Assembly: GCF_000182745.2 (NCBI RefSeq)
Contig: NC_016027.1
Coordinates: 2,138,001-2,202,000, forward strand
From: Komagataeibacter medellinensis NBRC 3288
GTDB lineage: Bacteria > Pseudomonadota > Alphaproteobacteria > Acetobacterales > Acetobacteraceae
Direction of reading: 5' to 3'
DNA length: 64,000 nucleotides
Made by a program: the position numbers and the translations under genes. Within the stretch, counting starts at the first letter, position 1. Every line of letters starts with the position of its first letter. The notes below the pieces were generated by a model. It had not been told where the DNA came from and did no database searches. It was given only the letters and a program-made list of their open reading frames with translations. Positions 1 through 64,000 of the stretch are shown here, one piece after another.

Positions 1-303
1 CAGCGGATCGACAGGCTGGACATCGTAATGGCCATAGAACAGCACATGTGGCCCTTCGGGGGGCGTGCGGTCATGGGCAACCAGAATGGGGTGGCCGGGT
101 GTTGCATGCAGCGTTACGTCAAACCCGAGTTCATCGAGTTGCGCATGCAGCCATTCCGCTGCCCGCCTGCAGTCATCTGCATGTTCGGGCTGGGTGGAAA
201 TGCTGGGAATGCGCAGGAAGGCAAACAGCCGTTCCAGCGCTGCATCAAGTGTGCGGTCCGCCTGTTCCAGAACGGGAGAAAGGGAAGGGGGGATACTGGT
301 CAT
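1..303 (-). CDS. M20-family metallopeptidase (dipeptidase-like), N-terminal part, cut by window edge
   Basis: The first 101 codons of a reverse-strand gene start at the ATG at 301-303 and run off the left edge without a stop. The translation begins MTSIPPSLSPVLEQADRTLD and contains the metal-ligand block GHYDVQPVDPL near its end, typical of M20/M25/M40 zinc hydrolases that remove residues from dipeptides or small peptides in the cytosol. The RIPSIST segment before it also fits the family. The second metal ligands and dimerisation domain lie outside the window, so substrate (carnosine-like dipeptide, succinyl-diaminopimelate or other) cannot be decided. Confidence 0.85.
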   Translation of the reverse strand, partial: MTSIPPSLSPVLEQADRTLDAALERLFAFLRIPSISTQPEHADDCRRAAEWLHAQLDELGFDVTLHATPGHPILVAHDRTPPEGPHVLFYGHYDVQPVDPL

Positions 304-697
304 GCATTCTCCGTCATGTGACAGGCATCGGGCGGCCCGGATGGGATGAAAGGGATTTTGCCTGTTATGAAGCCAAAAGCAACGTGTCCCTGCGGGGCAC
401 GAAACTGGTTTGAGGAATATGCCTGCGTTTTGATGGGATAGGTCCACGCCGTACAGTCAGATCATGACCGGCCATGCAAAAGAATGTACGGAACATGCCA
501 GCTCCTTACTTTTATTGATGACGATCAGGAAGACCTGAAGCCATTGTACAGTGAATATGGGGTCGTCTACCCATGTCCTGCACTGCCCTGAAGCGGATAT
601 TGTGGTATTTGATCAGCAGATTTAGGATGCAATGATCCTGCCTGCTGCCGCAGTGAGTTTTCCATAAAACTACGGATGGTGTGCAACGCCCGCGTGC
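304..697. other. gene-free stretch of about 390 bp
   Basis: No convincing gene, RNA or terminator is seen here. It lies upstream of the M20 peptidase and downstream of the small gene at 698-982. A short dyad AGGAT-GCAATG-ATCCT lies at about 626-641. A 35-codon open frame at 484-591 has no ribosome binding site and is not called. Confidence 0.5.
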
Positions 698-982
698 TCA
701 GCTCTGCCCGTGCAGGAACCCCAGCGCGGGCAGTGGCCGCCATGCGCGCGGCAGGTCCGCGCGGCGGTAGGGGCGGATAGTGTAATGGGGGATCGCAGTT
801 TCATTGCGTTCAAGAAAATTGCGGTAGGCCGCGACCTGGCGGTTGCGCCATTCGCAATCCGCCTGGGCGGCGGTACGGGTGGGATAGATGCTGGCGATGC
901 GCGTTTCGCGCCCGGTGGAAGTCACGACCGCCCATGATTCATCATGCCGCGCAGTGGTCCGGAATGCGACAACCTTGCCCAT
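698..982 (-). CDS. small uncharacterised protein, 94 aa
   Basis: I do not recognise a family. The frame starts at ATG 980-982 behind a purine-rich stretch (GGAACAGGGGC) and codes for 94 basic residues with no signal peptide or membrane segment. The N-terminal half looks like a small beta fold (MGKVVAFRTT, then WAVVTSTGRETRIASIYPT), followed by an Arg/Glu-rich segment (AADCEWRNRQVAAYRNFLER type) likely to be helical. It is divergent from lapA. It could be a lineage-specific protein of acetic acid bacteria; a spurious frame cannot be fully excluded. Confidence 0.5.
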   Translation of the reverse strand: MGKVVAFRTTARHDESWAVVTSTGRETRIASIYPTRTAAQADCEWRNRQVAAYRNFLERNETAIPHYTIRPYRRADLPRAWRPLPALGFLHGQS

Positions 983-1113
983 CTGCTTTGCCCCTGTTCC
1001 AGTTTACGGTAGCGTTCATGCAGGCAAGCATGGTCGTGGTCTGCAGTGCAAGCAGCGCGCTGATGAATTGATTTTCTTGCAGGTGTCCGTTGTTGGGGGT
1101 AGGGAACAGGATC

Positions 1114-1536
1114 ATGATACGTCTTTTCATTACCCTGCCCGTGATCGTGGCACTGATCATTTTCGCGGCCTGCAATCAGGCGCCGGTGGAACTGTCATGG
1201 CTGCAGTGGAAATGGACGTCATCGCCCGGCGTGCTGGCCCTGCTGGTGGCCGCCCTGTTCTATGCCACCGGGTCAGCCAGTGTATGGATCGTGGTGCTGC
1301 GTCAGATGCGTCGTGCCCGCCGGGCTGAACAGGAACTGCGCGCCCTGCGCGCCAGCCTGCCAGCGGATGATGCTGCCGTTGCCCGCCCGGTAGGTCTGGC
1401 TTCCGCCCCGACCAGTTCCCCCATGGTGCAGGCCTATGCGGCGGCCCAGCCCGTAGCAGTGCACTCGCCCCCGGCTGCCGCAGGCACGGCTATGACCGAA
1501 GCCCCCCCTACACCGGAACGCCCTTCGGAATCCTGA
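1114..1536 (+). CDS. lapA: LapA-domain (DUF1049-like) inner-membrane protein
   Basis: The protein has two N-terminal membrane segments: residues about 3-20 (LFITLPVIVALIIFAACNQ) and about 38-62 (VLALLVAALFYATGSASVW). A basic juxtamembrane helix (RQMRRARRAEQELRALRASL) and an Ala/Pro-rich cytoplasmic tail follow. This matches the LapA/DUF1049 architecture, whose Escherichia coli member helps control lipopolysaccharide assembly. The ATG at 1114 has AGGGAACAGG just upstream; the frame is open back to a TTG at 1090. It sits 52 bp before pyrF, an arrangement (lapA next to pyrF/trpF) common in Alphaproteobacteria. The tail is longer than in the E. coli protein. Function here is inferred from the fold only. 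Confidence 0.7.
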   Translation: MIRLFITLPVIVALIIFAACNQAPVELSWLQWKWTSSPGVLALLVAALFYATGSASVWIVVLRQMRRARRAEQELRALRASLPADDAAVARPVGLASAPTSSPMVQAYAAAQPVAVHSPPAAAGTAMTEAPPTPERPSES

Positions 1537-1588
1537 ACCCTTCCGGTCGCCCTGCCACAACCTGCTGTCTGTTTCTGGAGTACCGCCA

Positions 1589-2296
1589 ATGCGTGGACGG
1601 TCCACCCGCCTGATTGTTGCCCTCGATACCAAGGACACGGCGCAGGCCGAGGTCCTGCGGCATGTAACTGCCCCTTATGTCGGGGCGGTCAAGCTGGGGC
1701 TGGAGTTCACTTATGCAAGCGGGCTGGAGGCGGTGCGCGCGGTGGCAGGGGACAGTCCGCTGTTCCTTGACCTGAAACTGCATGATATTCCCAACACCGT
1801 GGCTTCCGCCATTGGTAGCCTTGCTGCGGTCCGACCCGCCATGCTGACCATTCATGCATCGGGTGGTCGCGCCATGATCGCGGCGGCACGAGCGGCAGTG
1901 GATGCAACCTTTCCGGCACAGGCCCGGCCGTTGCTGCTGGGTGTGACGGTGCTGACCAGCATGGATGAAGCGGCCCTGCATGAAACAGGCGTTGCGGGCA
2001 GTGTGGCGGCACAGGTGATCCGCCTTGGTCGTTTGGCCATGGAAGCCGGGACGGACGGCCTGATCTGCTCCCCGCACGAGATTGCGCCCCTGCGGCAGGC
2101 ACTGGGGGATGCGCCCGTTCTGGTGGTGCCCGGCATCCGCCCCACCGGGAGTGACGCAGGCGACCAGAAGCGGATCATGACCCCCGCACAGGCGCGCGAA
2201 GCGGGCGCGGACTGGATTGTGGTGGGCCGTCCCATTACCCGCGCCGCCGACCCGGCTGCTGCCGCTGCCGCAATCGCAGCCGAACTGGCGGCCTGA
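1589..2296 (+). CDS. pyrF: orotidine-5'-phosphate decarboxylase
   Basis: Catalyses the last step of de novo UMP synthesis, decarboxylating OMP to UMP in the cytosol. The 235-residue length is normal for the short bacterial form. The catalytic Asp/Lys array is visible in FLDLKLHDIPNTV (D-x-K-x-x-D), and the phosphate-binding end VVPGIRP plus IVVGRPITRA fits the family's C-terminal beta-alpha barrel strands. The start is the ATG at 1589. It lies between lapA and trpF on the same strand, separated from trpF by a dispersed repeat element rather than a simple spacer. Confidence 0.97.
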   Translation: MRGRSTRLIVALDTKDTAQAEVLRHVTAPYVGAVKLGLEFTYASGLEAVRAVAGDSPLFLDLKLHDIPNTVASAIGSLAAVRPAMLTIHASGGRAMIAAARAAVDATFPAQARPLLLGVTVLTSMDEAALHETGVAGSVAAQVIRLGRLAMEAGTDGLICSPHEIAPLRQALGDAPVLVVPGIRPTGSDAGDQKRIMTPAQAREAGADWIVVGRPITRAADPAAAAAAIAAELAA

Positions 2297-2319
2297 ACAT
2301 CAGAAAACAGAAGCATAAA

Positions 2320-2398
2320 GAAGTTTTTGGTAAAGCTTTTTCCAAAAAGCTTCAGAAAATGCTGTCTTTTCGGAAAAAGGTAGCACCCGAAAACTTTT
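2320..2398 (+). repeat. dispersed two-hairpin intergenic repeat, copy A
   Basis: An outer inverted repeat (AAGTTTTTGGT at 2321-2331 against ACCCGAAAACTT near 2385-2396) encloses two hairpins: AAGCTTTTT/AAAAAGCTT (2333-2352) and GCTgtCTTTT/AAAAAGgtAGC (2361-2384). Related copies lie at 12295, 18389, 27690, 34271, 37992 and 61531, with a fragment at 3663. This copy sits between pyrF and trpF, both forward. The hairpins could act in termination or mRNA stability, which is inference. Confidence 0.85.
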
Positions 2399-2429
2399 AT
2401 CCTTTTCAAACACCCTCCAAGGCGAACGG

Positions 2430-3062
2430 ATGATGACGGTGCGTGTCAAGATATGCGGCCTGCGTGACCGTGCGGGGCTGGATGCGGCCTGTGAGGCAGG
2501 GGCGGACTGGGTCGGGTTCGTGTTCTTTGCCCGCTCGCCCCGCCATGTCACAGCGCAGGAAGCGGGCATGCTGGCGCGTACCATGCCCAAGGCAGGACCG
2601 CAGCGTATCGGCCTGTTTGTGCGCCCCACCGATGTGCAGATCGCGGAGGTGCTGGACCATGTGCCCCTTGATGGCCTGCAGATCTATGATGATGCGGCAC
2701 GTGCCACGGCCATCCGGGCGCGTTTCGGCCTGCCGGTATGGCTGGCGGCGGGAATTGCCAGCAGGGCCGACCTGCCGCAGGCGTGCGCGGTGGATAGGCT
2801 GGTCATTGAATCACGCCCCCCCACCGGGTCGGACCGGCCTGGCGGCAATGCCCACCGCTTTGACTGGGTCCTGACACAGAAGTGGCAGGCCCCCGTACCC
2901 TGGCTGCTGGCAGGAGGTCTGGACCCGGATAATGTCCAGCTTGCCATACGCCAGAGCGGGGCGCGGGCGGTCGACGTTTCATCGGGGGTGGAATCCGCTC
3001 CCGGTATCAAGTCAGCCACCCTGATCCATCGCTTCGTGCAGGCTGCCCGAAACTCCGCCTGA
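2430..3062 (+). CDS. trpF: phosphoribosylanthranilate isomerase
   Basis: Third step of tryptophan synthesis: Amadori rearrangement of N-(5-phosphoribosyl)anthranilate to CdRP, cytosolic. The N-terminus VRVKICGLRDRAGLDAA carries the catalytic Cys of the KICG motif, and the general-acid Asp is in the LDGLQ-type segment (PLDGLQIYDD). The C-terminal phosphate loop is WLLAGGLDPDNV and ARAVDVSSGVESAPGIKS. At 210 residues it is a standard monofunctional TrpF. Two ATG codons are adjacent at 2430; AAGGCGAACGG precedes them. trpB does not follow; the next gene is on the opposite strand. Confidence 0.97.
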   Translation: MMTVRVKICGLRDRAGLDAACEAGADWVGFVFFARSPRHVTAQEAGMLARTMPKAGPQRIGLFVRPTDVQIAEVLDHVPLDGLQIYDDAARATAIRARFGLPVWLAAGIASRADLPQACAVDRLVIESRPPTGSDRPGGNAHRFDWVLTQKWQAPVPWLLAGGLDPDNVQLAIRQSGARAVDVSSGVESAPGIKSATLIHRFVQAARNSA

Positions 3063-3065
3063 TCG

Positions 3066-3437
3066 CTAATAACCGCCGTAATAATAGCCACCATAATAGG
3101 CCGGTGGTGGCGGTGGTGGTGGTGGCGGCGGATAGGCATAAACCGGCGGCGGCGGATACCCGTAGACCGGATATCCGTAGGCTGGATAGCCATACCCGCC
3201 GTAATAGGGCCGGTAGCGGTAGGGTGACATGGCCACACCCAGCGCCGTGCCGGCGGCAATGCCCATGCCAAAGCCGCCCCAGCCCCAGCCGGGACGCCAT
3301 CCCCAGCCGCCGCCACGCCAGCCACCACCATGCCATCCGCCGCCCCATCCACCTCCGTGCCAGGCATAGGCGGAGGGCGCGGGCAATACACCGACCAGCC
3401 CCATGGACACGGCCAGCAACAGGGCTACCTTACGCAT
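3066..3437 (-). CDS. exported Gly/Trp/Tyr/Pro-rich protein with glycine zipper
   Basis: A 123-residue protein with a clear signal peptide (MRKVALLLAVSMGLVGVLPA ending PSAYA). The mature part has three zones: Gly/Trp repeats of the GGGW(G/H/R) type, a short glycine-zipper segment (GMGIAAGTALGVAMS), and a Tyr/Pro/Gly tail with a run of ten prolines ending in YYGGYYYGGY. The start at 3437 is chosen because GGAAG lies about 10 bp upstream and the signal peptide begins there; the frame is open 24 codons further. It probably resides in the periplasm or outer membrane. No family function is known to me. A related protein is encoded at 62218-62574. It is convergent with trpF, 3 bp apart. Confidence 0.7.
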   Translation of the reverse strand: MRKVALLLAVSMGLVGVLPAPSAYAWHGGGWGGGWHGGGWRGGGWGWRPGWGWGGFGMGIAAGTALGVAMSPYRYRPYYGGYGYPAYGYPVYGYPPPPVYAYPPPPPPPPPPAYYGGYYYGGY

Positions 3438-3662
3438 ATGCTCGCTTCCTTTTTCAGGCATCGTGCTGTTATCCGATATTGGCACAGGACAGGTAAATAT
3501 CCACCTCATCCTGCATGCCTGTGTAACAAGACTGTTGTGATGGCAGGAGGATGCGGCATGTATGTGGCATTGCAGGTTGGTGACACGAAATTTTCTAAAT
3601 AGACAGTTGATAAATATTAATAAAGATTTCTTCAGGTAGTGCTTTTCCCAAAGCAGGGAGCC

Positions 3663-3692
3663 TGAAGTTTTCTGAAAAAAGCTTCACCGGGA
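3663..3692 (-). repeat. fragment of the dispersed two-hairpin repeat
   Basis: Read on the reverse strand this is GGTGAAGCTTTTTTCAG followed by AAAACTTCAGG, resembling the first hairpin of the repeat family but without the second hairpin or outer arms. A local dyad GAGCTTTC/GAAAGCTC adjoins it (about 3691-3707). It lies in the 302-bp gap (3438-3739) upstream of the Gly-rich gene and behind dciA; the rest of the gap is AT-rich with no other feature seen. Confidence 0.45.
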
Positions 3693-3739
3693 GCTTTCAG
3701 AAAGCTCATGGCTTCAGGGCATGCCATGGGCAGCAATGT

Positions 3740-4243
3740 CTACCCTCCCCCCGGATTGCGCCGTGTGCCCATCCATCCCCCCAGTCGCGCCAGTGCATCC
3801 TTCAGCGGTCCATCGGGCATGTCGTCAATCCGGACCGGGGCCGGGGTAGGCTGTCGCTGGGGGCGGGGTTGCGGGCGGGGAAGTACGGTCAGGTCCTGCA
3901 CCATTTTTAGTCGTTTGACCACGCCCTGACCGCATGTGGTGTTGATGCGCGCGATCACGGTGGGGGCCAGGTGCTGTAGTTCCATCGCCACGGGGCCGGA
4001 GCAGGCAACCGTTAGTGTGCCCGCACCCAGCCTGCGTGGCACGGTCAGGGCCGCAAGGTGCGGGCCGACAATATCGGGCCAGTCCGTCATGACCTGCACC
4101 GCAGTGGCCGATTGCTTGCGAAACACAGGGCGGCTGACAGCGGGCAGCAGGGCCGCCAGACTGCGCGCGCGCATGGCCCGCCGGGGCGGCTCGACCGGAG
4201 TGGGAGCATTCTTTCGCTTGCTGGCGGGCGGCGGGTTCGTCAT
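3740..4243 (-). CDS. DUF721 / DciA-family protein
   Basis: A 167-residue DUF721 protein. The conserved domain spans the middle: DWPDIVGPHLAALTVPRRL, then GTLTVACSGPVAMELQHLAP and VIARINTTCGQGVVKRLKMV, matching the KH-like DUF721 fold. Members called DciA are the replicative-helicase loaders of most bacteria, so a role in loading DnaB at the origin is likely but inferred. A Pro/Arg-rich linker and a C-terminal acidic-amphipathic piece follow. ATG 4241-4243 is the start, only 10 bp from the divergent mutY start, so the two genes share their whole upstream signals. Confidence 0.8.
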   Translation of the reverse strand: MTNPPPASKRKNAPTPVEPPRRAMRARSLAALLPAVSRPVFRKQSATAVQVMTDWPDIVGPHLAALTVPRRLGAGTLTVACSGPVAMELQHLAPTVIARINTTCGQGVVKRLKMVQDLTVLPRPQPRPQRQPTPAPVRIDDMPDGPLKDALARLGGWMGTRRNPGGG

Positions 4244-4253
4244 AAACGGGTCC

Positions 4254-5333
4254 GTGTTACCTTCTGCTGCCGATCTGTTACGCTGGTATGACCGGCACCG
4301 TCGCATCCTGCCATGGCGCGCCCTGCCGGGCCAGAGCGCAGATGCCTATCGGGTCTGGCTGAGCGAAATCATGCTCCAGCAGACCACGGTTACGGCGGTC
4401 ATGCCGTATTTCGAGCGTTTCCTTGCCGCTTTCCCCGATGTGGGCGCACTGGCCCGCGCGCCGCAGGACCGGGTCATGGCGCTGTGGGCGGGTCTTGGCT
4501 ACTACGCCCGCGCGCGCAACCTGCATGCCTGCGCGCAGGTTGTGGCGGCCAGCGGCGGCCGGTTTCCCGATACGGTGGAAGGGTTGCTGGAACTGCCGGG
4601 AATCGGTGCCTATACCGCTGCCGCCATTGCCGCCATCGCCTTTGGTCGCCCCGTCGTGCCGGTAGACGGGAATGTGGAGCGCGTGACCACACGCCTCTTT
4701 GCCCTGACTGATCCGCTGCCTGCTGCGCGCAAGGCCATAGCCCGCCGGGCCATGACGCTGAACGGGGATGCGCTTGCCCGCGCCCGCCCGTCTGATTTTG
4801 CTCAGGCACTGTTTGACCTGGGTGCCGGCATCTGCACGCCGCGCACGCCTGCCTGCGTGCTGTGTCCATGGCGGGAAACATGTGCTGCGAACCGGCAGGG
4901 AATCGCGGCCACCTTGCCGCGGCGTGCGGCAAAGCCCGTACGCCCGGTGCGCTACGGGGTGCATTTCTGCATGGTGGACAGTGCCGGCGGTCTGCTGCTG
5001 GTCCGTCGCCCCGAAAAGGGTCTGCTGGGCGGCATGATGGGCTTGCCGGGGCCGGTATGGCGTGACGCCCCATGGTCGGACACGGAAGCCATGGCCCATG
5101 CGCCCACGGCTTCTCGCCTGCGCCCGCAATGGCATAAGGTAGGGCAGGTCAAGCATGTCTTTACCCATTTCACCCTGCTGGTGGATGTCTATGCCGCGTG
5201 TGTGCAGAGCTTTCCCAATAGCCTGGTCGCAGCGGAGGGGATGGTCCACCGCACGGGGGATGATGAAGTGGCGCTGCCCTCGCTCATGCGCAAATGTATC
5301 AGTCTGGCGCAGTCCGCGCATGTTTTTGATTGA
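4254..5333 (+). CDS. mutY: A/G-specific adenine glycosylase
   Basis: Removes adenine mispaired with 8-oxoguanine (base-excision repair). It shows the catalytic Glu region SEIMLQQTTVTAVMPYFERF, the helix-hairpin-helix ELPGIGAYTAAAIAAIAFG with catalytic Asp in VPVDGNVERV, and the [4Fe-4S] loop C-x6-C-x2-C-x5-C (CTPRTPACVLCPWRETC). A C-terminal NUDIX-like domain reading 8-oxoG follows (GLLGGMMGLPG, then VKHVFTHFTL). The GTG at 4254 is chosen because it places WYDRHRRILPW at the usual distance from the N-terminus; the frame is open much further upstream but there overlaps dciA. Length is 359 residues, normal. Confidence 0.95.
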   Translation: MLPSAADLLRWYDRHRRILPWRALPGQSADAYRVWLSEIMLQQTTVTAVMPYFERFLAAFPDVGALARAPQDRVMALWAGLGYYARARNLHACAQVVAASGGRFPDTVEGLLELPGIGAYTAAAIAAIAFGRPVVPVDGNVERVTTRLFALTDPLPAARKAIARRAMTLNGDALARARPSDFAQALFDLGAGICTPRTPACVLCPWRETCAANRQGIAATLPRRAAKPVRPVRYGVHFCMVDSAGGLLLVRRPEKGLLGGMMGLPGPVWRDAPWSDTEAMAHAPTASRLRPQWHKVGQVKHVFTHFTLLVDVYAACVQSFPNSLVAAEGMVHRTGDDEVALPSLMRKCISLAQSAHVFD

Positions 5334-5390
5334 CGTGGGTAGGAAACGCGCGGTTCACTGATTCCTGTCCGATAAGGAAAGGGACCGTTG

Positions 5391-5528
5391 ATGTTCGCTT
5401 TTGTCCAGATGCTTTCCCCTGTTGTCGCCGTGCTGGGTATTGCCGGTGTCGCGCGTTATTTTACCTTGCAGGCCCAGGCATTGCAGCCCGTGCGGGTTCG
5501 CGCCCGCCGCCATGATCGGGGCATGTAA
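5391..5528 (+). CDS. very small membrane protein, 45 aa
   Basis: A 45-codon gene starting at ATG 5391 with a strong purine-rich ribosome binding site (AAGGAAAGGGA, 5373-5383). The product begins MFAFVQMLSPVVAVLGIAGV, one predicted membrane helix, and continues with a short helix (ARYFTLQAQALQP) and a very basic end (VRVRARRHDRGM). It lies 57 bp after mutY and about 70 bp before hemH on the same strand. I recognise no family; the good ribosome binding site and helix-plus-basic-tail layout support a real gene. Confidence 0.55.
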   Translation: MFAFVQMLSPVVAVLGIAGVARYFTLQAQALQPVRVRARRHDRGM

Positions 5529-5595
5529 AGAGAGGTAGCAGAACCCTGTCTGCGCTGCTTTGCATCACGCCCCGGCTTCCTGTAGCAGCCATGGC

Positions 5596-6636
5596 ATGAC
5601 ATTCATGACCATACAACGCGCGGCACCATACAAAGATGTCGCGCCACGCACCGGGGTGCTACTGAGCAATCTGGGCACCCCGGATGGTACCGGCTATGCG
5701 GCCGTGCGGCGGTATCTGGCGGAATTCCTGTCGGACCGGCGTATTATCGAAGCCAGCCCCCTGATCTGGAAGCCTATCCTCTATGGGCCGGTGCTGACTT
5801 TCCGCCCCCGTAAGTCGGGCGAGGCATATCACCGGATCTGGCATCACGACCGTGATGAAAGCCCGCTACGCACCTATACGCGTGATCAGGCCGAAGGGCT
5901 GGGCGCAAGGCTGGCGGCGGATAATGTGCCAGTGGCATGGGGCATGCGCTATGGCGCGCCTTCCATCCGTCAGGCGTTGCATGAACTGGTGGCGCAGGGC
6001 TGTGATCGGATCCTGCTGGCCCCGCTTTACCCGCAATACAGCGCGACCACCACGGCCACGGCCAACGATCAGGCGTTCCGTGTGCTCATGCGCATGCGCA
6101 ACCAGCCCGCCATTCGTACCCTGCCAGCCTTTTCTGACCATCCGGCCTATATTGCAGCGTTGGCCCGTTCCATTACTGCCCGGCTCAAGACGCTGGATTT
6201 CATGCCGCAGATGATCGTGGCGTCCTTCCATGGTCTGCCCAGGGTGTATGTGGAAAAGGGCGATAGCTATGCGGATGAATGCGCGCGCACCATAACCGCC
6301 CTGCGCCGCGCCATGGGATACGACGCCCAGATGATGCCGCTGACCTTCCAGTCCCGCTTTGGTCCGGCAAAATGGCTGGAGCCCTATACTGCCCCGTTTA
6401 TCGAATCCCTGCCCGCGCAGGGGATCGAGCGTATTGCCGTGATCACACCCGGATTCATCTCCGACTGTATCGAAACGCTGGACGAAATCGGCAACGAGGC
6501 AGGCGATGCTTTTATCAAGGCGGGGGGTAAGGAACTGGCGCTGATCCCGTGCCTGAACAATTCCCCTGATGCCATTGACCTGCTTGAAACTCTTGTGCGG
6601 CAAGAATTGCAGGGTTGGATGCCGCGCCAGCCGTAG
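5596..6636 (+). CDS. hemH: ferrochelatase
   Basis: Inserts Fe2+ into protoporphyrin IX, the last step of protohaem synthesis, at the cytoplasmic face of the membrane. Family landmarks in order: VLLSNLGTPDG, MRYGAPSI, LYPQYSATTTAT, the catalytic His segment ASFHGLPRVYVEKGDSY, FQSRFGPAKWLEPYT, and TPGFISDCIETLDEIG with the conserved Glu. The start is uncertain: ATG 5596 and ATG 5605 both lack a good ribosome binding site, and the frame opens at TTG 5560. The length of about 346 residues is usual. A strong bidirectional terminator follows before the convergent accC. Confidence 0.96.
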   Translation: MTFMTIQRAAPYKDVAPRTGVLLSNLGTPDGTGYAAVRRYLAEFLSDRRIIEASPLIWKPILYGPVLTFRPRKSGEAYHRIWHHDRDESPLRTYTRDQAEGLGARLAADNVPVAWGMRYGAPSIRQALHELVAQGCDRILLAPLYPQYSATTTATANDQAFRVLMRMRNQPAIRTLPAFSDHPAYIAALARSITARLKTLDFMPQMIVASFHGLPRVYVEKGDSYADECARTITALRRAMGYDAQMMPLTFQSRFGPAKWLEPYTAPFIESLPAQGIERIAVITPGFISDCIETLDEIGNEAGDAFIKAGGKELALIPCLNNSPDAIDLLETLVRQELQGWMPRQP

Positions 6637-6758
6637 TCGGATTGTGCGACAACTCTGCCCGGTATCCAGAAAAAACTTTTCAAAACAGTATATTATAATC
6701 AATCTGGTCGCCGCGATCATCAGCTTACGCTCATTCCCAACAGGCTCCAGACAGTCTT

Positions 6759-6795
6759 AAAAAAAGGGCGGCACCATCATGGTACCGCCTTTTTT
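6759..6795. terminator. bidirectional intrinsic terminator between hemH and accC
   Basis: A-run, then GGGCGGCACC, loop ATCAT, GGTACCGCC, then T-run (6759-6795). The stem is flanked by A7 and T6, so it can work on both strands and serves the convergent hemH and aroQ-accB-accC units. Confidence 0.85.
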
Positions 6796-6824
6796 GTGGT
6801 TTCTGTTTTCGTGTGCGATCCGGT

Positions 6825-8177
6825 TCAGCTTTTCTCTTGCTGCCGGGCCACGAAGTTTTCCAGCCAGTGGATGGTGTAATCACCCTTGCGGAACTGGGGG
6901 TCTTCCAGAATCTTGCGGTGCAGCGGGATGACCGTCTTGACGCCTTCGATCACGAACTCATCCAGCGCGCGGCGCATGCGTTCGATGGCCTCAAGCCGCG
7001 TGGGCGCGCGCACGATCAGCTTGGCGATCATGCTGTCGTAATACGGCGGCACGCGGTAACCCGCATAAAGCGCGCTGTCGATTCGCACGCCCAGCCCTCC
7101 CGGCGGGTGATAGACAGTAATCGTGCCCGGCGTGGGCATGAAGGTCTGCGGGTCTTCGGCATTGATGCGGCATTCGATCGCATGGCCGGAGAACTTGATG
7201 TCCGACTGGCTGTAGCCCATCGGTTCGCCCGCCGCGATGCGGATCTGCTCGCGTACCAGGTCCACATCACACACCATTTCCGTCACCGGATGTTCCACCT
7301 GAAGGCGGGTGTTCATCTCGATGAAGCAGAACTGCCCGTCCTGGTACAGGAACTCAAGCGTGCCGGCGTTGCGGTAGCCGAGCTTTGTCAGGGCGGAGGT
7401 TGCAATCTGGCCGATCTCGTCACGCTGCTGCGCGGTCAGGGCGGGGGAGCCTGCTTCTTCGAGCAGTTTCTGGTGGCGGCGCTGCAGCGAGCAGTCGCGC
7501 TCGCCAAAATGCACCACGTTACCATGCGTGTCCGCCATGATCTGCAGTTCGATATGACGCGGCTTGTCGAGGTATTTCTCGAGATAGACCTCATCATTGC
7601 CAAATGCGGCACGGGCCTCGGTGCGGGCCACGCTCCACGCTTCCTCCAGGTCGGCCTCGGTGGGGGCAACCTTCATGCCGCGCCCGCCGCCGCCTGCCGC
7701 CGCCTTGATCAGTACGGGGTAGCCAACTTTCGCCGCGACCTCGCGCGCCTGCTCAAGGCTTTCCAGCGCGCCGTCCGATCCGGGGACTAGCGGCACGCCT
7801 AGCGCCATCATGGTGGTCTTGGCGGTGATCTTGTCACCCATCATGCGGATATGTTCCGCCGTGGGGCCGATGAAGGTAATGCCGTGGGCTTCCACCGTTT
7901 CGGCAAAATCGGCGTTTTCCGACAGGAAGCCGTAACCGGGATGGATCGCATCCGCACCCGTGATGGTGGCGGCCGACAGGATGGCCGCGACATTCAGGTA
8001 CGAGTCGCGGCTGGCCGGCGGGCCGATGCACACCGCTTCATCCGCCAGGCGGACATACATGGCATCCGCATCCGCAGTGGAATGCACGGCAACGGTGGGA
8101 ATGCCCAGTTCGCGGCAGGCCCGCAGGATGCGCAGGGCGATCTCGCCACGATTGGCAATGAGGATCTTGGAAAACAT
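6825..8177 (-). CDS. accC: biotin carboxylase subunit of acetyl-CoA carboxylase
   Basis: ATP-dependent carboxylation of biotin on AccB, the first half-reaction of fatty-acid synthesis. 450 residues: N-terminal [23 protein letters not shown]-grasp glycine loop [13 protein letters not shown], and the catalytic/metal segment [18 protein letters not shown], all canonical. The start codon overlaps the accB stop by one base (TAATG), so translation is coupled in aroQ-accB-accC. The carboxyltransferase genes accA and accD are not in the window. Confidence 0.98.
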
Positions 8178-8635
8178 TACTCTATGATGACCAGCGCTTC
8201 GCCGAACTCGACCGGCTCACCCGATTCGATCAGTACCTTGCTCAGCGTGCCCGCGCGTGGCGCCTTGATCTGGTTGAAGGTCTTCATCGCCTCAATCAGC
8301 AGCAGGGTCTGGCCCGCAGTGACCTGCTGGCCTTCGGTTACGAAGGGAGGGGAAGACGGGTCGGGTGCCAGATAGGCCACACCCACCATGGGGCTGGTCA
8401 CGGCGCCGGGGTGCTTGGACAGGTCGCCCGCAGGGGCTTCCGCCGGAGCCACGGGTGCAGCCTGCGGGGCTGCCACAGGTGCCGGGGCCGGCACGGCGTG
8501 GGCGACGGGGGTGGCCGCGCGGACCACGCGGATGCGATTGTCCTTTTCCGCGATCTCGATCTCGGTCAGGCCGGTATCGGTCAGAATCTCAGCCAATGCC
8601 CGAATGGCATCCGCATCCACGAGCAGTCGGCTCAT
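8177..8635 (-). CDS. accB: biotin carboxyl carrier protein of acetyl-CoA carboxylase
   Basis: Carries the covalently bound biotin between AccC and the carboxyltransferase. The 152-residue protein has an N-terminal helical domain ([20 protein letters not shown]), an Ala/Pro linker (about 45-80) and the biotinyl domain with the target Lys in [14 protein letters not shown] and the thumb-like segment before it. The ATG at 8633-8635 overlaps the aroQ stop (ATGA); the frame is open a further 25 codons but those lie inside aroQ. Confidence 0.97.
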
Positions 8636-9087
8636 TGATCGTCCTCGTCCAGAATCATGTCTGTCATGGCCTGAAGCGCCAGAGCATACCCCCGTACGCC
8701 CAGCCCGCATATGACGCCAATGGCGGCGCGGGAGACGTAGGAGTGATGACGGAAGGCTTCACGGCGGTGAATGTTGGAGATGTGCACCTCGATCACGGGC
8801 AGATCAACGGCAAGAAGCGCGTCAAGGATTGCGACCGAAGTGTGGGAATAGGCTGCCGGGTTGATGATGATGCCGCGTGCGCGGCCCCGGCATTCCTGTA
8901 TCCATGAAACGAGCTCCCCCTCCCCATTGGTCTGGCGGAAGTCAATGGCCACATCCAGCCGTTCGGCGGCCTGTACACAGACCTGCTCTACGTCATCAAG
9001 GGTGGCGTGACCATAGACCTCGGGCTGCCTGAGTCCGAGCATATTGAGGTTGGGGCCGTTCAGCACGGCAATGAGAGGGCGCTCCAT
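8632..9087 (-). CDS. aroQ: type II 3-dehydroquinate dehydratase
   Basis: Shikimate-pathway step converting 3-dehydroquinate to 3-dehydroshikimate. The 151-residue length and motifs are typical of the dodecameric type II enzyme: IAVLNGPNLNMLGLRQPEVYG with the catalytic Tyr, FRQTNGEGELVSWIQE with the loop Arg, IIINPAAYSHTSVAI, and the catalytic His in VIEVHISNIHRREAFR. The start ATG 9085-9087 has a modest AGGCG upstream. It opens the aroQ-accB-accC operon, an order frequent in Alphaproteobacteria. Confidence 0.97.
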   Translation of the reverse strand: MERPLIAVLNGPNLNMLGLRQPEVYGHATLDDVEQVCVQAAERLDVAIDFRQTNGEGELVSWIQECRGRARGIIINPAAYSHTSVAILDALLAVDLPVIEVHISNIHRREAFRHHSYVSRAAIGVICGLGVRGYALALQAMTDMILDEDDQ

Positions 9088-9248
9088 GATGCACGCGCCT
9101 AGCACGCTCACCGCCGTGTTCCAAGCCTGTTGATGGATGGCGTGATCCTGAAGCCCATTATTCCCGCCATCCGTGGCGGCCCGCACGCATGGCTACCGAC
9201 AGGAGTGTAATGATAGGATAATGGACCATATCGTGCTATACTCAGGCC

Positions 9249-9788
9249 ATGACTGGATATCCCGATCACCACTGCGGTGGCGCGGGGACAGGTTATGGCC
9301 CTGCGACACGTCTTGCATGGCCGGTTGTCATGGCCTGTCTCATGCTGGCGGTTTCCGGCGCCACGAATGTCGCCTGCGCGATGGCACGCCATGGTGCGGT
9401 CATGCGGCACGGTGCGCGGGGCCTGGTGCGGCGCGCGCCAGCCCTGTCACGGCCCCCTGTCATGTCATATGTGCCCCTGCACTGGAGCCAGCATGGCGTG
9501 GCAAGTTGGTATGGCAAGGGCCGAGGCACCGCATCGGGGGAGGGATTTGATCCCGGTGCCCTTACGGCGGCCCATACACAGTTGCCTTTTGGCACCCGTC
9601 TGCTGGTGCGCTCCAGGCAGACAGGGCGGTCCGTTATCGTGCGCGTCAATGACAGGGGGCCGTTTGGTGCCCACCGGATCCTTGACCTTTCGCGTGAGGC
9701 GGCGCGCCAGCTTGGCATGCTGGGCGCAGGCACGGCCCTTGTCGATGTAGAACTCGCCGATGAGGAAGTGGCCAGCGCCCCGCGCTAG
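9249..9788 (+). CDS. RlpA-like double-psi beta-barrel exported protein
   Basis: The C-terminal half is a double-psi beta-barrel of the RlpA family: GVASWYGKGRGTASGEGFD, then ALTAAHTQLPFGTRLLV, VIVRVNDRGPFGAHRILDLS and EAARQLGML. Family members are septal or cell-wall proteins; some cleave glycan strands lacking stem peptides. An N-terminal hydrophobic segment (WPVVMACLMLAVSGATNVAC, residues about 24-43) should direct export, though the preceding 23 residues are long for a signal peptide, so a later start (an in-frame ATG near residue 28) is possible. There is no SPOR domain. It is divergent from aroQ and convergent with the next gene, 15 bp apart. Confidence 0.82.
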   Translation: MTGYPDHHCGGAGTGYGPATRLAWPVVMACLMLAVSGATNVACAMARHGAVMRHGARGLVRRAPALSRPPVMSYVPLHWSQHGVASWYGKGRGTASGEGFDPGALTAAHTQLPFGTRLLVRSRQTGRSVIVRVNDRGPFGAHRILDLSREAARQLGMLGAGTALVDVELADEEVASAPR

Positions 9789-9803
9789 GGCAGGCACCAG
9801 ACC

Positions 9804-10745
9804 TTATAGTGACTGGTGCTTGGTCCAGCCTTCCATCGTGTTGTCGGTCGCGCAGCGCAGGTTCATCTCGATTTCCAGACCCGCGTTCAGTTCCGCGCCA
9901 AGCAGTACCACATAGGCCGAGACATAGAACCACATCATGATGGCGATGAACGCACCCAGCGGCCCGTATGTGGCGCTGTAGCTCGCGATATGGCTGACAT
10001 AATAGGAAAACCCTGAAGACGAGAGTAGCCACAGCAGCGTGGCCCCCACCGAGCCGGGCAGGATGCAGCGCCAGTAGGTATGCGGTCGGTTCGGCCCGAA
10101 GCGGTACAGCACCGAACAGAGCGACAGCACGAACAGCAGCATGAGGAAGGGGGCGCCCATGTGGATCAGCAGTTCAACCGAACCCGGCGGCGGTGCCAGT
10201 GACAGGTGCTCGGGCAGGTAGTCCAGCAGGAACGGCAGCGCCACCATGAGCGCAAGCGTGAGGATACCACCGCAGATCGAACAGAACGTGAGCGCTATGC
10301 TCATGCCCTGGAAGCGCACGAAGCTGCGTGTCTCGGGTGTGTTGTAGGCCACGTTCATCGCCATGATCAGCGAACGCGTGGCCGCCGAGGCCGACCACGT
10401 GGCGATCATGGTGGAAATGATCAGGTTGAACGTCAGGGAGGAATGCGATTCGGCCACCAGCAGGTGGATCCTGTCGCCAATGACATCATAGGCGGAAGGG
10501 GGCAGCAGGTTACGCAGCACCACAAGCTGCGGCTCCACCGTCTGTAAATCAAACAGCAGCCCATAAAGGGAGATGAGCGTGCTCATGGCCGGAAACAATG
10601 AAAGGGTGGCGTAGAACGCGCACCCCGCCGCAGCCAGCGTGATCTGGTCCGATACGATATTGCGGGCGACCTGCCGCAGCACCTTCTTGACCTGCGCCCA
10701 TGAGAAATGGAGCAGGTGGGGGGTCGGTGAGGGGGTTTCCGTCAT
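9804..10745 (-). CDS. YihY/BrkB-family inner-membrane protein
   Basis: A polytopic protein of about 313 residues with the YihY/virulence-factor-BrkB layout: first helix DQITLAAAGCAFYATLSLFP, the LISLYGLLFD segment, SLTFNLIISTMIATWSASAATRSLIMAMN, two central helices, and the C-terminal GPLGAFIAIMMWFYVSAYVV LLGAELNA end diagnostic for the family. The family was once mislabelled RNase BN; its true role is unknown and may be transport. ATG 10743-10745 is preferred over an upstream TTG at 10775; neither has a clear ribosome binding site. A short soluble N-terminus and C-terminus flank the membrane core. Confidence 0.88.
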   Translation of the reverse strand: MTETPSPTPHLLHFSWAQVKKVLRQVARNIVSDQITLAAAGCAFYATLSLFPAMSTLISLYGLLFDLQTVEPQLVVLRNLLPPSAYDVIGDRIHLLVAESHSSLTFNLIISTMIATWSASAATRSLIMAMNVAYNTPETRSFVRFQGMSIALTFCSICGGILTLALMVALPFLLDYLPEHLSLAPPPGSVELLIHMGAPFLMLLFVLSLCSVLYRFGPNRPHTYWRCILPGSVGATLLWLLSSSGFSYYVSHIASYSATYGPLGAFIAIMMWFYVSAYVVLLGAELNAGLEIEMNLRCATDNTMEGWTKHQSL

Positions 10746-10901
10746 AATGATTTCGGTGGATGAGGAACCAATCAATGGGAAATTCGTGTCCTGTTATGGA
10801 GCCTGTGGTCAGGATGGCGGATTCTGGCCGCCACCATGTGTGCATTGTGCCACGATGATGCCAGCCTAGGGTAAAAACTGCATAAAAGGATGATTTTTCT
10901 A

Positions 10902-10930
10902 TTGCATGGCGCGCGTATTGTCCTCATATG
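10902..10930 (+). promoter_or_regulatory. candidate promoter for the ornithine decarboxylase leader
   Basis: TTGCAT at 10902-10907 and CATATG at 10925-10930 are separated by exactly 17 bp, resembling a vegetative -35/-10 pair. The upstream DNA (10870-10900) is AT-rich. If used, transcription would start near 10937 and give an untranslated leader of roughly 190 nt before the decarboxylase. Confidence 0.4.
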
Positions 10931-11130
10931 CGCTTCCTACGCAACAACGCACGTGCCACTGGCCCTCTGAGGTTACGCAACGACGTCAAGCGTTCTGGCA
11001 ATCGGGCCACCACACAGGTGGGGGTCCTTATTGGTCGCTGGTCCGTTAGACCGTTTCGCAACATCTGTCCGTTTGTGCAATTCCAGAATTGTATTCATCC
11101 GGGCGGCAGAACAGAAGGGATTTGGGTGCG
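10931..11130 (+). promoter_or_regulatory. structured 5' leader of ornithine decarboxylase (speF-like candidate)
   Basis: About 200 nt lie between the candidate promoter and the decarboxylase start. Hairpins are visible: CCACC/GGTGG at 11007-11021, and two GGTC copies (11033, 11040) that compete for one GACC (11049-11052), suggesting alternative folds. An Arg-rich open frame (10928-11134, 68 codons, about 12 Arg) crosses the whole leader and ends past the decarboxylase start, but has no ribosome binding site. Rfam describes a speF leader motif upstream of alphaproteobacterial ornithine decarboxylases; membership here is inferred from position, not tested. Confidence 0.4.
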
Positions 11131-12261
11131 ATGACTCCCAAAATCGCTCGTTATCTGGCTGAGCAGACCCCTGCAACGCCTTGCCTTGTCGTTGACGTTG
11201 ACCGGGTGGAAGAACGCTATCGCGCGCTGCGCGAAGCGCTGCCCCTGGCCCGGATCTACTATGCCGTCAAGGCGAATCCCGCCAACGCCATCCTCCGCCG
11301 CCTTGTCGGTCTGGGGTCCGCATTCGATGCCGCATCGTGGGAAGAGATTTCCATGTGCCTTGAAGCCGGCGCCCGTGCGGCCGACATCTCGTTTGGCAAT
11401 ACGGTCAAGAAGGCCAGCAACATTGCCCGCGCCTATCAGGCTGGGGTGGATATGTTCGCCTTTGACTGCGCGGAAGAGCTGGACAAGCTGGCCCGCCACG
11501 CGCCGGGCTCACGCGTCTACTGCCGCCTGATCGTGGAGAACGAGGGGGCGGACTGGCCGCTGTCGCGCAAGTTCGGCACCACGCTGGACAATGCGCGTGA
11601 CCTCATGCTCCGTGCCCGCGAGCTGGGGCTGGAGCCGTATGGCCTGTCCTTCCACGTTGGCAGCCAGCAGACGGAAACCGGGGCATATGAAGCGGCAATC
11701 GCCCGTGTAGGCATGCTGTTTACCGACCTGAAGGCCGCAGGTCTTGAGTTGCGCATGATCAACCTTGGCGGTGGCTTCCCCATCCGCTACCGCGAGGACG
11801 TGCCGGGCATCGACCGTTTTGCCGTGGCGATCAGCCATGCCATGACCGAGCATTTCGGCAACGACCTGCCGGAAATGATCATCGAGCCGGGGCGCTTCAT
11901 GGTGGGTGACGCGGGCGTGGTCTCGTCGGAAGTGGTGCTGGTCAGCCGCCGTGGCATGAATGATGGCGTGCGCTGGGTCTATCTGGACATTGGTCGTTTT
12001 GGCGGCCTGGCCGAGACCGAGGGCGAAGCCATCCGCTACGGTATCCGCACCGCGCATGATGGCATGGAAACCGGTCCGGTCGCCATTGCTGGTCCCACCT
12101 GCGATGGGGCTGACATCATGTACGAAAAAACGTCCTACGCCCTGCCGCTCGGGCTGGAGTCGGGGGACCGGATCGAACTGCTGTCTACCGGTGCGTATGT
12201 CTCGACTTACTGCTCTACCGGGTTCAACGGCCTCAAGCCGATCATGGAACACTATATCTGA
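11131..12261 (+). CDS. type III (alanine-racemase-fold) ornithine decarboxylase
   Basis: A 376-residue PLP enzyme of the ODC/diaminopimelate decarboxylase group IV fold, likely making putrescine from ornithine; lysine could also be a substrate. The PLP Lys is K47 in YYAVKANP; glycine loop INLGGGFPIRY (about 210-220), phosphate-binding IEPGRFMVGDAG (about 251-262), and the catalytic Cys-Asp of the neighbouring subunit C324-D325 in GPTCDGADI. Start ATG 11131 follows GAAGGGATTTGGG; 14 more codons are open upstream. The short length and absence of a regulatory domain fit eukaryote-like bacterial ODCs. It stands alone behind a long leader and is followed by a repeat copy. Confidence 0.9.
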   Translation: MTPKIARYLAEQTPATPCLVVDVDRVEERYRALREALPLARIYYAVKANPANAILRRLVGLGSAFDAASWEEISMCLEAGARAADISFGNTVKKASNIARAYQAGVDMFAFDCAEELDKLARHAPGSRVYCRLIVENEGADWPLSRKFGTTLDNARDLMLRARELGLEPYGLSFHVGSQQTETGAYEAAIARVGMLFTDLKAAGLELRMINLGGGFPIRYREDVPGIDRFAVAISHAMTEHFGNDLPEMIIEPGRFMVGDAGVVSSEVVLVSRRGMNDGVRWVYLDIGRFGGLAETEGEAIRYGIRTAHDGMETGPVAIAGPTCDGADIMYEKTSYALPLGLESGDRIELLSTGAYVSTYCSTGFNGLKPIMEHYI

Positions 12262-12294
12262 GTCCAGCGCCTGAAGTGCTCTGTGAAACGTAGG

Positions 12295-12377
12295 GAAGTT
12301 TTTGGTTAAGTCTTTTTTTCAAAAAGCCTCACGGCACCTCGCCTTTTTGAAAAAAGGCGGCACCCAGAAACGTCTCG
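12295..12377 (+). repeat. dispersed two-hairpin intergenic repeat, copy B
   Basis: GAAGTTTTTGGTT opens the element; a degraded first hairpin (CTTTTTTTCAAAAAG) and an intact second hairpin GCCTTTTT/AAAAAGGC (12341-12358) follow, then GGCACCCAGAAACGTCTC. It begins 33 bp after the ornithine decarboxylase stop and has the same orientation. Confidence 0.85.
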
Positions 12378-12515
12378 ATTTTTATAAAAGGGCGGATCGG
12401 TCGTAGTCTCTAGAACGGCGCGCGATTTCAGGGCGGCAGGATGAAAGTCTTGCCGCCCTGCGCATATCGGGAGAATACAGGCGGCAGTCCAACCCATGCC
12501 AGAGGTGTCCCACCT

Positions 12516-12953
12516 GTGTCCTTTTCTACAGTATTGCGCAGTTGCTGCGTGTTCGTCACGGTGCTGGGCGGCCTTGCCGCGCGAGCGGATGCAGCACCCG
12601 TTCTGGTCCATGCGGAACCGGCGGCAGGCCAGCTTGTACCGGCGGGTAATGTCGCGCTGAAGCTGTCTTTCAATAGTGTGATCGACCCGTTCCGTGCCCG
12701 CCTGCTGCTGCTTGGCCCAAGCGGGGTGCCGCAACTCCTGCCGGCATCCCCCACCGATGACGAACAGCATGGTCTGGCCACCACCGTGGCGCTGGCGCCG
12801 GGGCATTACGTGCTGCATTGGCGCATGCGCGGGCAGGCGGGCGACCCGGCGCAGGGTACGCTGCCGTTTGATGTGGGCGCAGCCCCGGGCACGACAGCAC
12901 TCCCTGCTTCAGCATCTTCCAGCCCGGTCGCGGCTTCCGTAGTAAAAAAATAG
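12516..12953 (+). CDS. CopC-domain periplasmic protein
   Basis: After a signal peptide (VSFSTVLRSCCVFVTVLGGL then AARADA) the mature part matches the CopC beta-sandwich: APVLVHAEPAAGQLVPAG, ALKLSFNSVIDPFRARLLLL, LAPGHYVLHWRMRGQAGDPA and GTLPFDV. CopC proteins bind copper in the periplasm and usually pair with CopD. The mature N-terminal His-brace is not conserved here (the protein starts AP, with a His only at VHAEP), so copper binding is uncertain. GTG 12516 is preferred because GAGGTG lies upstream and the signal peptide starts there; an ATG at 12441 opens the same frame. No copD is adjacent. Confidence 0.72.
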   Translation: MSFSTVLRSCCVFVTVLGGLAARADAAPVLVHAEPAAGQLVPAGNVALKLSFNSVIDPFRARLLLLGPSGVPQLLPASPTDDEQHGLATTVALAPGHYVLHWRMRGQAGDPAQGTLPFDVGAAPGTTALPASASSSPVAASVVKK

Positions 12954-12959
12954 GGCGGA

Positions 12960-13640
12960 CTATTCCACCGCAGCCCGCAGACCGGCTCCCGCTGCCAGCG
13001 GGCAGAGTGGAATGGCCGCAGCCAGGAAAGCCCCCAGTAGTTCAAGGTCCGGCCCCCATGAGAGGCCGGTCTGCGCCGCATCGAGTGCGGCCGCGCCAAA
13101 GATCAGCGCGGGCGTGGTCAGCGGCAGCACCAGCAGCGGCAGCAGCACGCCCCCACGCCGCGCGCCCAGCACGACCGAGGCCGCCATCCCGCCAATAAGC
13201 GACAGGATGAGCGTACCCAGCAGCAGCCCGATCAGCAGGACCGGCATGCTGGGGGTTGGCATGCCCAGCATGATGGCCAGCGGCCCCGCCGCCAGCAGGA
13301 GCGGCAGGCCGGTTGTCAGCCAGTGGGCGATCATTTTCGCCAGTGCGATCAGCGATGGTGGCAGCCCGGTCATGAGTAGCTGGTCCAGAGAGCCATCTTC
13401 CAGCTCCGAGCCGAACAGCCGGTCCAACGGCAGCAGGGCTGCCAGCAGCGCACACACCCATACAATGCCGGGCGCCATGCGCCGCAGCAGCTCGGGTGAG
13501 GGGCCAAGCGCCAGCGGGAACAGCGCACCGGCCAGGATAAAGAACAGCACGGCCCCGAGCGTGTCCGCCCCATGGCGCAGGGCAAGGCGCAGGTCACGTT
13601 CCAGGATGGCCATGATGAGGGAGGGAATCCGGAATGTCAC
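12960..13640 (-). CDS. ccmB: haem exporter membrane subunit CcmB
   Basis: Integral membrane partner of CcmA in system I cytochrome c maturation, which releases haem-loaded CcmE. 226 residues with six hydrophobic segments; typical features are the N-terminal LERDLRLALRHGADTLGAVLFFIL, GIVWVCALLAALLPLDRLF and the DGSLDQLL motif. The start overlaps the ccmA stop by four bases. It converges with the copC-like gene, 6 bp apart. Other ccm genes (ccmC-I) are not in the window, so they must be elsewhere. Confidence 0.93.
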   Translation of the reverse strand: MTFRIPSLIMAILERDLRLALRHGADTLGAVLFFILAGALFPLALGPSPELLRRMAPGIVWVCALLAALLPLDRLFGSELEDGSLDQLLMTGLPPSLIALAKMIAHWLTTGLPLLLAAGPLAIMLGMPTPSMPVLLIGLLLGTLILSLIGGMAASVVLGARRGGVLLPLLVLPLTTPALIFGAAALDAAQTGLSWGPDLELLGAFLAAAIPLCPLAAGAGLRAAVE

Positions 13641-14290
13641 AGCAGGTCGTCCTCGGGGAAATCCTCGATCGGTTGCGAGATGTCGGATTCGTTCAGGCCC
13701 GGCAGCGCCAGCGTGCGGGCATGGGGAAGGGGCAGCGGAACGTGGGTGGTTGCAATCACAATTCCGCCAGCCTGCCGGTGGGCCGCAAACAGCGTGCCCA
13801 GCAGGTCCATGGTGTTGATATCCAGCCCCAGGCTTGGCTCATCAAGCAGCCAGAGCGGGGCCTGCGCCAGCAGTACGCGCGCCAGAGCCGCGCGGCGTTT
13901 CTGCCCGGCTGAGAGCATGCGCGCGGGCAGTTCGGCCAAGCCCAGGATATTGAGTGAATCCATGCACAGGTCAGGATTTCCGCCGCTTGCGCGCATGGCA
14001 AGGGTCAGGTTTTCGCGCAGGGTCAGCCCCAGCTTGAGCGCATCCTGGTGGCCCAGATAGGCAACGCGGCCAGCGTGCTGGCTCCGGTCGGCCAGCGCAT
14101 CCACGCCAGCCCACAGCACATGGCCGCCTTCCGGTTTGCGCAATCCGGCCAGTACACGCAGCAAAGTGGACTTGCCAGCACCGTTCGGTCCGGTCAGGAG
14201 CAGGGCGTCACCAGCCCCAAGCGTAAAGCTGACACGATCCAGAACCAGCCGTTCACCGCGGAAAACCGATATATTTTCCACTTCCAGCAA
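13637..14290 (-). CDS. ccmA: haem exporter ATP-binding subunit CcmA
   Basis: ABC ATPase driving release of holo-CcmE. 217 residues with Walker A GPNGAGKST (about 34-42), Q-loop at YLGHQ, signature LSAGQKRRAALARVLL and Walker B LWLLDEPSLGLD. The start ATG 14288-14290 lies 269 bp from the divergent acnA start. ccmA followed by ccmB with an ATGA overlap forms a two-gene unit; the ccmA/acnA head-to-head pairing is common in Alphaproteobacteria. Confidence 0.95.
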   Translation of the reverse strand: MLEVENISVFRGERLVLDRVSFTLGAGDALLLTGPNGAGKSTLLRVLAGLRKPEGGHVLWAGVDALADRSQHAGRVAYLGHQDALKLGLTLRENLTLAMRASGGNPDLCMDSLNILGLAELPARMLSAGQKRRAALARVLLAQAPLWLLDEPSLGLDINTMDLLGTLFAAHRQAGGIVIATTHVPLPLPHARTLALPGLNESDISQPIEDFPEDDLL

Positions 14291-14559
14291 TGGGCGGCCG
14301 GGGGGGGTAAAGGCAGGAATGACGGAAATCCTCCAATCGGTGGGTCAGGGGCGGCATAAGCGAAAAAAACGCCTGCTCCCGGTTTCTTGTTACCGGGTCC
14401 AGCTTGTGTCGCAACCGCGTCCGGGTATGTTCTACCCCCGTTGGGAGATCAAGCAGGTTGTCCCCGACAAGGCCGCAAACCCCGCGCCATGGAAGTGGGT
14501 CGAGGGAAAGCGGTCATACGGGACGATCCGTTGCTGATGCCTCGGAGGAAACAAAGCCA

Positions 14560-17253
14560 ATGAAGACGGTTGGGCACGACTCACTGAAAACGGGCCGCAC
14601 ACTCAATGTGGACGGCAAGACCTACCATTATTTCTCGATCCCGGAAGCTGAAAAGACAATCGGCTCCGTCACGCACCTGCCGGTCAGCCTGAAAGTGCTG
14701 CTGGAGAACGTACTGCGGTTCGAGGACGGGCATTCCTACTCGGTTGAGGATGCCAAGGCCATCGCCGAATGGCTGAAGGAAGGGCGCAGCACGAAGGAAG
14801 TTCCCTTCAAGCCCGCGCGTATCCTGATGCAGGATTTTACCGGCGTTCCCGCCGTGGTCGATCTGGCCGCGATGCGCGACGGTATCCTCAAGCTCAAGGG
14901 TGACCCGCAGAAGGTGAACCCGCTGGTTCCCGTCAACCTTGTGATCGACCATTCGGTCATGGTGGACGTGGCCGGCACGCAGGATGCGCTGCAGGACAAC
15001 GTGACCATCGAGTTCGAGCGCAATGGCGAGCGTTACGCTTTCCTGCGCTGGGGCCAGGAAGCGTTCGAGAACTTCTCCGTCGTGCCGCCCGGCACGGGGA
15101 TCTGCCACCAGGTGAACCTGGAATACATCGCTCAGGCAGTCTGGACGGCAAACGTGGGTGGCAAGGACTATGCCTACCCCGACACGCTGTTCGGCACCGA
15201 CAGCCACACCACCATGGTCAACGGCATGGGCGTGCTGGGTTGGGGTGTTGGCGGGATCGAGGCGGAAGCCGCGATGCTGGGCCAGCCCATCGCCATGCTG
15301 ATCCCCGATGTGATCGGCTTCAAGATGACGGGCAAGCTGCCCGAGGGTGCGACAGCAACCGACCTGGTGCTGACCGTGACCCAGATGCTGCGCAAGAAGG
15401 GCGTTGTCGGCAAGTTTGTCGAGTTCTTCGGCCCGGCACTTGACCACCTGCCGGTGGCCGATCGCGCGACCATTGCCAACATGGCGCCGGAATATGGTGC
15501 GACTTGCGGCTTCTTCCCCGTTGATGACCTGACGCTGGATTACCTGCGCCAGACCGGTCGTGAAGAGCACCGCATCAAGCTCACGGCTGAATACCTGAAG
15601 GCCCAGGGCATGTTCCGTCATGCCGACTCGGCGCATCCCAAGTTCACCGATACGCTGGAACTTGACCTGTCCACCATCGTGCCCTCCATCGCAGGCCCCA
15701 AGCGCCCGCAGGACCGCGTTGTGCTCAAGGGTGCCGACAAGGCGTTCGAGAGCGAACTGACCGGTAGCCTGGGCGTGCCCGCGTCCGACAAGGACAAGAA
15801 GGCCAAGGTGGCCGGCACCAATTATGAGATCGGCCACGGTGACGTGGTGATCGCAGCCATCACCTCGTGCACCAATACCTCCAACCCCGCCGTGCTGATC
15901 GCGGCAGGTCTGGTGGCGAAGAAGGCACGCGCGCTGGGCCTGAAGCCCAAGCCGTGGGTCAAGACCTCGCTCGCACCGGGTTCGCAGGTGGTGACGGACT
16001 ACCTCAACCGTGCCGGCCTGCAGGACGAACTGGACGCGATGGGCTTCAACACCGTGGGCTACGGCTGCACGACCTGTATCGGCAACTCCGGCCCGCTGGA
16101 AGATCACATCGTCGATGCGATCGAGAACAACAAGCTGGTTGCGGTTTCGGTGCTGTCGGGCAACCGTAACTTCGAAGGCCGTATCTCGCCCAACGTGCGC
16201 GCCAACTACCTGGCCAGCCCGCCGCTGGTGGTCGCCTACTCCCTGCTGGGCACGATGCGTGAGGACATCACGACCACGCCGCTGGGAACCTCCAAGGACG
16301 GCAAGCCGGTGTACCTGAAGGACATCTGGCCGACCAACCACGAGATCGCGGCCCTGATGGGGTCCGCCATCACGCGTGAAGAGTTCATCAACCGCTACAA
16401 GCACGTAAGCCAGGGCACCAAGGAATGGCAGGCGCTGAAAGTCGCCACCGGTTCCGAGACCTACAAGTGGGATTCGTCCTCCACCTATGTGCAGGACCCG
16501 CCGTATTTCCAGGACATCACGCCCGAGCCCAAGTTGCGTGGCGACATCATTGGTGCGCGCCTGCTCGCACTGCTGGGTGACAACATCACCACCGACCACA
16601 TCTCGCCTGCCGGCGCGATCAAGGAAAGCTCGCCTGCCGGCAAGTACCTTGAAGCACATGGCGTGGCGAAGAAGGACTTCAACTCCTACGGCTCGCGCCG
16701 TGGCAATGACCGTGTGATGGTGCGCGGCACATTTGCCAACATCCGCATCAAGAACGAGATGCTGCCCGGCACCGAAGGGGGCGTGTCCAAGCACTTCCCG
16801 GACGGCAAGGAAGGCTCCATCTACGATGTGGCGATGGAATACAAGAAAGAGGGCGTACCCCTGGTCGTGATCGGCGGCAAGGAATACGGCATGGGCTCCT
16901 CGCGTGACTGGGCGGCCAAAGGCACCCTGCTGCTGGGCGTGCGTGCGGTTGTTGCCGAAAGCTTCGAGCGTATCCACCGTTCCAATCTGGTGGGCATGGG
17001 CGTGCTGCCGCTCCTGTTCGAGGAAGGTACGACGCGCAAGACGCTGGGCCTGAAGGGCGATGAGACCTTCGAAATCCGTGGACTGGACAAGATCACGCCG
17101 CGGATGACCATGACCATGACCATCACCCGCGCCGATGGCTCCAAGCAGGACGTTCCTCTGCTGTGCCGTGTCGATACGCTGGATGAGGTGGAGTATTTCC
17201 GCAATGGCGGCATTCTCCAGACCGTGCTGCGTGGCATGACGCAGGACGCCTGA
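14560..17253 (+). CDS. acnA: aconitate hydratase A
   Basis: TCA-cycle isomerase of citrate to isocitrate with a [4Fe-4S] cluster. 897 residues, normal for AcnA/IRP-type enzymes. Substrate and cluster motifs are intact: [20 protein letters not shown], the first cluster Cys in [12 protein letters not shown], and the other two in [14 protein letters not shown]; the swivelling domain has [22 protein letters not shown] 14560 has an excellent GGAGG 12 bp upstream; the frame is open 52 codons further but without a signal. In Acetobacter, aconitase is linked to acetic-acid tolerance and assimilation. A dyad CCCGGT-N8-ACCGGG lies in the upstream region (14378-14397). Confidence 0.98.
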
Positions 17254-17296
17254 ACCTGCACACTGTTCCGGCCTCGGTCGGAACAGGACTGAATAG

Positions 17297-17331
17297 ACGG
17301 CGGCCCTGTTATTACGGGCCGCCGTTTTTTT
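17297..17331 (+). terminator. intrinsic terminator of acnA
   Basis: ACGGCGGCCC (17297-17306), loop TGTTATTAC, GGGCCGCCGT (17316-17325), followed by T7. A textbook Rho-independent terminator 43 bp after the acnA stop. Confidence 0.93.
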
Positions 17332-17344
17332 ATGAACAGGTTAT

Positions 17345-17363
17345 ATATGCATATTTTGCATAT
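17345..17363. promoter_or_regulatory. LysR-type operator candidate (T-N11-A dyad)
   Basis: ATATGCA-TATTT-TGCATAT is a perfect 7-bp inverted repeat with 5-bp spacer and contains T-N11-A within dyad symmetry, the classic LysR-regulator box. It lies about 125 bp before the LysR gene and just behind the acnA terminator, fitting autoregulation of the downstream gene. Confidence 0.45.
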
Positions 17364-17486
17364 GTTTTTGTCGTTACCGTTGCGTTCCGCACATATCCGT
17401 GGTGTCTTTTCTCTATATTGTGTATAAATAAGATGCCGTCTAAAAACACGACTGTGTAATAACACATTTGGATGTGATGGAGCCCC

Positions 17487-18383
17487 ATGGATCTGCTTTC
17501 TGCCCTGCATAGCTTTGTCCGTGTGGCTGCCACGGGTTCGTTCTCTGCCGTCTCGCGTGAGACGGGTGCGAGCCAGCCAACCATCTCACGTCATATCGCT
17601 CTGCTGGAGGCGCATTATGGCGCCACCCTGTTTGCGCGCACCACCCGCAGCCTGATGATGACGGAAGATGGCCGTAGTCTGCTGCCGCATGCCTATGAAG
17701 TGCTGGAAATCCTGGAAACGGCGGAAACGGCGCTGGGCCGTCGCCGGGCTTCGGTATCGGGGCTGGTGCGGCTGGGTGTGACCACGGCATTCGGGCTGTA
17801 CCTGACCAGTCGGCTGGGTAGCCTGCTGGAAGAGCATCCCGACCTGTCGGTTGAACTGGTCATGCGTGACGGGTTTGGTGATTTGGTGGAAGAAGGGCTG
17901 GATCTTGCCGTGCGGATCGGTTCCATAGCCGAAGGTTCGCTGATCGCCCGCCGTCTGGGCTCCGTGCATCGCTGCGTGGTTGCCTCAACCGATTATCTGG
18001 CCCGTCGTGGCATGCCCGAACACCCGCGTGATCTGCTCAACCATCCCTGTATCGCCTACAGCTATGGCGGCATGCGCCACGACTGGCCCTTTACCCGCAA
18101 GGGAGAAAGCGAGACGGCGGTAGCAGCCAGCGGTCCCTTCCGTGCCAATTGCAGTGAAGCGGTGCTGCAGGCGGTCCGGGCCGGGCTTGGCATTGGTATG
18201 CTGCCGATCTTCCAGGTAGAAGAGGATATCGCGTCTGGAAAGCTCAGGCAGTTGCTACCGGAATGGACGGTGCCTGAACTGCCTTTTTATGCCGTGCATA
18301 CTGGTCCGCGTACCCTGCCGCTGCGTACGCGCACGGTGCTGGATTTCCTGATCGAGATTTCAGACGTGCTGCGGCAGGGTTAA
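17487..18383 (+). CDS. LysR-family transcriptional regulator
   Basis: 298 residues. The N-terminal winged helix-turn-helix is typical (LLSALHSFVRVAATGSFSAV then ETGASQPTISRHIALLE, residues about 4-43) and the C-terminal half is a periplasmic-binding-protein-like effector domain (GLVRLGVTTAFGLYLTSRL, DLAVRIGSIAEGSLIARRLG, AVRAGLGIGMLPIF). It resembles the DsdA/CrgA-like LysR subgroup. The ATG at 17487 follows a purine-rich GATGGAG. Its target is unknown: the downstream gene is convergent and acnA is upstream with its own terminator, so autoregulation through the dyad at 17345-17363 is the only cis clue. Confidence 0.93.
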   Translation: MDLLSALHSFVRVAATGSFSAVSRETGASQPTISRHIALLEAHYGATLFARTTRSLMMTEDGRSLLPHAYEVLEILETAETALGRRRASVSGLVRLGVTTAFGLYLTSRLGSLLEEHPDLSVELVMRDGFGDLVEEGLDLAVRIGSIAEGSLIARRLGSVHRCVVASTDYLARRGMPEHPRDLLNHPCIAYSYGGMRHDWPFTRKGESETAVAASGPFRANCSEAVLQAVRAGLGIGMLPIFQVEEDIASGKLRQLLPEWTVPELPFYAVHTGPRTLPLRTRTVLDFLIEISDVLRQG

Positions 18384-18388
18384 AAGAA

Positions 18389-18469
18389 GAGACGTTTCGG
18401 GGTGCCGCTTTTTTTCAAAAAGGCGGCATTTTTCTGAAGCTGTTTGAAAAAGTCTTCACCAAAGACTTC
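18389..18469 (-). repeat. dispersed two-hairpin intergenic repeat, copy C
   Basis: Reverse-oriented copy. Read on the minus strand it has GAAGTCTTTGGTGAAGACTT, a first hairpin with a degraded arm, GCCGCC then TTTTTGAAAAAAAG then CGGC as the second hairpin, and CACCCCGAAACGTC as the closing arm. It lies between the convergent LysR gene and the 314-residue membrane protein. Confidence 0.82.
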
Positions 18470-18500
18470 TCTGGTTCACAGGCTTTTTTAAGCTGTTACG

Positions 18501-19445
18501 TCAGTCCAGCGGATTGCCCTGTCCTGCTGGGGTTGCGGCCGGGTCACGCGAGAGGCGCGCGCGCTGTTCCTCGCTGGAGGCCAGCATGTCGCTGTTGAAC
18601 CCATCATGCAGGACCTGCGCCCAGCCTGCCATCCATGTATTCGTGCGCTTGACGAAATCGGCTGCCGCCGGCTGCTGGCCCAGCGTGTCCTTGTTCCAGA
18701 ACTCGGGCGTGCGCAGCATCTTGGTGCTATCGGTATTGACGGGGTTGATGAAGATGGTCACCGTCTCGACATTGACGTTGTGGTCACCGGCAGGGGTGCT
18801 GTAGCTCCAGCCCGATTTCAGGAAGACCGGTGGCAGGATGAACCCTTCTTCCTTCAGCCTGTTGGCGATGATGGCCGTGCGGTTGATGGATGCGGGATAG
18901 ACCGCTGCCGTAAACCAGCATTCCATTGCGGGTGGATGGGCTGACAGCACGTGGGACATGAAGTTACGGTCATCGTGGCAGCTGGAGTCGATGGAAGCGA
19001 TTGCGGTCTCGGGAACAGGCTGGGTGCTGCCTTCCGCGCCAATCAGTCCGGTCACGACATGGCCTTGTACACGCACCAGCACATTTTCCAGCACTTCGCC
19101 ATGCGGGCCGTTGATGATGTTCATGACCGGATGCCATACCCCCGCCGGGAGCGGCAGGATGCGCCCGGCAAAGGGAATTGCCTTGGTCAGCCGGTCGGTA
19201 ATCGGCATCATGGTGATCACGCCATCGCCATCATTATTGCCACCGGTGCTGTCCACCCCTTCCGCCGGAGCATTATGCATGCCCAGGTGGTTATGGATGG
19301 AGGCAGAAATCGCCGCCAATTTGGGTAGGAGACGCGTCAGGTAGGCTGGCGGGAAAATGAACGTCAGCAACCCGAAAGGCAGGATGAGGTAAAGGCAGAG
19401 CCGCCATAGGGGCGCGCGCTGCCACAGGCGTGAGAAAGCAGACAT
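18501..19445 (-). CDS. unrecognised membrane-anchored periplasmic protein, 314 aa (AAA+ cassette, third gene)
   Basis: I recognise no family. A short basic N-terminus precedes one membrane helix (residues about 14-36, WRLCLYLILPFGLLTFIFPP), so some 275 residues should be periplasmic. The soluble part has a Gly/Asp-rich loop (VDSTGGNNDGDG), a segment LPAGVWHPVMNIINGPHGEV, two cysteines (C156, C176) that could form a disulfide, and a Trp-rich C-terminal third (EFWNKDTLGQQP, NTWMAGWAQVLHDGFNSDM). It lies 105 bp downstream of the AAA+ gene on the same strand, so it is probably co-transcribed. The end of the protein is Arg/Pro-rich and looks disordered. Confidence 0.6.
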   Translation of the reverse strand: MSAFSRLWQRAPLWRLCLYLILPFGLLTFIFPPAYLTRLLPKLAAISASIHNHLGMHNAPAEGVDSTGGNNDGDGVITMMPITDRLTKAIPFAGRILPLPAGVWHPVMNIINGPHGEVLENVLVRVQGHVVTGLIGAEGSTQPVPETAIASIDSSCHDDRNFMSHVLSAHPPAMECWFTAAVYPASINRTAIIANRLKEEGFILPPVFLKSGWSYSTPAGDHNVNVETVTIFINPVNTDSTKMLRTPEFWNKDTLGQQPAAADFVKRTNTWMAGWAQVLHDGFNSDMLASSEEQRARLSRDPAATPAGQGNPLD

Positions 19446-19550
19446 TCAGTCGCTCAAGCCGCGCACGGCCACGCCTTTCCGCAAACGGGGGGGCAGACTG
19501 GTAGGGGTGGCAGTGCAACGTGACACGGAGCGGATCATGGCAGCCATGGA

Positions 19551-20825
19551 TCAGGAACTGATCCGCGCGCGCTGGGCTTCTTTGTCCTGGTCCGCGATCT
19601 CGGCCACGATTCCATCCTCGTTCTGCACCACGCGCACCAGCTTCGCACCCTGCTGGCGTGCGGTGATCAGGGAGTCGCTGATCATGTCCTCAATGGAGCG
19701 CGCCAGGTCGCGCGCACTGGCGGCAGGACCCATGCGGTCCTGACGACGCATGACCTCGAACAGCAGGGCGGGGTCGATACCGCCAGTCTCCACCTTCAGG
19801 CCATAGCTGTCGATCATCGCCTCGATCTCGAGTGCTGAAACGCGGGCAATGTCCAGTCCCTCGAGCGGGCGGAACACGAAGATGCGGTCCAGCCGGTTCA
19901 GGACTTCCGGCGCGAATCCCGCCTGGCGCAGTGCCTCGACCGACTCGGCGCGCATCTTGTCCGGTTCGTCCGCCAGCCGGTCCGCAATCTCGGACAGCGC
20001 ATCGGTGGCGATGTTGGAGGTCAGGATAAAAATGCAGCGTACGGTCGAGATCTGCTGTCCAGTCGAGGCCTCGGTCACATGGCCATCATTCCATGCCGTC
20101 AGGAATTTCTTGAAGACATCGGGGTGAGCCTTCTCGATTTCGTCTAATAGCACCACCGCATCGGGTTTTTCCTTCAGGCCGCCGGTCAGCTTGCCGTAGG
20201 TGTCGGAGCCGACATAGCCCTTGGGCGAGCCGAAAAGCTGGGTCGCGGCGTGGGGCGAACTCATCTGCGTCATGTCGAAGTTGAGCAGCGGGCGGTCAAG
20301 CTGGCGGGCGAGTTGCTTGGCCAGATAGGTCTTGCCCGTGCCCGGCGGCCCGGCAAGCAGGAAAATCCCCACCGGCTTGCCACGGACCTGCAGCGCCAGG
20401 CGGCGGCGCAACTGGGTCGCCACGTCCTCGCATACCTGGTCCTGCCCGATCACGCGGGCGCGCAGGCTTGCGGCCAGTTCTTCCGCGTCGATCACGGTTT
20501 CTTTCTGTTCACGCGCCAGCATTTCCTCCAGCGCGCTGCGATTGGTCAGCCTGGCGAGTACGTCCATTATCCATCCCCGTCTGCGTCGTATCCCCTTGCG
20601 GGCCAGTTTTTCGGCCCGGTTCTCGAACCACAGCCCGGTCAGCGCCAGCAGGGCGCTGCCCGCTGCCACGACCGGATAGGCCGGGGCACACCATTCCATG
20701 AAATGCCGTACGCTGGCGAGCGAAAGATGCAACGCCATCGCCGCCTGAAAGCTGCCCAACACCAGGAATATGACCATGATGAAGGGTACAAGCCGTTCCA
20801 TCAGCCCTGAATAGAGCGGTTTCAT
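19551..20825 (-). CDS. membrane-anchored single-ring ClpB/ClpA-type AAA+ ATPase
   Basis: 424 residues. Two membrane helices (about 12-34 and 48-66) are followed by a basic stretch (KGIRRRRGW), a charged linker and one Clp D2-type AAA+ module. Visible: VIGQDQVCEDVATQLRRRL, Walker A GPPGTGKT (159-166), pore loop GYVG (203-206), Walker B VVLLDEIEKAHPDV (224-237), sensor-1 Asn in LTSN (271), arginine finger in LNRLDRIFVF (R311) and sensor-2 Arg in SARDLAR (R372). N-terminal substrate domain, D1 ring and an obvious ClpP-docking IGF-type loop are absent. It should thread or remodel proteins at the inner membrane without ClpP. The start overlaps the stop of the preceding gene (ATGA), tying it to a membrane partner. 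No named family fits. Confidence 0.8.
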   Translation of the reverse strand: MKPLYSGLMERLVPFIMVIFLVLGSFQAAMALHLSLASVRHFMEWCAPAYPVVAAGSALLALTGLWFENRAEKLARKGIRRRRGWIMDVLARLTNRSALEEMLAREQKETVIDAEELAASLRARVIGQDQVCEDVATQLRRRLALQVRGKPVGIFLLAGPPGTGKTYLAKQLARQLDRPLLNFDMTQMSSPHAATQLFGSPKGYVGSDTYGKLTGGLKEKPDAVVLLDEIEKAHPDVFKKFLTAWNDGHVTEASTGQQISTVRCIFILTSNIATDALSEIADRLADEPDKMRAESVEALRQAGFAPEVLNRLDRIFVFRPLEGLDIARVSALEIEAMIDSYGLKVETGGIDPALLFEVMRRQDRMGPAASARDLARSIEDMISDSLITARQQGAKLVRVVQNEDGIVAEIADQDKEAQRARISS

Positions 20826-21460
20826 TGCACGACCACCCCGATTACGATTTCGGTATCCCGCGTCAGGGTTGGCAGGGGCGTCGGCCCCGGTACGAACACC
20901 GCGCCCGCGTGGATGCCGGTGGGCCCCGGATCGCCTGCGGCGGTAATGGAGACGTTGCCGGCAATGCGTATGGGCAGGATCACGCTTTTGGGCTGCGCGC
21001 CCAGATGCACGGTCTGCACCAGCCCCAGCGATTGCACGTTCACAACCGCGTTGCCGCCCGTCATGTCATACATCGGCATGTCCGCCAGCACGATGTCCCG
21101 CCGTTTCAGCGCGGCCAGGATCTCGGCCTGCTGCTGGATGGAATAGGAAGTCTGGCGCAGCATGTCCGCCGCATGCTCGGGCGAGATCATGGGCATCTGA
21201 CCCATCATGTCCGGGCGATTCTGTACCGGGGCGTTGAGCGTGAGGTGGCTGCCATCATCGGCACCCCCACTCCCCGCTTCCGCTGCGGTTGGGGGTGTCT
21301 GGCTGCCGCTGCCGCCTTCGCGTGCCGTCAGCAGTCCGCCACTGCCCAGGCCGCCCGCCGCCACCACGGCCGCGATCAGCCCCACCACGACCAGCTTACG
21401 GCTGGCGAGGCGTTCACTGCGTTCCCGTGCGGGTTCAGGCGGCGATTGCAAGGGCGTCAT
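20822..21460 (-). CDS. unrecognised single-pass membrane protein (AAA+ cassette, first gene)
   Basis: About 212 residues; not a family I recognise. A charged Pro/Glu/Arg-rich cytoplasmic N-terminus (PPEPARERSERLASRK) leads to one membrane helix (LVVVGLIAAVVAAGGLGSGG) and a Gly/Ser-rich linker. The rest is periplasmic: an Met/Pro/Gln-rich helical stretch (DMMGQMPMISPEHAADMLRQ, SYSIQQQAEILAALKRRD), then a beta-rich domain (NAVVNVQSLGLVQTVHLG, VILPIRIAGNVSITAAG, DTEIVIGVVV). ATG 21458-21460 is taken as start; the frame opens at TTG 21496, and neither has a clear ribosome binding site. It is divergent from rimP and overlaps the AAA+ gene by four bases. Confidence 0.6.
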   Translation of the reverse strand: MTPLQSPPEPARERSERLASRKLVVVGLIAAVVAAGGLGSGGLLTAREGGSGSQTPPTAAEAGSGGADDGSHLTLNAPVQNRPDMMGQMPMISPEHAADMLRQTSYSIQQQAEILAALKRRDIVLADMPMYDMTGGNAVVNVQSLGLVQTVHLGAQPKSVILPIRIAGNVSITAAGDPGPTGIHAGAVFVPGPTPLPTLTRDTEIVIGVVVQ

Positions 21461-21561
21461 CAATTCATAATGCGGCTCAGGCGGGTCATATGGCAAGACG
21501 TTAAGAGACAGGAAATGTAACCCTGCTCCATATATATATAGTTCTTGCGGACAGGCTGGTC

Positions 21562-22275
21562 GTGACCTATGCTACTGACAATTCCTTCATCTCTGGTTCT
21601 TCTTTGGGGGGTAGCCGCAGGGCTGCCTTTTTTGCATTGGACGCTGATCTGCCTTTCCTGACGGGCCTTGATGCCCGCATTGCCGCGATGATCGCACCGG
21701 CACTGGCCGACATGGGGTTTGACCTCGTGCGCGTGGCGGTGCTGGGGCGCGAGTCTCCTACCGTACAGATCATGGCCGACCGTGCCGATGGCACTCTCAT
21801 TGCCATTGAGGACTGTGAGCAGATCAGCCATGCAGTTGGCGCCATACTGGACGTGGAAGACCCGCTTCCGGGGGCGTGGACGCTGGAAGTCTCGTCTGCC
21901 GGGATTGACCGGCCCCTGACCCGCGCCAAGGACTGGGAGCGTTTTGCCGGTCATCTTGCGCGTGCCGAGATGAATATGCCCATCAATGGCCGCAAGCGCT
22001 TTGCCGGTATCGTGCTGGGCGCGCGCGACGGGCATGGCCTGATGCGCCTTGATGATGGAACCGAGGTTGCGCTGCCTTTTGCCGAGATGCGCAAGGCGCG
22101 CCTTGTCCTGACGGACGAACTGATCGAGGCGAGCGCCCGGATGATGCAGCCGGACGCCACCAGTGACGAAAACGGGCCTGATGAAGAGCAGGCCGGGCTT
22201 GGCGCACCGGCAGGGGATGCTCCCCTGGCAGGAAAGCGTAAGCCTGGCCGCAAGCCGGCCCGCAAGGCCAATTGA
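21562..22275 (+). CDS. rimP: ribosome maturation factor RimP
   Basis: Needed for 30S subunit maturation. The conserved core is [46 protein letters not shown]-type [20 protein letters not shown] and the C-terminal SH3-like [18 protein letters not shown]. It carries a 20-residue N-terminal extension from GTG 21562 and a charged, Lys/Arg-rich C-terminal tail ([14 protein letters not shown]), both usual in Acetobacteraceae. First gene of rimP-nusA-ylxR/L7Ae-infB-rbfA; its stop lies 20 bp before the preferred nusA start. Confidence 0.93.
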
Positions 22276-22295
22276 ACGATGTTGTGGAGACACTG

Positions 22296-23843
22296 ATGGA
22301 TACGTCCGTTGCCCGTCCCGAACTGCTGCTGGTGGCCGATGCCGTAGCGCGGGAAAAGTCGATTGACCGCGAGGAAGTGCTGGAAGCGATGGAACAGGCC
22401 ATCCAGAAGGCCGGTCGCGCAAAATACGGCCATGAAAAGGATATTCGCGCCACCATCGACCGCAGGACGGGCGATGTGCGTCTGTCGCGCTGGACCGAGG
22501 CGGTCGAGGCGGTGGAGAACGAGGAAACCCAGATCCCGCTGTATATCGCGCGTAAGTTCAAGCCCGAGATCCAGTTGGGTGAATATCTGATCGACCCGCT
22601 GCCGCCCATCGATTTCGGGCGCATCGCGGCGCAGACGGCCAAGCAGGTCATTGTCCAGCGCGTGCGCGAATACGAGCGTCGCCGCCAGTTCAATGACTTC
22701 AAGGACCGCGTGGGCGAGATCATCAACGGTACCGTCAAGCGTACGGAATACGGCAACCTGCTGGTCGAGATCGGCGATGCCGAGGCTCTGCTGCGCCGTG
22801 ACGAACTGATCCCGCGCGAAAGCTTCCGTAATTCCGACCGTGTGCGTGCCTACATCTATGATGTGCGTGACGAACCGCGTGGTCCGCAGATCTTCCTTTC
22901 GCGCACACACCCGGCGTTCCTCGCCAAGCTGTTCGCGCAGGAAGTGCCCGAGATCTATGATGGTATCATCGAGATCAAGGCCGTGGCGCGTGACCCCGGC
23001 TCGCGTGCCAAGATGGCCGTCATATCGCGTGATGCCGCAATCGACCCGGTCGGCGCCTGCGTGGGTGTGCGTGGCCGGCGCGTGCAGGAAGTTGTCAAGG
23101 AACTTCAGGGCGAGAAGATCGATATTATTCCGTGGAGTCCACAGGCTGCGACCTTTGTCGTCAACGCCCTTGCCCCGGCTGAAGTCAGCAAGGTGGTGAT
23201 GGATGAGGATGCGGGCCGAGTCGAGGTTGTCGTTCCCGATGACCAGCTTAGCCTTGCCATCGGGCGCCGCGGGCAGAACGTGCGTCTGGCCAGCCAGCTC
23301 ACACGCTGGGATATTGATATTCTGACCGAGGCCGAGGAATCGGAGCGCAGGCAGGAAGAGTTCCGTCGCCGTAGCAGTCAGTTCGTCACTTCGCTTGATG
23401 TGGATGATGTGATTGCAGGTTTGCTGGTAACCGAAGGGTTCCATTCCGTCGAGGAACTGGCCTTCGCCGATCCCGAAGAACTGGCGAACATCGAGGGTTT
23501 TGACGAAGATGTGGCCGGTGAACTTGTCCTGCGTGCCGAGCGGCACCTTGCCCAGCAGGAAGAACAGCTGGACGAAAAGCGCCGCGACCTTGGCGTGACC
23601 GACGATATTGCGGTACTGGGTGTGTTCACCAACCAGATGCTGGTGACGCTGGGTGAAAAAGGCGTGAAGACGCTTGATGACCTGGCTGATCTGGCGGGTG
23701 ATGAACTGGTCGAGATTCTGGGCAGCGATGCCATAGATGAGGATGCGGCCAACGAAATCATCATGGCGGCACGTGCCCACTGGTTTGATGGTGACGCGAA
23801 GGGCGATGCCGAGTCCGGGAAAGAGGAGACGTCCGACGTCTGA
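22296..23843 (+). CDS. nusA: transcription termination/antitermination factor NusA
   Basis: Binds RNA polymerase and nascent RNA to modulate pausing, termination and antitermination. 515 residues: N-terminal polymerase-binding domain ([20 protein letters not shown]), S1 domain ([20 protein letters not shown]), two KH domains ([20 protein letters not shown] and [19 protein letters not shown]) and two C-terminal helix-hairpin-helix acidic repeats ([40 protein letters not shown]). ATG 22296 is chosen for its GTGGAGAC ribosome binding site; a TTG at 22272 overlapping the rimP stop is the alternative. Confidence 0.97.
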
Positions 23844-23862
23844 TCAGGAGGAACATCCCGAC

Positions 23863-24513
23863 GTGCAGGACGCGGGCGACATGGAGCATGAAGAGCGCGG
23901 TCCGCTGCGTCGCTGTGCCGTGACCCGCGCCCGCCTGCCAAAGGAGGAAATGATCAGGTTCGTCATTTCGCCTGATGGAGTCGTGATCCCTGATCTTTCC
24001 GCACGTCTGCCCGGACGGGGAATTTGGTTGAGCGCACGTGCGGATGTGTTAGAAACAGCACGCACACGCGGCGTATTCGCCCGTGCGGCAAGGGGAAGGG
24101 TTGTTATTCCCCCTGACCTGACCCATCTTGTAAGGGATGGACTGCTACGGCGCATGATGGATGTCGTAGGGCTGGCACGGCGGGCCGGGCAGATTGTCTG
24201 CGGCTTTGCCAAGGTGCGTGAGTGGGTTGAGGGCGGTCGTGCCGGTCTGGTTATCCAGGCGGTCGATGGCAGCCCCGACGAGAGGAAGAGAGTTTTGTCT
24301 GGTGCACGGGAACTGCCGGTTGTGGTTGTTCCTACGGCACTGGGTCTGGGTGCGGCATTTGGCCGTGACCATGTTGTTCATGCAGCAATGCTGCATGGTG
24401 AGCTGGCACGTCGTTTCCGTACCGAGAATGAACGTTTTGCGGGTCTGTCCGGCAGGATCGGCCCGAATTCGGCGGAGTGTTCCGCCGGACGGTGTGAACA
24501 GGCGGGTACATGA
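23863..24513 (+). CDS. YlxR (DUF448) - L7Ae fusion RNA-binding protein
   Basis: Two small RNA-binding domains in one chain of about 216 residues. The N-terminal YlxR domain shows [20 protein letters not shown] and [18 protein letters not shown]; the C-terminal L7Ae/L30e-like domain shows [20 protein letters not shown] and [20 protein letters not shown]. In Firmicutes these are separate genes (ylxR, ylxQ) in the same place between nusA and infB. GTG 23863 has AGGAGG about 12 bp upstream; an in-frame ATG at 23881 is possible. The stop overlaps infB by ATGA. Confidence 0.9.
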
Positions 24514-27212
24514 GCGAAGGCAACGATCAGGATCAGGGTAAGGGACGCTTGTCCCTGCGGCCGGCGGGCCGGAGGGAAGTTGGACGGACGGTAGATGCCG
24601 GCTCCGTGCGGCAGAGCTTCAGCCATGGTCGATCAAAGGTGGTTCAGGTCGAGGTGCGCAAGAAGCGCGGGGCCGGGGCTGCAGGTAACGGATCGGGGCC
24701 GGCTGGCGGTCGCGCCGGTGGGCGGGGCGGTCGCGCCCTGACGGCAGCGGAGCTGGCGACGCGCCAGCGTGTGCTGGAAGAGCAGCGCAACGCCGCCATC
24801 CAGCGCGAGAAGGAAGCGCGCGAGCAGGAGAAGATCACCATCCTCTCCGCCGCGGAAGAAGCGCGCCGTCAGGAAGAGGAAAATGCCCGCCGTGCCGAAG
24901 AAGAGGCACGCGTGCAGGCTGATGCCGCCGCTGAGGAAGAGGCCCGCAAGCGGGAAAGCCGGAGTGCCGAGAAGGCCGCTCCGCCCGTAGTCGAGCCTGA
25001 GCCTGCCGGGCCGGTTGTCTCTTCCGTACCCATTCCCGGCGAAGTCACGCTTGCGCCGCCGATGCAGCGCCTGCGTCCGCTGGCCGAACGGGCGATCATG
25101 CCCGCCCAGCCAGTGCGTCCGTCGCGTCCGGCGTCTGGTGCGGCCGCGCGGCCGGCCAGTGGTGCCACTGCCGGTGCAGGTGCGGGCGAGACCCTGCGCC
25201 TGCGCAGCGGCCGTGCGGAAGGGGGCGAGGAAGAACGTCGCCCCAGCCGCCGTCCTGGTAACGCCACGCCAAGCCGTCGCCCCTCGGGTGGTGCTAAGAA
25301 GAACAGCGACAACCGTCGGGCCGGTCGCATTGACGTGCAGGCTGCGATCGAGGGGGATGACGACAAGACCCGTTCGCTCGCCTCGGTCCGTCGCCAGCGT
25401 GAGCGTGAGCGCCGTCAGGCTGAACTCGAACGCCTGCGCTCCGATCAGGTGCGCGTTGTGCGCGACGTCGTTCTGCCTGAAACAATCACGGTGCAGGAAC
25501 TGGCCAACCGTATGGCCGCCCGTCAGGGTGAGGTCATCAAGGCGCTCATGAAAATGGGTGTTATGGCAACGGTCACGCAGTCGCTTGATGCGGATACAGC
25601 GGAACTGGTTGTGCAGGAATTCGGCCATCGAGTGCGTCGTGTTGCCGATAGCGATGTCGAGATCGGCATTGAGGGCATCGAGGATAAGGTGGAAGACCTC
25701 AAGCCGCGGCCGCCTGTCGTGACCGTCATGGGTCATGTCGATCACGGCAAGACCTCGCTGCTTGATGCCCTGCGTACGACCGATGTTGCCAATGGCGAAG
25801 CCGGTGGCATTACGCAGCATATCGGTGCGTATCAGGTAACCTTGGCGTCGGGTTCGAAGATCACCTTCATTGATACGCCGGGCCACGAAGCCTTTACCGC
25901 CATGCGTGCCCGTGGCGCGTCCGTAACGGACGTTGTGGTGCTGGTTGTTGCGGCGGATGACGGCGTGATGCCGCAAACGGTCGAAGCCATCAAGCATGCC
26001 AAGGCAGCCGATGCCCCGATCATTGTGGCGATTAACAAATGCGACAAGCCGGGTGCGAACCCCGACCGCGTGCGTCAGGAACTGCTGAACCACGAAATCG
26101 TGGTGGAAAGCATGGGTGGCGATACACAGGATGTCGAAGTCTCCGCGCTCAAGCGCACGGGTCTGGACAAGCTTGAGGAAGCGATTCTGTTGCAGGCCGA
26201 GATCCTTGACCTGAAGGCAAACCCGGATCGTGTTGCTGAAGGCTCGGTGATCGAAAGCCGTCTTGACCGTGGTCGTGGTCCGGTTGCGACCGTTCTGGTC
26301 CAGAAGGGTACGCTGCGCCGCTCCGATATTGTGGTGGCTGGTGCCGAATGGGGCCGTGTGCGCGCCATGATCGACGACCGGAACCGCCAGTTGGCTGATG
26401 CTGGCCCGTCCATGCCGGTTGAAATCCTGGGTATTACCGGGGTGCCAGGTGCGGGTGAGCCGTTCGTGGTGGTGGAAAACGAGAATCGCGCCCGCGAAAT
26501 CTCCGAGTTCCGCCAGCGCGTGATCAAGGACCGCACGGCTGCTGGCCAGACTGCCGCACGTGGTACGCTGGACCAAATGCTGGCCCGTATTCAGGCTGGT
26601 GCGCAGAAGGAAGTGGCCGTCCTGATCAAGGCGGATGTGCAAGGCTCGGCGGAAGCGCTTGAAGCCACGGTGCAGAAGCTGGAGCATGAGGAAGTCAAGA
26701 TCCGCGTGCTTAACGCCACTGTCGGCCAGATCACCGAAAGTGATGTGCAACTGGCCAAGGCGTCTGGTGCCGTCGTCATTGCCTTCAATGTCCGCGCTAC
26801 GGCGCAGGCGCGTGAACTGGCGCAGCGTGAGGGTGTGGATATCCGCTACTACTCCATCATTTATCAGGTTGCTGATGATGTGGAGCAGCTGGTCCGCGGT
26901 AAGATCGCGCCCAAGCACCGCGAGAAGTTCCTTGGTTACGCCGAAATCCGCAAGGTTTTCGAAATTACCAAGGTGGGCAAGGTCGCCGGTTGTTACGTTA
27001 CCGAAGGCGTGGTCAAGCGCGGCTGTGGCGTGCGTCTGCTGCGTGATAACGTCGTAATTCATGAAGGGGAGCTGAGCCAGCTCAAACGCTTCAAGGATGA
27101 CGTCAAGGAAGTGGCGCGCGGTTACGAGTGCGGCCTGTCCTTTGCCGGGTATAATGACCTGCGCGAGGGTGACGTAGTTGAATGTTATGAAATGGAACTC
27201 GTCCCGGCATGA
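24510..27212 (+). CDS. infB: translation initiation factor IF-2
   Basis: GTPase that delivers initiator tRNA to the 30S subunit. 900 residues. An alphaproteobacterial N-terminus ([20 protein letters not shown]) leads to a long Ala/Glu/Arg-rich coiled-coil and Pro-rich linker (about 75-280), then the IF2-N motif ([20 protein letters not shown]), G domain with G1 [13 protein letters not shown]3 [16 protein letters not shown] and G4 NKCDKPG, and beta-barrel domains through [20 protein letters not shown]. It overlaps ylxR/L7Ae and rbfA by four bases on each side. Confidence 0.98.
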
Positions 27213-27652
27213 GCCGTAATTCATCCAGAAAAGGGATGAGCGAGAGCGGGCCGGCAGGGAAACTTGCCGGCCATTCCGCGTCAGGCCCCTCGCAGCGCCA
27301 GTTGCGCGTGGCGGAAGAAGTCCGTCGTGTACTGGCAGAGATATTTGCCCGTACCGAGTTCCGTGACCCGGATCTGGCGGATGTGCATATTACCGTGACC
27401 GAAGTGCGTATTTCACCCGACCTGAAGCATGCCACCGTATTCGTCGCGCGTCTGGGCCGGAGCGATGTGGCCGAACTGCTACCGGCACTCAAGCGTGTCT
27501 CGCCGTTCCTGCGCACACGCCTGTCGCACGCAGTGCGTCTGCGGGGAGTGCCTGATCTGCATTTCCAGCCCGATACGGCGCTGGATTACGCCATGGAGGT
27601 GGATACCATGCTGCGTCAGCCCGAAGTCCAGCGGGACCTGAAAGAAGACTGA
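27209..27652 (+). CDS. rbfA: 30S ribosome-binding factor RbfA
   Basis: Late 30S assembly factor acting on the 16S 5' helix. 147 residues; the KH-like core is [40 protein letters not shown] and [20 protein letters not shown] Ser/Gly-rich N-terminal extension of about 28 residues precedes the core. The start is coupled to the infB stop (ATGA). In relatives truB, rpsO and pnp follow directly; here a repeat, a terminator and a reverse MCE gene intervene. Confidence 0.96.
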
Positions 27653-27689
27653 ACCGCGTTCGCGGATTATCCTGTTATAAAAAATGACA

Positions 27690-27770
27690 AAAGGTTTTGA
27701 GTGTCGCCTTTATCTTAAAGGTGACGTTCTTCTGGAGCTTTTTTTGAGAGAAAAATTCACCAGAAACTTT
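27690..27770 (-). repeat. dispersed two-hairpin intergenic repeat, copy D (degenerate)
   Basis: Reverse orientation. On the minus strand AAGTTTCTGGTGAA opens it, followed by a decayed first hairpin with CTCAAAAAAAG, a second hairpin CACCTTTAAGATAAAGGCG and a weak closing arm CAAAACCTTT. It is the most diverged copy and sits just after rbfA. Confidence 0.6.
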
Positions 27771-27785
27771 TATGTTGTTCAATTT

Positions 27786-27827
27786 TAAAAAGCCCGGTCT
27801 GGTATCTGCCAGAACCGGGCTTTTTTT
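27786..27827. terminator. bidirectional intrinsic terminator between rbfA and the MCE gene
   Basis: AAAAGCCCGGTCTGG, loop TATCTG, CCAGAACCGGGC and a T-run. It is flanked by A and T runs, so it can stop the rbfA operon (forward) and the MCE gene (reverse). Confidence 0.88.
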
Positions 27828-27850
27828 ATCTGTTTCTTGTAGGGCGTGAC

Positions 27851-28822
27851 TTAATTGCGTCGGCCCATCAGCAGCAGTTGCGGGTTGCGTTCCACATCGG
27901 TGGCAAAGCCACGCAGGGCGGAAGCAGCGGCGGCAAGGTCACGCAGGGACGAATCGATATTGGAGCGGTCGGCGGAACTGGGGGCCGTAATGTCGTGCAG
28001 TCCGGCCAGTGCGCTGCGTGCTTCAGTTACCGTATCGTTGGAGTTGACAAGCAGGGTATGCAGTTCGCTGCCGCGCGCATCCAACTGTGCCGTGCCGCTA
28101 TCGGCCAGATGGTTGATGGAGGCCAGCGTGGTGTCCATCCGGTGGTCAAGGTCACGGATGGCATCGGTCGCGGTATCGACCGTCACTCGCGTATGGTCGG
28201 ATGTGGCGCGCACGCTGTCCACCAGGGGTGGGATGTCCTTGTCCAGCTTGTCGGCCAGCGTGCGGATACTGACCAGCATGGCATCAGCATTGTTAGCAAT
28301 GTTCTTGAGTGGCAGCGCGGTCAGGGCATCGGTCAGCTTCTGCATGTCCGATTCACGGGCCGGGATCTCGATCAGGCTGGTCAGGCCGGGATGCAGCTTG
28401 GCTGGCACGCTGGGGTCGAAGGTCAGGTCTATTTCTTCCTGCCCGGTCACGAAGCTTTGCATATGCAGTTCCGCGCGCAGGCCGTTTTCGATCAGGCGTG
28501 GCAGTTCCTTGGTATCAAGCGCCTTGCCGTGACCACCTGCCATGCGCGCGCCGTTGGCTTCGAGCTCCAGCGTTACGGGAATATAGGCCTGGTGGGTCTG
28601 GGGATCAAACTGAACGGCAATATGGTCCACATGGCCGACCTGCACGCCATCGAAGGTGACAGGTGCGCCAACCCCCAGCCCATTGACCGGACTGTCGAAT
28701 ATGACCATGGCGCGGTTGGTGGGCGAGAAGGGATGAAACTGTCCGAACAGCGCTATGGCGGTCACACCAAGCAGAGCCCCGCCCAACACAAATGCACCGA
28801 CCGTGGTCTGCCGTTCAGCCAT
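27851..28822 (-). CDS. MCE-domain (MlaD-like) membrane-anchored protein
   Basis: 323 residues. One N-terminal membrane helix (TTVGAFVLGGALLGVTAIAL) is followed by an MCE domain (VIFDSPVNGLGVGAPVTFDG, VQVGHVDHIAVQF, LIENGLRAELHMQSFVTG). The C-terminal half is a long helical, coiled-coil-like region (LADKLDKDIPPLVDSVRATS, LRDLAAAASALRGFATDVER). MCE proteins form periplasmic rings that carry lipids between membranes, usually with MlaE/MlaF permease-ATPase partners, none of which is adjacent. The C-terminal LLMGRRN ending is like PqiB/YebT or Mla-type PF02470 proteins. It splits the otherwise conserved rbfA-truB junction. Confidence 0.85.
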   Translation of the reverse strand: MAERQTTVGAFVLGGALLGVTAIALFGQFHPFSPTNRAMVIFDSPVNGLGVGAPVTFDGVQVGHVDHIAVQFDPQTHQAYIPVTLELEANGARMAGGHGKALDTKELPRLIENGLRAELHMQSFVTGQEEIDLTFDPSVPAKLHPGLTSLIEIPARESDMQKLTDALTALPLKNIANNADAMLVSIRTLADKLDKDIPPLVDSVRATSDHTRVTVDTATDAIRDLDHRMDTTLASINHLADSGTAQLDARGSELHTLLVNSNDTVTEARSALAGLHDITAPSSADRSNIDSSLRDLAAAASALRGFATDVERNPQLLLMGRRN

Positions 28823-29074
28823 GGTGTTCAGGTCTCCCTAGACGCAGAATGAAAAAACGCCCGAACACAATCAGTCATGCGCCCGTTTGCTGCAAGATGG
28901 CACCACCCTTACCCGTGGCAAAGCGGGGTACGGGGATGGCAGGCATGTGCCCGCCCAGTCTTTTACCATGCGGGAGGCTGGCTGCCAGCCCCCGTGGTGG
29001 AATGGGGCATTGCCGTGCATGCGTGCCTCGTCTAAACGCAGCCCACCCCCATTATCCGCACAAGGTGCCCTGCA

Positions 29075-29995
29075 ATGCGACGCAAACGTGGACGCCCGCT
29101 TGATGGCTGGCTGATAATAGACAAGCCATTGGGAATGACTTCCACCCAGGTCGTGGGCCGGGTGCGCTACCTGTTCGATGCGGCAAAGGCGGGCCATGGC
29201 GGCACGTTGGACCCGCTCGCGACCGGTCTGCTGCCCATAGCCTTTGGCAAGGCGACCAAGACCGTACCCTATATAATGGATGGCACCAAGCGCTACCATT
29301 TCACCCTGCGCATCGGGGAAGCGCGCGATAGTGATGACGCCGAGGGCGCCGTGACCGCAACTTCAAGCGTGCGGCCCGACAATGCGGCGTTTGAGGCGGC
29401 ACTCGCGGCCTTTCGTGGCGAGATCATGCAGGTGCCCCCGGTTTATTCCGCGCTGAAGGTGGGGGGAAAGCGTTCGTATGACATGGCGCGCGCGGGCAAT
29501 GCGCCTGAACTTGCGCCCCGGCCCGCGCGTATCGACCGTTTCGAGCTGATTGCCCGCCCTGATGCCGACACGGCCGTGTTCGAGGTAGAATCGGGCAAGG
29601 GGGTGTATATGCGCGCGCTTGCACGCGATATTGCGCTGGCCTGCGGCACGGTGGGACATGTGGCGGCGCTGCGGCGGCTGAACGTGGGGCCTTTTGATGA
29701 ATCCCATGCGATTCCACTGGACAAAATTGTCCCAAGCGTTGACAACGCGCCTGCCCCACCGGATCTGCTTCTTCCGGTCGCGACCGCGCTGGCCGACATC
29801 CCGGCGCTGGCCCTGACACGAGAGGAAGCGGATGCCCTGTCATTTGGCCAGGCGATTGACCTGGGCCTACTGGCGGACCGGATGCCGGAGTACACCGACC
29901 CCCGCTCGGGTGTCGTGCGTGCGATGGATGGGGCGCGTGTGGTCGGACTGTGCCGCCCTGAAGGCGGCCTGCTGCGATCAGTGCGCATGCTGTGA
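29075..29995 (+). CDS. truB: tRNA pseudouridine-55 synthase TruB
   Basis: Makes pseudouridine 55 in the T-loop of tRNAs. 306 residues. The catalytic Asp is in GHGGTLDPLATGLLPIAFGK, with the family motifs DGWLIIDKPLGMTSTQVV, KRYHFTLRIGEARDSDDAEG, PPVYSALKVGGKRSYDMAR and VESGKGVYMRALARDIAL. The C-terminal PUA-like end is short. ATG 29075 follows a weak AAGGTG. The 252-bp gap before it (28823-29074), shared with the divergent MCE gene, should contain both promoters; no clear boxes stand out. Confidence 0.97.
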   Translation: MRRKRGRPLDGWLIIDKPLGMTSTQVVGRVRYLFDAAKAGHGGTLDPLATGLLPIAFGKATKTVPYIMDGTKRYHFTLRIGEARDSDDAEGAVTATSSVRPDNAAFEAALAAFRGEIMQVPPVYSALKVGGKRSYDMARAGNAPELAPRPARIDRFELIARPDADTAVFEVESGKGVYMRALARDIALACGTVGHVAALRRLNVGPFDESHAIPLDKIVPSVDNAPAPPDLLLPVATALADIPALALTREEADALSFGQAIDLGLLADRMPEYTDPRSGVVRAMDGARVVGLCRPEGGLLRSVRML

Positions 29996-30019
29996 ACCGA
30001 ATGATCAATGGAGATGACG

Positions 30020-30289
30020 ATGTCGATTACTGCTGAACGCCGCACGGCGCTTATTGGCGAATACCGCAATGCCGAGACCGACACGGGCTCGCCGGAAGTA
30101 CAGGTTGCCCTGCTGACCGAGCGGATCGTGAACCTGACCGATCACCTGAAGACCCACGCGAAGGATTTCCATTCGCGTCGTGGCCTGCTGATGCTGGTCG
30201 GTCGCCGCCGCCGCCTGCTGGATTATGTCAAGCGCAAGGACCAGGCCCGTTACGAAACGCTTATCAAGCGCCTCGGCCTGCGTCGCTGA
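30020..30289 (+). CDS. rpsO: 30S ribosomal protein S15
   Basis: 89 residues, exactly the usual length: [60 protein letters not shown] and [20 protein letters not shown]. It binds 16S helices 20-22 early in 30S assembly. ATG 30020 has GGAG 8 bp upstream; two earlier in-frame ATG codons (30008, 30014) lie in the ribosome binding site. It lies 24 bp after truB. Confidence 0.98.
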
Positions 30290-30297
30290 TTTGCGAC

Positions 30298-30386
30298 ATG
30301 GTAGGAACGCGGTCATAATGCGCTCCTACCATACGACCCGCACGGGCACGGCGCATGCACCCGCATGCCCGTGTCTGGTCGGGTCG
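30298..30386 (+). promoter_or_regulatory. tandem RNA hairpins between rpsO and pnp
   Basis: Hairpin 1 pairs ATGGTAGGA (30298-30306) with TCCTACCAT (30324-30332), plus inner CGC/GCG. Hairpin 2 pairs CGACCCG-CACGGGCA (30334-30348) with TGCCCGTG (30366-30373) and CGGGTCG (30380-30386). They resemble the RNase III-cleaved structures upstream of pnp that mediate polynucleotide phosphorylase autoregulation in E. coli. No T-run follows, so they are probably not intrinsic terminators. The remaining leader to 30596 shows nothing else. Confidence 0.7.
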
Positions 30387-30596
30387 GTTATTTTCCGGTG
30401 TCCGTGACCAAACGGGTGCCATCAACACGCTGCCGACGCCACGGCGGAGATGTCCGGACCGGATCGCAGCGTTTCAGGCCACATGGTGTTCTGGCGGTAT
30501 GTGCCGTCATCACTCCATGCCGTCCGAGGCGCTGCCATCAACGTTCCAATGTCCGGCCCGCCTGCATTGCGGCAGTCAACGGACAGGGTTGTCTGG

Positions 30597-32735
30597 ATGT
30601 TTAATTATTTTCGCAAGGAAATCGAATGGGGCGGCCGCCCGCTGGTGCTGGAAACGGGCAAGGTTGCCCGCCAGGCCGATGGCGCGGTTGTCGTAACCTA
30701 TGGCGACACGGTGGTGCTGTGCACGGCCGTTGGCGCCAAAAGCGTCAAGCCGGGGCAGGATTTCTTCCCGCTGACGGTCAATTATCAGGAAAAGGCCTAT
30801 GCCGCGGGCAAGATCCCCGGTGGCTTCTTCAAGCGTGAAGGCCGCCCGAGCGAGGCCGAAGTCCTGAATTCCCGCCTGATCGACCGTCCGATCCGGCCGC
30901 TGTTCCCCGAAAACTTCCGCAACGAAGTGCAGGTCGTTGCCACCGTGCTCAGCCACGACATGGAAAACGACCCCGCCGTTGTGGCGCTGATCGGCTGCTC
31001 CGCTGCGCTGACGCTGTCGGGCATTCCGTTCTTTGGCCCCGTGGGTGCGGCCCGCGTGGGTTACAGCAACGGCCAGTATGTACTGAACCCGACCATTTCC
31101 CAGCTCAAGGAAAGCGAACTGGACCTGGTGGTGGCCGGCACGTCCGAAGGCGTACTGATGGTCGAGTCCGAGGCGGTCGAACTGTCCGAAGACGTGATGC
31201 TGGGTGCCGTGACATTCGGTCACGAGGCTTTCCAGCCGGTGATCGACCTGATCATCGACCTGGCGGAAAGTGCCGCCAAGGCACCGTGGGATCTGGCCGA
31301 GCCGACGGCTGAGGAAATCAAGCTGCGCAAGAAGGTGGACAAGGCCGGTCGCGCCCTGATCGCCGAAGCCTACAAGGAACGCGCCAAGCAGGTGCGTTAC
31401 AAGAAGGTTGCCGCAGCGCGTGAAGCCATCCTTGCCAAGATTGGTGAGGCCGATGCCGACGCCGCCAAGCCCATGATCAAGGACCTGGAAGCCGACGTGG
31501 TCCGCACTGAGGTGCTGGATACCGGTTTCCGTATTGATGGCCGTGACCTTGAAACGATCCGTCCGATCGTGTCTGAAGTCGGCATTCTGCCGCGCGCGCA
31601 TGGCTCTGCCCTGTTCACCCGTGGCGAGACGCAGGCCCTTGTGGTCGCGACCCTTGGCACCGGTCAGGACGAGCAGATCGTGGATGCGCTGGAAGGCGAA
31701 TACCGCAACAACTTCATGCTGCACTATAACTTCCCCCCCTTCTCGGTGGGTGAGTGCGGGCGCATGGGCTCCCCCGGTCGCCGTGAAATTGGTCATGGCA
31801 AGCTGGCATGGCGTGCGATCCATCCGCTGCTGCCGGGCAAGGATACCTTCCCGTACACCATGCGTGTCGTGTCCGAGATCACGGAAAGCAACGGCTCCTC
31901 CTCCATGGCGACCGTATGCGGCACCTCGCTTGCGCTGATGGATGCCGGCGTGCCGCTCAAGCGCCCGGTGGCTGGTATCGCCATGGGCCTGATCAAGGAA
32001 GAGGACGACTTCGCGGTCCTGTCCGACATCCTTGGTGATGAAGATCACCTTGGCGATATGGACTTCAAGGTAGCTGGCACCGAGCAGGGTGTTACCGCTC
32101 TGCAGATGGACATCAAGATTACGTCCATCACGCCGGAAATCATGAAGATCGCGCTGGGTCAGGCCCGTCAGGGTCGTTTGCACATCCTGGGTGAAATGGC
32201 CAAGGCGTTGACCGAAGGCCGTACGGATGTCTCATCCTCTGCGCCGAAGATCACCACGATCTCGGTTCCGAAGGAAAAGATCCGCGATGTGATCGGTCAG
32301 GGCGGTAAAGTTATCCGTGAGATCGTTGAATATTCGGGTGCGAAGATCGACATCAACGATGATGGCACGATCATGATCGCCGCGTCATCTGACGAGCAGG
32401 CTGAAAAGGCCATTGAGCGAATCCGTGGCATCGTGGCCGAACCCGAAGTGGGCCACATCTATAACGGCAAGGTCGTCAAGACCGCCGATTTCGGTGCGTT
32501 CGTCAACTTCCTTGGTCCGCGTGACGGGCTGGTTCACATCTCTGAACTGGCGGATGGACGCGTTTCCAAGACGACCGATGTCGTCAAGCAGGGAGACGAG
32601 GTGAAGGTGAAGGTGCTGGGCTTTGATGATCGTGGCAAGGTCAAGCTGTCCATGCGCGTGGTTGACCAGAAGACTGGTGCCGACATTACCGAGACAGTGG
32701 GCGCCAAGCCCGGCCGTGCCCCTGGCGCGCGATAA
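30597..32735 (+). CDS. pnp: polynucleotide phosphorylase
   Basis: 3'-5' phosphorolytic exoribonuclease, part of RNA degradosomes. 712 residues: first RNase PH domain ([40 protein letters not shown]), helical linker, second catalytic PH domain ([45 protein letters not shown]), KH domain ([20 protein letters not shown]) and S1 domain ([20 protein letters not shown]). ATG 30597 is taken from the family N-terminus; the open frame extends 49 codons upstream without matching it. The ribosome binding site is weak, consistent with control by the upstream hairpins. Confidence 0.98.
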
Positions 32736-32827
32736 CACGCGGGCCCCGGCCTATTGATAACCCGAACGCGGGGGGCGCCACACAGCGTGCCCCCGTGTCC
32801 GGGCAGATACATGACGATGGAATGGTG

Positions 32828-34246
32828 ATGAAGCCGATCAATGCGATCCGTATGGGCGGGACGGATATTCTGCCCCTGGTAGAAGGGGGGAAGGGCGTCT
32901 CGATCTCGACTGGCGTTTCCGCCGGGCACTGGGCGGCGGCAGGTGGCGCTGGCACGATCTCGATCGTGAATGCCGATTCCTATGATGAAGAAGGCAACAT
33001 CGTCCCCCAACTCTATCATGGCAGGACACGGCGTGAACGGCATGAAGAACTGGTGGATTATGCCATTCGTGGCGGTATCGACCAGGCCCGCATCGCGCAT
33101 GACCTTGCTGGTGGCAAGGGGCGGGTCCACGCTAACATTCTGTGGGAAATGGGTGGGGCCGAGCGGGTCATCACCGGTGTACTGGAAGGCGCGCCGGGCC
33201 TGATCCAGGGGCTGACCTGTGGCGCGGGCATGCCGTACCGCCTGTCAGAAATCGCAGCGCGTTTCGGTATTCATTACTATCCCATCGTGTCTTCCGCCCG
33301 CGCGTTCAACGCCCTGTGGCGGCGTGCATACAACAAGACGGCGGAATTGCTGGGTGGCGTGGTGTATGAGGACCCGTGGCGTGCGGGTGGCCATAATGGC
33401 CTGTCCAACACCGAAAATCCGCTGGTGCCGGAAGACCCGTTCCCCCGTGTGCTGGCGCTGCGTCAGCAGATGCGCGCCTTTGGGCTGGACCAGACTCCCA
33501 TCATCATGGCCGGTGGCGTGTGGTGGCTGGAGGAATGGCAGGACTGGATCGACAATCCCGAACTGGGGCCGATCGTATTTCAGTTCGGCACCCGCCCGCT
33601 GCTGACGCGCGAAAGCCCGATTCCCGATGCATGGAAGCGCCGCCTGTTGACGCTGAAGAAGGGGGATGTGTTCCTCAACCGCTTCTCGCCGACCGGTTTT
33701 TACTCTTCCGCTGTGAACAACACATTCCTGCATGAACTGCGTGGGCGTTCGGAGCGGCAGGTACCGTTTTCATCCGAGGCAGTGGGCGAACATACCGCAG
33801 CCCTTGCCATTGGTGCCCGTGGGCGGCAGGTCTTTGTCACCCCCGCCGACCGACAGCGTGCGCAGCTGTGGATGGGAGAAGGCCATACCGAGGCCATGCG
33901 TACACCGGACAATACGCTGGTGTTCGTAAGCCCGGAAAAGGCACGTGAGATTCTGGCCGATCAGGGGGCCTGCATGGGCTGCCTGTCGGAATGCCGCTTT
34001 TCCAACTGGTCGCAGCGCCCGCCTGCCTATTCCAACGGGCACAAGGCTGACCCGCGTTCCTACTGCATTCAGAAAACCCTGCAGGCGGCAGCGCATGCTC
34101 ATGGTCCCGACCAGGATACGGTGATTGACAATAACCTCATGTTTGGCGGCACCAATGCGTGGCGGTTCGCGACTGACCCGTTCTATGCCAATGGCTTCGT
34201 GCCCACCGTGGCGCAGTTGCTTGAACGGATCATGAGTGGGCGCTAA
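32828..34246 (+). CDS. nitronate monooxygenase-like FMN-dependent oxidoreductase with C-terminal Cys cluster
   Basis: About 472 residues, long for a TIM-barrel nitronate monooxygenase/2-nitropropane dioxygenase-like flavoprotein. The FMN barrel is seen in GVSISTGVSAGHWAAAGGAG, LIQGLTCGAGMPY, YPIVSSARAFNALWRRAYNK, GGHNGLSN, PIIMAGGVWWLEEW and FQFGTRPLLT. The C-terminus has CMGCLSECRFSNW and a later SYCIQKTLQAA, giving C-x2-C-x3-C plus a distant Cys, which might hold a metal or Fe-S cluster; this is unusual for the family. Substrate unknown. ATG 32828 is preferred (TGGA about 8 bp before); other in-frame starts lie at 32795 and 32822. It stands alone between pnp and a repeat. Confidence 0.75.
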   Translation: MKPINAIRMGGTDILPLVEGGKGVSISTGVSAGHWAAAGGAGTISIVNADSYDEEGNIVPQLYHGRTRRERHEELVDYAIRGGIDQARIAHDLAGGKGRVHANILWEMGGAERVITGVLEGAPGLIQGLTCGAGMPYRLSEIAARFGIHYYPIVSSARAFNALWRRAYNKTAELLGGVVYEDPWRAGGHNGLSNTENPLVPEDPFPRVLALRQQMRAFGLDQTPIIMAGGVWWLEEWQDWIDNPELGPIVFQFGTRPLLTRESPIPDAWKRRLLTLKKGDVFLNRFSPTGFYSSAVNNTFLHELRGRSERQVPFSSEAVGEHTAALAIGARGRQVFVTPADRQRAQLWMGEGHTEAMRTPDNTLVFVSPEKAREILADQGACMGCLSECRFSNWSQRPPAYSNGHKADPRSYCIQKTLQAAAHAHGPDQDTVIDNNLMFGGTNAWRFATDPFYANGFVPTVAQLLERIMSGR

Positions 34247-34270
34247 GTGCCATTATTGACTAAAAAGAAT

Positions 34271-34350
34271 AGAAGTTTTTGGCGAAGCTTTTTTCCAGAA
34301 AAGCTTCAAGACAACGCCGCCTTTTGAAAAAGGCGGCACCCCAAATTTCT
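34271..34350 (+). repeat. dispersed two-hairpin intergenic repeat, copy E
   Basis: GAAGTTTTTGG, first hairpin GAAGCTTTTTTCC/AGAAAAGCTTC (34284-34307), second hairpin GCCGCCTTTT/AAAAGGCGGC (34316-34337), then ACCCCAAATTTCT. The best-preserved hairpins of the set. It lies 25 bp behind the flavoprotein stop, just before a separate terminator. Confidence 0.88.
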
Positions 34351-34358
34351 ATCTGTTT

Positions 34359-34390
34359 TAAAGGCTGGCCCTATGGGGCCGGCCTTTTTT
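34359..34390. terminator. intrinsic terminator between the flavoprotein gene and rdgB
   Basis: AAAGGCTGGCCC, loop TAT, GGGGCCGGCC and T6. It overlaps the last two bases of rdgB, so it serves mainly the forward flavoprotein gene. Confidence 0.85.
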
Positions 34391-35009
34391 ATGCCGCGTC
34401 CTTCGGCAGGCAGGTATCGCGGAACAGGGCGAAGGCCAGGCCACGATGGCTGATGGCGTTCTTTTCCACGTCCGTCATGTCCGCAAAGGTACGGTTGCCC
34501 GAACCGGGTGCGAAAAGCGGGTCATAGCCATGGCCGTGCGTGCCATGAGGCGGCCAGATGACATGGCCATCAATCCGGCCCTCGAATGTTTCGGTATGCC
34601 CGTCGGGCCATGCCAGGCACAGGACGGAAATGAACCATGCTCCCCGGTCGGGGTTGTCCCCAATCTGGTCATGGATGCGGCGCATGGCGTCGGGATAGTT
34701 TTTGTCCGGCCCGGCCCAGCGGGCGGAGAAAATGCCCGGTGCCCCCCCAAGGGCAGAAACGCAGAAGCCGGAATCATCGGCCAGTGCGGGCAGGTTCGCA
34801 GCTTTTGCCGCGGCGACAGCCTTGATGGCGGCGTTGCCGGAAAAGCTGTCCGCCGTCTCTTCCGGTTCAGGCAGCGACAGTTCGCCCGCCGAGCGGACAT
34901 GAATGCCATAGCCGCCCAGAAGGGTCGCGAATTCGGCGATCTTGCCCTTGTTATGTGTGGCCAGCACCAGCGTGTCGCCCCGGTTGAGGCGGGTGGGTCG
35001 GGTTGTCAT
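34389..35009 (-). CDS. rdgB: XTP/dITP diphosphatase (RdgB/HAM1 family)
   Basis: Cleans the nucleotide pool by hydrolysing dITP, XTP and ITP to monophosphates. 206 residues: [20 protein letters not shown], the substrate/metal segment [28 protein letters not shown], and the C-terminal [31 protein letters not shown]. Its ATG overlaps the rph stop by four bases. The rph-rdgB pair is conserved in Alphaproteobacteria. Confidence 0.96.
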
Positions 35010-35734
35010 GCCTTGAGGGCCTCTTCAATGATGGCAGTCTGGATGCGGAACAGTTCGGCCGTGCCGGTGCGGGCAAGCCGCATGAGGGTATTGAACTGGC
35101 TGTCGGTAAAGGGGGCCTGCTCGGCCGTGGCCTGTATTTCCACAATGCCACCATCGGGGGTCAGGACAAAATTGGAATCGGTGCAGGCCGTGCTGTCCTC
35201 GGCGTAATCAAGGTCGAGCACGGCACCGTCCTGCGTCAACCCGCATGATACGGCGGCAATCTGCCCCTTGAGTGGTACGACGGCCAGCGTGCCCGCGCGC
35301 ACCAGTTTCTCCAGCGCCAGGCGCAGTGCAACCCACCCGCCGGTAATGGCCGCGCAGCGCGTGCCGCCATCAGCGTTGAGCACGTCGCAATCCACCGTGA
35401 TCGAGATTTCTCCCAATGCGTTGAGGTCGGTCACGGCGCGCAGCGAGCGGGCGATCAGGCGCTGGATTTCCTGTGTGCGGCCCCCTTGCTTGCCCTTGGC
35501 GGCCTCACGCGCGCCACGGTTATGGGTGGCGCGGGGCAGCATGCCGTATTCTGCCGTAACCCAGCCCCGTCCCTTGCCACGCAGGAAGGAGGGTACACGC
35601 ATTTCCACGCTGGCGGCGCACAGGACTTCGGTCCCACCCATGCGGATAAGGGCCGAGCCTTCCGCATGGCGGGCAAAGCCGGGCTGTATAAAGACGGGAC
35701 GCAGGGCGTCGTGGGCACGGCCGGATGGGCGCAT
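35006..35734 (-). CDS. rph: ribonuclease PH
   Basis: Phosphorolytic 3' exonuclease for tRNA and rRNA 3' trimming. 242 residues with [80 protein letters not shown] and [20 protein letters not shown], all canonical. ATG 35732-35734 follows GGAG at about 10 bp; the reading frame is open 100 codons upstream but those overlap the hrcA region. rph-rdgB is divergent from hrcA. Confidence 0.96.
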
Positions 35735-35883
35735 GGGGCTTAACTCCGCAAGGTAAGGGGGCGGCATAGCGCGCAATGACCGCCTGTTTCCAGTCTCGCG
35801 TGGGCAGGGGGGGCTATCATCTGTTATGATGATGGCCAAGGAATGGTCCATGGCGGATGAACAGACAAACAGGAGGCATGGCG

Positions 35884-36957
35884 ATGGAAACCCGACCACC
35901 GGTATCGCAGCCCGGTCTGCTGTCCGGGCTTGAGCCGAGATCTGCCGCGATCCTGCGCGAGATCGTGGAGCAGTATGTCGAAACGGGCGAGCCGATGGGT
36001 TCGCGCACGCTCTCGCAGCGCCTGCCGCTTTCACTCTCGCCTGCCACGATTCGCAATGTCATGGCGGACCTGACCGATGCGGGACTGCTGTTTTCCCCCC
36101 ATGCCTCGGCCGGGCGCCTGCCAACCGAGAAGGGCGTGCGGCTGTTTGTTGACGGTCTGCTGCAATTCGGCAACCTGAGTGAGGAAGAGCGCGAAAGCAT
36201 CGCGGGCATGCTGGACATGAAAGGCCGCTCTTTGGAGGATACGCTGGCGCAGGCGTCTTCCATGCTGTCGGGCCTGTCATCGGCGGCGGGGCTGGTCATG
36301 GCGCCCAAGAGCGATGGCTCCACCATCAAGCATATCGAATTTGTGGCGCTGGGACCGGGCCGTGCGCTGGTCATTTTGGTCAGTGCCGACGGGCAGGTGG
36401 AAAACCGCGTGATCGAAACGCCGCCCGGCCTGCCGCCTTCGGCCCTGGTGGAGGCGGGAAATTACCTGAACGCCCACCTGTCGGGCCAGACGCTGGACCG
36501 CCTGCGCGAGACGGTCAGCACCGATATGACGGCCAATCGCAACGAACTCGATCATCTGACGGCAGAGGTCGTGGCCAGCGGCCTTGCCACATGGAGTGAT
36601 GCCGATGAGCGCGGCGGTACCCTGTTCATACGCGGACAGGGCCGCCTGCTGGCGGACGTGACCGAGATCGAGCGCCTGACTACCATCCAGATGCTGTTCG
36701 AGCGGCTGGAAACGCAGGAAACCATGCTGCGCCTGCTGGACCTTGCACGCGAATCCGAAGGGGTACGGATCTTCATCGGGGCCGAGAGCGGCCTGTTCGG
36801 CATGGCCGGCATGTCGGTCGTGGTGGCGCCCGCGCGGACCGACAGCAATCGCATCGTGGGCGCGATCGGGGTGATCGGGCCCACGCGCATCAATTATGCC
36901 CGTATCATTCCCGTGGTGGACTATACCGCCCGCGTAATTGGCCGCATGCTGGGCTGA
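35884..36957 (+). CDS. hrcA: heat-inducible transcription repressor HrcA
   Basis: Represses heat-shock operons by binding CIRCE elements, assisted by GroE. 357 residues: N-terminal winged helix ([58 protein letters not shown]), then the GAF-like domain ([20 protein letters not shown]) and dimerisation end ([20 protein letters not shown]). ATG 35884 has AGGAGG 7 bp upstream; ATG 35878 is too close to it. No CIRCE repeat is seen upstream, and grpE does not follow, unlike many genomes. Confidence 0.96.
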
Positions 36958-37076
36958 GGGTCGGCATTGCCCTGCAACCCGGCCCGCTGGCGGCCTTTAT
37001 GTCTGCCACACGCAAACCGCGCGCCATGATGACCCGATACGGGATGTGGCGTGCCCGAACGCGCAAGGAGAATGGC

Positions 37077-37964
37077 ATGTTCACGCCCGATGCAAGGCAG
37101 TCCGGCTCATTCATGATTGGGGGGGATCTTGAGGTCACGCGGCTTGGCTTTGGTGCCATGCGGATTACCGGTCCCGGCATATGGGGGGAACCGGTCGACC
37201 GCAAGGCGGCCCTGGCCACCCTGCGTCGCCTGTCCGAACTGGGTATCAACTTTGTCGATACGGCGGATGCCTACGGTCCGTTTGTCAGCGAGGACCTGAT
37301 CCGCGAGGCGCTGCATCCCTACACGGACACCATCATTGCCACCAAGGGTGGCCATACCCGCCACGGTCCGAATATATGGAAGCCGGTGGGCAACCCCGAT
37401 TACCTGCGCCAGTGCGTGCTGATGAGCATGCGCAGGCTGGGGGTGGAGCGCATCGACCTGTGGCAGTTGCACCGGGTGGGGGCGGACTGTACGCCCGAGC
37501 AGCAGTTCGAGGCCATTGCCGCCATGCGCGCGCAGGGGTTGATCCGCCATGTCGGGCTGTCTGAAGTAACGGTGGAGATGATCGAGCGCGCGCGGCTGTA
37601 TTTTCCGGTTGCGACCGTCCAGAACCGCTTCAATCTGGTCAATCGGTATTCCGAAGACGTGCTGGACTACTGCACGAAGGAGAATATCGGCTTCATCCCC
37701 TGGGCGCCGCTGGCGGCAGGCGGCCTGACGAAGGGCGATACCCTGCTGGCCCGCCTTGCCAGCGAGAAGGGCGTACAACCCGGCCAGATCGCGCTGGCAT
37801 GGCTGCTGCGCCGTGCACCGGTCATGCTGCCCATTCCGGGCACCAGCAGCCCCGACCATCTGGCCGATAACGCGGGCGCTGCCGCGATTGAACTGAGCGA
37901 TGAGGAATTCCGTCAGCTTGATAATGAAGGCCGGGCCGAATGGGCCAACCGGAATGATGCCTGA
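37077..37964 (+). CDS. aldo/keto reductase
   Basis: NADPH-dependent carbonyl reductase of the AKR superfamily, 295 residues, TIM barrel. Catalytic tetrad visible: Asp and Tyr in [10 protein letters not shown], Lys in IIATKGGH, His in [10 protein letters not shown]. The cofactor end is [21 protein letters not shown] 37077 follows AAGGAGAATGGC. It resembles the AKR11/13-like oxidoreductases called YdbC or similar; substrate unknown. It lies 119 bp after hrcA on the same strand and is followed by repeat copy F. Confidence 0.9.
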
Positions 37965-37991
37965 GCGACAGGCCCGGAGCCTGTAAAACGC

Positions 37992-38074
37992 GAAGACGTT
38001 TTTGGTGAAGATTTTTTCAAAAAGCGTCGAAGAACGCTGTCTTTTTGAAAAAAGGCAGCATCCGAAAACTTTGA
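37992..38074 (+). repeat. dispersed two-hairpin intergenic repeat, copy F
   Basis: GAAGACGTTTTTGGTGAAG opens it; the first hairpin is partly decayed (GATTTTTTCAAAAAGCGTC), the second is GCTGTCTTTTTG/AAAAAAGGCAGC (38035-38058), followed by ATCCGAAAACTTTG. It lies 27 bp behind the aldo/keto reductase stop. Confidence 0.85.
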
Positions 38075-38224
38075 TTCCTTTTGATTGACGGATCATTCTG
38101 ACCACAATTTCCACGCGCACAGGCTGGCATGAGCCGCTGGATCAGGGGCGACGGCGGCGGCGGACAATGCTAGACAGAGGCCACCAACACATAACGGCCC
38201 TTTTCTTTGCCTACTGGATACCGG

Positions 38225-40792
38225 ATGACGCTTGCTGACGGATCAGGCCGCGATGGCCGGACTGATGGACCCTCCCGCCCAGGTACGGGTGGCCCACGTC
38301 GGCCCCGCTACCGGATGGTGCGCTGGCTTGCCGGCACAACACTGGCCGTGGTGCTGCTGGGGGGCAGCACGGCGGGACTGGTGGCGTGGTGGGAATATGA
38401 GCGCCTGAGCGAGGGCCTGCCTACTGTGGATGGCTTGCGCACCTACCAGCCCCCGGTCATGAGCCGCCTGTATTCCGGTGATGACCAGGTCATGGCGGAA
38501 CTGGCGGCAGAGCGGCGCATATTCGTGCCCTACAGCGCCATACCCGAGCGCGTGCGCAGCGCCTTTCTAGCCGCCGAGGACCAGAAGTTCTTCAGCCATG
38601 GCGGCGTGGACCCGATGGCCATCCTGCGTGCCGGCCTGACTGACATGATGATGCATGGCACCAAGCATCGCCCTATCGGTGCCTCCACTATTACCCAGCA
38701 GGTCGCGCGCATCATGCTGCTGGGGTCCAATGCGGTGTCGATTGACCGCAAGATCAAGGAAGCGCTGCTGGCCATGCGCCTGGAGCAGACGCTGGGCAAG
38801 GAGCAGATCCTCGAGATCTATCTCAACGAGATCTATTTGGGTGAAGGTGCTTACGGTATTGCCGCCGCCGCCCAGACCTATTTCAACAAGCCGCTTGACC
38901 AGTTGGATAATGCCGAGGCCGCTTTCCTTGGTGCCCTGCCCAAATCCCCCACCAACTACAACCCGCACCGCTTCGTGCAGGCTGCGACCGCACGCCGCAA
39001 CTGGGTGCTGGACCGCATGGCGGACCTCAAGGTCATCACGCCCGAAGATGCCCGCGCGGCTCAGTCCGAGCCGCTGGTGCCCGCAAACTTCACCCGTCCC
39101 GGCCCGGTTCCGTCCTCGGAATGGTTTGCCGAGGAAGTGCGGCGTGAACTGATCGAACGCTATGGTATCGGCACCACGATGGAAGGCGGGCTTTCGGTTC
39201 ATACCTCGCTTGATTCGCATCTCCAGCAGGTGGCCACCACCGCGTTGCGTGACGGGTTGCTGCGCTATGACCGCGCCCATGGCGGCTGGCGTGGCGCCTT
39301 TGGCCATGTGGATGAAAGCGAGGCAACAGGGGACTGGGCCAACGCGCTGGCCCATGTCACGCCGCCTGCCGCCATGCTCGAACAGTGGCGGGTTGCGGTG
39401 GTGCTGTCGGCTGCCACCGGCCGCGTCGGCTGGCTTGAAGGGCGCGACCCGGTGGTGCCTCATACGGGTGAACTGCTGGCGCGTGACCGGGCATGGATAC
39501 GCGGCGGCAAGGGCGTGCAGACCGGTGACGTGCTGCTGGTCGAACCGCAGGCCGATGGCAGCGGGGTCGCCATCCGCCAGGTGCCACGGGTGGAAGGCGC
39601 GCTCGCCACCATCGATGTCCATACCGGCCGCGTTATGGCGATGGTGGGCGGGTGGTCATTCAAGGAATCGCAGTTCAACCGCGCCACACAGGCCGCGCGT
39701 CAGCCCGGTTCCTCCTTCAAGCCATTCGTCTACCTTGCGGCGATGGAGCAGGGGATCTCGCCCTCGCAGAAATTCGATGACTCGCCCGTCAGTTACGGTG
39801 AATGGCACCCGAACAACTACGAGAAGGATTTCTGGGGCCCCACCACCCTGCATGATGCACTGCGCGAATCGCGCAACCTCGTCACCATCCGCCTGGCCGC
39901 CCAGATTGGCATGAAGCCGGTGGCGGCACTGGCGCAGACGCTGGGCCTGACGCATTCCATGCCGCTGGTGCTGCCCGCGGCGTTGGGTGCTGTCGAAACC
40001 ACCGTGATGCATGAAGCCGCCGCCTATGCCACCATCGCCAATGGCGGCAGGCTGGTCACACCCACCCTGATCGATGACATCAAGGATCGCAACGGCAACG
40101 TGATGTGGCGGGCCGACAGCCTTGCCTGGCAGGCGGGCGGCACGCCCGCCGATGGCCCGCAGATGGTCGATACGCGCCCGCAGGTTGTCTCCGCCGCATC
40201 GGCCAGCCAGATCGTGGCGATGATGCAGGACGTGATCCGGCGCGGCACCGGCGTGCGCGCGGGTGCCGGTATTGACCGGCCCATCGCGGGCAAGACCGGT
40301 ACCAGCCAGGACTTTAATGATGCGTGGTTCGCCGGATTCTCGCCCGATCTGGTCACGGTGGTATGGGTCGGATTCGATACCCCGCAGTCACTGGGCAAGA
40401 ACGAGACCGGTGGCGTAATTGCCGGTCCGATTTGGAACCAGGTGATGAAGGCGGCGCTGTCCACCCGCCCGCGCCTTGATTTCCGGGTGCCCGAAGGTGT
40501 GCAACTGGCCCGTTATGATACCGGGATGGGCATGGCGATCGACGCCTTCAAGCCCGGTCAGGTACCCGGCGTGAGCGTTGATCTGGGTGCAGGCTCCGGC
40601 ATGACGCTGACGGCGGCGGATACCGGTGCGGAGAACATGCCCGATTCCGAGACCGACATGGCGACCACGCCGGGCAGCCCGGTGGCTGCCCCCGATAGCA
40701 CGACCTCGGCCGGGCATACGGCGGCAGCACCGGGCGTACCGCCCGCATCCCAGCCTTCCGGGGGTGACATTGGCATGGGCGGCCTGTATTGA
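38225..40792 (+). CDS. mrcA: bifunctional penicillin-binding protein 1A
   Basis: Class A PBP with glycosyltransferase and transpeptidase activities, making and cross-linking peptidoglycan in the periplasm. About 855 residues: basic cytoplasmic N-terminus, one membrane helix (LAGTTLAVVLLGGSTAGLVA), GT51 domain (FLAAEDQKFFSHGGVDPMAI, GASTITQQVARIMLL, LEIYLNEIYLGEGAYGIAAA), an OB-like insert, and a transpeptidase domain with SxxK in RQPGSSFKPFVYL, SRN in ESRNLVT and KTGTS in GKTGTSQDFND. A Thr/Ala/Pro-rich periplasmic tail of about 90 residues ends it. ATG 38225 is assumed; a TTG at 38207 is in frame. Confidence 0.95.
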   Translation: MTLADGSGRDGRTDGPSRPGTGGPRRPRYRMVRWLAGTTLAVVLLGGSTAGLVAWWEYERLSEGLPTVDGLRTYQPPVMSRLYSGDDQVMAELAAERRIFVPYSAIPERVRSAFLAAEDQKFFSHGGVDPMAILRAGLTDMMMHGTKHRPIGASTITQQVARIMLLGSNAVSIDRKIKEALLAMRLEQTLGKEQILEIYLNEIYLGEGAYGIAAAAQTYFNKPLDQLDNAEAAFLGALPKSPTNYNPHRFVQAATARRNWVLDRMADLKVITPEDARAAQSEPLVPANFTRPGPVPSSEWFAEEVRRELIERYGIGTTMEGGLSVHTSLDSHLQQVATTALRDGLLRYDRAHGGWRGAFGHVDESEATGDWANALAHVTPPAAMLEQWRVAVVLSAATGRVGWLEGRDPVVPHTGELLARDRAWIRGGKGVQTGDVLLVEPQADGSGVAIRQVPRVEGALATIDVHTGRVMAMVGGWSFKESQFNRATQAARQPGSSFKPFVYLAAMEQGISPSQKFDDSPVSYGEWHPNNYEKDFWGPTTLHDALRESRNLVTIRLAAQIGMKPVAALAQTLGLTHSMPLVLPAALGAVETTVMHEAAAYATIANGGRLVTPTLIDDIKDRNGNVMWRADSLAWQAGGTPADGPQMVDTRPQVVSAASASQIVAMMQDVIRRGTGVRAGAGIDRPIAGKTGTSQDFNDAWFAGFSPDLVTVVWVGFDTPQSLGKNETGGVIAGPIWNQVMKAALSTRPRLDFRVPEGVQLARYDTGMGMAIDAFKPGQVPGVSVDLGAGSGMTLTAADTGAENMPDSETDMATTPGSPVAAPDSTTSAGHTAAAPGVPPASQPSGGDIGMGGLY

Positions 40793-40854
40793 CGCCCCAT
40801 TGCCGGGCACCCTGCGCGCCCGGCACTTATGACCGTTGACCAAGGAGCAAGCCC

Positions 40855-41986
40855 ATGTCTGCCGAGACAGAGGCCCTGAACGACCAGATCAAGCAGTCGG
40901 TGGCACTGCTGAGGAGGCATCTTTGACTGGGATGTCGCAATCGACCGCCTGGCGGAACTGAACAACCGGGCCGAAGACCCCGAATTGTGGAACGATTCCG
41001 AAGTCGCCCAGAAGCTGATGCGCGAGCGTACGCTGCTGGCCAACCAGATCGAGGGCGTGCAGCGGCTTGAAGCCGATGTGAACGATACGCTCGAACTGGT
41101 CGAGCTTGCGGAAATGGAAGGCGATTCGGCTGTCGTGGCCGAGGCGCTGGCCGCCCTGCGTGCACTGGCAGAGGAAGCCAAGCGGCGCGAGACGGAAAGC
41201 CTGCTTTCGGGCGAAGCGGATAGCAATGACTGCTACCTTGAAGTCAATGCGGGCGCGGGCGGCACGGAGGCACAGGACTGGGCCGAGATGCTGCTACGCA
41301 TGTACACCCGCTGGGCCGAGCAGCATGGCTACAAGGTGACTATGATGGAAAGCTCGGAGGGGGAGCAGGCTGGCATCAAGTCCGCCACCATTCAGGTCAG
41401 CGGTCCGAACGCCTATGGCTGGCTCAAGACCGAAGCGGGCGTGCATCGGCTTGTCCGTATCTCGCCGTTTGATGCGGCAGCACGGCGGCAGACCTCGTTT
41501 GCATCCGTGTGGGTCTATCCGGTGGTTGATGACTCGATCGAGATCGAGATCAATGAAGCCGACCTGCGCGTGGATACATTCCGGGCATCGGGTGCGGGCG
41601 GGCAGCACGTCAACAAGACGGAATCGGCCATTCGCATTACCCATATCCCTACCGGGATCGTGGTGGCATGCCAGACCGACCGTTCCCAGCACCGCAACCG
41701 CGCCACGGCCATGACCATGCTGAAGGCGCGGATGTACGAGCAGGAACTGCAGAAGCGCGAAGCTGCCGCCGCCCAGACCGAGGCCAGCAAGACCGACATT
41801 GGCTGGGGGCACCAGATCCGCTCCTACGTGCTGGCGCCCTACCAGTTGGTCAAGGACCTGCGGACCAACGTGGAGAAAACCAACCCTGACGCCATCCTGG
41901 ATGGCGACATTGATGACTTCATGGCCGCGGCCCTGGCCGCGCGCGTGGGGGCAACCCGTTCGGAGGCAAGTGCGCAGGCGCAGTGA
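40855..41986 (+). CDS. prfB: peptide chain release factor 2, with programmed +1 frameshift
   Basis: Releases peptides at UGA and UAA. The gene is in two frames: ATG 40855 (AAGGAGC ribosome binding site) gives 23 codons ending at an in-frame TGA (40924-40926); a +1 shift at CTT-T continues with [20 protein letters not shown] to 41986, about 376 residues in total. Landmarks are the RF2-specific SPF codon-reading tripeptide in [15 protein letters not shown] and the catalytic GGQ in [19 protein letters not shown]. It lies 62 bp after mrcA and ends in a strong terminator. Confidence 0.97.
40912..40927 (+). promoter_or_regulatory. programmed +1 frameshift signal in prfB
   Basis: AGGAGG-CAT-CTT-TGA-C: an internal Shine-Dalgarno-like AGGAGG three bases before the slippery CTT, followed by a TGA stop and C. 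It matches the classic RF2 autoregulatory signal (AGGGGG-TAT-CTT-TGA-C in E. coli): low RF2 lets the ribosome pause at UGA and slip forward, restoring RF2. Confidence 0.95.
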
Positions 41987-42010
41987 CCCCGTGCGTTCCC
42001 GACAGGCAGA

Positions 42011-42039
42011 CCCCGCGGCCCCGGCCGCGGGGTTTTTTT
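42011..42039 (+). terminator. intrinsic terminator of prfB
   Basis: CCCCGCGGCC (42011-42020), two-base centre, GGCCGCGGGG (42023-42032), then T7. Very GC-rich stem with a T tail, 25 bp after the prfB stop. Confidence 0.93.
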
Positions 42040-42079
42040 GTCCAGGCGTGATGAGACATTGTTCCATATGGGGAATTTT

Positions 42080-42103
42080 GTTGCATACCTGTTGCATAAC
42101 CTG
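42080..42103. promoter_or_regulatory. tandem direct repeat upstream of the TonB-like gene
   Basis: TTGCATACCTG (42081-42091) is directly followed by TTGCATAACCTG (42092-42103), then a TTGACA at 42105-42110. The tandem unit overlaps where a promoter for the TonB-like/exbB unit would sit and may be a regulator site; a -10 element is not obvious. Confidence 0.3.
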
Positions 42104-42207
42104 CTTGACACGCCCCCTCTGACAACCCCCAATTCATGGTCTGGTAATTGATCGCGCGCCCGCACGCTAATGGCGGGCCTGTGCGGTGGTGGGTGAACAG
42201 GGGCGGC

Positions 42208-42558
42208 ATGTGGTCTAACGAAGCGATGGGACTGGATTACGTTGCCCGGCAGCGCAGGCGTACGCCTTATCTGCGCGTGACCGGGGTTATCGTGCTTGTC
42301 CATGTAGTTGTGCTGTCCGCGCTGGCCTACGGGCTGCGGCCCAAGGCCAAGCCCATGTTTCCCGCGCCCTATCGGCCGCTGCCGCCCGTCACGCTCAGGA
42401 TCATACCCGAGCCGCCGCCCATCGTGCCTGCCGCACCTGCCCTGCCGCGTCCGGTTATGGTCCAGCCGGTGACGCCTGTCCTTCCCGCACCTGTCATCGG
42501 GGCGGACAGGCGGGTCCGTCAGCCAGAAATCGTTCTGAAAACGATACAGGTGGATTGA
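42208..42558 (+). CDS. TonB-like proline-rich protein lacking the TonB C-terminal domain
   Basis: 116 residues. A cytoplasmic basic stretch (DYVARQRRRTPYLR) precedes one membrane helix (VTGVIVLVHVVVLSALAYGL), then a Pro-rich periplasmic arm (FPAPYRPLPPVTLRIIPEPP, IVPAAPALPRPVMVQPVTPV). This is the TonB N-terminal layout, and exbB follows 88 bp later, but the arm ends where the receptor-binding TonB domain should start and there is no room for it before exbB. ATG 42208 has AGGGGCGGC upstream; a later ATG at 42226 is possible. It may be a truncated or specialised energy transducer; function is inferred from layout only. Confidence 0.6.
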   Translation: MWSNEAMGLDYVARQRRRTPYLRVTGVIVLVHVVVLSALAYGLRPKAKPMFPAPYRPLPPVTLRIIPEPPPIVPAAPALPRPVMVQPVTPVLPAPVIGADRRVRQPEIVLKTIQVD

Positions 42559-42646
42559 TTTTCAATGTCCGGACTGGTCAGATGGCAGCCATGAAAAGTG
42601 TTGCAGGCCAGAGCCATGGCTTTATTCGTCAGAGGATTTTAGGGAA

Positions 42647-43417
42647 ATGACCCGACACCATCGTAACTCAGTTATCGCGGCCGTGCTGCTTACCGCCCTG
42701 CCAGCCCTTGTGTACGCAACCCCTGCCGCCGCGGCTGAAGCCAACCCGTACGGGCTGGGTGCACTGTGGTCGAATGGTGATTTCATTGCCCGTACCGTCC
42801 TGCTCATCATGGTCGTGATGTCGGTGGGTACATGGTACATCATGATCATCAAGTTTCTGGAGCAGGCCCGCATCTTCAGGGATGTGAAGGAAGTGAAGAC
42901 CAAGTTCTGGCCTGCCGCCAATATCCGCCAGGGAGCGAGCCAGCTCGATACGGCATCGCCGTTCCGCTACATTGCCGATACCGGCATCAAGGCTGCCGAG
43001 CACCATGAAGGCACGATGCAGGAAACCATCGATCTGCCTTCGTGGACCGCGCTCTCTCTCCAGCGTTCAGTGGACTTTGTCCAGAACCGCCTGCAGGGTG
43101 GCCTGGCCTTCCTTGGCACGGTGGGGTCCACCTCCCCGTTCGTGGGCCTGTTCGGCACGGTGTGGGGCATCTACCACGCGCTGACGGCCATCGGCATTGC
43201 TGGTCAGGCATCCATCGACAAGGTGGCCGGCCCGGTTGGTGAATCGCTGATCATGACCGCCATCGGCCTGGGCACCGCAGTGCCGGCGGTTCTGGGCTAC
43301 AACATGCTGGTTCGCCGCAACAAGGGCGCGCTGGATGAGGTGCGCAACTTCGCGGCCGACCTGCAGTCCATCCTGATTGGCGGCTACCGCCATGAAACGC
43401 ATGACGTGCCGAAATGA
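42647..43417 (+). CDS. exbB: ExbB/TolQ-family proton-channel protein
   Basis: 256 residues, a MotA/TolQ/ExbB protein with an N-terminal signal-peptide-like extension (SVIAAVLLTALPALVYATPA AAAEA). Helix 1 is ARTVLLIMVVMSVGTWYIMI; the conserved cytoplasmic-to-membrane core is GGLAFLGTVGSTSPFVGLFG TVWGIYHALTAIG and SLIMTAIGLGTAVPAVLGYN. With ExbD it would use the proton gradient to energise TonB-type transport. AGGGAA lies just before ATG 42647. No exbD follows in the window, so the stator partner must be elsewhere. Confidence 0.9.
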   Translation: MTRHHRNSVIAAVLLTALPALVYATPAAAAEANPYGLGALWSNGDFIARTVLLIMVVMSVGTWYIMIIKFLEQARIFRDVKEVKTKFWPAANIRQGASQLDTASPFRYIADTGIKAAEHHEGTMQETIDLPSWTALSLQRSVDFVQNRLQGGLAFLGTVGSTSPFVGLFGTVWGIYHALTAIGIAGQASIDKVAGPVGESLIMTAIGLGTAVPAVLGYNMLVRRNKGALDEVRNFAADLQSILIGGYRHETHDVPK

Positions 43418-43588
43418 CGATCCGCCTGCACGCGTAACCTGATCTCGTATTCCGGCGCGACGGTCCTGTCCTGTAACGGTCCGCCGCTGCCTCTGGTCAG
43501 GGGCGCATTGAATGATGGGCCGCGCGGGTCCATCGTGATGCCCTGGCCGATCATTCGGGCCATGACCCGTTCATGGAAGGACATCCAG

Positions 43589-44848
43589 TTGAAAAACATC
43601 ACATCCAAATCGTTGTTCCAGTTGCGTGGGCGCCTGCTGGCGGGGGTCATGATGGCGCTGCCGGCGGTGGGCGTGTTCACAGCCCATGGCGCGTATGCGG
43701 CAGACCAGTTGGGGCAGAAGGTCGGCACGGCGCTGCAGAAGGCCCAGACCGACCTTGCCGCCAAGAAATATCCGCAGGCCATGGCCGATGTGAATGAGGC
43801 CGATGCCGTGACCGGTAAGACCGATTTCGAGACCTATACCATTGCCCAGATGCGCGCCGCCGTGGCGGCCCAGTCGGGCAACGTGCCGGCTGCGATCTCG
43901 GCCTATGACACGCTGATCGCATCGCCCCGCACGCCTGCCGCTACCAAGGAGCAGATGGCGCTGGCCGAAGGCAGCATGGCGTTTACCGCCAAGGATTATC
44001 CCACCGCTGTCAAGGTGACGGAAAAATACATCAAGGCGGGTGGCAAGAACCCGCAGATGCTGACCATCCTGATCCAGGCCTATTACCTGCAGCATGATTA
44101 CGCCAATGCCGCCCGCGTACAGAAAGCGCAGGTGGATGATGCGATCAAAGCGGGTGCGAAGCCGGTCGAGAACCAGCTCCTCCTGCTCGCGACCTGTCAG
44201 GCGCAGCTGAAGGACAACAGCGCGCTGACCAAGACCTATGTCCTGCTTGCCACCTATTACCCCAAGCCCGACTACTGGGCGCAGGTGGTCCATTCCGTGC
44301 TGAGCGTGCCCAATATGGCACCGGGGCTACGTCTTGACATCGACCGCGTGCGACTGGAAGCGGGTCTGGTCAAGACCCCGGCCGAATACATGGACATTAC
44401 CGAGCTTGCCATGCAGGCGGGCCTGCCGCAGCTGGCGCTGGACATCATCAACCAGGGCTATAGCACCGGCGTGCTGGGGCATGACGCCAGTGCCCCGCGT
44501 GAGGAAAAGCTCAAGGCGCTGGTGACCCAGGGTGTGACCGACCGCAAGGCGGGTCTTGACGCAGCAGCGGCACAGGCCACCACGGGCAACGCCATGCTCA
44601 CGGCTGGTTACAACTATGTGCTGGCCGGTCAGGCGGACAAGGGGCTTGCCCTCATGCAGCAGGGTCTTGCCAGGGGTCCGTCGGATGTGAACATCGGCCG
44701 TCTGCACCTGGGTCTGGCGCAGGCCGCCGCCGGGCAGAAGGCTGCTGCCATCGCGACCTTCAACAGTGTTGAGGGGACCAACGGCGCGCGCGACATCGCG
44801 CAGTTCTGGGTGCTCAAGCTCAACGCGGCATCCGCTGCCGCCCATTAG
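43589..44848 (+). CDS. exported tetratricopeptide-repeat-like protein
   Basis: About 419 residues. TTG 43589 is chosen because AAGGA lies 7 bp upstream and a signal peptide begins there (LFQLRGRLLAGVMMALPAVG then VFTAHGAYA|ADQ); ATG codons further upstream (43508, 43538, 43562) lack signals. The mature protein is an all-helical repeat array, each of about 35 residues (AQTDLAAKKYPQAMADVNEA, NVPAAISAYDTLIASPRTPA, YILQ-type AYYLQHDYANAARVQKAQVD, LAGQADKGLALMQQGLARGP), typical of TPR scaffolds. Position after tonB-like/exbB suggests a periplasmic role with that energising system, as TPR genes do in some alphaproteobacterial exb clusters; inferred. Confidence 0.75.
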   Translation: MKNITSKSLFQLRGRLLAGVMMALPAVGVFTAHGAYAADQLGQKVGTALQKAQTDLAAKKYPQAMADVNEADAVTGKTDFETYTIAQMRAAVAAQSGNVPAAISAYDTLIASPRTPAATKEQMALAEGSMAFTAKDYPTAVKVTEKYIKAGGKNPQMLTILIQAYYLQHDYANAARVQKAQVDDAIKAGAKPVENQLLLLATCQAQLKDNSALTKTYVLLATYYPKPDYWAQVVHSVLSVPNMAPGLRLDIDRVRLEAGLVKTPAEYMDITELAMQAGLPQLALDIINQGYSTGVLGHDASAPREEKLKALVTQGVTDRKAGLDAAAAQATTGNAMLTAGYNYVLAGQADKGLALMQQGLARGPSDVNIGRLHLGLAQAAAGQKAAAIATFNSVEGTNGARDIAQFWVLKLNAASAAAH

Positions 44849-44877
44849 GTACCACGCACCACATATGGTGTGAGTGG

Positions 44878-44909
44878 AACGGGGTGCCGGTTGGGTTCGG
44901 CGCCCCGTT
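44878..44909 (+). terminator. possible terminator after the TPR gene
   Basis: AACGGGGTGCCG pairs with CGGCGCCCCGTT round an 8-base loop (one G-U pair). The stem is strong but no T-run follows, so intrinsic termination is uncertain. Confidence 0.4.
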
Positions 44910-45037
44910 CTGCTATGCGGTATCCGTGCGGAAAAGACATTTTATGACATGAACGATGGTCTTATCCCGGCCCGGTGCGTTGGATATGCTGCAAGGCAAT
45001 AGCATGAATGGCATCATGCCTGTCCTGAACCAGAACC

Positions 45038-45823
45038 ATGGCCGAGAGAATGACACAGACACCTGCCACTGATGATCTGCCCGCCCGCATCCTTGTGGTG
45101 GAAGATGACCCTGGCATGCGCACCCTGATCGTCCGGGCACTGCAGGGCGATGGCTACCGCGTGCGCGGCGTGCAGGATGGCCCCGAAATGTGGGATGCCC
45201 TGCGCGCGCAGGGGGCTGACCTGATCATTCTGGATGTAATGCTGCCGGGCATCAACGGGCTGGACCTGTGCCGTGCCCTGCGCGCGCAGGGCAGCCCGAG
45301 CGCACCGGGCGAAGCACCACTGACGGAGGTTCCGGTTATCATCGTCTCCGCCCGGGGCGAGGAACTGGACCGTGTGCAGGGGCTGGAACTGGGTGCGGAC
45401 GACTACGTGCCCAAGCCCTTTGGCCAGAAGGAACTGCTGGCGCGTGTGCGGGCGGTGCTGCGCCGCCGTGGCGGTGGGGTCACCACCCCCAGTGCCGGGC
45501 GGGAGCGCCGGGAGACCGTGCGCTTTGGCGGTTGGACACTGGACCTGCGGCGGCGGGAGTTGACCGACCCTTCAGGGGTGGCGGTCGAGATTTCCGGTGC
45601 GGAACATGATCTGCTGACCAGTTTCCTTGACAACCCGCAGCGTGTCATTGGCCGCGACCGGCTGCTTGAGCTCTCGCGCACCCGGCTGGGCGATGTGTCC
45701 GATCGTAGCGTGGATGTGCTGGTCAGCCGCCTCCGGCGCAAGCTGGGACCGGATTCGGATGGCCTGATCCGTACCGTACGTGGCATGGGCTACATCTTCA
45801 CATCGGAAGTGGAGCGGGTCTGA
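45038..45823 (+). CDS. ompR: OmpR-family response regulator
   Basis: 261 residues: receiver domain with acidic pocket E22-D23-D24 (LVVEDDPGM), phospho-acceptor D66 in LIILDVMLPG and K126 in DYVPKPFGQKELLARV; DNA-binding winged helix with FGGWTLDLRRRELTD, ISGAEHDLLTSFL, SDRSVDVLVSRLRRKLG and IRTVRGMGYIFTSE. An insert of about 10 residues (GSPSAPGEAPLTE) lengthens the receiver before the VPVIIVSAR strand. The start is probably ATG 45038, alternatively 45050. It forms a two-component pair with the kinase 8 bp downstream. The gene symbol reflects best overall similarity, not proven orthology. Confidence 0.88.
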   Translation: MAERMTQTPATDDLPARILVVEDDPGMRTLIVRALQGDGYRVRGVQDGPEMWDALRAQGADLIILDVMLPGINGLDLCRALRAQGSPSAPGEAPLTEVPVIIVSARGEELDRVQGLELGADDYVPKPFGQKELLARVRAVLRRRGGGVTTPSAGRERRETVRFGGWTLDLRRRELTDPSGVAVEISGAEHDLLTSFLDNPQRVIGRDRLLELSRTRLGDVSDRSVDVLVSRLRRKLGPDSDGLIRTVRGMGYIFTSEVERV

Positions 45824-45831
45824 GCACGCCT

Positions 45832-47217
45832 GTGGTGCCGGAGCAGGGGACAGTGCCGGGCAGCCGCGCGCCTATGCCAGCGGCGCGGCGCATCACGCTG
45901 TGGCCGCGCGGACTGGTGGGGCGCGTCATGTTCGTGCTGCTCGTGGCCGTGGCCCTCGTCTTTGTTGGCAGTTCCGTCTTTTATGAGGAAGCCGAGACCT
46001 ACACCATTGATGACGCCCAGCTTGAACAGGTGGGCGAGCGTCTGGTGATTGACGCGCGCGTGCTGGCGGCAACGCCCACGTCGCAACGCATGGTGCTGGC
46101 CGCCATGCTTTCCACCGGGGACCTGGCGGTAGACTGGCGCACGCCCGCACAACAGGGCATGCTGAAGGTGCAGCCCACTTCCCTGCATATGCTTCATGAC
46201 CGTATGGCGGGCACGCTGCCCGCCCTGCAGGGGGATGCGCTGAACCTGTCGGGCACCATTGCGGGCACGACCGATGTGCGCGGCACACTACGCCTGCCCG
46301 ATGGCAGTTACATGGGCTTCATGGCGCCCGATATTCTCCAGCCCCACCACATGCGCCGCGGGATCGTGTCGGCCGCGATTCTTGCCGGTGCGGTGCTGCT
46401 GGCGGCGGGCATGCTGGTGCGCGCGCTCAGCATGCCGCTACGTGCGCTGGCCGATGTGGCCGATACCGTAGGTTCTGGCCGCTGGGTACCGCTGGCGGAC
46501 AAGGGCCCGCGTGAGGTACGCTATCTGGCCCGTGCCATCAACGCGATGCAGGACCGCATAAACCGCCTGATCGCTGACCGGACCGAGGCACTGGCCGCCG
46601 TCTCGCACGACCTGCGCACACCGCTGGCCCGCCTGCGGCTGCGCGCGGGCTTTCTGGATGATGCGAACGCCCAGAAGGAGATCGAGGCGGACGTGACGGA
46701 AATGGAGGCCATGATCACCGGCGTGCTGGCCTATCTTTCAGGCGAGAAGGACCCCGAACCGGCGCGCCCGACCAATGTCGCCTCCATCCTTGCCACCCGC
46801 GTGGATGATGATGCCGATCAGGGCCGCGACGTGACCTATGCCGGTCCCGATCAGGCGCAGGCCGTGGTCCGCCCGCTGGCGCTCAAGCGCGTTCTGGGCA
46901 ACCTGATTGACAATGCCGTGAATTATGGCGGAAACGCCCATGTCAGCCTGACCGTGATGGCGGACAGCCTGCTGATCCGGGTGGAGGATGACGGCCCCGG
47001 CCTGTCCGATGCCGAGATCGGGCGTGTCACGACGCCCTTCTACCGGGTGGAGGGTTCGCGCTCGCGCAGTACAGGCGGGCTGGGGCTGGGGCTGGCCATC
47101 GTCAGCCGCGAGGTCGCGCGCGATGGCGGCCGCTTCCGGCTATACAATCGCCCGCAGGGCGGCCTGTGCGCCGAAATTGTCCTGCCCCGCAATGCCGTGA
47201 TACGTCCGGCCAGCTAA
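45832..47217 (+). CDS. envZ: EnvZ-like sensor histidine kinase
   Basis: 461 residues from GTG 45832. Two membrane helices (about 30-49 and 178-197) enclose a periplasmic sensor of about 125 residues; HAMP (MPLRALADVADTVGSGRWVP), dimerisation/phosphoacceptor H259 in AAVSHDLRTPLARLRLR, and an ATPase domain with N box NLIDNAVNYGG, G1 VEDDGPGLSDAEI, F box TPFYRVEGSRS and G2 TGGLGLGLAIVSREV. The layout equals EnvZ. It is cotranscribed with the response regulator. The periplasmic signal is unknown. Confidence 0.88.
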   Translation: MVPEQGTVPGSRAPMPAARRITLWPRGLVGRVMFVLLVAVALVFVGSSVFYEEAETYTIDDAQLEQVGERLVIDARVLAATPTSQRMVLAAMLSTGDLAVDWRTPAQQGMLKVQPTSLHMLHDRMAGTLPALQGDALNLSGTIAGTTDVRGTLRLPDGSYMGFMAPDILQPHHMRRGIVSAAILAGAVLLAAGMLVRALSMPLRALADVADTVGSGRWVPLADKGPREVRYLARAINAMQDRINRLIADRTEALAAVSHDLRTPLARLRLRAGFLDDANAQKEIEADVTEMEAMITGVLAYLSGEKDPEPARPTNVASILATRVDDDADQGRDVTYAGPDQAQAVVRPLALKRVLGNLIDNAVNYGGNAHVSLTVMADSLLIRVEDDGPGLSDAEIGRVTTPFYRVEGSRSRSTGGLGLGLAIVSREVARDGGRFRLYNRPQGGLCAEIVLPRNAVIRPAS

Positions 47218-47331
47218 AAGCAGGGCTTAGCGCCCCGGTGGGGTTGGATTCGCGACCGGGTCGATCATATAACAGGACCCGGGCAGTACTTTTGCCTTTC
47301 CCCTGTCCCGTCATGTCTGGAAGACCGAGCT

Positions 47332-47895
47332 ATGTTCATCGAAACGGAAGACACCCCCAATCCTGCCACGCTGAAATTCCTGCCGGGGCGCGAGATCATG
47401 GCCAACGGGGCCACGGCGGATTTTATCAGCCCCGATTCCGTGGCGGGCCGTTCAAAGCTGGCCGAAGTGCTGTTTGACCTTGATGGCGTGGCGCGCGTCT
47501 TTTTCGGCAACGACTTCGTGGCCGTGACCCGTGCCGACAGCACGGAGTGGGAAGGCTTGCGCCCGCAGGTACTCGCGGTTCTGGCCGACTATCTGGCAAC
47601 CGGTCAGGCCGTGGTGGAAAGCGACGCGCAGGTGGTGGAAGACCTGATTGCGCCGGGCGATGAAGAAATCGTCCAGCAGATCAAGGAACTGCTCGATACC
47701 CGCGTGCGCCCCGCCGTGGCGGGCGATGGGGGTGACATCGTGTTCCGCGGCTACCGTGATGGCATAGTCAGGCTGACCATGCAGGGTGCATGCTCGGGCT
47801 GCCCGTCTTCGCGTGCAACACTTAAGCACGGCGTGGAGAACATGCTGCGCCATTATGTGCCCGAAGTGGTATCGGTGGAGCAGGTAGAGGCCTGA
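47332..47895 (+). CDS. NifU-domain Fe-S cluster scaffold protein (NfuA-like)
   Basis: 187 residues with an N-terminal Nfu domain (MFIETEDTPNPATLKFLPGR, FDLDGVARVFFGNDFVAVTR) and a C-terminal NifU domain carrying the CxxC cluster ligands (LTMQGACSGCPSSRATLKHG). Such Nfu proteins deliver [4Fe-4S] clusters, for example to aconitase and succinate dehydrogenase subunits made elsewhere in this window. GGAAG precedes ATG 47332. It leads a run of same-strand genes through lnt. Confidence 0.93.
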   Translation: MFIETEDTPNPATLKFLPGREIMANGATADFISPDSVAGRSKLAEVLFDLDGVARVFFGNDFVAVTRADSTEWEGLRPQVLAVLADYLATGQAVVESDAQVVEDLIAPGDEEIVQQIKELLDTRVRPAVAGDGGDIVFRGYRDGIVRLTMQGACSGCPSSRATLKHGVENMLRHYVPEVVSVEQVEA

Positions 47896-47928
47896 TCGGC
47901 AGGCCTGCGCGTAATCTGGGAATGTTTC

Positions 47929-48513
47929 ATGGCGCTTGACGACGCTGGGCTTGATCTTCTGTTTCGTGATGCACGCACGCCGGTTGCATGGAATGACCGG
48001 CCCGTGGGTCAGGACACGCTGCGGCAGCTATACGATCTGGTCCGCCTTGGGCCGACTTCGGGCAACTGCTGCCCGGCCCGCTTCGTGTTCATCACGACCG
48101 AGAGTTGCCGTGAGCGCCTGCGCCCTGCCCTGTCGGGTGGTAACGTGCAGCGGGTGATGACCGCTCCGGTCACGGTTATCGTCGCGCATGACCCGCTGTT
48201 CTTTGACCGCATGGACACGCTGAACACCGCACCCGGCATCCGGCAGTGGTTTGCAGCCGACGTGGGGCTGGCGGAGGAGACGGCGTTTCGGAACGGCACG
48301 CTGCAAGGTGGCTATCTGATCATGGCCGCGCGCGCGTTGGGGCTGTCCGTGCTGCCGCTGTCAGGGTTTGATGCGGCCATGGTGGAAGACTGTTTCCTGT
48401 CAAACAGGGGCTGGCAGGCCAATTTCCTTGTCAGCCTCGGTTATACCGATGGGCCGCCACCTACGCCTCGCGCGTCGCGCCTGGATTTTGATGACGCCTG
48501 CGTGGTTGTCTAG
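47929..48513 (+). CDS. nitroreductase-family protein, RutE-like (malonic semialdehyde reductase)
   Basis: 194-residue FMN nitroreductase fold closely following RutE/HadB-type enzymes: LDLLFRDARTPVAWNDRPVG, YDLVRLGPTSGNCCPARFVF, GNVQRVMTAPVTVIVAHDPL, GYLIMAARALGLSVLPLSGF and ANFLVSLGYTDG. RutE reduces malonic semialdehyde in pyrimidine degradation, but the rest of the rut operon is absent, so a general NAD(P)H oxidoreductase role is equally possible. It starts 33 bp after the NifU gene and ends 3 bp before tsaB. Confidence 0.87.
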   Translation: MALDDAGLDLLFRDARTPVAWNDRPVGQDTLRQLYDLVRLGPTSGNCCPARFVFITTESCRERLRPALSGGNVQRVMTAPVTVIVAHDPLFFDRMDTLNTAPGIRQWFAADVGLAEETAFRNGTLQGGYLIMAARALGLSVLPLSGFDAAMVEDCFLSNRGWQANFLVSLGYTDGPPPTPRASRLDFDDACVVV

Positions 48514-48516
48514 TCC

Positions 48517-49227
48517 ATGCGGATACTGGTGATGGATGGCGCCCCCGCAGGGGCGGACGCGCAGGCCGTTATCGCCTGCCTGGTAGTGCAGGATGGTGTC
48601 CCGACCCTACTGGCCAGTCGCGTGGCCACGGGGCGGGGGGCGGCCGAGCAGTTCCCCCAGCTTGCTACCGACCTGTTCGCCCAGTGCGGCTGGACCCATG
48701 CCATGCCGGAACTGGTGGGCGTGGTAGTGGGGCCGGGTTCATTTACCGGATTACGGGCCTCGCTTGCCTTTGCCCATGGGCTTTCGGTGGGTTCGGGCTG
48801 CGCGGTGGTGGGAGTTACGGCAGGCGAAGCCATGCGCGATGCCATGCAGGCAGCCGCCCTGCCGTTTTCCGCCCTGTCCCTGTGTTGCACCATTGCGCGG
48901 CGGGGGCGTGTCTTCATTGAAATGCCGGGCGAGGGGGCCGCAACGCAGGTTGAAGCCCATATGCTCGATACGCTTGCCCTGCCCGCAGGCCCGCTGTTAC
49001 TGGCCGGTAATGGTGCCCAATGGGTGCACGATGCCGTAGCGGGCAGGGATGACGTGCATATCCTGCCCCTGATGCAGCCCGACCCGCTGGCCATTGCCGC
49101 CACTGCCCTGCGCCGTTGGCAGGGCGACCTGCCGCCACTGGCCGCACAGCCGCTTTATGTGGATGCACCGGAGGCAAAGCTGCCTGCCGCAGGCCTGCGG
49201 CCCGCCCCGGTTCCGCCTCCTGCATGA
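48517..49227 (+). CDS. tsaB: tRNA threonylcarbamoyladenosine synthesis protein TsaB
   Basis: Inactive-kinase partner of TsaD in t6A37 modification of ANN-decoding tRNAs. 236 residues, ASKHA fold, with the family block VVVGPGSFTGLRASLAFAHG followed by SGCAVVGVTAGEAMRDAM. The C-terminus is Pro-rich and short. Its stop overlaps the rimI start (ATGA), the usual tsaB-rimI coupling in Alphaproteobacteria. Confidence 0.92.
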   Translation: MRILVMDGAPAGADAQAVIACLVVQDGVPTLLASRVATGRGAAEQFPQLATDLFAQCGWTHAMPELVGVVVGPGSFTGLRASLAFAHGLSVGSGCAVVGVTAGEAMRDAMQAAALPFSALSLCCTIARRGRVFIEMPGEGAATQVEAHMLDTLALPAGPLLLAGNGAQWVHDAVAGRDDVHILPLMQPDPLAIAATALRRWQGDLPPLAAQPLYVDAPEAKLPAAGLRPAPVPPPA

Positions 49228-49670
49228 ACCCGCCCCCCGTAGCCGCCATAACCCCGCATGCCGCCATGCTGGCGCGGGTCCATGCCACAGCCTTCGCGCC
49301 GCTGCACCGCTGGGATGCGCCCGCCATGCAGGCGTTGGTGGACATGCCGGGGGTCTTTACCCTGCTGGCCCCGCAGGGCAGGGGAGATTCGGCTGGTTTC
49401 ATCATGGCGCGCACGGTGTTTGATGAAGCCGAGATCCTGACCTTCGCCGTTGACCCCGCATGGCGGCGGCAGGGTATCGGGCGCGACCTGCTGGCGCGTT
49501 GCGTGCGTTCGGTGGCACAGGGTGGGGCGACGAGCCTGTTTTTGGAAGTGGCGCAGGACAATGCGCCTGCCCTTGCCCTGTATCGTGGCGCCGGATTCGC
49601 GCAGGTGGGCCTACGGCGTGACTATTACCCTGACGGGACGGATGCCTGTGTGATGCAGCTCACGATTTGA
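49224..49670 (+). CDS. rimI: ribosomal-protein-alanine N-acetyltransferase (RimI-like GNAT)
   Basis: 148-residue GNAT: acetyl-CoA loop VDPAWRRQGIGRDLLARCVR and the C-terminal LFLEVAQDNAPALALYRGAG FAQVGLRRDYY typical of RimI, which acetylates the S18 N-terminus. The ATG at 49224 overlaps the tsaB stop; the open frame extends back inside tsaB. Its 3' end overlaps the convergent tusA-like gene by 11 bases. Confidence 0.92.
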   Translation: MNPPPVAAITPHAAMLARVHATAFAPLHRWDAPAMQALVDMPGVFTLLAPQGRGDSAGFIMARTVFDEAEILTFAVDPAWRRQGIGRDLLARCVRSVAQGGATSLFLEVAQDNAPALALYRGAGFAQVGLRRDYYPDGTDACVMQLTI

Positions 49671-49899
49671 GCACGACCAGCTGGTGTGTCATGCCATCTG
49701 CTTCTGTCTGTATTTCTTCCACAACATGCCCCAGCAGTCCCAGACTGCGCGATACATTGTCCAGCGGGGTTGCGCCACGCAGGCGTACAAGCAGTTTTTC
49801 TCCGGTAGAAAGACTGTCAAGGGCCAGACGGGTACGAACGAAAGTCATGGGACATACTTCATGGGTGATATCCAGTACCGTCATTTCAATATCAGACAT
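49660..49899 (-). CDS. TusA/SirA-fold sulfur carrier-like protein
   Basis: 79 residues. The fold is recognised by DITHEVCPMTFVRTRLALDS (the sulfur-carrying Cys followed by Pro at the N-terminus of helix 1) and LLVRLRGATPLDNVSRSLGL LGH. TusA-like proteins transfer persulfide sulfur to tRNA thiolation or other pathways; here specificity is unknown. ATG 49897-49899 (or 49884) is the start. It converges on rimI, overlapping its end, and is divergent from mucR across 93 bp. Confidence 0.85.
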   Translation of the reverse strand: MSDIEMTVLDITHEVCPMTFVRTRLALDSLSTGEKLLVRLRGATPLDNVSRSLGLLGHVVEEIQTEADGMTHQLVVLKS

Positions 49900-49992
49900 A
49901 TTACCACAAAACCTCTGTTGCTGGCGGTTGCGATCTTTCTGGAATTATTTATATAAGATGCATCATTATTCCAGAGTGACAGGATCAGATTG

Positions 49993-50397
49993 ATGGCTGA
50001 TGAAACGGCAGAAGTGGAAGTGCGTGAACTGGCTGCCGAAATCGTTTCGGCATACGTATCCCGTAACGAACTTGAGGCAGAGATGCTGCCCGGTCTGATT
50101 CACCGGGTCTATGAGGCCGTGGCATCGCTCGGGCGCACGGAACCCGCGCCTGCAAAGCCAGTGCCCGCCGTTCCGCTAAAGAAGTCGATCTTCCCCGATT
50201 ACATCGTCTGCCTTGAGGACGGCAAGAAGCTGAAAATGCTCAAGCGTCACCTCAAGACCGCCTACAACATGACCCCTGATGAATACCGCGAGCGCTGGGG
50301 TCTGCCGCATGACTACCCCATGGTTGCCCCGAACTATGCCAGCCACCGCTCCTCGCTTGCCCGCAAGATCGGCCTTGGCACGAAACGTGAGGACTGA
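49993..50397 (+). CDS. MucR/Ros-family transcriptional regulator
   Basis: 134 residues, alphaproteobacterial Ros/MucR: an N-terminal helical part (VRELAAEIVSAYVSRNEL), a Pro/Ala hinge, and the zinc-finger DNA-binding core FPDYIVCLEDGKKLKMLKRH LKTAYNMTPDEYRERWGLPH. The finger has the Cys-Asp-His-His arrangement (CLED...KRHL) seen in MucR, not the C2H2 of Ros. It regulates exopolysaccharide, motility and cell-cycle genes in relatives. ATG 49993 follows ACAGGAT. The 93-bp upstream gap is AT-rich, as expected for a self-binding regulator. Confidence 0.9.
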   Translation: MADETAEVEVRELAAEIVSAYVSRNELEAEMLPGLIHRVYEAVASLGRTEPAPAKPVPAVPLKKSIFPDYIVCLEDGKKLKMLKRHLKTAYNMTPDEYRERWGLPHDYPMVAPNYASHRSSLARKIGLGTKRED

Positions 50398-50461
50398 ACC
50401 ACACGGTGTGTGGTAATATGGACAGATCCCTGCATGATCGGTGACACCCATAAATATGGTG

Positions 50462-50947
50462 ATGGACAGTAACGGATTACAGACGCGCATCGAGCGCATG
50501 TGCATCGAGCGTGGACTGAAGATGACAGGCCAGCGCCGGGTCATCGCGCGTGTGCTGTCCGAAGCTCATGATCACCCCGATGTGGAGGAACTCTACCGTC
50601 GTGCCTCCCTTCTGGATGGGCGGATATCGGTTGCCACGGTGTACCGTACCGTTCGCCTGCTGGAAGAAAATGGCATCCTTGAGCGGCGTGATTTCGGTGG
50701 CAGCCGCGCGCGTTACGAGACGACCGGGGAAGGCGACCACTACCACCTCATCGACGTGGAAAGCGGGCAGGTGGTGGAGTTTACGCACGCCGACCATGCC
50801 GAACTGCTGCGCCGGATCACAGCCGAACTGGGGTTTGATCTGGTATCTCATCGGCTGGAACTGTTTGCGCGCAGGTTGCCTGACGTGCCAGAAGAACAGA
50901 CGACACAGGTGGCGCAAACGCAGCGGAAAGGCAGATCACGGCCTTGA
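50462..50947 (+). CDS. fur: Fur-family metal-responsive regulator
   Basis: 161 residues, winged helix (CIERGLKMTGQRRVIARVLS, HPDVEELYRRASLLDGRISVATVYRTVRLLEENGIL) and dimerisation/metal domain (GDHYHLIDVESGQVVEFTHA DHAELL) with the His/Glu ligands. The C-terminal CxxC pair of E. coli Fur is missing, as in alphaproteobacterial Fur/Mur proteins, so it may sense manganese rather than iron. The ATG at 50462 is chosen by comparison; a GTG at 50441 and ATG at 50456 are in frame and no clear ribosome binding site decides. Its last codon overlaps the olsB start (TTGA). Confidence 0.92.
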   Translation: MDSNGLQTRIERMCIERGLKMTGQRRVIARVLSEAHDHPDVEELYRRASLLDGRISVATVYRTVRLLEENGILERRDFGGSRARYETTGEGDHYHLIDVESGQVVEFTHADHAELLRRITAELGFDLVSHRLELFARRLPDVPEEQTTQVAQTQRKGRSRP

Positions 50948-51789
50948 GTATCGAGAAGACCATTCACTCCCTTTCTACATTGGACCTTGAACGCAACGGT
51001 TTCCCTGAACTGCGAGGGGGTAATCTTGGCGTCAGGATTGCCGCGACCGAAGAGGAACGCGATGCCGCGCAGGCACTGCGTTACCGGGTGTTCTATGAGG
51101 AAATGGGGGCCCGCCCCGATTCCCGTACGGCCCGCCTGCGTCGCGATGTGGACGAATTCGATGAATATGCCGATCACCTTCTTGTGATCGACCATGCCAT
51201 TTCCTCGGGCGCGCGCGGCGTTGTGGGTACGTATCGCCTCATGCAGGGCGATGCGGCCAGAAAGCTGGGCAGGTTCTATACATCCAACGAATACGACATC
51301 TCCCCTCTGACCGATTTTCCCGGCCGCTTGCTCGAAGTCGGGCGCTCCTGCGTGGATCAGAACTATCGTGGCCGCGCTGCCATGCAACTGTTATGGCGGG
51401 GCATTGCCTCCTACATTTTCCTTCACCGGATCGATGTGCTGTTCGGTTGCGCCAGTCTGCCGGGGACCGACCCCGATGCACTGTCCGATGAACTGACCTA
51501 TCTCTACCAGAACCATCTTGCCCCACCTGCGCTGCGCGTGCGCGCCGTGCCGGAACGGCGGGTGGAAATGCTGCGTTCCGACCCGCAACTGCTTGACCAC
51601 CGGCGCACGCTTGCCCGCTTGCCCCCGCTGATAAAGGGGTACCTGCGACTGGGCGGGTATATTGGTGATGGCGCGGTGATTGATGAGCAGTTCAACACCA
51701 TTGATGTGGCAGTTCTGGTCAAGAGTGAACTGCTGGCCGACAAGTATTACCGCCATTACGAGCGCCGCCTGCGTGACGCGCTGGACTAA
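50944..51789 (+). CDS. olsB: L-ornithine N-alpha-acyltransferase (OlsB-like)
   Basis: Makes lyso-ornithine lipid from ornithine and a 3-hydroxyacyl-ACP, the first step of phosphate-free ornithine lipids. The 281 residues match OlsB/hemolysin-like GNATs: AQALRYRVFYEEMGARPDS, RRDVDEFDEYADHLLVID, GVVGTYRLMQGDAARKLGRF, LLEVGRSCVDQNYRGRAAMQ and LFGCASLPGTDPDA. A TTG at 50944 overlaps the fur stop (TTGA). The second enzyme OlsA is not adjacent; the next gene is lnt. Confidence 0.9.
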   Translation: MSIEKTIHSLSTLDLERNGFPELRGGNLGVRIAATEEERDAAQALRYRVFYEEMGARPDSRTARLRRDVDEFDEYADHLLVIDHAISSGARGVVGTYRLMQGDAARKLGRFYTSNEYDISPLTDFPGRLLEVGRSCVDQNYRGRAAMQLLWRGIASYIFLHRIDVLFGCASLPGTDPDALSDELTYLYQNHLAPPALRVRAVPERRVEMLRSDPQLLDHRRTLARLPPLIKGYLRLGGYIGDGAVIDEQFNTIDVAVLVKSELLADKYYRHYERRLRDALD

Positions 51790-51831
51790 TGCTGGAGTGG
51801 TTCGCAACCGGCAGGTGGACCGTAGCTCTTC

Positions 51832-53364
51832 ATGACATTTCTGTTGCGCAAATATGTGGCACTTGCCCGCCTGCACGGCTGGCGGGCCGATCTGGTTATG
51901 GTTCTGGCGGGCGGCCTCTATGCCCTTGCTTTTCCGCCGGTCCATGCGGTCATCATGCTGCCGGTTGCCTTCTGCCTGCTGGCTCTGGCTATTGATAACG
52001 CCATGGGTTGGCGGGAGGCGGCAAGGCGCGGTTTCCTGTTTGCCATGGGACTGTACAGTGTCGGGCTGTACTGGCTCATGTATGCCATCTTGCTGCGGGC
52101 GGACGATTTCTGGTGGCTGGTGCCACTCGCTTCCCCCGGTTGTGCGCTGATCCTGGCGCCGCTGAGCGCTCTGTCGGCCGGTGTGTCCCGGCTTGTGCCG
52201 CGCGGCACGGGGCGGCTGGTGGTTCTGGCCGCGCTATGGACCCTGACGGATATGGCGCGGGTCTATGTATTCAGCGGTTTCCCATGGAATCCGCCGGGCA
52301 GTGTCTGGGAATTTCCAGGCTTTGCGGGCGATGTCCTGATCCAGCCCGCTGCCTGGATCGGGGTGGATGGACTGACCCTGCTGACCTGCCTGCTCTCGCT
52401 TGCGCCGTTATACCAGCGTGTGGGGCGCTTGGCCTGTCTGGGTCTTGTGGTGGTGTGGGTCGGGGCCGGTGCGCTGCGTCTGGGCAGCCTGCACGATACC
52501 TATGGTCATAACCCCGAAGTGGTACTGGTGCAGGGCAATGTGCCGGAATCCGACAAGATTTCCGGGAATGCAGATGTTGCGATCTTTCGCCGCTATCTTG
52601 GCCTGACCCGTGAGGGGGTGGCACAGGGTGTTGCGCAGGCACAGGGGCGGCCGGTCGTATTCGCCTGGCCTGAATCGGCCTTTCCCGGCCTGTTGCTGGA
52701 AGATGACATTGCGCGCCCCATGATCGCGCAGGCAGGCCAGGGGGCTGATGCTGGTGTGATCGGTACCGTGCGATGGCTGCAGGATGACCATCACTGGCGT
52801 AACAGCATGGCGGCTCTGCTGCCGCCTGATGGTGTGGCCGCCGCCGTTTATGACAAGGCGCATCTGGTTCCCTTTGGTGAGTACCAGCCCGCACTTCTGC
52901 CCTTTCATGTTGTGCCGGGGGAGGGAATGACCCCCGGCCCTGCAGTACAGACATGGCACCTGCCCGGCATTGCCCCGGTGGGGCCGCTGATCTGTTACGA
53001 GGTGATTTTCTCAGGGCAGGTCGTTGATCCCCATGACCGGCCGACATGGCTGCTGAACAGCACGAACGATGCCTGGTATGGCAATAGCGCAGGCCCCCGC
53101 CAGCATCTGGCAGCGGTGCGGATGCGTGCGGTAGAAGAAGGCCTGCCGGTGGCGCGTGCTGCCAATACCGGAATCTCGGCCGTTTATGACGGTCGTGGCC
53201 ATGAACTTGCGCGTCTGGGTTGGGGGCTGCAAGGGGTGCTGGTCCATGCCGTGCCTGATGCCCTGCCCTGTACGGTTTTTGGCCGGTTCGGGCGCTGGAT
53301 TCCGCTGGTGCTTGTGCTGGCTGTCGGTCTGGCTGGTTTCTGGCGCAGTAAACGTGCGGGTTGA
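51832..53364 (+). CDS. lnt: apolipoprotein N-acyltransferase
   Basis: Final step of lipoprotein maturation, N-acylating the lipid-modified Cys in the inner membrane. 510 residues: six N-terminal membrane helices (LVMVLAGGLYALAFPPVHAV onward), SGFPWNPPG, and the nitrilase domain with triad Glu in FAWPESAFPGLL, Lys in YDKAHLVPFGEYQP and Cys in GPLICYEVIFSG, followed by NDAWYGNSAGPRQHLAAVRM. The start lies 42 bp after olsB. A 29-bp palindrome (53402-53430) follows and may act as terminator. Confidence 0.95.
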   Translation: MTFLLRKYVALARLHGWRADLVMVLAGGLYALAFPPVHAVIMLPVAFCLLALAIDNAMGWREAARRGFLFAMGLYSVGLYWLMYAILLRADDFWWLVPLASPGCALILAPLSALSAGVSRLVPRGTGRLVVLAALWTLTDMARVYVFSGFPWNPPGSVWEFPGFAGDVLIQPAAWIGVDGLTLLTCLLSLAPLYQRVGRLACLGLVVVWVGAGALRLGSLHDTYGHNPEVVLVQGNVPESDKISGNADVAIFRRYLGLTREGVAQGVAQAQGRPVVFAWPESAFPGLLLEDDIARPMIAQAGQGADAGVIGTVRWLQDDHHWRNSMAALLPPDGVAAAVYDKAHLVPFGEYQPALLPFHVVPGEGMTPGPAVQTWHLPGIAPVGPLICYEVIFSGQVVDPHDRPTWLLNSTNDAWYGNSAGPRQHLAAVRMRAVEEGLPVARAANTGISAVYDGRGHELARLGWGLQGVLVHAVPDALPCTVFGRFGRWIPLVLVLAVGLAGFWRSKRAG

Positions 53365-53401
53365 TCCCGGTTGGCCGACCTAAGCAGTAACTGAGGGGCC
53401 G

Positions 53402-53430
53402 ATATTCATGCATTTAAAATGCATGAATAT
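53402..53430. repeat. 29-bp perfect palindrome between lnt and the XRE gene
   Basis: Arms ATATTCATGCATTT and AAATGCATGAATAT are separated by a single A. It is 37 bp behind the lnt stop and about 200 bp before the regulator start, in AT-rich DNA followed by TTTTCC. It may form an AT-rich hairpin terminator or an operator; the sequence alone does not decide. Confidence 0.7.
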
Positions 53431-53474
53431 TTTCCTAATTTTTTCTCTCTTTCGCAGCATTGGAAAATTTTATG

Positions 53475-53497
53475 CATTCCAGCCTTGTCTTGGAATG
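53475..53497. promoter_or_regulatory. inverted repeat upstream of the XRE regulator
   Basis: CATTCCA at 53475-53481 and TGGAATG at 53491-53497, spacer 9 bp. It lies in the same 265-bp AT-rich gap, about 135 bp before the regulator, and may be an operator for that gene. AT-rich boxes such as TATATT follow at 53516-53524. Confidence 0.35.
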
Positions 53498-53629
53498 ATT
53501 CCATATAAAAATAGGATATATTATAGCGTGATTTGATTTAGAAAGCCTTAACATCCGGGACAGACATCAAAATTATTCTCTTTTTCGGTGGGCTCTAGAA
53601 TATCAGACACGGAAGGTAAGGCCATTATT

Positions 53630-54103
53630 GTGACCGGGAAAATGCCAGCAACATCCAATCCTGTTGATGTGCATGTTGGTAACCGTATCCGCTTGCGGCG
53701 CACATTGCTGGGCATGTCACAGGAGCGTCTGGGCAATGCCCTGGGCCTTACATTCCAGCAGGTCCAGAAATACGAGCGCGGTCGTAACCGGGTGGGGGCG
53801 TCACGGCTGTATGATCTGGCCTGTGTCCTGGATGTCCCGGTGGCTTTTTTCTTTGTGGGGCTGCCCGACGCGGTTGACAGCATGGATGCGGGCACGGCCG
53901 GGCCGGAAGGTGTGTCCGAGCCGGGCGTGCAGCTTGCCGAGACTATGGTGGTAGCCGAGACGCCTTCGTCCGCTGCTACCGAGGATCTGGGTCTCTTCTC
54001 GCGCCGTGAGACCATCGAACTGGTGCGGGCCTATTATGGAATCGAGGATAGCAGCACACGCCGCCGCGTGCTTGACCTTGTCCGTTCAATGGGGGCGTAC
54101 TGA
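53630..54103 (+). CDS. XRE-family helix-turn-helix regulator
   Basis: About 157 residues. The HTH_3 domain (residues about 14-72) reads VHVGNRIRLRRTLLGMSQER, LGNALGLTFQQVQKYERGRN, RVGASRLYDLACVLDVPVAF, followed by an acidic linker and a C-terminal piece (SRRETIELVRAYYGIEDSST, RRRVLDLVRSMGAY) shared by a common alphaproteobacterial family found beside lnt and metK. GTG 53630 has GTAAGG about 10 bp upstream; ATG 53642 is the alternative. The expected metK and trmB genes do not follow here. Target genes are unknown. Confidence 0.88.
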   Translation: MTGKMPATSNPVDVHVGNRIRLRRTLLGMSQERLGNALGLTFQQVQKYERGRNRVGASRLYDLACVLDVPVAFFFVGLPDAVDSMDAGTAGPEGVSEPGVQLAETMVVAETPSSAATEDLGLFSRRETIELVRAYYGIEDSSTRRRVLDLVRSMGAY

Positions 54104-54113
54104 AACAGCGGGA

Positions 54114-54776
54114 TCATTCTCGCCGCAGGACTTTGTCATTCATGAAGGCCGCGATCCGACCCGCGCGGAAGTCCGCGCGCAGGCGGTCTTCATCATATTC
54201 GGTGCGGACCCAGTCCATGAACGCAATGCGCCCTTCGGCTTCTGCCTGGTAGCGCAGGAAGAAGGCATCAAGCACTCCTGTGCGTGAAGTGTTGAAGTGG
54301 CCGTTCTTCCATGAAAGCTGGCGTAGCGCCTGTTGTGCCGTGCCCCCTTCGAACAAGATGACAAGCCCTGCCGCCAGCCCCGTGCGGTCTGCACCGGATT
54401 TGCAGTGCATGAGCATGGGAAAGCGGATGTCGTGGTAAATCCGCTCAAAGCGTTCTATGCGGTCACGGTGCGGGGCATTGCGGCTTTCAAATGCCATGTC
54501 GATATGGGTCAGGCCGATATTATGGGCCGCTTCGCGTGACAGGGCATCGGACCCGCATTTACGGTGCCCGCGCAGGTTGACCAGTGTTTTCAGCCCGTAG
54601 CGCCGCGTGGCCAGCCGTAGCCGCCATGGTGTCGGGTGGTTGCAGCGATAGACCCGGCCGGGAATGACCGTGCGGAAATTGGTCCAGGTCTGGCGCAGGA
54701 TCGCATGGTCCACGAACAGGCTGTCGATCCAGGCGCGGCTGCGGCCGGTGGGGGTGGACAGGTTTCCCTCAAACAC
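54114..54776 (-). CDS. tyrosine/dual-specificity protein phosphatase
   Basis: 220 residues with the catalytic loop HCKSGADRTG (C125, R131) preceded by FPMLMH, the Cx5R signature of tyrosine phosphatases. VNLRGHRKCGSDALSREAAH and ARIDMAFE-type HIDMAFESRNAPHRDRIERF are typical of the bacterial Y_phosphatase3/DSP group; FRTVIPGRVYRCNHPTPWRL is the domain start. No signal peptide or membrane helix is seen, so it should act in the cytosol. Substrate unknown. It converges on the XRE gene, 10 bp apart. Confidence 0.83.
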   Translation of the reverse strand: MFEGNLSTPTGRSRAWIDSLFVDHAILRQTWTNFRTVIPGRVYRCNHPTPWRLRLATRRYGLKTLVNLRGHRKCGSDALSREAAHNIGLTHIDMAFESRNAPHRDRIERFERIYHDIRFPMLMHCKSGADRTGLAAGLVILFEGGTAQQALRQLSWKNGHFNTSRTGVLDAFFLRYQAEAEGRIAFMDWVRTEYDEDRLRADFRAGRIAAFMNDKVLRRE

Positions 54777-54807
54777 TGATCCTGTCCTTTCAGCTGGGGC
54801 GGATACG

Positions 54808-54843
54808 AAAAAGGCGCCGGATTTTTCACATCCAGCGCCCTTT
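54808..54843 (-). terminator. intrinsic terminator of the sdh operon
   Basis: On the reverse strand: AAAGGGCGCTGGAT, loop GTGAAAA, ATCCGGCGCC and a T-run. It lies about 30 bp behind the sdhB stop. Confidence 0.88.
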
Positions 54844-54872
54844 ACGTCAATCAGGAATGCATCAGCCCGGTA

Positions 54873-55655
54873 TCAGGCCTTGCGTTCAAGCTGCAGTTCC
54901 TTGATCCGCCCGATCGCCTTGGCGGGGTTCAGGCCCTTGGGGCAGGTCTGGGTGCAGTTCATGATCGTGCGACAGGCATAGAGCTTGAGCGGATCTTCCA
55001 GTGCATCCAGCCGGTCGCCCGTATGCTCGTCGCGGCTGTCGGCAATCCAGCGATAGGCCGCCAGCAGCGTTGCCGGACCAAGGTAGCGGTCGCCATTCCA
55101 CCAGTAGGACGGGCACGAGGTGGAGCAGCAGAAGCACAGGATGCATTCCCACATGCCATCCAGTTCGGCGCGTTCCTCGATGCTCTGGCGGCGTTCCGAA
55201 TCCGGCGGCGGCAGCGTGTCGGACTTGAGCCACGGCTCGATCGAGCGCAGCTGGGCATAGGCCCCGTCCAGATCCGGCACCAGATCCTTGATGACCGGCA
55301 TGTGCGGCAGCGGGTAGATCGCGATGTCTCCCTCAATGTCCCGGATGGGCTTGAGGCAGGCCAGCGTGTTCTCGCCCGCGATGTTCATCGCGCACGATCC
55401 GCAGATCCCCTCACGGCAGGAGCGCCGGAAGGTTAGTGTGGAGTCGACATCGTTCTTGATGTGGATCAGCGCGTCGAGCACCATCGGCCCGATCTTGTCC
55501 AGATCAATCTCGTAGGTATCGACCACGGGGTTCTTGTCGTCATCCGGGCTCCAGCGATAGATCCGGAAGTTCTTGACATTGCTGGCACCGGGCGTGGCCG
55601 TGAAAATGCGGCCTTTGCCCACCGTGCTGTTCTTTGGCAGTCTGAATTCGACCAT
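54873..55655 (-). CDS. sdhB: succinate dehydrogenase iron-sulfur subunit
   Basis: Passes electrons from SdhA FAD to ubiquinone. 260 residues with [2Fe-2S] ligands in [20 protein letters not shown] then AC, and the [4Fe-4S]/[3Fe-4S] ferredoxin half in [17 protein letters not shown] and [17 protein letters not shown]. Last gene of sdhC-sdhD-sdhA-sdhB. 26 bp behind the sdhA stop. Confidence 0.98.
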
Positions 55656-55681
55656 CGTCTCGTTCCTTTTCCGCCGTTACG

Positions 55682-57493
55682 TCAGTAGACGCGCTTCTTG
55701 GGGGGGAAGACCTGCACATCGTCGGTCAGCGTTTTCATGTGCACGGGGCGGTAGCTAAGCGTGACATCGCCCGCGTCGGTCATGTGGGCGACGGTGTGCT
55801 TCATCCAGTTCTTGTCGTCACGGTCGGGGTAGTCATCATGTGCCTGGGCACCCCGGCTTTCGTGGCGGGCATCGGCACCGGCCATGGTAACGGTGGCGTT
55901 GGCCAGCAGGTTCTCGAATTCCAGCGCTTCCATCAGGTCGCTGTTCCAGATCAGCGAGCGGTCATTGATCGAGATATCGGGGATTTCCGACCAGATTTCC
56001 TTGATCTTTTCCACACCCTGCGCAAGGCTTTCGGTATTGCGGAACACGGCGGCATGCTTTTGCATGGTACGCTGCAGTTTGCTGCGCATATCGGCAACAT
56101 GGGTTTTACCCTTGGCGTAGCGCAGGCGGTCGAAACGCGCGATCGCGGCATCCCCTGCGCCTTCGGGCAGCGGCCGGATCGTCTCCTCGCTCTTGATGGT
56201 GGCTGCGGCGCGCTGGGCAGCGGCACGGCCAAACACCACAAGGTCGAGCAGGGAGTTGGTGCCAAGGCGGTTGGCGCCATGCACCGACACGCAGGCTGCT
56301 TCACCCACCGCCATCAGGCCGGGCACCACCGCATCGACATCATCAGCCGTGGGGCGGATGACCTCGCCATGATAGTTGGTGGGAATGCCGCCCATGTTGT
56401 AATGCACCGTCGGCAGCACCGGCACGGGCTCCTTGGTCACGTCGATACCCGCGAAGATGCGCGCCGTTTCCGAAATGCCGGGCAGGCGTTCGTGCAGGAT
56501 TTCGGGGCCAAGATGCTCAAGGTGGAGCATGATGTAGTTCTTTTCCGGGCCACAGCCGCGACCTTCGTTGATCTCGATGGTCATGGCGCGCGAGACCACG
56601 TCACGCGATGCCAGGTCCTTGGCCGTGGGGGCATAGCGTTCCATGAAGCGCTCGCCCTTGGAGTTGGTCAGGTAGCCACCTTCGCCACGGCAGCCTTCCG
56701 TCAGCAGGCAGCCTGCGGGGAAGATGCCGGTGGGGTGGAACTGCACGAACTCCATGTCCTGCATGGGCAGGCCGGCACGGATCGCCATGCCGCCGCCATC
56801 ACCGGTACAGGTGTGGGCGGAGGTGCATGAATGGTAGGCGCGGCCATAGCCGCCAGTGGCCAGAACAACCTTCTGCGCACGGAAGCGGTGCAGCGTACCA
56901 TCTTCCAGACACCATGCCATGACGCCACGGCACGCGCCTTCTTCATCCATGATCAGATCAATGGCGAAGTATTCGACAAAGAATTCGACGTTATGCTTGA
57001 GGCACTGCTGGTACAGCGTATGCAGGATGGCATGGCCCGTACGGTCGGCGGCGGCGCAGGCGCGGGGCACCGGCGCCTCGCCATAATTGCGCATGTGGCC
57101 ACCGAAGGGGCGCTGGTAGATCTTGCCATCTTCCGTGCGGGAGAAGGGCACACCCATGTGCTCGAGTTCCTGCACGGCAGGCACTGCCTCGCGGCACATG
57201 TATTCGATGGCGTCCTGGTCACCCAGCCAGTCCGATCCCTTGACGGTATCGTACATGTGCCAGCGCCAGTTATCCTCGGCCATGTTGCCAAGCGATGCGC
57301 CAATGCCGCCCTGGGCGGCCACGGTATGGCTGCGTGTGGGGAAAACCTTGGTCACGCAGGCGGTCTTGAGGCCAGCGGCCCCCATGCCCAGCGTGGCCCG
57401 GAGGCCGGAGCCACCAGCGCCTACGACAACCACGTCATATGCGTGGTCAACAACCCTGTAGGAGCCGGTGAGTGGTGAAGTGGTCGCGTTCAT
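55682..57493 (-). CDS. sdhA: succinate dehydrogenase flavoprotein subunit
   Basis: Oxidises succinate to fumarate (TCA cycle and respiratory complex II). 603 residues: FAD site [20 protein letters not shown], covalent-FAD His in [20 protein letters not shown], active-site residues in [25 protein letters not shown], and FAD/succinate end [20 protein letters not shown]. It starts 98 bp after sdhD. Confidence 0.98.
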
Positions 57494-57591
57494 TTCTTGG
57501 ACGTGTCCCGATGCTCGTTCGGACGGCCGGCGGCATGAACCGCCCGCCTGCCCGCGAATGTCATGTTCAGCGCGAAAGGGGTACCGGGGGC

Positions 57592-58023
57592 TCAGCCCGC
57601 GGCAACCTGCCCCTTCGTGCTGCCGGCAAGGGCCAGCTTCAGTACGGAAACCGTGCCGAACAGCCCCAGAAGGAAGACGATCCCCTTCATCAGCAGCCCT
57701 GCGGGCAGGTGCGCCTTGCCGTGCACGTAGTCATCAATGATGACCTGCAGCCCAAGCTGGGTGTGGTAGAAGGTCAGGATCACCAGCGACAGCATCATGG
57801 TCGTGTTGAATGGATGCGCGCCCCACTTCGCCACTTCCGGCTGGGATGCGCCCGCCAGACGGAACACCTGGATCACGAACCAGCCCGACAGCGGCACAAG
57901 GGCCACCGCCGATGCACGTTCCGCCCACCAGTGGCCAACACCGGCCTGACCCGAGCCCAGGCCGCGTGCCCGCGAAAGCTGGGAACGCATGACCGTGATA
58001 TGTGGCTTCTTCATATTGCTCAT
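57592..58023 (-). CDS. sdhD: succinate dehydrogenase membrane anchor subunit SdhD
   Basis: Small hydrophobic anchor, 143 residues, with three helices; the haem/quinone side is marked by [19 protein letters not shown] (His near the second helix). The first helix is [20 protein letters not shown]. It starts 2 bp after the sdhC stop. Confidence 0.93.
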
Positions 58024-58025
58024 GG

Positions 58026-58484
58026 TCAGGATGCCTTCTTGCGGGAACGACAGATCGCGACACCAAGGATGGTGGTCACCAGCGCCAGCGTCGTGCCCAC
58101 GGTCACGCCCACGGCCACCGGGCCATCATCGTTGATTTCCTTTTTGGAGAAGCGGTAGCCGCTGTCCCACGCAAGGTGGCGCAGCCCCGCCACGAAGTGG
58201 TAGACCAGCGCCAGCGCCCACCCGGCCAGCAGCAGCTGCCCCAGCGGGTTGCCGGTGACCTTCTGCACCTTGCTGAAAGATTTGGGTCCCTTCGCCGCCG
58301 CGTTGATCCAGCACAGCCCAAGTGCCGAGCCGCCCGCGGCTGCAACACCGGCGGCGCGGTTTGCGATGGAAAGAAACATGGAAAGACGGAAGCGGTAGAC
58401 CTGGAGGTGTGGGGACATAGGCCGCCTGGTCAGAGTTCCGTCGCTTCGCTGCCCTACATAGAGCGCATCACGGACATCCTGCAT
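58026..58484 (-). CDS. sdhC: succinate dehydrogenase cytochrome b556 subunit SdhC
   Basis: 152 residues. The quinone-site block RPMSPHLQVYRFRLSMFLSI and the haem-ligand region ALVYHFVAGLRHLAWDSGYR identify SdhC. The preferred start ATG 58482-58484 gives the usual short hydrophilic N-terminus; the frame is open 45 codons further. It opens the sdhCDAB operon, 187 bp behind asd. Confidence 0.93.
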   Translation of the reverse strand: MQDVRDALYVGQRSDGTLTRRPMSPHLQVYRFRLSMFLSIANRAAGVAAAGGSALGLCWINAAAKGPKSFSKVQKVTGNPLGQLLLAGWALALVYHFVAGLRHLAWDSGYRFSKKEINDDGPVAVGVTVGTTLALVTTILGVAICRSRKKAS

Positions 58485-58632
58485 GGTCGTCTCGTCAATT
58501 TCCCTGTTATGGCTTCGGTTTGTTCCGTCGCCTTGTCTGAATTCGGTCCTACGCCCGGCAGAAGTCCGGGTCAACGCACGCCCGGAACACGAGGTTGAGA
58601 GACGCCCGGCCATCGCCACGGCGGTACAACCT

Positions 58633-58662
58633 CGCCAGACCGCCGTTCAGGGCAGTCTGGCG
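58633..58662 (-). terminator. hairpin behind asd (possible terminator)
   Basis: CGCCAGAC (58633-58640) pairs with GTCTGGCG (58655-58662) round a 14-base loop. It lies just behind the asd stop in the gap before sdhC. No T-run follows, so it may be a processing or Rho-dependent site. Confidence 0.4.
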
Positions 58663-58671
58663 GGGTGTATG

Positions 58672-59691
58672 TCAGTGCCCGAGCAGGTCGAGGGCGACCA
58701 TCGTCTCGGCAATCTGGACCGCGTTCAGTGCCGCGCCCTTGCGCAGGTTGTCGGCTACACACCAGAAGCCGAGTCCGTTGGGCACGGTCGGGTCAATGCG
58801 CAGGCGCGAGACATAGGTCGCATCTTCGCCTGCCACCTCAAGCGGAGTGGCGTAGCCGCCATCCTCGCGCTTGTCGTGCAGCACCACGCCCGGCGCTTCG
58901 CGCAATGCGGCGCGGGCGCGTTCAATATCAACGGGTTCCTCGAATTCCACCGTCACCGCCTCGGCATGGCCAATGAACACGGGAACCCGCACGCAGGTGG
59001 CGAAAACCGCAATGTCGGGATCAAGGATCTTGCGGGTTTCGACCGTCATCTTCCATTCTTCCTTGGTCGCGCCGTCATCCATGAAACGGTCGATGTGGGG
59101 AATGCAGTTGAAGGCGATCTGCTTGGTGAACTGCTCGGCCTTGAGCGGGTCGCCCACCAGGCTGCCACGGGACTGGTTGAACAGTTCGTCCATGCCGCTC
59201 TTGCCCGCACCGGCCACGGCCTGATAGGTCGCCACCACAACGCGCTTGATTGTGAACAGGTCATGCAGAGGCTTGAGTGCAACCACCATCTGGATGGTCG
59301 AGCAGTTGGGGTTGGCAATGATGCCGCGCTTTGCCTTCTTCACATCGTTGGGATTGACCTCGGGCACCACCAGCGGCACATCCGGTTCCATGCGGAAGTG
59401 GGATGTGTTGTCGATCACGATGCAGCCAGCCTTGGCCGCGCGCGGCGCATGCTTGGCCGAAACCGCGCCGCCGGGCGAGAAGAGGGCGACATCCCAGCCG
59501 GTGAAGTCGAAGGTCTCGAGGTTCTGGACCTTGAGCACTTTCTTGTCGCCAAACGAGACTTCCTTGCCCGCCGAGCGGGCGGAGGCGAGGGCCACGATCT
59601 CATCCACAGGGAACTGGCGCTCGGCCAGAGTCTTGAGGATTTCGCGCCCCACAGCGCCGGTGGCACCCACCACCGCAACGCGGTAACCCAT
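58672..59691 (-). CDS. asd: aspartate-semialdehyde dehydrogenase
   Basis: Reduces aspartyl phosphate to aspartate semialdehyde on the path to lysine, threonine, methionine and diaminopimelate. 339 residues: NADP motif VAVVGATGAVGREILKTLAE, catalytic Cys in IIANPNCSTIQMVVALKPL, and substrate/His region CVRVPVFIGHAEAVTVEFEE. ATG 59689-59691 follows AGGAAAG; the frame is open 11 codons upstream. It lies upstream of sdhC on the same strand. Confidence 0.97.
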   Translation of the reverse strand: MGYRVAVVGATGAVGREILKTLAERQFPVDEIVALASARSAGKEVSFGDKKVLKVQNLETFDFTGWDVALFSPGGAVSAKHAPRAAKAGCIVIDNTSHFRMEPDVPLVVPEVNPNDVKKAKRGIIANPNCSTIQMVVALKPLHDLFTIKRVVVATYQAVAGAGKSGMDELFNQSRGSLVGDPLKAEQFTKQIAFNCIPHIDRFMDDGATKEEWKMTVETRKILDPDIAVFATCVRVPVFIGHAEAVTVEFEEPVDIERARAALREAPGVVLHDKREDGGYATPLEVAGEDATYVSRLRIDPTVPNGLGFWCVADNLRKGAALNAVQIAETMVALDLLGH

Positions 59692-59974
59692 GATGTTCTT
59701 TCCTGTCCTGTCATGCCCGGCCATTCAGGCAAAAGGCCGGGGCCGGATAACTGTAGCGACACCTAGAGCCTGTGCTGCGAAGGTGCAAGCAGCACGACTG
59801 GCCCAAAACCGGGAATCGAATCGGGGGTAAGGTCAAGGTTGCCCGTGCCATGCGGTGCTAGGCATTGCCCATCGGTGCGTGCCCGGTGCACGCTTGATCC
59901 ATTGCGCCAGCGCGCAGGCGGTTTATTCCGCCTGTTCAACATGTGGCGCACAGGCAAGGACGGTTAGAGAGATC

Positions 59975-61525
59975 ATGCCCCTATCATCTGACATTTCCAC
60001 AACACCTGCTTCCGCGGCCCCGCATCCTGTCATGCCCGCGGGCGTGCGCCCGGCCCCCGCATGCACCCTGGTCATATTTGGCGCGCATGGTGACCTGACC
60101 AAGCGGCTGCTCATGCCGGCGCTTTACAATCTGGCGGGCAACCGGCTGCTGGACGCGGATTTCCGCATCATTGGCGTGGATCGCGTGGACAGCACCACCA
60201 AGCAGTGGCGCGACGGGCTGACTGCGATGATGCAGTCCTTCACCACTGATCCCAATGCGGAGTTCCATCCCCCCAGCATCGATGCCGCGCAATGGGACTG
60301 GCTGGCGGAGCGGCTGGAATACGTGCAGGCGGATTTCACGGATGTGGACGCCATTCGCGCGCTGGGGGAAAAGCTGCCCGGCAACGCCATTTTCTACCTT
60401 GCCATCCCCTCGCGCTTTTTTGCTCCCGTGGTGGAAACGCTGGGCAAGGCCGCTGTCGTTACGCAGAAGGAAGGTGCTTTCCGCCGCGTGGTGATTGAAA
60501 AGCCGTTCGGATCAGACCTGGCCAGTGCGAAGGAACTCAACCGCCGCGTGCTGTCCGTGCTGGACGAGTCGCAGGTTTTCCGAATCGACCACTTCCTGGG
60601 CAAGGAGACGGTGCAGAACATCCTCGCCATGCGGTTTGGCAACCTGATATTCGAGCCACTGTGGCGCAATGAATACGTGGATCATATCGAGATCACCGCC
60701 GCCGAGACCATTGGCGTGGAACAGCGCGGCGCGTTTTACGAACCCACCGGCGCGCTGCGCGACATGGTGCCCAACCACCTATTCCAACTGTTTGCCATGG
60801 TGGCGATGGAACCGCCCAACACATTCGATGCCGAAAGCGTGCGCAATGCCAAGGAACAGCTGTTCGAGGCCGTGACCCCGATCGACCCGGCGGATGCGGT
60901 GCGCGGGCAGTACGTGGCGGGCACGGTGGAGGGCAAACCGATGGTCGGCTACCGCGAAAGCCCCGGCGTCGCCCCCCACAGCAATACCGAGACCTATGTG
61001 GCGCTCAAGCTGCATGTGGAGAACTGGCGCTGGGCGGGAGTGCCGTTCTACCTGCGCACCGGCAAGGGGCTGGGTGGCCGCCGCACGGAGGTGGTGGTCC
61101 AGTTCCGCAAGCCGCCCATGTTGATGTTCCATAATACCGAGACGGACGAACTCCCCCCTAACCGCATCATCCTCAACATCCAGCCCGCTCAGGGGCTGAC
61201 GGTGGAACTGGGGGCCAAGAAGCCGGGGCCAGAAATGGACCTGACCGATGTGCAGGCTCGCTTCCGTTACGAGGACAGCTTCGCCGCAAGCCCCAATGTG
61301 GGATATGAGACCCTGCTGTATGACTGCCTGATTGGCGATGAAACCCTGTTTCAGCGCGCCGATAATATCGAGGCGGCATGGAAGGCGGTCGATCCCGTAC
61401 TGCAGGCCTGGGCGCAGGATGGTGCAGGGCCGGAACCCTATGCTGCGGGCACAACCGGCCCGAAGAGGGCCGATGAACTGCTCCAGCGCGACGGGCGGAC
61501 ATGGTACCCGCTTGACGGGGCATAA
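59975..61525 (+). CDS. zwf: glucose-6-phosphate 1-dehydrogenase
   Basis: First step of the oxidative pentose phosphate pathway, giving NADPH; central in acetic acid bacteria, which lack a complete glycolysis. 516 residues with cofactor site LVIFGAHGDLTKRLLMPALY, catalytic RIDHFLGKETVQNILAMRFG, and EPTGALRDMVPNHLFQLFAM. ATG 59975 follows AGAGAG; 40 further codons are open but overlap no conserved part. An Ala/Pro-rich N-terminal extension (about 30 residues) precedes the fold. The 283-bp upstream gap holds no other gene. Confidence 0.97.
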   Translation: MPLSSDISTTPASAAPHPVMPAGVRPAPACTLVIFGAHGDLTKRLLMPALYNLAGNRLLDADFRIIGVDRVDSTTKQWRDGLTAMMQSFTTDPNAEFHPPSIDAAQWDWLAERLEYVQADFTDVDAIRALGEKLPGNAIFYLAIPSRFFAPVVETLGKAAVVTQKEGAFRRVVIEKPFGSDLASAKELNRRVLSVLDESQVFRIDHFLGKETVQNILAMRFGNLIFEPLWRNEYVDHIEITAAETIGVEQRGAFYEPTGALRDMVPNHLFQLFAMVAMEPPNTFDAESVRNAKEQLFEAVTPIDPADAVRGQYVAGTVEGKPMVGYRESPGVAPHSNTETYVALKLHVENWRWAGVPFYLRTGKGLGGRRTEVVVQFRKPPMLMFHNTETDELPPNRIILNIQPAQGLTVELGAKKPGPEMDLTDVQARFRYEDSFAASPNVGYETLLYDCLIGDETLFQRADNIEAAWKAVDPVLQAWAQDGAGPEPYAAGTTGPKRADELLQRDGRTWYPLDGA

Positions 61526-61530
61526 AAGAC

Positions 61531-61610
61531 AGAAGTTTCTGGTGAAGATTTTTTCAAAAATCTTCACCAGAATATCGCTTTTTTGAAAAAGGCCGTACCC
61601 GGAAACTTGT
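61531..61610 (+). repeat. dispersed two-hairpin intergenic repeat, copy G
   Basis: AGAAGTTTCTGGTGAAGATT opens it; the first hairpin is perfect (GGTGAAGATTTTT/AAAAATCTTCACC), the second, CGCTTTTTTG/AAAAAGGCCG, is imperfect, followed by TACCCGGAAACTTG. It lies 5 bp behind the zwf stop, in front of a normal terminator. Confidence 0.88.
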
Positions 61611-61613
61611 ATT

Positions 61614-61650
61614 AAAAAAGCCCGCTCCTTTCATGGGAGCGGGCTTTTTT
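61614..61650. terminator. bidirectional terminator between zwf and the Spy-like gene
   Basis: A-run, GCCCGCTCC, loop TTTCAT, GGGAGCGGGC and T-run. It serves convergent zwf and the Spy-like gene. Confidence 0.9.
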
Positions 61651-61665
61651 GTGGCTGCAGACAGA

Positions 61666-62160
61666 TTACTGCGCTGCCGCGGCGCGGGCCTGCTGCTGTT
61701 CGGCATGCTCGGTATCGCCCTGCGCGAACAGGGTATCGGCATTCTTGCGCTGCTTCTTGCTGAAGCTGTCATACAGGCTGGCGAAGGCGGAGTTCAGGGT
61801 CTGCATGTCCCGTGCGCGCTCTTCCACCAGATCGGCATAGGACTGCATGTTCTCCACCGCGTTCATCTGCGGCAGCTTTTCACGGCGGGCCTCGATGGCA
61901 TCATGCAGGCGCTGGCCGTTGGCGCGCATGTCCTCAGCAAAGGGCGTCCACAGGGCTTCCTGCTTCTTGGTAATGCGCAACTGGTCATGCAGGGCCTTGA
62001 TATGGGCCTCGACCTGCTCCGGCGCCAGGTCACGCGGTGTATGCGCCAGTGATGCGGTCGGGTTGGAGGCTGTCGGCTGCGGGGTGGCAGGCACCTGCGC
62101 CATGGCCATGGCGGGAAGCAGGATTAGGGCGGCGGCAGGCACGAAACGGCGGAGCATCAT
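61666..62160 (-). CDS. Spy/CpxP-like periplasmic LTXXQ protein
   Basis: 164 residues. A signal peptide (MMLRRFVPAAALILLPAMAM A) precedes a low-complexity stretch and an all-helical domain with the LTxxQ-type repeats (LRITKKQEALWTPFAEDMRA, NSAFASLYDSFSKKQRKNAD). Spy and CpxP are periplasmic chaperones induced by envelope stress. The Gln/Ala-rich end (EHAEQQQARAAAAQ) is short. A small Gly-rich exported protein is encoded 57 bp upstream on the same strand. Confidence 0.78.
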   Translation of the reverse strand: MMLRRFVPAAALILLPAMAMAQVPATPQPTASNPTASLAHTPRDLAPEQVEAHIKALHDQLRITKKQEALWTPFAEDMRANGQRLHDAIEARREKLPQMNAVENMQSYADLVEERARDMQTLNSAFASLYDSFSKKQRKNADTLFAQGDTEHAEQQQARAAAAQ

Positions 62161-62217
62161 GGTATTTATTTTCCTTGGCTGGGATGATCAATGTGCGGTG
62201 TGGCATGCCACAGCGGT

Positions 62218-62574
62218 TCAGTAACCGCCGCCATACGGGTAGTAATACGGGTAGTAGGCTGGCGGTGGAGGCGGGGGCGGCGGGGCCGGGTAATAGGCGG
62301 GCGGCGGGGCAACCGCACCGCGTTCGGCCATCGCGCTGCCGAGCATGGCGCCAACAGCCAGCCCCGCGATCCCGCTGCCTATGGCCAGCCCCGCGCCGCC
62401 GCCCCGGCGGTGATCATGCCAGCCTCTACCATAGCCACGACCCGGCGGCGGGCCACCATGCCACCCAGGCCCCCCGCGGAAAGGCTGGGCGTGTGCTGCT
62501 GGTACGGCTGCCGCCATAATGCCCAGCGCCAGACTGGCGGACAGGAGGGATGCGGTCAGTTTGTGCAGATGCAT
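62218..62574 (-). CDS. exported Gly/His/Tyr/Pro-rich protein with glycine zipper
   Basis: 118 residues. A signal peptide (MHLHKLTASLLSASLALGIM then AAAVPAAHA) precedes Gly/His/Arg/Pro repeats (GGPGWHGGPPPGRGYGRGWH), a glycine-zipper segment (LAIGSGIAGLAVGAMLGSAM AE) and a Pro-run ending YYPYYYPYGGGY. It has the same three-zone plan as 3066-3437, so the two look like diverged paralogues. The start at 62574 is taken for the signal peptide; an ATG at 62595 is possible. It probably sits in the outer membrane or periplasm; function unknown. Confidence 0.7.
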   Translation of the reverse strand: MHLHKLTASLLSASLALGIMAAAVPAAHAQPFRGGPGWHGGPPPGRGYGRGWHDHRRGGGAGLAIGSGIAGLAVGAMLGSAMAERGAVAPPPAYYPAPPPPPPPPAYYPYYYPYGGGY

Positions 62575-62666
62575 GGCGCTTGGAAACCTCGACATGTCGT
62601 AAAACCGGATAACAGGACCATTCTGGTCCCTGCTCGTGCCTAAACGATGGTCGTGCGGCTGTCGCC

Positions 62667-63359
62667 CTATGCCACCCATGGCAGGCGTTTGGTCAGGGCG
62701 GATAACCGGTGGCGGCGCAGTTCGTTTCGTGCCCGGGTATCGTTTGTCATGTAATTAAGCTGGATGGTGTAGCGCGGCCCGACATAGGGCCGATGGCCAT
62801 GCCAGGTCTCCGGCCCGTTGGGAAAGACCAGAAGCGTGCCGTTTACGGGGGGGATCTCGGCGGCGAAATCCTCCAGGTCATCGGGGCCGCGCAGCAGGCG
62901 CAGGCAGCCTTCATGGCGCGACCAGGCATCGCCCTCGGACGCGGCGTTCAGGTACAGCAGCACGGTTACGCGCTTGCTGTCGGAGTCGCGGTGGATACGC
63001 CCGTCCCGTGCCCGCGTGCGGCCGCGAAGTGTCAGCATGGTGGGCGCGCCCTCAAGGTCCAGCCCGAACCTGCCCGCGATCAGCCCGCGCAGGCGTGGCC
63101 CCTCCAGTTCCGCCACCAGTTGTGTCATGAGCGGGGAGAGGCCGAGCGCCTGTGGCGGGAAGGACCCGCCCGAGCGGATGATGGGCAGGCTGGCAGTCAG
63201 GGCCTGCAGGTCCGCCTGCCTGATGAAATGCGGCACGACCATGTGGGGGAAAGGCGCGGTGGAAACGGGCGCGCCCTCAAATGCCGCATAGTCGGGGGTG
63301 ACGGGTTGGATCATGCCATCCTGCAAGCGCATCGGTTGAGGGGGCAAGATTAGGGCCAT
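62667..63359 (-). CDS. 2OG-Fe(II) oxygenase superfamily protein
   Basis: 230 residues. The Fe(II) ligands are visible in GRIHRDSDSKRVTVLLYLNA (H-x-D) and in FPNGPETWHGHRPYVGPRYT (distal His, then the 2-oxoglutarate Arg), with GTLLVFPNG as the strand before the distal His. This fits small bacterial double-stranded beta-helix dioxygenases of the prolyl-4-hydroxylase/PiuC type. Substrate unknown. It lies 93 bp upstream of the Gly-rich gene on the same strand. Confidence 0.8.
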   Translation of the reverse strand: MALILPPQPMRLQDGMIQPVTPDYAAFEGAPVSTAPFPHMVVPHFIRQADLQALTASLPIIRSGGSFPPQALGLSPLMTQLVAELEGPRLRGLIAGRFGLDLEGAPTMLTLRGRTRARDGRIHRDSDSKRVTVLLYLNAASEGDAWSRHEGCLRLLRGPDDLEDFAAEIPPVNGTLLVFPNGPETWHGHRPYVGPRYTIQLNYMTNDTRARNELRRHRLSALTKRLPWVA

Positions 63360-63388
63360 AACCGCCCCCTCGCAAGATGGTGCGCCTT

Positions 63389-63727
63389 TCAGTCCTTAAC
63401 GGTATCCACCGCATCCAGCACACGGCTGGAATAGACAATGGCGGCCCCTGCGTTCAGGGCTACGGCAACGCCCAGTGCCTCGGCTATTTCCTCCTTGGTG
63501 GCGCCGGCTTTCACGGCGGCGGTGGAATGGACGGAGATGCACCCATCGCACCGGGTGGTCACGGCAACTGCCAGCGCAATCAGTTCACGGGTCTTGGCAT
63601 CCAGCTTGCCGGTTTTCGCGGCCGCGCCGTCGAGTGTCTGGAGTCCCTTCAGCGTATCGGGCGAAAGGGTGGCAAAGGCGCGGACGGACTCGCCCAGATG
63701 GGCGCGGTAGGCGTTCCAGTCAGTCAT
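63389..63727 (-). CDS. AhpD-like carboxymuconolactone decarboxylase-family protein
   Basis: 112 residues, all helical, with the AhpD-like CxxC-x3-H motif VTTRCDGCISVHSTAAVKAG and the conserved LDAKTRELIALAVAVT lead-in, EEIAEALGVAVALNAGAAIV end. Such proteins act as peroxide-reducing partners or thiol enzymes. ATG 63727 or the adjacent ATG 63730 is the start. A dyad-poor 120-bp gap separates it from the next, divergent gene. Confidence 0.85.
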   Translation of the reverse strand: MTDWNAYRAHLGESVRAFATLSPDTLKGLQTLDGAAAKTGKLDAKTRELIALAVAVTTRCDGCISVHSTAAVKAGATKEEIAEALGVAVALNAGAAIVYSSRVLDAVDTVKD

Positions 63728-63847
63728 CACAAACTCTCCATTTCGAATGCTTTTAGTTCACCAGATGGAGAGAACCCCTGTCATGACACAGTTTAGCGAG
63801 TTTGTGCCCTTGAAGGGGTTTTTTGAACGGACTATCGCCAGATTATT

Positions 63848-64000
63848 ATGAACATGGACATAGCCCCCGCCCGCCCGTCCTCTGCGGCGTTGCCCGCAGG
63901 TACCGGCCCCTTCGCCGCCTATGAGGCCCGCGTGGCTTCAGGCCGTCTTGATCGTGATCCCGAGCAGGAAAAGGCTGCCCGCAGGCTGGACCGCCTGTGG
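63848..64000 (+). CDS. zapE: cell division protein ZapE (AFG1-like ATPase), N-terminal part, cut by window edge
   Basis: The first 51 codons run off the right edge. GPFAAYEARVASGRLDRDPE QEKAARRLDRLW fits the AFG1/ZapE N-terminal signature (Y-x3-V-x2-G-x-L-x2-D-x2-Q), a P-loop ATPase modulating FtsZ rings. The Walker motifs lie outside the window, so the call is based on this short signature only. It is divergent from the AhpD-like gene. Confidence 0.7.
   Translation, partial: MNMDIAPARPSSAALPAGTGPFAAYEARVASGRLDRDPEQEKAARRLDRLW

What the first reader, a model, noticed from the sequence alone, without database searches (positions are those of the whole stretch)
18501..21496. Unrecognised three-gene membrane cassette around an inner-membrane AAA+ unfoldase
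Reverse-strand genes for a single-pass periplasmic protein (20822-21460), a ClpB-like AAA+ ATPase with two membrane helices and one D2-type ring (19551-20825, ATGA-coupled), and a second single-pass protein with a 275-residue periplasmic part (18501-19445) form one unit. The ATPase keeps Walker A/B, GYVG pore loop, sensor 1 and arginine finger but lacks N-domain, D1 and an obvious ClpP-docking loop. An energy-driven remodelling machine linking cytoplasm and periplasm is the natural reading; no named system fits.
Basis: partly seen in the sequence, partly recalled or inferred. Interest (0 to 1): 0.72.

Follow-up and report, generated by a model that had tools for sequence, protein, structure and literature searches.

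The report
Membrane-anchored Clp-type motor, two partners
Vinegar bacteria and some relatives carry an unnamed three-gene unit that seems to build an ATP-driven protein-pulling ring on the inner membrane with two partners reaching outside it; in several small-genome relatives the ring has lost its motor yet is still kept, which suggests a second job that needs no fuel.

Summary
In detail: Peri1 (20822-21460), an AAA+ protein with two membrane helices and one Clp D2-type module (19551-20825), and Peri2 (18501-19445), minus strand. Neither partner matches a described family. The three stay together in 80 of 80 named loci read, and in seven divergent loci away from rimP-nusA (one with a broken ATPase frame). 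The ATPases, with a Microvirga plasmid relative, form a clade apart from ClpA, ClpB, ClpK-like and ClpV rings. Peri2's periplasmic part resembles PsbP/DcrB folds (weak); its cytosolic LWxRAxxWR motif is nearly invariant. New here: in six small-genome species of four genera the motor is degenerate (Walker A, Walker B and pore loop in all six, arginine finger in three) and Peri1 is gone, while a full-length ATPase frame and Peri2 persist; the one measurable pair has ATPase dN/dS 0.057. These losses happened at least twice, probably three times. Best reading: a membrane-anchored Clp-type dislocase whose motor works with Peri1, with the ATPase-Peri2 pair keeping an ATP-independent role. Substrate unknown; nothing was tested at the bench.

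The parts
20822..21460 (-). Peri1, 212 aa: cytosolic N-terminus, one membrane helix (23-41), low-confidence linker, C-terminal beta-sandwich (about 83-212)
   Evidence: last residue Q in 80 of 80 named loci; no family match
19551..20825 (-). ATPase, 424 aa: two N-terminal membrane helices, one Clp D2-type AAA+ module
   Evidence: own clade
18501..19445 (-). Peri2, 314 aa: cytosolic LWxRAxxWR segment, one membrane helix (16-34), periplasmic alpha/beta domain (about 76-286) with two conserved cysteines
20822..20825 (-). ATGA overlap of Peri1 stop and ATPase start
21461..21561 (.). Intergenic stretch between Peri1 and divergent rimP; one weak sigma-70-like match just inside or beside it (21467-21496), no more than chance
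   Evidence: 1 found, 0.8 expected in shuffles

Best explanation
A membrane-anchored, single-ring Clp/HSP100-type AAA+ complex. Shown by sequence: two membrane helices, one D2-type module with complete motor motifs in the window, two single-pass partners encoded with it. Inferred: six ATPase subunits form a cytosolic ring held to the inner membrane by helix hairpins; Peri2 docks through its invariant cytosolic LWxRAxxWR segment; the ring pulls on an inner-membrane or membrane-associated client and dislocates or disassembles it, without feeding a peptidase. Peri1 is tied to the powered function, because it is missing wherever the motor is degenerate. The ATPase body plus Peri2 has a further role that needs no ATP (scaffold or client holding), because both are kept under purifying selection after the motor is lost.
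For: Motor motifs kept in the window and in all but 5 of 143 aligned rows (rows include near-duplicates from two collections). Trio together in 80 of 80 named loci and in 7 loci where rimP and nusA are not found in the stretch (L141, L142, L144, L146-L149). In a sample of 249 family genomes, all 60 with the short ATPase also have Peri2. Six genomes with degenerate motor (G094, G168, G149, G190, G232, G103) have no Peri1 match in the whole genome nor in the locus at E under 10, and their rimP-to-ATPase gap is 272-334 bases against 729-1032 in ten loci with intact motor. ATPase dN/dS 0.057 and Peri2 0.07 for L139/L140. LWxRAxxWR in 98 of 100 Peri2 proteins, all six degenerate lineages included.
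Against: Purifying selection on a degenerate ATPase rests on one species pair; the other pairs are saturated. Cases that do not fit a strict motor-Peri1 coupling: G134 has an intact motor but a broken Peri1 frame; G159 has broken ATPase N-terminal and Peri2 frames with Peri1 open; G197 has a broken ATPase frame with Peri1 and Peri2 open. These may be sequencing errors or decay. The Microvirga relative has neither partner beside it, so the ATPase can exist without them. Absence of a protease partner is inferred from one missing loop.
Confidence: 0.5

Rival explanations
1. A disaggregase-like or protease-linked quality-control machine: the anchored ring unfolds inner-membrane clients and hands them to a peptidase such as ClpP or FtsH, with Peri1 and Peri2 as periplasmic sensors (works like FtsH with HflK/HflC).
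For: Membrane anchoring and single-pass periplasmic partners resemble FtsH-type quality control in general layout; D2 module nearest to ClpE, ClpB and ClpC modules.
Against: No stretch matching the VGF of ClpE in the alignment; no protease domain in Pfam scan; no peptidase gene seen in the unit; degenerate lineages lose the motor but keep the unit.
Confidence: 0.2
2. An assembly or holding factor for one inner-membrane or periplasmic complex: Peri2, a PsbP/DcrB-like domain, holds the client and the ATPase releases or resets it.
Confidence: 0.2
3. The degenerate ATPases are simply decaying remnants and the unit is being lost in small genomes; no ATP-independent role exists.
For: The six genomes are 1.9-2.4 Mb; related small genomes without the unit exist in the sample (for example G074, G155, G099 lack Peri2); G159 and G134 show broken frames.
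Against: Full-length frames in all six, ATPase dN/dS 0.057 in the one measurable pair, Peri2 and its cytosolic motif kept in all six, loss concentrated in the pore/Walker B/sensor part while the linker and P-loop parts stay more alike.
Confidence: 0.1

Closest known systems
ClpB, ClpA, ClpE, ClpC, ClpK-like and ClpV (Clp/HSP100)
   Same: D2 AAA+ module with GYVG pore loop, Walker A/B, sensor 1, arginine finger
   Different: One ring only, no N-domain or D1, membrane helices, own clade with 99/99 support
FtsH with HflK/HflC
   Same: Membrane-anchored cytosolic AAA+ with single-pass partners facing the periplasm (layout; FtsH facts from abstracts listed, HflKC recalled)
   Different: Clp-type module, no peptidase domain, partners match no Pfam family
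Msp1/ATAD1 dislocase
   Same: Single membrane-anchored ring that extracts membrane proteins, as the proposed action (PMC7018516, abstract seen in listing)
   Different: Different AAA branch (recalled); no bitopic partner genes
Torsin with LAP1/LULL1
   Same: Clp-related single ring with membrane partner proteins (recalled; PMC7175109 abstract in listing); weak Torsin match to ATPase residues 108-187, E 2.9e-5
   Different: Torsin match is below its cut-off (24.6 against 27 bits); opposite side of the membrane
PsbP/DcrB/LpqN/Eag-like fold
   Same: Possible fold of the Peri2 periplasmic domain
Microvirga sp. VF16 plasmid pMVF16-3 AAA ATPase (WP_203447015.1)
   Same: 51.3% identity over residues 86-403, hydrophobic N-terminal segments, same clade
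   Different: No Peri1 or Peri2 beside it; pore loop GYSG

Membership tests
ClpB / HSP100 disaggregase | Two AAA+ rings plus N-domain and middle domain in one chain | tested here: not met
   Only the D2 part of the ClpB model matches (533-848 of 853); 179.4 bits against cut-off 1232.1
ClpB / HSP100 disaggregase | D2-type motor motifs | tested here: met
   alignment
ClpA/ClpC/ClpE/ClpX protease ATPases | Loop for docking ClpP | tested here: not met
   No counterpart of the ClpE VGF stretch in the alignment; loop identity is recalled, and function was not tested
ClpV / TssH (type VI secretion) | Two-ring chain above the TssH cut-off, in a type VI locus | tested here: not met
   144.6 bits against 884.95; neighbours are rimP, nusA, lysR, acnA
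FtsH | AAA+ fused to an M41 peptidase domain | tested here: not met
   No such domain in the first 25 of 42 Pfam rows shown; FtsH model match only 17.4 bits, residues 151-176
HflK/HflC (SPFH proteins) | SPFH/Band 7 domain in the partners | tested here: not met
   No Pfam family for either partner; none such in the A1 and A2 members
Torsin | Torsin family model above its cut-off | tested here: not met
   24.6 bits against 27
PsbP / DcrB / Mog1-like fold (Peri2) | Fold match clearly above background | tested here: inconclusive
Any described fold (Peri1 C-terminal domain) | Fold match clearly above background | tested here: inconclusive
Anti-phage defence systems (PADLOC) | Partners match a defence model | tested here: not met
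   Peri2 none; Peri1 only JAB at E 0.039; ATPase only generic AAA matches, best E 8.6e-25 to candidate model PDC-M37B
Membrane dislocase (works like) | ATP-dependent extraction of a membrane client | not testable with these tools
   Needs biochemistry

The most novel reading that the evidence does not exclude
A two-function membrane machine: a Clp-type motor whose powered function depends on Peri1, built on a scaffold (ATPase body plus Peri2) with a separate ATP-independent function. In several symbiont-sized genomes evolution removed the motor and Peri1 together and kept the scaffold as a conserved pseudo-ATPase, a natural separation-of-function series.
Probability: 0.45. Interest if true: 0.75.

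Novelty: new variant of a known kind. Interest (0 to 1): 0.6.

Why it matters
[quoted passage not shown] A Clp/HSP100-type ring anchored in the bacterial inner membrane with two dedicated partners would be a further kind of membrane AAA+ complex, in industrially used bacteria. The lineages with dead motors make a clear test possible: what does this complex do with ATP, and what without.

Tried and rejected
Defence system: PADLOC gave only generic AAA matches for the ATPase and nothing useful for the partners. Phage or plasmid origin: no Peri2 match in plasmids; ATPase matches in phages are under 60% identity and none covers 80% of the query; a viral-contig scan found no relative. Secretion or conjugation machine: no partner matched a described family; dedicated searches for Dot/Icm genes were considered and not run.

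Wider spread: profile A1 in 385 class genomes gave 5 matches, of which only two are cassette genomes of this family; the other three are weak or partial. P0004 in 385 class and 299 phylum genomes at strict cut-offs found only 2 and 1 genomes, all of this family; weaker relatives would have been missed.

Method faults found and handled: the first Peri1 profile was polluted by frames antisense to rimP, so the hits in L139 and L140 were discarded and a clean profile from A2 was used. One search's 68 genomes include 8 with long (957-1066 aa) Clp proteins; these were removed to give 60. One search's 53 include one weak hit (G057, E 5e-4) taken as chance. One search's 64 include G045 and G188, which have stand-alone relatives only, and G083, whose unit is cut by a contig end. 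A1 uses 56 of 81 available Peri2 proteins and A2 57 of 81 Peri1 proteins (named loci plus window). In the AAA tree 5 of 6 degenerate ATPases were left out; it carries long-branch warnings, and labels were checked for 10 Clp rows only.

One shared loss for all six degenerate species was tested and rejected (p-AU 3.4e-57); one loss for the five without G149 was not rejected (p 0.07) and for G094, G168, G103 not rejected (p 0.30). Papers: no paper in the held library contains both Komagataeibacter and 'AAA family ATPase'; searches listed nothing on this unit in the rows shown. PMC12041372 was read only by term search: no Clp, rimP, nusA or ATPase mention in the main text.

Full report
Observation. 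Peri1 and the ATPase overlap by ATGA; Peri2 starts 105 bases after the ATPase stop. Hydropathy gives one membrane helix in each partner and two in the ATPase. The ATPase matches AAA_2 (E 4.4e-38) and the D2 half of ClpB, ClpA and ClpV models, far below their full-length cut-offs. Against solved structures its best sequence matches are ClpE (E 7.3e-45) and ClpB. Peri1 and Peri2 match no Pfam or PHROGs family and only chance-level NCBIfam or PADLOC rows; scanning 56 Peri2 and 57 Peri1 relatives gave only scattered matches at E 0.013 or worse.

Distribution. A scan of named genomes kept the best 80 of 128 relatives; those 80 loci come from acetic acid bacteria genera such as Komagataeibacter, Novacetimonas, Gluconacetobacter, Acetobacter, Gluconobacter, Asaia and Neokomagataea. 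In all 80 Peri2 lies downstream on the same strand and Peri1 upstream (plain tblastn finds it in 77). rimP and nusA are beside the unit in 79 of 80; the exception is cut by a contig end. In a sample of 249 genomes of the family, 68 match the ATPase at E 1e-45 or better; 8 are long Clp proteins, leaving 60. All 60 have Peri2 and 52 have a Peri1 match. The 8 without are five degenerate genomes (below) and G197, G234, G239; for G197 and G234 a cleaner locus-level profile does find Peri1, and G239 is cut by the contig end.

Beyond shared gene order. In seven loci with no rimP or nusA in the 8.9-19 kb fetched (L141, L142, L144, L146-L149) the three genes are still together. In one of these (L142) the ATPase frame is broken.

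Relationship of the ATPase. A tree of 41 AAA modules puts the membrane ATPases, with the Microvirga plasmid protein, on one side of a branch with 99/99 support, apart from ClpA, ClpB, ClpK-like, ClpV and Lon rows. Five of six degenerate proteins were left out, and the tool warned of long branches.

Motor loss. In 143 aligned ATPases (141 loci with near-duplicates, window, Microvirga) five have a degenerate motor: G094 and G168 (genus g77), G149 (g46), G190 and G232 (g117). G103 (g86), found through its Peri2, is a sixth. Walker A ends GKK, GKN or GKG in all six instead of GKT; the pore loop is deleted in four and reads TPTG in two; Walker B LLDE is altered in all six (LLNE in G149); the arginine of the finger is lost in three (G094, G168, G103) and present in three. 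All six keep full-length frames of roughly 400-470 residues and Peri2 with its motif. None has Peri1: no match genome-wide, none in the locus at E under 10, and the space between rimP and the ATPase is 272-334 bases against 729-1032 in ten loci with intact motor. The close relatives G063 (g46) and G134 (g117) have intact motors; G063 has Peri1, G134 has a recognisable Peri1 whose frame is broken.

How often and under what selection. On a NusA plus RimP tree the degenerate state needs three changes. A single origin for all six is rejected (p-AU 3.4e-57); a single origin for the five without G149 is not (p 0.07). Genus membership of G134 with G190 and G232, and the ATPase tree (L139 with L152, 96/82), favour a third. 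I claim at least two, probably three. For G190 against G232 the ATPase has dS 0.289, dN 0.016, ratio 0.057, and Peri2 0.07; intact pairs that can be measured give 0.021-0.049 for the ATPase, apart from 0.246 for G080 against G159, where frames are broken. Other degenerate pairs are saturated.

Reading. The simplest account is a ring on the inner membrane whose powered action needs Peri1, and a body made of ATPase and Peri2 that still does something without ATP. What is shown is sequence, gene order, co-loss and selection in one pair. Ring formation, docking, client dislocation and the ATP-independent role are inferred. Results that do not fit neatly are G134, G159 and G197 (broken frames in other combinations) and the Microvirga ATPase without partners. 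Compared with known systems it works in outline like FtsH with its partners or like Msp1, but it is not a member of either by the features tested.

Noticed in passing
L166:11752-12990 (NZ_CP069357.1, Microvirga sp. VF16 plasmid pMVF16-3): A membrane-anchored ATPase of the same clade on a plasmid, without Peri1 or Peri2 beside it.
   Followed up: partly
L162:9276-10268; L163:7894-8856; G188:C16:105512 and 92731; G125:C36:271310; G165:C328:2553; G045:C1:958218: Peri2-like periplasmic domains outside the unit; the one in L163 ends in a SHOCT domain.
   Followed up: partly
L184 (G159): ATPase N-terminus and Peri2 lie in more than one frame, Peri1, RimP and NusA frames open.
   Followed up: partly
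L152 (G134) about 9838-10335: Peri1 frame is broken although the motor is intact.
   Followed up: partly
L142 (G197) 9183-10267: ATPase matches in two frames and without its N-terminal part, with Peri1 and Peri2 open.
   Followed up: partly
L153-L155 (G170, G192, G055): Other Acetobacteraceae have a 962-1066 aa ClpK-like protein; in L154 and L155 the frame before it looks like FtsH (FtsH is recalled, not scanned).
   Followed up: no
G014:C15:273, G013:C20:569, G009:C23:496, G001:C30:488 and others: In several draft Komagataeibacter genomes the clpB-type match lies within about 1 kb of a contig end, as if beside a repeat (clpB confirmed for G014).
   Followed up: no
L141:4597-5088: Downstream of the unit in G234 a frame that reminded me of toxin-activating acyltransferases (recalled, not scanned).
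   Followed up: no
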